Shown here piece after piece: positions 1 through 22,175 of a stretch of DNA of 22,175 nucleotides (position 1 is its first letter; each line of letters begins with the position of its first letter). The notes beneath the pieces are model-generated. The model was given only the letters and a program-made list of their open reading frames with translations. It was not told the DNA's origin and ran no database searches. The position numbers were made by a program, and so were the translations under genes. Source of the DNA: Candidatus Yonathbacteria bacterium CG17_big_fil_post_rev_8_21_14_2_50_43_9 (GTDB lineage Bacteria; Patescibacteriota; Minisyncoccia; Phycocordibacterales; UBA1550); assembly GCA_002771015.1 (NCBI GenBank), contig PCUO01000005.1, positions 180-22,354 on the forward strand, written 5' to 3'.

Positions 1-1
1 T

Positions 2-223
2 TGTTTTAAAAGGCTCGCGGTAAAAATAAGGAGAAAAGCTGGGTGGGCGCGCAAGCAAAAAGCTCCTGCCGTAACACGACCATCACAATCTGAAATCAAC
101 AAGGGAAAGGACAGGGCTGTAAGAAGTAGCGACAGAAGAGAAAGGCGCAGAATTGCGCGCGACGTAAAAGAAGAGAAGTGTCGCCGTAGGCAATTCTTTC
201 AGCAAAATGGCTGGTCAACATAA
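2..223 (+). CDS. C-terminal part of a basic protein, cut by the window edge
   Basis: Frame 2 is open from the first base to a TAA at 221-223, about 73 codons. The product is strongly basic, with Arg/Lys clusters such as RRERRRIARDVKEEKCRRR, and ends in NGWST. The other two forward frames stop within the first 21 bases. The stop codon abuts a perfect SD site for the next small gene, an ordinary operon arrangement. I recognise no family; basic composition would suit an RNA- or DNA-binding protein, but that is only a guess. An open run of this length could also arise by chance. Confidence 0.35.
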   Translation, partial: CFKRLAVKIRRKAGWARKQKAPAVTRPSQSEINKGKDRAVRSSDRRERRRIARDVKEEKCRRRQFFQQNGWST

Positions 224-230
224 AGGAGGT
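222..230 (+). promoter_or_regulatory. Perfect Shine-Dalgarno site
   Basis: AAAGGAGGT lies 3 nt before ATG 234, or 5 nt if measured from the GGAGG core to the ATG. It is unexpected, because the 16S rRNA in this window lacks the complementary CCUCC. Confidence 0.5.
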
Positions 231-233
231 CTT

Positions 234-404
234 ATGAGGATCCTTGTTCTCCAACTGCTTAAACTCGCTCTTCCCACCGCAGTGCAATTTTATCCTTGTC
301 GAACACGCTACGCTACGTTGGAAAAAAAGTACGGTAAGATGATAGGCAAATATAAACCACGCTCTATCCGACGAACAAACAATTTTGGATGCGCAAGACG
401 ATGA
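234..404 (+). CDS. Small hypothetical protein, 56 aa
   Basis: The ATG at 234 was chosen over the upstream in-frame ATG at 207 because AAAGGAGGT sits directly before it and the preceding open frame ends at 223. The product starts with a short hydrophobic run (ILVLQLLKLALP) and continues as a basic tail (KKYGKMIGKYKPRSIRRTN). No family is recognised. It may be a small membrane-associated peptide or a chance frame; the SD site is its main support. Confidence 0.3.
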   Translation: MRILVLQLLKLALPTAVQFYPCRTRYATLEKKYGKMIGKYKPRSIRRTNNFGCARR

Positions 405-446
405 GGTCGCCACATCAGCATAAACAATATGTTTATCTCGGGAAAG

Positions 447-475
447 TTGTTTTAAAATTTATAGTTCATTATAAA
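447..475 (+). promoter_or_regulatory. Sigma-70-type promoter
   Basis: TTGTTT (447-452), a 17-nt spacer, then TATAAA (470-475). Transcription should start near 482, where an in-frame GTG is found, so the message would be leaderless or have a leader of about 9 nt to ATG 491. Confidence 0.6.
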
Positions 476-490
476 GGGGGCGTGTGGATT

Positions 491-673
491 ATGTTAATTA
501 AAAATTTTGTACTGCCGTTTCAGAAATTTGTCTCTTTTTTCACAAAGGAAATGCCGTACGAGAAAAAGACGAACGAAGCCAAGCGTGAACTGACTCCGCT
601 CGGGAGGAAACTTTTTTGGGATGCGCGAAGAAAAACAATTCTCCGTGCGCAACAAGGTAAGCTCAATCGATAG
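491..673 (+). CDS. Small basic hypothetical protein, 60 aa
   Basis: The gene starts at ATG 491, or at GTG 482 if read from the predicted transcript start. It has its own promoter at 447-475 and an intrinsic terminator 14 nt after the stop, which together make it a convincing small monocistronic unit. The product is basic, with an aromatic N-terminus (FVLPFQKFVSFF) and a C-terminus rich in Lys and Arg (RKLFWDARRKTILRAQQGK). I recognise no domain. The frame is open further upstream to 389, but the promoter lies inside that stretch. Confidence 0.5.
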   Translation: MLIKNFVLPFQKFVSFFTKEMPYEKKTNEAKRELTPLGRKLFWDARRKTILRAQQGKLNR

Positions 674-686
674 TTCATAAATTAAA

Positions 687-722
687 AGCCGGACACTCAT
701 AGAGTGGCCGGCTGTTTTGTTT
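687..722. terminator. Intrinsic terminator, probably bidirectional
   Basis: The stem AGCCGG-a-CACTC / GAGTG-g-CCGGCT has 11 pairs, one mismatch and an ATA loop, followed by GTTTTGTTT on the plus strand. It ends the gene at 491-673 and overlaps the stop of the convergent gene at 721-948. Confidence 0.75.
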
Positions 723-948
723 ACCATGTTATTGTACGGGAAAACTTTTTCTTTGACCCAACGGGCACCTGCTCGTGGGACCCACTCATTGCTTCCTCGC
801 ACGTCATCGGGCCATTTGGTCCGTATGCGCGAACACAATGTCCTGTGTCCACCGACACCTCTACCGTTGGACGGTCGAGATATGCCTCTAGACCCAGAAA
901 CGACACCCCAATAACAACTGCGACAAGAGCAAACGATTTCTTGTTCAT
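721..948 (-). CDS. Small exported or membrane-anchored protein, 75 aa, with two conserved-looking Cys
   Basis: The N-terminus (MNKKSFALVAVVIGVSFLGLEA) is a signal peptide or membrane anchor. The rest reads VEVSVDTGHCVRAYG...MTCEEA...EQVPVG, a pattern (S-x-x-TG-x-CV ... C ... V-x-V) that I associate with a family of small proteins of unknown function in proteobacteria and mobile elements; that link is from memory and untested. The start at 948 is fixed by an AAAGGAG site 6 nt upstream, preceded by a good promoter at 979-1007, giving a leader of about 25 nt. This layout, with a real leader and an SD, differs from nearly every other gene in the window. Confidence 0.65.
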   Translation of the reverse strand: MNKKSFALVAVVIGVSFLGLEAYLDRPTVEVSVDTGHCVRAYGPNGPMTCEEAMSGSHEQVPVGSKKKFSRTITW

Positions 949-954
949 GACCTA

Positions 955-961
955 CTCCTTT
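955..961 (-). promoter_or_regulatory. Shine-Dalgarno site of the 721-948 gene
   Basis: AAAGGAG-TAGGTC-ATG, spacing 6 nt. It fixes the start at 948. With the site at 222-230 it is one of only two clear SD sites in the window. Confidence 0.65.
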
Positions 962-978
962 GTGATTGAGCTAAAACA

Positions 979-1007
979 AGCGTAGCATAGTTAGTAGGAA
1001 AAGTCAA
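979..1007 (-). promoter_or_regulatory. Promoter of the 721-948 gene
   Basis: On the minus strand, TTGACT (1007-1002), a 17-nt spacer, then TACGCT (984-979). The -10 keeps the key T, A and final T. Confidence 0.55.
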
Positions 1008-1016
1008 TGACTTTCG

Positions 1017-1057
1017 GGCAGGAAAAAACCAAGGTATTCCCTCGGCTTTTTCCTGCC
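1017..1057 (-). terminator. Terminator of the 16S rRNA unit
   Basis: GGCAGGAAAAA pairs with TTTTTCCTGCC (11 bp), with additional inner pairs CC/GG and AGG/CCT. Read on the minus strand it ends in a run of six T. It lies about 330 nt after the 16S 3' end, beyond the processing stem. Confidence 0.7.
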
Positions 1058-1183
1058 ATTGATCAACTACAATATGTAAAATCTATTCAAACTGGATTGC
1101 CGTTCATATCTACCAAAATTTTCGAATTAGCAAATTCGTGGCTTTGCCATAAACCTTTAATCAGAAAACTTAAGCGGACAAGT

Positions 1184-1210
1184 GAGTATTCTTTCTTTTG
1201 TTCCGTTCTT
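1184..1210 (-). other. 3' half of the pre-16S processing stem
   Basis: These 27 nt are complementary to 3093-3119 on the other side of the 16S gene; the single DNA difference becomes a G-U pair in RNA. The long stem enclosing the whole 16S is the expected RNase III-type processing site. Between it and the 16S 3' end the trailer holds another hairpin (CCTAACTT 1213-1220 with AAGTTAGG 1249-1256). Confidence 0.8.
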
Positions 1211-1388
1211 CGCCTAACTTCACCGTCCGTTTCGAAAAACAGGCGATTAAGTTAGGTCTTGGTCACAAGTAACCCTTCTTGTGAGGGAGTTCCTTTTTGA
1301 GATAGGAGAACCATTATCTTAATTCCTTGCGGAAAAAACCGACCAATTCATTATACGCTTGACTACGAGAGCCAATGGTACATTTTAT

Positions 1389-1402
1389 ATTTTGAATTGA
1401 TT
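1389..1402 (-). other. 16S 3' tail lacking the anti-Shine-Dalgarno
   Basis: After helix 45 (CACGGCUAGC-GGAA-GCUGGUCGUG, ten pairs including G-U) the RNA reads AAUCAAUUCAAAAU. E. coli has GGAUCACCUCCUUA at the same place. The AUCA survives, and CCUCC is replaced by AUUCA. No CCUCC follows within the next 40 nt. Confidence 0.85.
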
Positions 1403-1756
1403 CACGACCAGCTTCCGCTAGCCGTGCCTTGTTACGACTTAGTCCTTGTTACCATGCTTACCTTAAGCCCAGACTAGCTGGGATTTCGGGTACTCACGGC
1501 TCCCCTGACTTGACGGGCGGTGAGTACAAGACTTGAGAACGTATTCACCGCGGTATAGCTGACCCGCGATTACTAGCGATTCCAACTTCATGAGGTCGAG
1601 TTTCAGCCCTCAATCCGAACTGGGGCCACCTTTATTAGGATTAGCTCAGAGTTACCTCGTCGCGACCCGTTGTAGTGACCATTGTATCAAGTGTGCAGCC
1701 CAGGGTATCAAAGGGACATGCTGACCTGGCGTCATCCTCTCCTTCCTCCCCCGCCA

Positions 1757-1889
1757 CAACGCGCTTCACTTACGTTGAATTTCAAATTTCAAATTTTTAA
1801 ACAAATTCTTCTAATTTCTTAATTTAAGAATTAAAACATTATTTAAAAATTAAAAATTTTACATTTATAATTCCGCACGAAGTGCGCTC
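1757..1889 (-). other. Insertion in 16S helix 39 (about 133 nt)
   Basis: It is closed by a perfect stem CCCCCGCCA (1748-1756) / TGGCGGGGG (1890-1898). The interior is extremely AT-rich apart from a small hairpin CGCAC-GAA-GTGCG, and it can fold into a long AU stem (TTAAAAATTT with AAATTTTTAA). It has no open reading frame. It may be excised as an intervening sequence or kept as a helix expansion; the sequence alone cannot say which. Confidence 0.75.
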
Positions 1890-2655
1890 TGGCGGGGGCA
1901 GTCTCGTCTGACACGTATAACAGACAACGAGGGTTGCGTTCGTTGACCCACTTAAGGGGACAGTTCAAACCACGAACTGACGACGGCCATGCATCACCTG
2001 CTCATAAGTCCTTGCGGAGTTACCTAGTTTCTTAGGTCTTTCCTATGAGTTTCAAACCCTGGTGAGGTTCTTCGTTTACCATCGAATTAAGCCACCTGAT
2101 CCACCGCTTGTGCAAGTCCCCGTCTATTCCTTTGAGTTTTAACCTTGCGGTCGTACTTCCCAGGCGGATATCTTAACGCGTTAGCTGTGCCACTCAGAGG
2201 GTCGATACTCCGAATAGCTAGATATCATCGTTTAGGGCGTAGACTACTGGGGTATCTAATCCCATTCGCTACCTACGCTTTCGTATTTCAGCGTCAGAAA
2301 CGCGCCAGTTTGCTGCCTTCGCTTTTGGTGTTCCCCATGATATCAACGGATTTCACCCCTACACCATGAGTTCCGCAAACCTCTCGCGCCCTCTAGTTAT
2401 GCCGTTTCTCCCGCAATTCTCCGGTTGAGCCGAAGGCTTTGACAAAAGACTAACATAACAACCTACATACCCTTTACGCCCAATAATTCCGGATAACGCT
2501 TGGGGTACTCGTATTACCGCTGCTGCTGGCACGAGTTTAGCAACCCCTTATTCATGTAGTACTATCAAAACTTTCTCCTACATAAAAGATCTTTACATCC
2601 CGAAAGACTTCATCAATCACGCGGCGTCGCTCCGTCAGACTTGCGTCCATTGCGG

Positions 2656-2686
<31 letters not shown>

Positions 2687-2922
2687 ATGGTCCGTGTCTC
2701 AGTACCATCGGTGGAGGTCAGCCTCTCAGCTCTCCTAAGCGTCATTGCCTTGGTAGGCCATTACCCTACCAACTAGCTGATACTGCACAGGCCAATCCCA
2801 AAGCGATAAATCTTTACCCTTGCGGGACCATCAAGTATTAGCCTACCTTTCGGTAGGTTATTCCTGACTCTGGGGTTTGTACCTATGTATTACTACCTCG
2901 TTCGCAACTCCGAGCACCACTT

Positions 2923-2991
2923 CAGCTCCAATCACTTCTCATTAAAATAGATTTTTAAAACTTTAACCTTAAACTGAGAAAATTAGAAACA
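2923..2991 (-). other. Insertion in 16S helix 6 (about 69 nt)
   Basis: A perfect 13-bp stem, CCGAGCACCACTT (2910-2922) / AAGTGGTGCTCGG (2992-3004), encloses an AT-rich loop. The outer ten bases of the stem are identical to those of a 23S insertion (19095-19170) and of the 23S leader hairpin (22062-22085). Confidence 0.8.
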
Positions 2992-3092
2992 AAGTGGTGC
3001 TCGGCGTTCTACTTGCATGCCTTATCCACGCCGCCAGCGTTCATCCTGAGCTAGGATCAAACTCTCTTAAAAAGAGCGTTTAATTAACTCTC

Positions 3093-3119
3093 AAGAACGG
3101 AACAAAAGAAAAAATACTC
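3093..3119 (-). other. 5' half of the pre-16S processing stem
   Basis: It pairs over 27 nt with 1184-1210. It lies about 20 nt upstream of the mature 16S 5' end. Confidence 0.8.
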
Positions 3120-3149
3120 TTGTTCCAAATTCCATTGGAAATTTTATCC

Positions 3150-3296
3150 TATCTCCAATTAAATCCTTCGTATAGTTTTACAACAAATTTCGTGCGAGAC
3201 GAAAAGAAAAATTCGAGGTGAATCGAGATTCATCAAAAATTTTCTCAAAGTCGCAGCCGATATTTTTTGTAAAACGCGGAGGTGTAATTGGAGATA
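3150..3296. repeat. Repeat family B, copy 1, a long stem-loop in the 16S leader
   Basis: The outer arms TATCTCCAATTA (3150-3161) / TAATTGGAGATA (3285-3296) and inner arms GTTTTACAA (3175-3183) / TTGTAAAAC (3267-3275) enclose a core at about 3187-3270. The core resembles the one at 19366-19440, sharing GCGAGACGAA, GAGAAAAATT-like and TTTCTCAAAGTC segments. It is transcribed as part of the pre-16S leader. Confidence 0.65.
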
Positions 3297-3499
3297 AGAT
3301 TAACTCACAAATTTATTCAACTGCTAAGTTTGAACAAATCTTTTTTACTTGGACTTGCAATCCAATTTGTGAGATTGTTGCGACCTGAAAAGTCGAAACA
3401 ATCTCGTAGATGTTTACATTATGTAATTGTCAAGGTTCGTCATTGTTTCCACGGTATTTTGCCTGAAAACAAAAGCGCCTCTTCTATAAGCGCTCTGGC

Positions 3500-3528
3500 A
3501 GTATATACTTACGCCCAAAGGAAGTCAA
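3500..3528 (-). promoter_or_regulatory. 16S rRNA promoter
   Basis: TTGACT (3528-3523), a 17-nt spacer, TATACT (3505-3500). The start should be near 3493, giving a leader of about 420 nt. A reading frame on the plus strand at 3288-3635 runs antisense across this promoter and is not taken as a gene. Confidence 0.75.
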
Positions 3529-3603
3529 GGGGATATTCAGCCTTTATTTTTATGGGTAAAATTACGAAAAATACTATTATTGAAGGCTATTTATTGCTAA
3601 TTT

Positions 3604-3632
3604 TTGGCATTTTATCAAAACAGATATATAAT
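3604..3632 (+). promoter_or_regulatory. Promoter giving a leaderless mRNA
   Basis: TTGGCA (3604-3609), a 17-nt spacer, TATAAT (3627-3632), then exactly 6 nt to ATG 3639. The predicted start site falls on the start codon. Confidence 0.8.
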
Positions 3633-3638
3633 TAATAA

Positions 3639-3938
3639 ATGAATGAAAACCTAAGCAACCAGCAACTCAAACATGAACATAGTCACATCCCTATGGAGAA
3701 GGTGCGAACGGAACCACAATTTGAGAATTACACTCAAAAAACAGAGCATTTTTTTAAAATTGATAAGCAAATCGATAACAAAAAAAGAGAGCTGGGAACC
3801 GTTGCGCAGGAAAGTGTGGAAAAACCAACAGCATCAAAAGATGCTTACACAAAACTTATGGGTATAGTTAAGGCCGAAATTAAAGAGTTGGAGCTCGAAA
3901 AAGAAAGGATGATGCATCCCAAAAAAACAATTTACTAA
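3639..3938 (+). CDS. Hypothetical hydrophilic helical protein, 99 aa
   Basis: A cytosolic, highly charged protein with no membrane segment. Its second half is Lys/Glu-rich and probably coiled-coil (KIDKQIDNKKREL..., then IVKAEIKELELEKERM). I recognise no family. The start is well fixed: a near-consensus promoter ends 6 nt before the ATG, no SD is present, and there is no room for a leader. The gene stands alone, back to back with the 16S promoter and followed 19 nt after the stop by a strong terminator. It could be a small scaffolding or RNA-binding protein, but nothing in the sequence proves that. Confidence 0.75.
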   Translation: MNENLSNQQLKHEHSHIPMEKVRTEPQFENYTQKTEHFFKIDKQIDNKKRELGTVAQESVEKPTASKDAYTKLMGIVKAEIKELELEKERMMHPKKTIY

Positions 3939-3956
3939 ATACGACCTGAAAAATAG

Positions 3957-3994
3957 AACAGAAAAAAACGGGATTAATCCCGTTTTTTTCTGTT
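3957..3994. terminator. Perfect palindromic terminator, bidirectional
   Basis: AACAGAAAAAAACGGGATT and its exact reverse complement form a 38-nt palindrome with ACGGGATTAATCCCGT at the centre and runs of seven A and seven T. It serves the 3639-3938 gene and possibly secF from the other side. The 119 nt from 3995 to the secF stop hold no further feature I can support. Confidence 0.8.
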
Positions 3995-4113
3995 ACTCTG
4001 AAGACTTATCCCTATTCTGTATTCCCATTAAAACTGGGACACACTGCGAGCCCCCCGACCGCTTTCACCAAACTACTCAATGAGCTCAAGTGGGGCTGAC
4101 AGGTTCGCGACCT

Positions 4114-5019
4114 CTAACGGGCCTGGCGCTTCTCCATCAACACAAGAAGTGGTGATGCGATGAATACTGATGAGTATGTACCGACTGCGATACCAAGCCA
4201 GAGGATGAGCGAGAAGTCTTTTGTGGATGTGGGGCCGAAGAAGTACAGTGTGCCAAGGACGAGCATTGTTGTTACTGAAGTATTGATAGAGCGTGTGAAT
4301 GTCTGACGAAGTGATGTGCCGACAGTTGTTGCAAAGTCATTGGAAATTTTTAGTTTCAAATTCTCGCGTATGCGATCAAACACAACAATGGTGTCGTGCA
4401 CGGAAAGGCCCATAATAGCTAGAAGGGCAATCACGAAAAGTGAGTCTACTTCTTTGCCGAGCCATACAAACACTCCTGCGGGAACGATGATGTCGTGAAG
4501 AAGTGTTGCAGTTGTAATCATGCCGTACTTCCATGATGGGATTGGTTCTGACACATGGCGAAATGCGTACGCGATAAATAAAACGATGCCGAGGATAACG
4601 AGGGCGATAGCGTACCAAGCCTTTGTGCGAAGTTCTGCGCCAATGGTAGGTCCGATTGAACTAAACTTTTTCTCCTCCATTGTGAATCCGCTGAATGCAA
4701 TAGTGCTCGTGAGTTTTTGGCGATCCTCTTCTGAAAGGGCGCGGGTCTTTACAATAACGTCATTCTCGCCTGCCATTTGAATACGTGATCCTTCAAAACC
4801 AGTCTCGTTAAGCGCCTTTGTTAGGGTCTCAATGTCAGGCCTTTGTTTATCGCCTACCTGCGCCGAGGCTCCGACTGGCAAGTACGATACTTCAATAATT
4901 GAGCCACCTTTGAAATCTATGCCTGCATTGAAACCCTTTGTTGCCATTGCGTAGAAAGAGATTGCAATCGCAATGATTGAAATGGTGAAGAAAATTTTAC
5001 GGTAGGTAACAATAAACAT
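4114..5019 (-). CDS. secF: Protein translocase subunit SecF
   Basis: With SecD it forms the membrane complex that uses the proton gradient to pull exported proteins through SecYEG on the outer face. The 301-aa product has the family architecture: a first membrane helix at about residues 9-27, the conserved GIDFKGGSIIEVSY segment after it, an extracytoplasmic domain to about residue 125, then five membrane helices. The C-terminal block GLSVHDTIVVFDRIREN (about 203-219) is the conserved SecF motif in membrane helix 4 and the following loop. It starts 5 nt after the secD stop, so the two are one operon. No SD precedes the ATG (AAATTAAAATAACTAAT). The length is typical. Confidence 0.96.
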   Translation of the reverse strand: MFIVTYRKIFFTISIIAIAISFYAMATKGFNAGIDFKGGSIIEVSYLPVGASAQVGDKQRPDIETLTKALNETGFEGSRIQMAGENDVIVKTRALSEEDRQKLTSTIAFSGFTMEEKKFSSIGPTIGAELRTKAWYAIALVILGIVLFIAYAFRHVSEPIPSWKYGMITTATLLHDIIVPAGVFVWLGKEVDSLFVIALLAIMGLSVHDTIVVFDRIRENLKLKISNDFATTVGTSLRQTFTRSINTSVTTMLVLGTLYFFGPTSTKDFSLILWLGIAVGTYSSVFIASPLLVLMEKRQAR

Positions 5020-5024
5020 ATTAG

Positions 5025-6452
5025 TTATTTTAATTTGATAAAACCACTTCCGAATAAGGCTCTTACAAACGACCCATGCCCGCTAAATGGCAATGCAAAG
5101 AGAAGTGTGCGCGAGATAGAGATTGCGGTGAACATTGAAACAATAACACCAATACCAAATGTGAGCGCAAACCCTTTGATCAAACTCGTGCCAAACCAGA
5201 ACAAAATTACTGCTGTTATTATACTTGAAATGTTTGAATCACGAATGGATGTCCATGCGCGAGCAAACCCTTCGCGAATAGCCTCGTGAACACCATGACC
5301 CTTGCGTAGCTCTTCTTTTGTGCGCTCAAAGATAAGGATGTTCGCATCAACAGCCATACCTATAGAGAGGATGAAGCCTGCAATACCAGCCGCGGTAAGA
5401 GTAACACCAAAGAATTTAAATAGTGTAAGCATCATGACTACGTAGATCGCAAGAGCAACAACTGACACTAACCCTGGGAGACGGTACCAAAGAACTAAAA
5501 ATACCGCTACAATCACAAGCCCCCACACCCCCGCCCATATACCTGCAGTTAAAGCCTGCGCTCCAAGAGGCGCAGAGATTGTTTGCGTTGAAAGTAGTTC
5601 AAGCTTGTCTACTGGAAGAGCTCCGGAGTTTAGACGACCAACGAGGGTTTTTGCTTCAATGGCAGTAAACTTTCCAGTAATTTGCGCCTTGCCACCGAGA
5701 ATTGTTTCGCGAACAACAGGCGCGGAGATTGGCTCTGGGTTCCCCATCTCGCGGTCAAGGTAAATAGCGATTGTCCTGCCTACATTTGCTTTAGTTAGCT
5801 CCGCAAACAAATCCGAGCCCTGTTTATTGAAAACAATAGACACAATAGGCTCGCGTGTTGTTTGATCAAACTCAAGCACCGCGCGCTCTAGGAAGCGACC
5901 ATTGAGCTCTGTCGGCTGATATGGACCAGAGAGAACGACTGCAGGAACATTGAGTGGCTTCCCTGCTTCTTGATCTGCCTGAAGTTTCTCTATCGCTTTG
6001 TTGTATGCGTCAATTTCTGCTTTTGAGCGCTCTGTCATAAACTCAAGCTTTGGAGTTTGCCCAATCATTGCAACTGCATTTTTCACATCAGTTATGCCAG
6101 GAAGCTCTACAAGGAGACGCTCTTCTACTGGGCCAGTTATCCCGCCTTTTTCTTCTATTTGAACAATCGGCTCTGAAACGCCGAATGTGTTTACGCGACG
6201 CTCAATAACATCGCGGAGCGAGTCCATCGCGTTTTTCACCTCACCCGGCTTTACCGAAGTTACATCCGCCTGATAAACAAGCTGAACTCCGCCCGACAAA
6301 TCAAGGCCGAGCCTGAACGGAAACTTTTCCGCAAAAGCCTGTCCGTTGACTGTTTTGCCCTCGTGTAGCTTTGGCTCAGAAGCGTAAATAAAATACCCAA
6401 TTCCTGCGCCTATAATCAGTAAAAGTAGCGCCCAGATTCTTGTTTTCCACAT
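5025..6452 (-). CDS. secD: Protein translocase subunit SecD
   Basis: Partner of SecF in late-stage protein export. The 475-aa product shows a first membrane helix at residues 6-24, the D1 motif PFRLGLDLSGGVQLVYQ (about 46-61), a large extracytoplasmic domain, and the conserved transmembrane block GMAVDANILIFERTKEELR near residues 366-384, where the Asp takes part in proton coupling. It is somewhat shorter than the E. coli protein (about 615 aa), as is common outside proteobacteria. The start at 6452 is supported by a promoter ending 9 nt upstream and by the membrane helix beginning straight after it. There is no SD. Confidence 0.96.
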   Translation of the reverse strand: MWKTRIWALLLLIIGAGIGYFIYASEPKLHEGKTVNGQAFAEKFPFRLGLDLSGGVQLVYQADVTSVKPGEVKNAMDSLRDVIERRVNTFGVSEPIVQIEEKGGITGPVEERLLVELPGITDVKNAVAMIGQTPKLEFMTERSKAEIDAYNKAIEKLQADQEAGKPLNVPAVVLSGPYQPTELNGRFLERAVLEFDQTTREPIVSIVFNKQGSDLFAELTKANVGRTIAIYLDREMGNPEPISAPVVRETILGGKAQITGKFTAIEAKTLVGRLNSGALPVDKLELLSTQTISAPLGAQALTAGIWAGVWGLVIVAVFLVLWYRLPGLVSVVALAIYVVMMLTLFKFFGVTLTAAGIAGFILSIGMAVDANILIFERTKEELRKGHGVHEAIREGFARAWTSIRDSNISSIITAVILFWFGTSLIKGFALTFGIGVIVSMFTAISISRTLLFALPFSGHGSFVRALFGSGFIKLK

Positions 6453-6461
6453 AATGGATTC

Positions 6462-6489
6462 ATTCTACAGATTTTAAAGCGTTTTGCAA
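6462..6489 (-). promoter_or_regulatory. Promoter of the secD-secF operon
   Basis: TTGCAA (6489-6484), a 16-nt spacer, TAGAAT (6467-6462), then 9 nt to the ATG. The leader would be at most 2-3 nt. Confidence 0.65.
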
Positions 6490-6498
6490 TAGAAATAG

Positions 6499-6804
6499 CT
6501 ATATTCCAAATAAAATTCGAATCCTTGCGTCAATTCCATTGCTAGTATCATTGCTCACAACCCCGAGAGTGCCGAGCATAATTTTCTTATCAAGCGTCGC
6601 AATTTTAGAAACACGTACAACTGAGTCTGCTTTGAGCAATGTTGCAATAAATCCTTTATTTGTGCGGACAATTAGTAGTACATCAGTTTGTTCCTTCTTT
6701 TTTGGTTCCTGCGAAGAAATATATGCCCTTGCGGCAGAGACCTCAGGGTAATACATGGAATTCGCTTCGCTCATACAGAAGCGTGGCTGAATTAGCAAAT
6801 TCAC
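6499..6804 (-). CDS. Hypothetical protein, start unresolved, possibly truncated
   Basis: The C-terminal 80 residues look genuinely coding (EQTDVLLIVRTNKGFIATLL...VSKIATLDKKIMLGTLG...ARIRILFGI): a mixed alpha/beta, soluble pattern with no membrane segment. The frame opens at GTG 6804, with ATG at 6774 and 6756 as alternatives. None has an SD or a -10 box at the right distance. The region just upstream (6781-6907) consists of hairpins and a dispersed repeat, so the native N-terminus may have been lost by insertion. No family is recognised. It lies 47 nt after the start of secD in the upstream direction and could have been co-transcribed with it. Confidence 0.45.
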   Translation of the reverse strand: MNLLIQPRFCMSEANSMYYPEVSAARAYISSQEPKKKEQTDVLLIVRTNKGFIATLLKADSVVRVSKIATLDKKIMLGTLGVVSNDTSNGIDARIRILFGI

Positions 6805-6836
6805 GTCTTGGACGCAGAGACCACGCGATATTGACC

Positions 6837-6907
6837 TATATTAGCTCCTCGGCTCGGAAATTAGAAAGATTATTTTCTCATTTCTCTCGCTCTACGTCGC
6901 TAATAAA
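6837..6907. repeat. Repeat family A, copy 1
   Basis: This 71-bp segment matches 19964-20033 inside the 23S insertion. Both begin TATATTAGCTCCTCGGCT and end TTTCTCTCGCTCTACGTCGC-TAAT. The ends are partly complementary (ATTAGC / GCTAAT), so the element can fold. Here it overlaps the stop codon of the antitoxin remnant. Confidence 0.75.
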
Positions 6908-7120
6908 GATCGGGCTCATCCTTAAGAAAATCGAAACTTGCCGAATTTGCATTTATGTTCGTTATCTCACCTAGCTTCAAATTTATGTGGCTTGGGTACT
7001 TCATAAGGATTGCTTCGTTCCTATTACTGCGTCCAACACCAAAACCTGACCAGTATACTTGACCTCGTTGATTATTTCGGCAATATCTTTGCGCATTGCG
7101 GTTGAGGAAATGATTCTCAT
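6900..7120 (-). pseudogene. Phd/YefM-type antitoxin, frameshifted
   Basis: From ATG 7120 the frame reads MRIISSTAMRKDIAEIINEVKYTGQV, the N-terminal DNA-binding part typical of Phd/YefM antitoxins (compare I-S-x-T-x-x-R-x-x-x-x-x-I-x-x-V). It then runs into a stop at about residue 40. The next frame continues the family pattern without a gap: FGVGRSNRNEAILMKYPSHINL, then ...SFDFLKDEPDLY to the stop at 6900. One extra T in the run GGTTTTGG near 7055 would restore a normal 73-aa antitoxin. It is therefore a pseudogene by a 1-nt deletion, or a homopolymer sequencing error. A perfect 22-bp palindrome just upstream is the likely autoregulatory operator. No toxin gene (Doc, YoeB/RelE or PIN type) is recognisable nearby. 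Confidence 0.7.
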
Positions 7121-7124
7121 AATA

Positions 7125-7173
7125 TTTAAATACAGTCAAGATGTACCTTTTGTACATCTTGACTGTATTTAAA
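7125..7173. promoter_or_regulatory. Perfect 22-bp inverted repeat, probable antitoxin operator
   Basis: Arms 7125-7146 and 7152-7173 (TTTAAATACAGTCAAGATGT + AC) are exact reverse complements around a 5-nt centre. The palindrome ends 4 nt before the antitoxin ATG and includes TTGACT, so a repressor bound here would cover the promoter. Antitoxins of this family usually autoregulate through such palindromes. As RNA it would also form a strong hairpin. Confidence 0.6.
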
Positions 7174-7215
7174 ACCCTAGTTATGTGCAATGAGATAAAT
7201 GTATCTGACACCTAT

Positions 7216-7326
7216 TCTACGTCATATTACACCACACAATTCCTGAAACAATGGTGGCTGTCCCCATTTCGTCTACGTCATATTACACCACACAATTCCT
7301 GAAACAATGGTGGCTGTCCCCATTTC
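7216..7326. repeat. Two tandem copies of a 56-bp unit
   Basis: The unit begins TCTACGTCATATTACACC and ends GGTGGCTGTCCCCATTTC. Copy 1 covers 7216-7271 and copy 2 covers 7272-7326, with identity complete over the shared 55 bp. No gene spans it. It fills the spacer after the secreted protein gene at 7364-8005. Confidence 0.9.
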
Positions 7327-7363
7327 CCCGTCATTTCGTCCGTCAGAACTCTCTACGTATCAA

Positions 7364-8005
7364 TTAATAACAGCCGGTTTCTGTAATAACAGCAGTTGCG
7401 CTGGCGTATTCATTATCCTGACACCACTCGTTTTTATCCCATGTTTGGCATACTACAGTTTCCTTTGTTGTGTTTGAAAATATATGACTACCAGAAGAGC
7501 ATACACGATATTCACTCTTGCACTTACCTCTTATGTCACCATTTACGGTATTTAATTCATAATTCACATTTGTGTTGCTTGTTGTTGACCAATTACCATA
7601 TTTCGCCCAGCCAACTGGACAGGACGCACTAGCAAATTTACACAATTTATTTCCTCCTCCGATATCAACTGAGGATCCACCGAGTCCAGAACACTGGGAA
7701 ACAGTATGTTGTCCATTAACAAGATTGACAGGGTATAACTCTGATGCCCATTTCCCGATGGATGTAATATACACGTCATTAATGGTTGCACTACCAGAAA
7801 CTATTATGGAATTAGTTCCAAGGTTTGCTACGGTAAGATTCCCATACTTTGTTTGCAAACCAGCACCCGTATTTATAGGCGCGGAAACATTTCCAGTAGG
7901 TGGAGTTGCCGTTGGAGCCGTCCATGCAAAAGCATAACTGAGTCCAAAAGAAATGACGACAGCGAGAACAGAAACTTTTAGAGCATCGAATAATTGTGTT
8001 TTCAT
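7364..8005 (-). CDS. Secreted cysteine-rich surface protein, 213 aa
   Basis: Residues 1-27 form a signal peptide (LKVSVLAVVISFGLSYAFA) with a likely cut before WTAPT. The mature part opens with WTAPTATPPTGNVSAPINTG, a Pro/Thr/Asn-rich start that I have seen in CPR surface proteins (from memory, not searched). A repetitive beta-type stretch follows (YGNLTVANLGTNSIIVSGSA), then a C-terminal half with about nine Cys, probably a disulfide-stabilised extracellular domain. Export would be through Sec, whose secDF genes lie nearby. It follows the 8019-8360 gene by 13 nt and may share its transcript. No SD precedes the ATG; a TTTAAT box lies 6 nt upstream. The exact function is unknown. Confidence 0.75.
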   Translation of the reverse strand: MKTQLFDALKVSVLAVVISFGLSYAFAWTAPTATPPTGNVSAPINTGAGLQTKYGNLTVANLGTNSIIVSGSATINDVYITSIGKWASELYPVNLVNGQHTVSQCSGLGGSSVDIGGGNKLCKFASASCPVGWAKYGNWSTTSNTNVNYELNTVNGDIRGKCKSEYRVCSSGSHIFSNTTKETVVCQTWDKNEWCQDNEYASATAVITETGCY

Positions 8006-8018
8006 AATAATATTAAAA

Positions 8019-8360
8019 TCATTGAGTAGTACTAAGTGGGATTGATTGAATAAGCTTCGCTTGTTCCTCAGCTGTTATGGTAGTTTTCTTAGGGATACTT
8101 TTTACCAATTGGCTTTTCTCTGCTTGAGTCATTGTATCTTTTGGAATTGCCTGTACCATTTCCGCAATCTGTTTTTCTTGCGCTATTTGCGCTTGAGTTT
8201 TGACTGGCAAGGAAGCATTTTCCTCTTGCAATGGTAGTGGGATATCTTTTTGCATAAAAAGATATCCCAGAGCAGATGCTAACCCAACCAAAACAACGAC
8301 CGCCGCGATTATTAAAAACTTCCTCTTGATAGAAACTGGTATTGTGATTTCTGGTTCCAC
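8019..8360 (-). CDS. Single-span membrane protein with a repeated helical tail, 113 aa, GTG start
   Basis: A short charged N-terminus (VEPEITIPVSIKRK) precedes one membrane helix at about residues 15-34 (FLIIAAVVVLVGLASALGYL). The rest is hydrophilic and contains three related segments: QIAEMVQAIPKDTMTQAE, QLVKSIPKKTTITAEEQ and KLIQSIPLSTTQ. These are internal repeats of the form (Q/K)-h-(V/I)-x-(S/A)-I-P. The GTG start is set by a TATACT box 6 nt upstream. Topology is N-in, C-out. The family is unknown. It lies directly upstream of the secreted protein gene, so the two may work together at the surface. Confidence 0.7.
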   Translation of the reverse strand: MEPEITIPVSIKRKFLIIAAVVVLVGLASALGYLFMQKDIPLPLQEENASLPVKTQAQIAQEKQIAEMVQAIPKDTMTQAEKSQLVKSIPKKTTITAEEQAKLIQSIPLSTTQ

Positions 8361-8366
8361 TGTTTA

Positions 8367-8395
8367 AGTATACCCCCACACCTGCTTTTTGTATA
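8367..8395 (-). promoter_or_regulatory. Promoter of a leaderless GTG-start mRNA
   Basis: TATACA (8395-8390), a 17-nt spacer, TATACT (8372-8367), 6 nt to the GTG at 8360. Confidence 0.7.
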
Positions 8396-8423
8396 GTCTA
8401 TATTGTCATTTTTTAGGGCTCGC

Positions 8424-8432
8424 TGTGGATAA
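8424..8432 (-). promoter_or_regulatory. Single DnaA-box-like nonamer
   Basis: TGTGGATAA on the plus strand is the exact complement of TTATCCACA. It stands alone in the 8361-8650 spacer (one imperfect relative, ATATCCACT, lies near 8477), with no dnaA gene nearby. It may be a chance match or a titration or regulatory site. Confidence 0.3.
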
Positions 8433-8534
8433 CTTTAACAAGACCTAGCCATTATGTAAAAGTAGGTGCGGGGGGATATCCACTCAAAGTAAAAACATAT
8501 GTGGGCAAATTTTTTTAGTTCGCGCAATTGTTAC

Positions 8535-8594
8535 ACCCCCGCCCCTACCATCTATTCGTCGTTACAACCACGAATAGATGGTAGGGGCGGGGGT
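8535..8594. repeat. Perfect 25-bp inverted repeat
   Basis: Arms 8535-8559 and 8570-8594 begin and end with ACCCCCGCCCC / GGGGCGGGGGT and enclose a 10-nt loop. It lies 57 nt after the PAP2 stop. No U-run follows on either strand, so it is not a standard intrinsic terminator, though it may protect or end transcripts. Confidence 0.8.
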
Positions 8595-8650
8595 TCTTCT
8601 GTCGGTATCACACCACCCCGTAATCTTCCATAAGCAATTACTATGTATTA

Positions 8651-9178
8651 CTACTTGCCAATCTTCTCAGTCATTGAGACAATGAGTTTGTGAAGCGTGG
8701 TGCCTATTGCGTAGCCGAAGAATAGTCCGCCAAGAATGTCTACTGGCCAGTGGATGCCTGCGGAAACGCGAGCGAGCCCGATAAGGACCGCAGAAATGCC
8801 AAAAAATATTGCGAGCCGCTTGTGATAAAACCAAAGCGACGACGCGAGCGCCATAAAAAATGTCGCGTGGCCAGACGGGAATGCATATCCACTCTCTAAA
8901 ACAAGCGGAGTTATTGCCGAACTCACATCAAACGGGCGAAGCGTGTGGAAAACATCTTTGAAAAAGTGCGCAATGAACCACGCAGAAACTGCGGTAACGC
9001 TCACCACAACAACATCCCTAACCCCTTTTTTAAAATTATCTTTATGTTTAAAAAGATACACAAATAATACGGTGAGTATTATTAGCCCATACCACTCAGC
9101 TGTAAAACTAATCACAGAATCAAGCCATGGGCTTTTGTGCGCAAAACCATAAAGATAATTGAATATTGTTTCATTCAT
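8651..9178 (-). CDS. PAP2-family phosphatase, probably undecaprenyl-diphosphatase-like
   Basis: This integral membrane enzyme should dephosphorylate a lipid phosphate; in this context undecaprenyl diphosphate recycling is likely, which supplies the lipid carrier for wall and polysaccharide synthesis. All three PAP2 signature parts are present in 175 aa: K74-x6-RP (KDVFHTLRP), PSGH at 101-104, and R137-x5-H143-x3-D147 (RVSAGIHWPVD). About five or six membrane helices flank them. The length fits the BcrC/PAP2 group. The start at 9178 has no SD; an out-of-frame ATG lies 7 nt upstream. Its neighbours, the epimerase and sugar transferase, also depend on polyprenyl carriers. The precise substrate cannot be read from the sequence. 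Confidence 0.88.
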   Translation of the reverse strand: MNETIFNYLYGFAHKSPWLDSVISFTAEWYGLIILTVLFVYLFKHKDNFKKGVRDVVVVSVTAVSAWFIAHFFKDVFHTLRPFDVSSAITPLVLESGYAFPSGHATFFMALASSLWFYHKRLAIFFGISAVLIGLARVSAGIHWPVDILGGLFFGYAIGTTLHKLIVSMTEKIGK

Positions 9179-9200
9179 GATTCATGATGTTTAAATTCAT

Positions 9201-9243
9201 AAAGGTTCGGCCTTGGGTTCGGGCCCATAAAGGCCGGACCTTT
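9201..9243 (-). terminator. Hairpin after the epimerase gene
   Basis: AAAGGTTCGGCCTT (9201-9214) / AAGGCCGGACCTTT (9230-9243), 14 pairs including one G-U. It lies 8 nt after the epimerase stop (9251). The 3' T-tract is poor, so termination is inferred from position. Confidence 0.5.
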
Positions 9244-9250
9244 GGGCTCC

Positions 9251-10333
9251 TTACTTATGCGCATCAGTTTCGTACCTGCCTGTATTTTTCACAAACGCTT
9301 CACCAGATTCGTATTTATATTTGAATCCGTATTGCTTGGTGATTTTTGAACCATCTACCGCTATCGGATACGAATACCCTTTCCAACTACCTTTTGATGT
9401 GGGGATACGTCCGCGCGTGATGTGCCAGAACCAAAAAAAAGCGAGTCGCGCCATCCACGGCTGTATCGGAAGAATCCTCTTCCCTACTGCTTTCGCCATA
9501 TCATGGCCGAGCACTGCAGGGCCAGGAGGAGCGGCGTTAAAAACCTCGTAATCGCCCTTCAAATTATTAAATGAGAAAAGCCCCACCATATCAGTAATGT
9601 CGTCCTCGTGTGTATATTGGCGAAGCCATTTTGGCGTTACGGGGACCCAAGAGACCATAAGCGATACCATGTCATAAACAAATGACTTCTGACCTTTTAG
9701 CGAGCCAGAAAGCGCAGACTGAAGCCCGAAGCGAATACGCGCATAGCGACCGCGAGGACCAGTGATTGCTGCAGGGCGGATAATGAACACCTGCAGTCCA
9801 ACATTGGCTTTCTCCTTTGCTGTCTTGTATGTATTTAGGAGATTCTCTTCAACAATACGCTTTTCCTCAGCGTACAAATAGTCGGTCTTTCTAAATGGTT
9901 CCGCTTCTGTAAAAAAGTGATTTATAGTGTTGTCAGGATACGAGCCGTATGAAGCTACCGTAGAAAAGTACACGAGCTTTTTTACGCTCGGCATTGAAAA
10001 TGCAAAATCAAAAATTGCTTGCGAGCCGTCTACATTCCACTTCCACTGCTTTTCTTTGTCGCCGTACATTTCGCGAATCTGCCATGCAGTGTGCACTACA
10101 ATATCGGGGTTTTTAGCGCGCGCTTTTTCTTGCCATGTGCCGTCAGATGTGTTTGCGGTTATGTATGTGATTTTTGGATTGGTAAGAAAAATTTCTGGCT
10201 CCTCTTCCTTGTCCAAGCAAATAATTTCCTTTACATCTGGGCGCTTTGAAAACTGCTCCGCGAGCATTGCGCCGACATACCCCGCCCCACCGGTAATGAA
10301 AAGTACGAGTCCTGTTTTTGTGTCTGTGATCAT
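9251..10333 (-). CDS. NAD-dependent epimerase/dehydratase (extended SDR), 360 aa
   Basis: A cytosolic Rossmann-fold enzyme. Its N-terminus LVLFITGGAGYVGAMLAEQF holds the G-x-x-G-x-x-G nucleotide-binding loop (residues 15-21), and an acidic residue after the second strand (ICLDKEEE) suggests NAD rather than NADP. The catalytic set is visible as YFSTVASYGSYP (Ser/Thr) and Y-x-x-x-K in YLYAEEK near residue 150. Members act on nucleotide sugars or on sterol-like substrates; a later HDMAKAVGK segment and the C-terminal half vary with substrate and do not identify it. The location between a PAP2 phosphatase and a sugar-phosphate transferase favours nucleotide-sugar modification for surface polysaccharide. 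A TATAGT box lies 9 nt before the ATG; there is no SD. Confidence 0.85.
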   Translation of the reverse strand: MITDTKTGLVLFITGGAGYVGAMLAEQFSKRPDVKEIICLDKEEEPEIFLTNPKITYITANTSDGTWQEKARAKNPDIVVHTAWQIREMYGDKEKQWKWNVDGSQAIFDFAFSMPSVKKLVYFSTVASYGSYPDNTINHFFTEAEPFRKTDYLYAEEKRIVEENLLNTYKTAKEKANVGLQVFIIRPAAITGPRGRYARIRFGLQSALSGSLKGQKSFVYDMVSLMVSWVPVTPKWLRQYTHEDDITDMVGLFSFNNLKGDYEVFNAAPPGPAVLGHDMAKAVGKRILPIQPWMARLAFFWFWHITRGRIPTSKGSWKGYSYPIAVDGSKITKQYGFKYKYESGEAFVKNTGRYETDAHK

Positions 10334-10390
10334 ATTTGCTCTACTATATCATAAAATATCCAAGAACAACCCTAATATTCAACCATGGCT

Positions 10391-10510
10391 GAATCCCAAC
10401 TTTGGCGAGGGATGCCTCTTGTGCGGGGACTTGCGAGCGTGACGACGCGAGCACGAGGAATTTTCTAGCAAGAAAAACCCGTACCCCGCACAAGACAGCT
10501 CCCGAGCAGT
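10391..10510 (-). repeat. Repeat family C, copy 1: palindromic intergenic element
   Basis: Plus-strand CAACTTTGGCGAGGG...CTCTTGTGCGGGG at one end and CCGTACCCCGCACAAGAC...CCCGAGC at the other. The inner arms CTTGTGCGGGG / CCCCGCACAAG are exact complements. Its relative at 15433-15576 shares both ends and TTTCTAG in the middle. It abuts the stop of the sugar transferase gene (10511) and fills the spacer before the epimerase gene. It may be a structured 3'-end RNA or a MITE-like repeat. Confidence 0.7.
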
Positions 10511-11851
10511 TTATTTCCCCGTTCGCGAAAGAAGTGTCTTCATAGTCTTGAGCGCAATTGTGAGGTCAAGGATGAATGAACGGTTTTTTAGATAATACAA
10601 ATCGTATGCGAGACGCTCTCGTGTTTCTTCCAATGATTGAGGAGCGATATCTTGTTTTATTTGCGCCCAGCCAGAGAGACCCGGCTTGATGAGGTTCCTC
10701 ACTGTATAATATGGAAGTTCGTCTGCTAGCTTTTTGCCCATCGCCACAATATCTGGGCGAGGCCCGATGAGCGACATGTCCCCGCGAATAATATTCCAAA
10801 GTTGTGGGAGTTCGTCTATACGACTCCTGCGCAAAAATTTACCGACACGTGTGATGCGGTCATCACCCTCGGTCACCCACTTCCCCGCGTCGCTACCGCG
10901 CATACTGCGAAATTTCCAGAGTTTAATAATGCGATTCCCCGCGCCGATGCGCTCCTGTGTAATGAAAACCTGACCTCCATCTTCAAATTTGATTGCGACA
11001 AACACAAATGGGTAAAAAATGAGAGACACAATACCAAGAGCGCTCGCTATTGCGACATCCATCATTCGTTTCAATGTGTCATACATTGTGTGCGGTGAGA
11101 ATGAAATATTTTCCAAAAACCAATTGTAGCCAACGAGCGAAAGAGGAACTCTGTCAAAAACTTCTTCATACACTTTGTACATATCCAAAAAACGCACGTT
11201 TGAAAAAATAAGGTTGTAAAGCGACGGTAAAATCGCGTCTGCTTTTTCGTGCTTTAAATCAATGACAACGGATGTTACGCTTTCGCTGTATATTTTTTCA
11301 ACTACCTCCTCTTGAAAAGCGATGCCGTCAAGCTGATTTAAGTTTACCGACGAAACAAACTTGAGATTGTAACGCTCGTTTCCGTTCATTTCTTCTTTGA
11401 GCTCTTGCATTTCTGCTCCAGCGCCTATTAGGATTGCATTTTCACGATGGCGAAAACCAAAATGAGGAACAATAGATACGCGCCAAATAATAATGAGGAG
11501 GAATGATACGACAAGGTAAACCGCAAGAACTATTTTTGGTGTAATACCAAACGACGGAAGCAGATAAAAGAAGACAACAGCGAGAAGCGAGTTCGCAACT
11601 TGAGTGTTTAAAATGAGCGACGGAAGCTTGCCTTTGAAAACAAGAGTGTGTTTTTCATACAATCCTGCTACAAAAAACACAAATATCCATAATACGAAAA
11701 GAAAAGAGAATGGCACCCAGTGTTGAGACAAAAGGGCAGAGGATGGTACAGCCCCATAACGAAGCGCTAGAGCAACCCAAAGCGCTATAAAAAACGCCAT
11801 TAAGTCCCCAGCAAATAATATGATGGGCTCGCGACGATTTAGGATTTTCAT
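10511..11851 (-). CDS. Polyprenyl-phosphate glycosyl-1-phosphate transferase, 446 aa
   Basis: The enzyme starts a surface glycan by moving a sugar phosphate from a nucleotide sugar to undecaprenyl phosphate (WcaJ/WbaP/PssY type). The N-terminal half has four or five membrane helices (about residues 10-125) and a central CoA-binding-like domain (ENAILIGAGAEMQELKEE). The C-terminal catalytic domain begins near residue 255 with KRMMDVAIASALGI and carries KLWKFRSM, TRVGKFLRRSRIDELPQLWN and GDMSLIGPRP, then YTVRNLIKPGLSGWAQI, all diagnostic for this family, including the Asp-Glu pair in RIDELPQ. The length is usual. TTGACT-N17-CAGACT ends 7 nt before the ATG, so the message should be leaderless. 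It likely works with the divergent GT4 glycosyltransferase and the downstream epimerase. Confidence 0.94.
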   Translation of the reverse strand: MKILNRREPIILFAGDLMAFFIALWVALALRYGAVPSSALLSQHWVPFSFLFVLWIFVFFVAGLYEKHTLVFKGKLPSLILNTQVANSLLAVVFFYLLPSFGITPKIVLAVYLVVSFLLIIIWRVSIVPHFGFRHRENAILIGAGAEMQELKEEMNGNERYNLKFVSSVNLNQLDGIAFQEEVVEKIYSESVTSVVIDLKHEKADAILPSLYNLIFSNVRFLDMYKVYEEVFDRVPLSLVGYNWFLENISFSPHTMYDTLKRMMDVAIASALGIVSLIFYPFVFVAIKFEDGGQVFITQERIGAGNRIIKLWKFRSMRGSDAGKWVTEGDDRITRVGKFLRRSRIDELPQLWNIIRGDMSLIGPRPDIVAMGKKLADELPYYTVRNLIKPGLSGWAQIKQDIAPQSLEETRERLAYDLYYLKNRSFILDLTIALKTMKTLLSRTGK

Positions 11852-11858
11852 AGTTGAG

Positions 11859-11887
11859 AGTCTGCCTAAAGTCTAATGTCTAGTCAA
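11859..11887 (-). promoter_or_regulatory. Promoter of the sugar transferase gene
   Basis: TTGACT (11887-11882), a 17-nt spacer, CAGACT (11864-11859), 7 nt to ATG 11851. The -35 lies in the left arm of the repeat at 11883-11988. Confidence 0.6.
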
Positions 11888-11988
11888 AACCTTAAAATTT
11901 CTAGCGAAAAACGAGAAGCTTGAGGAGTCGTATCGAGATCAGTCGACGAGAGATGCGTGTTTTGTAGCAGATATTTTAAGGTTTTGAC
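11883..11988. repeat. Repeat family B, copy 3: stem-loop in a divergent promoter region
   Basis: The arms GTCAAAACCTTAAAATTTCT (11883-11902) and AGATATTTTAAGGTTTTGAC (11969-11988) match over 20 bp with one mismatch. The core (TAGCGAAAA...CGACGAG-GATG...TTTGTAGCAGATATTTT) strongly resembles the 23S insertion at 20909-20994 read on the opposite strand. Each outer end supplies a TTGAC -35 motif facing outward. Confidence 0.7.
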
Positions 11989-12131
11989 AGACAAGCGCCT
12001 GCGTATATGCAGAAGTATTATTCTCAATATGCGCGGTTAGACTTTTGATGACAGGCTCTCGTAAGCCTAGCACAAACAATGATTCGCCTCAATCAGCTGT
12101 CAATTATGTTCAGTGGCTTGAACACAGCCAT

Positions 12132-12185
12132 AAACGTAAACATAGCAATAGAACGCGATCGCGTTCTATTGCTATGTTTACGTTT
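12132..12185. repeat. Perfect 54-bp palindrome without a loop
   Basis: 27-bp arms meet at GCGATCGC (12155-12162). The left arm starts AAACGTAAACATAGCAATAG. No mismatch is present. It lies in the 440-bp divergent spacer between the sugar transferase and GT4 genes, and its last 8 bp are also the start of the next inverted repeat. Confidence 0.95.
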
Positions 12186-12239
12186 CCCCGAAAAGGACCG
12201 TCCTTTTTAGAAAGGACGGTCCTTTTCGGGGAAACGTAA
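12178..12239. repeat. Perfect 29-bp inverted repeat with TTAG loop
   Basis: Arms 12178-12206 and 12211-12239 (TTACGTTTCCCCGAAAAGGA + CCGTCCTTT) are exact complements. It shares TTACGTTT (12178-12185) with the palindrome before it, so both cannot be fully extruded at once on one strand. A small reading frame over this region (12045-12239) is only a by-product of the repeats. Confidence 0.95.
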
Positions 12240-12243
12240 TGAG

Positions 12244-12262
12244 AAAAAGCCGGAGCTTTTTT
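12244..12262. terminator. Short terminator-like hairpin
   Basis: AAAAAGC-CGGA-GCTTTTT followed by a further T. Placed just before the GT4 promoter, it may insulate the gene from transcription entering from the left. Confidence 0.5.
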
Positions 12263-12276
12263 GCACGGAAAGATGT

Positions 12277-12290
12277 TATAATTTTATAAT
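12277..12290 (+). promoter_or_regulatory. Double TATAAT before the GT4 gene
   Basis: TATAAT occurs at 12277-12282 and again at 12285-12290, and the ATG is at 12293. With the first box, transcription would start 2-4 nt before or on the ATG. No SD can fit. The best -35 (TTGCAC, 12261-12266) is spaced 18 nt from the second box, which would place the start just inside the codon, so which box is used is open. Confidence 0.5.
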
Positions 12291-12292
12291 TC

Positions 12293-13429
12293 ATGAAAAA
12301 GAAAATATTATTTGTTATTACCAAGTCCAATTTCGGCGGGGCGCAAAAATATGTTTTTGACCTTGCGACTGGTCTTCCTAAAGATCAATTTGATGTCGCG
12401 GTGGCGCTTGGCGGGTCAGGTATCCTCATTCAAAAACTTCAAGCAGAGAATATTCGTGTCCTCCCTATTTTTTCTCTCGCGCGTGATGTAAATCCGTTGA
12501 GCGACATTACAACATTTTTTGAATTGTGGAGAATGTTTCGCAAGGAGAAGCCGGATGTGGCGCATTTGAACAGCGCGAAAGCTGGAGGAGTGGGCGCTAT
12601 CTCTGCCCATCTCGCGGGTGTGCAGAAAATAATTTTCACGGCTCACGGTTGGGCGTTTAATGAAGAGCGTCCAACGTGGCAAAAGCTCATTATTAAATTT
12701 TTCTCATGGGTTACGGTGATTCTCTCACACGAAACTATTGCTGTGTCTAATGCGGTTAGAAATAACACAGCTGGATGGCCGTTTGTAGTTAGCAAAATTT
12801 CGGTTATTAAAAATGGAATCAAGGAGCCTAGTTTTCTATTGCGCAATGAGGCTCGTCTCCATCTATTTGCAAAAGCAAATATCCACGTCCCCGAAAATGC
12901 GTTCATCGTTGGCACTATTGCCGAGCTCCACAAAAGCAAGGGTTTAACTTACGCAATTGAAGCATTTACAAAATTGATGCCTGAAAACCCAAATCTTTAT
13001 TATTTCATTCTCGGTGGCGGTGAAGAAAAAGAGCGACTTGAGACACTTGTTGGGCTACACAATCTTCAAGGACGCGTGTTTTTGCTTGGGTTCGTTGATG
13101 ATGCGTCACGATATTTAAAGGCGTTTGATATCTTTCTATTGCCATCAATGACAGAAGGACTTGCGCTTGTTCTGCTTGAAGCAGGTCTTGCTGGACTTCC
13201 AGTGGTAGCTTCTCGTATTGGGGGAATCCCAGAGGTTATTGAGGACAAAAATACAGGGCTTCTTGTGCCTACGCGGGATTCAGATGCAATTGCGTTGGCA
13301 AATCAAAATCTTATGACAGACCGCCCGCTCGCGAAGCGTTTCGGCGAAGCGCTTCGCGAGCGGGTTCTCGCCAAATTCCCTTTGTCGCGAGTTCTCAAAG
13401 ATACAATTTCCCTTTACACAAAAAACTAG
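12293..13429 (+). CDS. Glycosyltransferase family 4 (GT-B fold), 378 aa
   Basis: A cytosolic, membrane-peripheral enzyme that adds a sugar from a nucleotide donor, probably to a polyprenyl-linked surface glycan. The N-terminal acceptor domain starts ILFVITKSNFGGAQKYVFDL, the usual GGA loop of the family. The C-terminal donor domain contains FIVGTIAELHKSKGL, the GGGEEKERLE segment, and the signature MTEGLALVLLEAGLAGLPVV...GGIPEVIED (about 284-316), whose E-x7-E pattern contacts the donor sugar. The length is normal. It is divergent from the sugar-phosphate transferase at 10511-11851, and both probably belong to one polysaccharide pathway. A near-perfect 41-nt palindrome sits within the coding sequence at 13324-13364 without disturbing the protein. 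The sugar specificity is not readable. Confidence 0.93.
   Translation: MKKKILFVITKSNFGGAQKYVFDLATGLPKDQFDVAVALGGSGILIQKLQAENIRVLPIFSLARDVNPLSDITTFFELWRMFRKEKPDVAHLNSAKAGGVGAISAHLAGVQKIIFTAHGWAFNEERPTWQKLIIKFFSWVTVILSHETIAVSNAVRNNTAGWPFVVSKISVIKNGIKEPSFLLRNEARLHLFAKANIHVPENAFIVGTIAELHKSKGLTYAIEAFTKLMPENPNLYYFILGGGEEKERLETLVGLHNLQGRVFLLGFVDDASRYLKAFDIFLLPSMTEGLALVLLEAGLAGLPVVASRIGGIPEVIEDKNTGLLVPTRDSDAIALANQNLMTDRPLAKRFGEALRERVLAKFPLSRVLKDTISLYTKN
13324..13364. repeat. 41-nt palindrome inside the GT4 coding sequence
   Basis: CCCGCTCGCGAAGCG (13324-13338) / CGCTTCGCGAGCGGG (13350-13364), and the 11-nt centre is itself nearly palindromic, leaving one mismatched pair overall. It encodes the plausible helix RPLAKRFGEALRERV. 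Confidence 0.85.
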
Positions 13430-13440
13430 GGTGCTATACT
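13413..13440 (+). promoter_or_regulatory. Promoter of the 13448-14272 gene pair
   Basis: TTTACA (13413-13418), a 16-nt spacer, TATACT (13435-13440), then 7 nt to ATG 13448. It overlaps the end of the GT4 gene, and the mRNA should be leaderless. Confidence 0.75.
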
Positions 13441-13447
13441 TATCCAT

Positions 13448-13720
13448 ATGCAAGGAATAGAATTTGAAGAAGACAAAAACTTTAGCGGAATTAAATCAAA
13501 AGCTATTGAACCGACTGTTGCAAGACAAGGCTTCATAATGAAACTCATGGTAAGGATTGGTTTTGCAGACAATGCTACCGCAAACCTTGTTCTTCTTAGC
13601 TTCGCAGCACTATTGTTTGGTACAGCAATTTTTTTGTATGCAGAAATACTTGTAGAACCGGAAAAAGATTGGTCTCTTGATGCGCGCGCGATACTAGAAG
13701 CCCATGAATATAAACGTTAA
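13448..13720 (+). CDS. Small single-span membrane protein, 90 aa
   Basis: One membrane helix at about residues 46-66 (LVLLSFAALLFGTAIFLYAEI) separates a 40-residue N-terminal part (FEEDKNFSGIKSKAIEP) from an acidic C-terminal tail (EPEKDWSLDARAILEAHEYKR). The start is fixed by a promoter ending 7 nt upstream. The stop lies 6 nt before the pilin-like gene, so the two are probably one transcript, which suggests a role in pilus assembly or a related envelope structure. I recognise no named family. Confidence 0.75.
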   Translation: MQGIEFEEDKNFSGIKSKAIEPTVARQGFIMKLMVRIGFADNATANLVLLSFAALLFGTAIFLYAEILVEPEKDWSLDARAILEAHEYKR

Positions 13721-13726
13721 AATAAC

Positions 13727-14272
13727 ATGAAAATACAAAATACTAATTCAAGGGGTTTTACATTGATAGAGCTTCTTGTCGTTATTGCAATTATTGGTGC
13801 ACTGTCTGGTGTTGTTTTGCAGTCTCTCAATTCCGCGCGAGTAAAGTCACGCGATACACAAAGGCTCGCGTCTATTGATCAAATTAATAAAGCACTTGAA
13901 CTAGCGGCTACAGGTGGTACAAATTCCCTTCCAGGAGGTGGAAACAACTATTTTTGCGTTGGTTTGACAGCTGATACTTCTCCAACTTGCTCGGTGAGCG
14001 CAACTAAATACTCTGCAACATTAAACACAATAATTACGACTAACCTCGCTGGCACAATACCACGAGATCCTAGGTTCATTAATGGCATCGGCACAGCTTA
14101 TCTTTACAATTCAAATGTAGACCCCGACGGCGCAGGCACAGTACTCACTACAGGAGCTTATCTCTCATGGGTTAAGGAAGCAACAGGAACTAATTGTGGG
14201 CGTGGTAGTGCATATACAGTTGCAGTCACGAACGGAACCCAGTGTTTCCTTCGTATCGGTAACGCAATCTAA
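13727..14272 (+). CDS. Type IV pilin-like protein with prepilin signal, 181 aa
   Basis: This is a secreted, membrane-anchored pilin or pseudopilin. The class III signal is textbook: a short leader ending SRG, cleavage between Gly10 and Phe11 by a prepilin peptidase, then FTLIELLVVIAIIGALSGVV with Glu at mature position 5. The helix continues to about residue 60 (QINKALELA), and the rest is Gly/Thr/Asn-rich with Cys residues that could form a disulfide loop (NNYFCVG...SPTCS, TNCGRG...QCFLRIG). Peptidase and assembly ATPase genes are not in the window. No SD precedes the ATG. The gene is convergent with rodA, their stop codons overlap, and its terminator lies inside rodA. Confidence 0.9.
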   Translation: MKIQNTNSRGFTLIELLVVIAIIGALSGVVLQSLNSARVKSRDTQRLASIDQINKALELAATGGTNSLPGGGNNYFCVGLTADTSPTCSVSATKYSATLNTIITTNLAGTIPRDPRFINGIGTAYLYNSNVDPDGAGTVLTTGAYLSWVKEATGTNCGRGSAYTVAVTNGTQCFLRIGNAI

Positions 14273-15414
14273 ACCCCTAAAAACTCGTGAGAAAGAGCGC
14301 TTCGGTGAGTCGTCCGAGCGCTTTTTTTCATACTTACCAAAAGGCCAAGCGCAACGAATTCTATTAGTAGATGCGATCCGCCAAAGCTCATAAAAGGCAG
14401 AGTCACACCAGTGACTGGCAAAAGGCCTATAGTCACTCCTATGTTCACAACAAAGTGCGAAATAAAAAACACTGCCACTCCTGCGCCGTAAAGCATCTCA
14501 AAATTCGTTGAGCCAACGAGTGCAATCATCAAAATACGGCCTACAATTACAGCAAAAAGTCCGAACAATATTAGCACACCTACGAACCCCCATTCCTCTG
14601 CAAATGCCGAGAATATAAAGTCTGTTTGGTATTCTGGAAGGAATCGCAGGCGTGACTGCGTGCCATACCCTACCCCCTTTCCTGTAATTTGCCCTGAACC
14701 GACAGCAATAGTGGATTGGTACGCATTGTACCCAGCCCCACGAATATCGGACATAGGATGAATAAATGTCATTATGCGCGCCTTTTGAAATGGTTCAAAA
14801 ACCTCAACCCAAAGAGCCCCGAAAGCAACTGCCCCTACAATAAACACAAACGCCAAGTGTTTTTTTGAAACCCCAGACACGAGAATCATCCCAAACCAAA
14901 TGAGGAATATGATCATTGCGGAGCCGAAGTCAGGCTGAAGCAAAACCATAAAAAAAGGAATAAGCGCGTACACTCCTGAAACAATAATGTGTCTAAAATG
15001 CGCTATTTCCACATGGCGACGAGAGAAATATTTAGCGAGTATTAAAATCAAAAGAAGTTTCATCGCGTCTGCCGGCTGGAAGGCAAAAAGTCCAATCTTG
15101 AACCAACTTTGAGCGCCTTTTGCGGTATGCCCAATGCTAAAAAGGATAAGAAGTAACGCGCTTACAACAATAAATAGAGTAACTAGAACATTAGTGCGCT
15201 TTAGCATATCGGTATCGACTTGCGTTGCGAGAAAGAAAGCAAAAATAGCAACAGTGAAGGAAATGAGTTGTTTTTCAAAAAAGAGGTTTTCGCCAATAAA
15301 CGCATTCATCGTTAAAAGCCCAAAAAAGACAATGGCAAAACAGGCCAAAATAAGCACCCAATCAATGGATGCTTTCCTAGAAAAAATTTCACTGACGAGT
15401 TTCAGTACTTGCAT
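14269..15414 (-). CDS. rodA: RodA, SEDS-family peptidoglycan glycosyltransferase
   Basis: A polytopic membrane enzyme that polymerises lipid II into glycan strands during cell elongation. The 381-aa product has about ten membrane helices. Family blocks are clear: LLQPDFGSAMIIFLIWFGM (the conserved QPD-x-G-x-A), YQSTIAVGSGQITGKG, GTQSRLRFLPEYQTDFIFSA with FAEEWGFVG, and TGVTLPFMSFGGSHLL near the C-terminus. The wording of the QS-IA-GSG and LPE-TDFIF blocks fits RodA better than FtsW. The length is typical. The partner transpeptidase is not in the window. The start lies after TAATATAAA and a short leader without SD. The end overlaps the convergent pilin stop by 4 nt. Confidence 0.9.
   Translation of the reverse strand: MQVLKLVSEIFSRKASIDWVLILACFAIVFFGLLTMNAFIGENLFFEKQLISFTVAIFAFFLATQVDTDMLKRTNVLVTLFIVVSALLLILFSIGHTAKGAQSWFKIGLFAFQPADAMKLLLILILAKYFSRRHVEIAHFRHIIVSGVYALIPFFMVLLQPDFGSAMIIFLIWFGMILVSGVSKKHLAFVFIVGAVAFGALWVEVFEPFQKARIMTFIHPMSDIRGAGYNAYQSTIAVGSGQITGKGVGYGTQSRLRFLPEYQTDFIFSAFAEEWGFVGVLILFGLFAVIVGRILMIALVGSTNFEMLYGAGVAVFFISHFVVNIGVTIGLLPVTGVTLPFMSFGGSHLLIEFVALGLLVSMKKSARTTHRSALSHEFLGV
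14296..14328 (+). terminator. Pilin-gene terminator embedded in the rodA coding region
   Basis: AGCGCT-t-CGG (14296-14305) / CCG-AGCGCT (14314-14322) followed by seven T. It is 24 nt after the pilin stop and antisense to the last codons of rodA. Confidence 0.7.
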
Positions 15415-15432
15415 TTTGAGCTTGTGTTTATA

Positions 15433-15576
15433 TTACAACTTTAAGCGAGGGTGTCTCTTGTGCGGGAAATTACGATTGTGTCTACACTGGCACGAGGACG
15501 ATTTATCAAAATCGCTCTTGGATCCTTTCTAGTAATAAAATATCCGTACCACGCGCAAGACGACCCCGAGCGTTCT
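15433..15576 (-). repeat. Repeat family C, copy 2
   Basis: It shares both ends with 10391-10510: CAACTTT-aa-GCGAGGG-TG-CTCTTGTGCGGG on the left, CCGTACC-CGC-CAAGAC-CCCGAGC on the right, and GGCACGAGGA and TTTCTAG inside. It is about 25 bp longer because of a small internal hairpin (CGATTT...AAATCG). It abuts the stop of the vWA gene and precedes rodA. Confidence 0.7.
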
Positions 15577-16977
15577 TTACTCCTTAAAAACCGCCTGTGG
15601 CGTAACTATAATTTCCGTGATAAAGTTTTCTGGCTTGCACACTGTTTCAGAAATTTTTTTATAAACATTCTGCAAACTATCCGCGGTTGGAGCATTAAAA
15701 TACTGTGTTGGACTTGATGAAATACGGTCACGCAGGAACGCTTCATTTATACCATTTCCAAGACCTATCGCATAGATTTGTATGCCACTCGCCTTGGCCC
15801 CTTCTGTGGCTTTTACTGCGTAGTCTTCCGCGTAGGATTTATTATTAGGATTTAATGGATCAAGCGGACGATTTGATATTCCGTCTGTAAGAGCCACGAT
15901 AACCTGTTTTGCGTCCTTTGTATGATTTGCGCCTTTAAGCTCGCTAATCGCAGCGATTAAGGCGTCCCCTAGATTTGTGTACTGGAGCGACCCTTTTTCA
16001 ATTTCAATCCTTGTGGTAGCTTTTTTTGCCGCATCGTGGTTTGTAGAAAGCTCGTGATCGATTGGTATTGTCGCAGTACCAGCAAATGACACAATTCCAA
16101 CCTTATCGACCATGTCAGCAGAGTTAATGTAAGTATTCACTGCATTTTTTGCTGTAGTAAGCGGTTCTGGCGGAATCTTGCCACCTATGTTCATACTTCC
16201 TGAACGGTCAAACACGAGAATTGTGTCAACAGGAGACGTGCACATTCCCCCTTGTGGATGCTTGGTAAATCGCTTATGCCATACGAAAAAAATGTCCTGC
16301 TCTCCTCCTTTGGGTATGCGATTAACATATGTTTTAGATATTGCAATAGGGTTGCGAAGTGGGTCGTAAATAATTGCGCCAAGTGTTAGCTTTGAGACTT
16401 CGTTTACCTTGTCGGTATTTACGAGTACAGCGTTGAAACGGGGTTCAGTATCAACGTTCTTAAGATTTTGATTTTTTGTTACCACTGTTGATTGGACTTG
16501 GCTTGCCTTTGTCCACCTCATAAGATCGCCTGAGTCAAAAGATACTTCTGTGCGATCTGGTATGCCAGAAAATATTACCCCAGTTTCAAATATTAAATGG
16601 GCGTATAGCGGGATAAGGTCTATAGTTCCCTTCCTTTCAGCAATGACTACCCCGTTGCTATCAAAAACTCTGGCTGTGTAGTGAGCGTTTTTTATTCCAG
16701 CATTTTGGTTAATGTTTTCCACATATGCGCCTATGTCGTATCCTCCGTTGGTAGAAAAAGTTTTTGCCCATACTATACGAGGAGCCTTTACGTCCACGGC
16801 GCACATGAGCGCGCAACCACCCCCGCAATCAACGCCCGCCTCGGTACCATTTTGCTTCTGGTCAAAACAGGTAGGAGCCTTATAAAAAAGCAGGTACGTT
16901 GGGTATGATACAAGTAAAATAATAATAGTCGTAAATCCGACTGCGTAAAAAATCTTTCGTCTTTGAGACCATTCCAT
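15577..16977 (-). CDS. Membrane-anchored von Willebrand factor A domain protein, 466 aa
   Basis: An N-terminal anchor (about 9-31, IFYAVGFTTIIILLVSYPTYL) is followed by a Cys-rich segment, CFDQKQNGTEAGVDCGGGCALMC, of a type I know from CPR proteins. A beta-rich domain follows, then a vWA domain from about residue 250. The metal-binding (MIDAS) motif is complete: DRSGS in LVFDRSGSMNIG, a Thr in YTNLGDAL, and an Asp in VALTDGISN. It probably sits outside the membrane as an adhesion or complex-building protein. The frame opens at 17058, but that part overlaps the 5S terminator. ATG 16977 is preferred because TATTAT ends 7 nt before it and the anchor follows. ATG 16986 lies inside that box. Confidence 0.88.
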   Translation of the reverse strand: MEWSQRRKIFYAVGFTTIIILLVSYPTYLLFYKAPTCFDQKQNGTEAGVDCGGGCALMCAVDVKAPRIVWAKTFSTNGGYDIGAYVENINQNAGIKNAHYTARVFDSNGVVIAERKGTIDLIPLYAHLIFETGVIFSGIPDRTEVSFDSGDLMRWTKASQVQSTVVTKNQNLKNVDTEPRFNAVLVNTDKVNEVSKLTLGAIIYDPLRNPIAISKTYVNRIPKGGEQDIFFVWHKRFTKHPQGGMCTSPVDTILVFDRSGSMNIGGKIPPEPLTTAKNAVNTYINSADMVDKVGIVSFAGTATIPIDHELSTNHDAAKKATTRIEIEKGSLQYTNLGDALIAAISELKGANHTKDAKQVIVALTDGISNRPLDPLNPNNKSYAEDYAVKATEGAKASGIQIYAIGLGNGINEAFLRDRISSSPTQYFNAPTADSLQNVYKKISETVCKPENFITEIIVTPQAVFKE

Positions 16978-16984
16978 ACGGAAC

Positions 16985-16990
16985 ATAATA
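16985..16990 (-). promoter_or_regulatory. -10 box of the vWA gene
   Basis: TATTAT followed by 7 nt and ATG 16977. The -35 is weak. The box decides the start codon. Confidence 0.5.
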
Positions 16991-17015
16991 CCACGCAACA
17001 ACGAAAAAAGAGAAC

Positions 17016-17055
17016 AAAAAAGCTCCGGACTTTTTAAAAAGGCCGGAGCTTTTTT
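17016..17055 (-). terminator. Terminator of the 23S-tRNA-5S unit
   Basis: A 40-nt near-palindrome: AAAAAAGCTCCGG-a-CTTTTT / AAAAAG-g-CCGGAGCTTTTTT. It is 27 nt after the 5S 3' end on the minus strand and ends in a T-run in both directions. Confidence 0.85.
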
Positions 17056-17081
17056 CACTTTTTTCCGATTGAATCCTTAGT

Positions 17082-17187
17082 TCTGGCGGCAAGCTACTTT
17101 CCCCTTGCGAGTATCATCGCCGCAACTGCGCTTAACTTCTGAGTTCGGAATGAGATCAGGTGTGACCACAGCGCCAAACCACCAGAA
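17082..17187 (-). rRNA. rrf: 5S ribosomal RNA
   Basis: The minus strand reads CTGGTGGTTTGGCGCTGTGG at the start and carries the conserved CCGAACTCAGAAGTTAAGC core, ending CTTGCCGCCAG. The ends pair as helix I. Flanking sequences CGATTGAAT and ATTCAATCG extend the stem for processing. The length is about 106 nt, slightly short but normal. End coordinates are approximate. Confidence 0.93.
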
Positions 17188-17224
17188 CTAAATATTCAAT
17201 CGTGTTTTTTTGTTTTTGTACATC

Positions 17225-17246
17225 ACCATTTCATTACTGAAATGGT
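17225..17246 (-). repeat. Hairpin overlapping the tRNA-like CCA end
   Basis: ACCATTTCA-TTAC-TGAAATGGT, a 9-bp perfect stem. On the minus strand the CCA of the tRNA-like gene is its first bases, so the unprocessed 3' end would be paired. Confidence 0.7.
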
Positions 17247-17435
17247 CGGGATGGATGGATTCGAACCACCGACCTCTCACTCTGTCGCGCAATTTCCCTG
17301 CCTTCCTCCATCTTTCTACAGAAGTTTCAGCAAAAGCTGAAAAGGGTTGTGGTCCGCGAAGACCGGCGACACGAAACAAGTGCTCTACCATCCTAACTGT
17401 GCGAAGCACTGCAAGATTTCCTGAGCTACATCCCG
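17243..17435 (-). tRNA. tRNA-like gene (Pro-type acceptor) with D-loop and anticodon-loop insertions
   Basis: Minus strand: acceptor CGGGATG pairs with CATCCCG, followed by A and an encoded CCA; T-arm GGTGG-TTCGAAT-CCATC; variable region AGGTC; D-stem GCTC/GAGC. The C1-G72 pair with A73 is a proline tRNA feature. The D-loop is enlarged by about 24-29 nt containing the hairpin GTGC-TTC-GCAC. After CTTGTTTCG the anticodon loop is interrupted by about 90 nt closed by TGTCGC/GCGACA and holding TTTCAGC-TTTT-GCTGAAA. The best anticodon stem (CUUGU/GUGAG) has three G-U pairs, and the anticodon cannot be fixed (CGG is a guess). It is either a split or intron-bearing tRNA or a decayed one. It sits between 23S and 5S. 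Confidence 0.6.
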
Positions 17436-17482
17436 ATGTGTGTAGACATACGATAAACAACTTTGGTAAAAATAATTATTCT

Positions 17483-17500
17483 GAACAAATAATGATTGTG
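17483..17500 (-). other. 3' half of the pre-23S processing stem
   Basis: GAACAAATAATGATTGTG is exactly complementary to 22044-22061. The 18-bp stem brings the two ends of 23S together. Confidence 0.85.
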
Positions 17501-17720
17501 ATTTTCAAATTCCCACCAGGAATCGGCGTATTAGTACTCCTCTGCTGAAACGATTACTCGTCTTACACATAGAGCCTATCAACGTAATCATCTCTTACGG
17601 GCCTCAAACGAATTCTGATCTTGGGGTTGGCTTCCCTCTTAGATGCTTTCAGAGGTTATCCATTCCCGACATAGCTACGCTGCGGTGCCCTTGGCAGGAC
17701 AGCAGCCACACCAGAGGTCA

Positions 17721-17751
<31 letters not shown>

Positions 17752-17896
17752 ATCCCCTCAAAATTCAACGCCTGCAGAAGATAGGAGACCAACCTGTCTC
17801 ACGACGGTTTGAACCCAGCTCACGTATCTTTTTAATTGGCGAACAGCCAAACCCTTGGAAGCTTCTCCACCTCCAGGATAAGATGAGCCGACATCG

Positions 17897-18265
17897 CTGT
17901 CGTATTTGTCTCGCATTACTGCGAGGATCGGACTATATCTTCACCCTCTCGATCAAAAGAGGCGTTGGCGTATTAGCTATGATTTTCTCATAACTCCGTC
18001 ACTTTGTTAGTTGCATCTCTACGCGCTAACGTGACAAGTCTCTACAGGGTTATACGTATAATCACATCCACAAAGGATGTAGCAGCTCTCTAAAAATTTA
18101 GAGTGATCGCTTTCTTACACGCAAACTTCCCACGGTATTGCCCATTTATTGTTCATGCAAATGGGTTTCACCGTTATAAGCCAAGATTTCTTGTTTATAT
18201 ATTATTTATTGACGATTATAAATTTGTCGCTACAGGATTACTCCTGACGCACCCCGATTATGTTA
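17897..18265 (-). ncRNA. Group I intron in 23S at E. coli position 2500
   Basis: This 369-nt intron interrupts the peptidyl transferase region after U2500. P1 is exact: exon GCACCU with intron GGGUGC, ending in the required U-G pair, and P10 is intron AUCG with 3' exon CGAU. The intron ends in G. Core elements are present: P3 UUGGC/GCCAA, the CAAUACCGUGGGAAG block, the P7/S element GAAGAUAUAGUCC, P8 CCUCU/AGAGG, P9 CUCGCA-GUAA-UGCGAG, and a P7.1/P7.2-like pair of hairpins (AGUUAUGA-GAAA-UCAUAGCU) that suggests subgroup IA. It encodes no homing endonuclease. Confidence 0.9.
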
Positions 18266-18835
18266 AGGTGCCGAACTCTGCCGTCGATATGAACTCTTGG
18301 GCAGAACTAGCCTGTTATCCCCGTGGTAGCTTTTATCCGTTAATCTTCGACCGCATCTAAAGCGTGTCGTCGGTTCACTATGCTCTGCTTTCGCACCTGC
18401 TCGACATGTCCGTCTTGCAGTTAAGCCCTCTTTTGCCATTACGCTATCGGCACGGTTTCCATTCGCGCCTAGAGGACCTTAATAGACTCCTCCGTTACCT
18501 TTTAGGAGGAGAGCGCCCCACTCAAACTACCCGCCAAATACTGTCTCCGTAAGTTTTTTCCTTACAGATTAGAACATGCCTCAATTAAGGGTGGTATTTC
18601 ACTGTTGGCTCGACGACCACCGAAACGGTCGCTTCAAAGCCTCCCACCTATGCTACGCAGAAACAAAACATGTTCAATATTAAGCTATAGTAAAGCTCAC
18701 GGGGTCTTTTCGTCTATCTGCAGGTAACCGGCATCTTCACCGGTATTGTATTTTCACCGAGCTGCTTCTCGAGACAGTTTCCCACTCATTACGCCATTCG
18801 TGCACGTCTGAACTTACCAGACAAGGAATTACGCT

Positions 18836-19038
18836 CAACTATTCCTCTCAGTTGGACTCTATCTTTACCCTCTTCCTTAAAAGTAGGGTCCATGACGTTG
18901 GTCTCTCGTTTATCATGATTGGACTAACACACATTACTGCGTGCCAGGTAGCTTAAACATGTAATGAATTTAAATTAATTGTTTACTTTTTTCTATAACA
19001 GTCCTAGTCCTTCCCTGCTCATCATTGATAAGCAGGGA
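18836..19038 (-). ncRNA. Small group I-like intron in 23S at E. coli position 1931
   Basis: A 203-nt insertion splits CCUAAGGU | AGCGUAAUUCC just after helix 69. The upstream exon ends in U and the insert ends in G, as group I requires. Near its 3' end it carries AGAGGGUAAAGAUAGAGUCC, almost the same as AGAGGGUGAAGAUAUAGUCC of the intron at 2500 (P8 and S element). P1 is not clear. The insert opens with a 13-bp hairpin (19012-19038), followed by a 14-nt complement of the upstream exon (18993-19006 with 19043-19056). It is short for a group I intron, and the class is probable rather than certain. Confidence 0.65.
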
Positions 19039-19073
<35 letters not shown>

Positions 19074-19106
19074 CAGGGCTTATACAAGCCAGCACCGAGC
19101 ACCATG

Positions 19107-19158
19107 CTTTCAAATAGAACCACTGAACAAAAATATTCAACGAAATTCTACTTAACTT
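19107..19158 (-). other. Insertion in 23S helix 68 closed by the shared stem
   Basis: CCGAGCACCATG (19095-19106) / CATGGTGCTCGG (19159-19170) encloses 52 nt of AT-rich sequence. The stem continues outward by G-U pairs. Its first ten bases equal those in 16S helix 6 and in the 23S leader. Confidence 0.8.
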
Positions 19159-19318
19159 CATGGTGCTCGGCACCACCCGTATTTAACCTTCTGGCATTGG
19201 TCAGGCGTCACCCCATATACATCCTCTTACGAGTTCGCATGGAGCTGTGTTTTTGGTAAACAGTTGGCAGGAAATCTTTCGCTGCGGCCTCCACCACTTT
19301 ATTTTCAAAGCGGTGCTA

Positions 19319-19473
19319 CATCATTTCTCATAAAATGCTTCGCTTAGCTTCAGGGAAATTTCTAGCGAGACGAAGAGAAAAATTTGACTCGAACCGAGGT
19401 TCGAATAAAATTTTTCTCAAAGTCACAGCAGAAATTTACTGATGATATGCGAAATGATTTTTGAGAGATGATG
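19319..19473. repeat. Repeat family B, copy 2, inside the helix 63 insertion
   Basis: The outer arms CATCATTTCTCA (19319-19330) / TGAGAGATGATG (19462-19473) continue into partly paired sequence. The core at 19366-19440 resembles 3187-3270 (GCGAGACGAA, AGAAAAATT, TTTCTCAAAGTC, GCAG). Confidence 0.65.
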
Positions 19474-19765
19474 TCTAAGTCCTAGAAAAATTAGTCAACA
19501 TTTTTGTATTTGATACGATCTATGATTATGAGTTTCATAGAATGGAGAGAGTTCATGGTTAACCTTCGAATCGATCTAATTACGATCTTTTAGTCTATGC
19601 GGTTTCCCGTCTGACAAGATTATTCAAAGAAATAGTGGATGGTAGCACCCAACGAAGTTGACACCTGAGTGTCGTTTGATTCTTGCGAATCTTATCTTCT
19701 CTATTTAAATCCAGAATCCCCCCTCTACGAAACCCACAATCACTCACTTTCTCAAATACTTTTTT

Positions 19766-19795
19766 GTGTTTAGTATCAGCTCTGATACTAAACAC
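19766..19795. repeat. Perfect 14-bp inverted repeat in the helix 63 insertion
   Basis: GTGTTTAGTATCAG-CT-CTGATACTAAACAC. Confidence 0.9.
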
Positions 19796-19963
19796 GGTCT
19801 CGATACACTCAATTCTTCGGACTCCATCACTATTGCATAAGCATTGATTAAATTGCTTTAGTTGCGAGGCGGGGAGAATTTTTTACGACCAAGATGTACA
19901 AGTGTACATTGCGTGGAGGAAAAAATTCTTCTCAACGATGCAAATAAAAGCAGGGTTACCTCT

Positions 19964-20033
19964 TATATTAGCTCCTCGGCTTGGAAATGAAAAAATACCT
20001 TTTCATTTCTCTCGCTCTACGTCGCTAATGAAG
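19964..20033. repeat. Repeat family A, copy 2, inside the helix 63 insertion
   Basis: Matches 6837-6907 at both ends (TATATTAGCTCCTCGGCT ... TCTCTCGCTCTACGTCGC). The middle differs by a few bases. Confidence 0.75.
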
Positions 20034-20713
20034 TAATTTTATCTATGCGTCTTTAAAGACAAAGTGGTGGAGGCAAGCCTTATCCCGAAGTTACGGCTGC
20101 TTTTTTGCCGAGTTCCTTGAGAAGCAATCACTCGTTCGCCTTAGTCTACTCGACTCGAGCACCTGTGTCGGTTTTAGGTACGGTTTTTTATTTGTTATGC
20201 TTAGAAGCTTTTCTCGGAAAATTGCTTTGCCTTATCTGCACTGGGCGAACCCATGCATTTCTGCTTCACTTGCGGTCGGTATTAAAACCAGACTCCCGGA
20301 TTTACCTAAGAGTCACACTGATGACACAAACGCAAATCCAATAATGCGCAAGACATACTAACCTTCGTCACTCCATCGCACAAATAAAAAGTTAGGGAAT
20401 ATTAACCCTATGTCCATCGGCTTCAGCTTTCGCTATAACCTTAGGCCCGACTAACCCTTCGCTGATCAACATCGCAAAGGAAACCTTGCTCTTACGGCGT
20501 GCGGGGATCTCACCCGCATTGTGGTTACTTGTGCCAACATTCTCACTTCATGCCGCTCCAGAGTTGCTCACACTTCTCCTTCAGCGCAGACATGAACGCT
20601 CTCCTACCGCTCCAGTCACCCTACGGGCGACCAGAACCCTCAGTTTCGGTACTACGCTTAGTCCCGATTATCTTCGGTGCAGAGTCTCTTAGTGAGTGAG
20701 CTGTTACGCTTTC

Positions 20714-20745
<32 letters not shown>

Positions 20746-20885
20746 TCACTGTCTGAGAAACTCCACCTCCTTAAGTACACTTAGCGTAAATTTTGGGACC
20801 TTAACTTGAGATCAGGGCTGTTTCCCTTTTGACCGACGGAGCTTCGCCCCCGTAGTCTTACTGCCTAGTATTTGGGCCCACCACA

Positions 20886-21016
20886 CAACAATCTTTTCTG
20901 CTACAACTTAAAATTTTTGCTACAAATCATTCATCGCTCGTCGCCTATGCTCGCATAGGCTCATCACGCTTCATGATTTCCGCTAAAAATTTTCGTTTCG
21001 CAACGAAAAATTATTA
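20886..21016 (-). other. 131-nt insertion in 23S domain II
   Basis: Closed by GGCCCACCACA (20875-20885) / TGTGGTGGGCC (21017-21027). It holds nested hairpins (GCCTATG-CTCG-CATAGGC, TTTTCGTT-TCGC-AACGAAAA) and a family B core at 20909-20994 on the minus strand. Confidence 0.8.
20909..20994 (-). repeat. Repeat family B, copy 4, inside the domain II insertion
   Basis: On the minus strand it reads AAAATTTTTAGCGGAA...AAGC-TGA...CGACGAGCGATG...TTTGTAGCAAAAATTTT, aligning from end to end with 11895-11978. Confidence 0.65.
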
Positions 21017-21478
21017 TGTGGTGGGCCTATCTCTGGTATTCGGAGTTTGATAGGACTGACGAGATTGCTCCCTGTTCAGTCCTTCCAGTGCTCTACCCCC
21101 AGAGGGTACGCTAGACGCTATGCCTAAACATATTTCGGAGAGAACCAGCTATTACCAGATTCGATTAGCTTTTCACTCCTTACCACAAGTCATCCGATGG
21201 TGTCGCACGGCCAACCGGTTCGGGCCTCCATCTGTATTTCTACAAACTTCACCCTGCTCATGGTAAGCTCATCTGGCTTCGGGTCTAATGCATACAACAA
21301 ACGCGCTATTCACACTCGGTTTCCCTAAGGCTCCACCCGACAAGGGCTTAGCCACGCTGTATACATTAACTCGTTGGCTCATTCTTCAATAGGCACGCCG
21401 TCACCCCCCACCACGAGTGGTGGGGGGCTCCGACTCCTTGTAAGCATATGGTTTCAGTTCTATTTCACTCCCCTCACC

Positions 21479-21523
<45 letters not shown>

Positions 21524-22043
21524 TTCTAAGAGTATTTAGCCTTACCAGTTAGTTCTGGTAGATTCCCCCGAGCTATTCGTGTCTCGAAGTACTCAAGAAC
21601 AAAGACAAAGAAGATGTAAGGTTTTCGTTTACTGGGCTATCACCGTCTAGGGCTATGCTTTCCAGCATATTCAACTAACATTACATTTTGTAACTCCTCT
21701 CGTATAAATACGACGTCTCTGCCTTACAACCCCTACTATAAATAGTAGGTTTGGGCTATTTCCGTTTCGCTCGCCGCTACTCAGGAAATGTTCCGCCATT
21801 CGGCGGCTTTTTTTATTTTCCTCCAGGTACTGAGATGTTTCACTTCCCTGGGTATACTCCTACATTTAAATGTAGGTCATAACCTATTACGGTTATGGGG
21901 TTTCCCCATTCAGAAATCTCCGGATCAAAGGTTGCTAGGCACCTCCCCGAAGCTTATCGCAGCCATGCTACGTCTTTCATCGCCTCTTAGAACCAAGGCA
22001 TCCACCATATGCTCTTATATTTCCTGTTAGGAAATTTAAAAAC

Positions 22044-22061
22044 CACAATCATTATTTGTTC
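22044..22061 (-). other. 5' half of the pre-23S processing stem
   Basis: CACAATCATTATTTGTTC on the plus strand, the exact complement of 17483-17500. Confidence 0.85.
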
Positions 22062-22085
22062 CCGAGCACCAATACTGGTGCTCGG
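22062..22085 (-). other. Leader hairpin with the shared rRNA-insertion stem
   Basis: CCGAGCACCA-ATAC-TGGTGCTCGG, directly upstream of the pre-23S stem. It has the same ten-base arms as the insertions in 16S helix 6 and 23S helix 68. Further upstream in the leader lies CCTCACC/GGTGAGG (about 22090-22113). Nothing else is recognised up to the window end. Confidence 0.85.
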
Positions 22086-22175
22086 CTGCCTCACCCTGCT
22101 TAATTGGTGAGGACTTTATTCTTACCTGCCTGCCTACACACACTCAAAGACCTCCTTAACGGTGCGTGTGACAGA

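What the first reader, a model, noticed from the sequence alone, without database searches (positions are those of the whole stretch)
1389..1412. 16S rRNA without an anti-Shine-Dalgarno sequence
Helix 45 is intact, with ten pairs and the GGAA loop that KsgA methylates in other bacteria, and the following AUCA is conserved. The next six bases are AUUCAA instead of CCUCCU. No CCUCC occurs in the following stretch that could be taken as the mature tail. Loss of this element from an otherwise normal 16S gene is rare among free genomes and would mean that the ribosome cannot use SD pairing.
Basis: partly seen in the sequence, partly recalled or inferred. Interest (0 to 1): 0.9.

Follow-up and report, generated by a model that had tools for sequence, protein, structure and literature searches.

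The report
Bacterial order without anti-Shine-Dalgarno sequence
The ribosomal RNA in this tiny uncultured bacterium really lacks the short sequence that most bacterial ribosomes use to find the start of genes; nearly all relatives that could be read in its order lack it too, and their genes carry signs that many messages begin directly at the start codon.

Summary
The 16S gene (3072..1390, minus strand) has a normal helix 45 followed by AAUCAAUUCAAAAU, no CCUCC, and is the only 16S found in the genome. It is not an isolated mutation. The window belongs to the genus of Candidatus Yonathbacteria (Parcubacteria). In its order 145 of 150 listed tail rows (143 genomes) lack CCTCC; the five others look foreign. 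In the rest of the class 48 of 129 read genomes keep CCTCC; outside it 117 of 131. On a 16S tree the sampled order is one aSD-less clade; 'lost' needs at least 6 changes, 3 forced by well-supported branches. SD-like words are not enriched before starts in eight aSD-less genomes (48/616 vs 40.3±5.7 shuffled) but are in nine CCTCC genomes of other classes (120/566 vs 64.3±6.2). Instead a TATAAT-like box peaks 12 bases before the start (84/616 vs 17.4 per position), the mark of leaderless mRNAs. Best reading: clade-wide loss of SD initiation, with leaderless and other SD-independent starts. RNA-level proof is missing.

The parts
1390..3072 (-). 16S rRNA gene, full length, with AT-rich extra sequence
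   Evidence: RF00177, 1330.6 bits, model 1-1533/1533
1403..1426 (-). helix 45: ten pairs with GGAA loop (site of the KsgA dimethylation in other bacteria, recalled)
   Evidence: read directly; KsgA homologue present at G000:C5:12618-13397
1389..1402 (-). 16S 3' tail AAUCAAUUCAAAAU in place of GAUCACCUCCUUA; no anti-SD
   Evidence: same tail start in six further genomes of the genus
1393..1401 (-). 5' arm (AUCAAUUCA) of a predicted stem that would cover the tail in the precursor
   Evidence: eight pairing columns invariant in 12 sequences, so no covariation support; window fold z -0.8
1342..1350 (-). 3' arm (UGAAUUGGU) of the same predicted precursor stem
   Evidence: prediction only
3627..3632 (+). 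TATAAT at -12..-7 of the ORF starting at 3639: example of the leaderless signature
3639..3938 (+). small hypothetical ORF whose start would coincide with the transcription start
8367..8372 (-). TATACT at -12..-7 of the GTG-started ORF 8360..8019: second example

Best explanation
This lineage of Parcubacteria has lost the anti-Shine-Dalgarno sequence from its only 16S rRNA and does not start translation by SD pairing. The loss is old and shared by the order; related families of the class show further, partly separate, erosion. Translation starts are found in other ways. A sizeable share of genes (roughly 30% by the motif model, inferred) has its promoter -10 box 12-13 bases before the start codon, so that the mRNA would begin at or next to AUG and could be bound directly by the ribosome (leaderless initiation). 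The remaining genes, including those inside operons, would rely on AUG in A-rich, weakly folded surroundings, possibly with bS1, IF3 and bS21, which are kept. Because CCUCC-bearing Patescibacteria already show the leaderless signal and often weak SD use, SD-independent starting probably came first and let the anti-SD decay. Shown: the tail, its spread, the lack of SD enrichment, the box position. Inferred: leaderless mRNAs, the order of events, the ribosome's mechanism.
For: Tail and single copy. Order: 145 of 150 listed tail rows lack CCTCC. Class and phylum gradient. 16S tree without helix 45 and tail: sampled order one clade (21 rows, SH-aLRT 100), all lost; 'lost' needs at least 6 changes, 3 forced by starred branches (79-row version: 11 and 7). 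SD-like words: 48/616 vs 40.3±5.7 in eight aSD-less genomes; 120/566 vs 64.3±6.2 in nine CCTCC genomes of other classes; E. coli 15/35 vs 6.4±2.1. Leaderless signature: TANNNT at -12 in 84/616 starts vs 17.4 per background position, 39.2 expected from single-position letters, and 33/3237 at internal ATGs; motif search within -26..-2 gives TATAATAA peaking at -12; TTG at -35/-34 in 12%/8% of the 84 genes with the box, 2%/1% of the 532 without. The criterion (TANNNT about 12 bp upstream = leaderless) is that of PMC3160421 (passages).
Against: No RNA data: neither the mature 16S 3' end nor any transcription start is mapped. Only 84 of 616 starts (14%) carry a strict TANNNT at -12, so most genes are not shown to be leaderless. 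The signal is of similar strength in several CCTCC-bearing relatives, so it does not by itself explain why the anti-SD was lost in this order; it is weak in some genomes (z at -12: aSD-less G385 2.3, eroded G176 0.6, CCTCC G100 1.2, G601 0.6, G527 1.3). Two CCTCC genomes of the class (G164 z 0.8, G242 z 0.5) show no SD enrichment either, and two aSD-less ones show a weak excess (G041 z 2.0, G302 z 2.4), so SD use and tail state are not tightly coupled genome by genome. Weak folding round starts goes with lower G+C there and is also seen in CCTCC genomes and E. coli. Genes were called by a simple ORF script; miscalled starts dilute both signals. Sampling was partial (about 198 kb of 638 kb for G000, 80-120 kb for the other genomes).
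Confidence: 0.75

Rival explanations
1. The anti-SD is lost, but most initiation is on leadered, SD-less mRNAs chosen by low structure, A-rich context and bS1; leaderless mRNAs are a minority and play no special part in the loss. (Overlaps in part with the best explanation.)
For: Only 84 of 616 starts have a strict TANNNT at -12; windows round the start are weakly folded; plausible bS1 homologues in 37 of 38 genomes (the best match of G058 lies in a 738-aa frame and looks like another S1-domain protein); A-rich -11..-2 region in G000. Lim et al. suggest an A-rich-leader mechanism for Flavobacteria (PMC3522020, whole text).
Against: The sharp peak at -12 with a -35-like TTG at the right distance shows that leaderless-type promoters are a real class and not a small one.
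Confidence: 0.35
2. The new tail pairs with a new, complementary leader motif (a replacement SD/anti-SD pair). The tail is conserved as UAWUUCAA across the order, which would fit selection for pairing.
For: Tail positions U-U-C conserved in 128, 141 and 130 of 145 rows. G051 has an excess of 5-mers complementary to its own tail (20 vs 8.0, z 4.4) and G041 a weak one of 4-mers (z 2.0).
Against: In the other six aSD-less genomes own-tail words are not raised (z 1.2 or less) and in G017 and G385 5-mers are depleted (z -3.3, -2.0). The G051 excess comes from scattered words at scattered positions, several promoter-like (ATACT, TTGAC).
Confidence: 0.07
3. Artefact: assembly error, missed second 16S copy, or a tail restored by splicing from elsewhere.
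For: MAG data, 41 contigs, 94% complete; insertions and introns occur in these rRNA genes.
Against: The same state in 142 of the 143 order genomes listed (G284 showed only a foreign-looking copy), including single-contig genomes (G017, G302). TGGATCACCTCCTT (up to 1 mismatch) found at the 16S in 22 of 22 CCTCC controls; in 15 aSD-less genomes never at the 16S, with hits elsewhere in five of them, one exact.
Confidence: 0.03
4. The tail is added or changed after transcription (editing or untemplated addition).
For: None found; not searched for beyond the sequence.
Against: No SD enrichment for such a tail to pair with.
Confidence: 0.02

Closest known systems
Bacteria without an anti-SD: insect symbionts, hemotropic mycoplasmas, some Flavobacteriia (Lim et al. 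2012, meeting abstract PMC3522020 read whole; Amin et al. 2018, PMC6107228, passages)
   Same: Helix 45 kept, CCUCC gone, no SD motifs upstream of genes, found in related groups.
   Different: Those papers report 15 genomes and 128 taxids; the text and passages seen name no Patescibacteria. Here an order and much of a class share the loss, with a conserved new tail and a leaderless promoter signature.
Leaderless-rich bacteria (Actinobacteria, Deinococcus-Thermus; PMC3160421, passages)
   Same: TANNNT box about 12 bases before the start codon.
   Different: I recall that those groups keep CCUCC and SD-led genes as well (from memory, not tested here).
Bacteroidetes with hidden anti-SD (Flavobacterium johnsoniae; mechanism recalled, title seen among references; PMC6847099 seen in a listing)
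   Same: SD motifs hardly used although the ribosome is bacterial.
   Different: There CCUCC is present and held by ribosomal proteins; here it is absent.
SD-scarce archaea without CCUCC (Nanoarchaeia; PMC10783764, passages)
   Same: Loss put down by those authors to leaderless mRNAs.
   Different: Archaeal ribosome and promoters; the term 'patescib' does not occur in that paper's held text.

Membership tests
anti-SD-less bacteria (Lim 2012 / Amin 2018 criteria) | 16S with intact helix 45 whose 13-base tail has no CCUCC | tested here: met
anti-SD-less bacteria (Lim 2012 / Amin 2018 criteria) | no other 16S copy with CCUCC in the genome | tested here: met
   one 16S; no 14-mer; genome 94% complete
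anti-SD-less bacteria (Lim 2012 / Amin 2018 criteria) | SD-like motifs not enriched upstream of genes | tested here: met
   G000 9/161 vs 11.6±3.1; control E. coli 15/35 vs 6.7±2.1
anti-SD-less bacteria (Lim 2012 / Amin 2018 criteria) | loss shared by close relatives | tested here: met
leaderless-rich bacteria (PMC3160421 criterion) | TANNNT signal concentrated about 12 bp before the start codon | tested here: met
leaderless-rich bacteria (PMC3160421 criterion) | transcripts begin at the start codon | not testable with these tools
   needs transcription start mapping
Bacteroidetes-type hidden anti-SD | CCUCC present in 16S but held by ribosomal proteins | tested here: not met
   CCUCC absent
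replacement SD/anti-SD pair | leader motif complementary to the new tail | tested here: not met
   G000 4-mers z 0.5, 5-mers z 0.1 (G051 of the order is an exception, z 4.4)

The most novel reading that the evidence does not exclude
In a whole order of Parcubacteria the anti-SD has been replaced by a conserved new 3' element (GGAWYAWUUCAA, often able to form a small hairpin) that serves something other than mRNA pairing, for example 16S 3'-end maturation or a ribosomal-protein site, while the ribosome has become specialised for leaderless and SD-independent starts; that is, a large natural clade of bacteria in which SD initiation is extinct.
Probability: 0.45. Interest if true: 0.85.

Novelty: new variant of a known kind. 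Interest (0 to 1): 0.75.

Why it matters
CCUCC is among the most conserved stretches of bacterial rRNA. A large clade without it, flanked by relatives with intact and half-eroded forms, gives a natural series for asking what the anti-SD is needed for, in which order SD motifs and anti-SD disappear, and how a bacterial ribosome starts on leaderless mRNA. It also bears on practice: gene callers that score SD motifs, and 16S models that end in CCUCC, may misplace starts and 16S ends in a very large group of uncultured bacteria, and SD-based expression or genetic tools would not be expected to work in them.

Tried and rejected
(1) Assembly error or second copy: rejected. (2) Replacement pairing between new tail and leaders: tested with own-tail words; rejected for the window's genome and as a general rule, with G051 (5-mers z 4.4) left as an exception that involves promoter-like words. 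(3) Loss of bS21 alongside the anti-SD: the Pfam bS21 profile rang in 7 of 15 aSD-less genomes against 10 of 13 CCTCC class genomes and 8 of 10 of other classes, which looked like decay; a profile from ten Paceibacteria sequences then found bS21 in 14 of 15 and 13 of 13 (ten of these 28 genomes had supplied its rows, of the other aSD-less ones 7 of 8 were found), so this was profile sensitivity and the idea was dropped. (4) Precursor stem over the tail in the genus: 8 pairs invariant in 12 sequences, no covariation, window fold z -0.8: not supported beyond prediction. (5) The mini-hairpin in order tails: 51 of 107 distinct tails have a Watson-Crick stem of at least 4 pairs, shuffles mean 11.2, largest 19 of 200; the window genus lacks it locally; function unknown. 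(6) The first tree of 79 rows (three of 82 chosen rows were too short) held intron-cut and long-branch rows; repeated with 59 rows after dropping 20; both are reported. (7) Literature: ten searches showed no paper describing anti-SD loss in Patescibacteria among the listed results; four of them listed only 15 to 20 of 30 to 452 papers; most subscription papers and all preprints are outside the library, and Tsurumaki et al. 2022 on CPR ribosomes is not held.

Full report
What is there. The minus strand of the window carries a full-length 16S gene, 3072..1390. Its 3' end reads ..AACAAGG-CACGGCTAGC-GGAA-GCTGGTCGTG-AATCAATTCAAAATAT. Helix 45 is intact; the 13-base tail that in E. coli is GAUCACCUCCUUA (PMC6107228, passages) is AAUCAAUUCAAAA. 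The genome G000 has one 16S match, and the 14-mer TGGATCACCTCCTT with one mismatch allowed does not occur in it.

Who it is. A scan of named genomes for a tail pattern found 16 contigs, six of them titled Candidatus Yonathbacteria. Contig lengths tie three of these to genomes of the window's genus: MHUT01000019.1 (15,148) = G005:C19 and MHUY01000040.1 (20,682) = G007:C40, DMXP01000006.1 (91,326) = G013:C6.

How far it reaches. RF00177 was searched in 61 genomes (44 with a match). Of the 30 loci returned, 27 tails (the window's included) were read at once and two more from looser matches; none has CCTCC. A pattern covering helix 45 and the tail matched 170 of 217 genomes of the order; the listing was cut at 150 rows from 143 genomes. 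Of these rows 145 lack CCTCC. The five rows with CCTCC (G170, G270, G284, G325, G376) have a helix 45 of another type; four of these genomes also hold an aSD-less copy, G284 has only this one match; I take them for contaminants but did not place them. In the class outside the order 129 genomes could be read: 48 CCTCC, 18 CTCC only, 6 TCC/CTC, 57 neither; of 62 families 22 have some CCTCC and 28 only bare tails (the second, also CCTCC, rows of G125 and G143 were not counted). In other classes 117 of 131 listed genomes have CCTCC and 14 have variants such as CATCTCC (that listing too was cut at 150 rows; I left out the G472 row and one G421 row, which do not look like 16S, and a second CCTCC row of G570). 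Genomes without a match to the pattern (47, 51 and 69 in the three searches) are not counted.

Tree. 16S genes cut before helix 45 were used: 79 rows, then 59 after leaving out 20 short or long-branched rows. In the second tree the order's 21 rows form one aSD-less clade (SH-aLRT 100) inside a larger group of 31 rows (SH-aLRT 92) with only lost or CTCC tails; outgroup and early branches of the class have CCTCC. The state 'lost' needs at least 6 changes, 3 of them forced by well-supported branches (first tree: 11 and 7). So there was an old loss that includes the window's order and there were others; changes back cannot be excluded by counts alone.

SD use. ORFs of 90 codons or more were called by script in sampled stretches of 23 Patescibacteria and 50 kb of E. 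coli K-12; only ATG starts were used. SD-like words (GGAG, GAGG, AGGA at -20..-3) against shuffled windows: G000 9/161 vs 11.6±3.1; eight aSD-less genomes pooled 48/616 vs 40.3±5.7 (z 1.4); three CCTCC genomes of the class 37/224 vs 27.2±4.1 (z 2.4); two eroded ones 25/136 vs 20.7±3.7 (z 1.2); G563 with CATCTCC 12/70 vs 7.9±2.4 (z 1.7); nine CCTCC genomes of other classes 120/566 vs 64.3±6.2 (z 8.9); E. coli 15/35 vs 6.4±2.1 (z 4.0). Genome by genome the coupling is loose: two aSD-less genomes have a weak excess (G041 z 2.0, G302 z 2.4), two CCTCC genomes of the class none (G164 z 0.8, G242 z 0.5), and in other classes G446 has a strong one (z 7.5) while G523 and G610 have none.

What replaces it. 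TANNNT peaks at exactly -12 from the start codon: G000 27 of 161 against 4.4 per background position; pooled 84 of 616 against 17.4. It is not a side effect of A+T-rich flanks: 39.2 are expected from the single-position letters, and internal in-frame ATGs show 33 of 3237, 1.0%, against a background of 1.4%. A motif search within -26..-2, started from random words, gives TATAATAA peaking at -12 in the aSD-less genomes and TAAGGAAA at -14 in the small E. coli set. In genes with the -12 box TTG is raised at -35/-34 (12% and 8% of 84) against 2% and 1% of 532 genes without it, the spacing of a sigma-70 promoter. By the rule of PMC3160421 (passages) this marks leaderless genes. From the motif model about 30% of starts have the box at -12 or -13; this is a rough estimate. 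In the window, 2 of 13 inspected starts have the strict box at -12. The signal is also present in CCTCC-bearing relatives (21 of 224 against 4.1 in the class, 61 of 566 against 17.7 in other classes), so it is probably older than the loss; it is weak in G100, G176, G527 and G601.

Tail and ribosome. The order's tails keep a new consensus GGAWYAWUUCAA (U, U, C at 128, 141, 130 of 145 rows), and 51 of 107 distinct tails can form a hairpin of at least 4 pairs against 11.2 in shuffles. Words complementary to the own tail are not enriched before genes, G051 excepted. The bS1 model matches 38 of 38 genomes, none over the curated cut-off, and in G058 probably another S1-domain protein; IF3 37 of 38; KsgA 34 of 38, 32 over the cut-off; bS21 14 of 15 aSD-less genomes by a tuned profile. 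A survey of CPR ribosome biogenesis says that the 3' terminus of 16S was often not fully annotated, that era is mostly missing in Paceibacteria and other classes, and calls YchF, linked to leaderless translation, broadly conserved (PMC12641178, passages). That fits, and may be why the loss could be overlooked.

Judgement. The finding is real, larger than stated, and of a known kind (anti-SD loss) at an unusual scale, with a leaderless signature. The loss itself I hold at about 0.95, the account of how translation starts at 0.75. All functional steps need RNA or ribosome data.

Noticed in passing
window 1390-3072, 17081-17186, 17511-22030: rRNA genes are unlinked: 23S and 5S lie about 14 kb from the 16S gene, all on the minus strand.
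   Followed up: no
window 17511-22030: The 23S gene spans 4520 bases against a model of 2925; a group I intron match lies at 17909-18235.
   Followed up: no
window about 1775-1880: AT-rich insertion of roughly 100 bases inside the 16S gene, of unknown kind (read).
   Followed up: no
L027 and matched rows of G019, G034, G044, G057, G275, G287, G324, G354, G382: Nine genomes read TGAACAAGG instead of GTAACAAGG just before helix 45, which suggests a recurrent intron site there.
   Followed up: no
G170, G270, G284, G325, G376: A 16S tail of foreign type with CCTCC, probably contamination by other organisms in these genomes; four of the five also hold an aSD-less copy.
   Followed up: partly
other classes, family f220 and others: Anti-SD erosion (CATCTCC, ACTTCC, ACCGCC) also occurs outside the class, in 14 of 131 listed genomes.
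   Followed up: partly
G051; G302, G123, G143, G601; G058: Near-complete genomes with no IF3 match (G051), no KsgA match (G302, G123, G143, G601), and no long bS1 and no bS21 match (G058).
   Followed up: no
G020:C2:115284-115297: An exact TGGATCACCTCCTT away from the 16S gene in an aSD-less genome; no helix 45 match there; probably chance.
   Followed up: no
eight aSD-less sets: The base before the start codon is T in 42-68% of starts, as at a pyrimidine-purine transcription start; values in CCTCC genomes of other classes spread wider (28-71%).
   Followed up: partly
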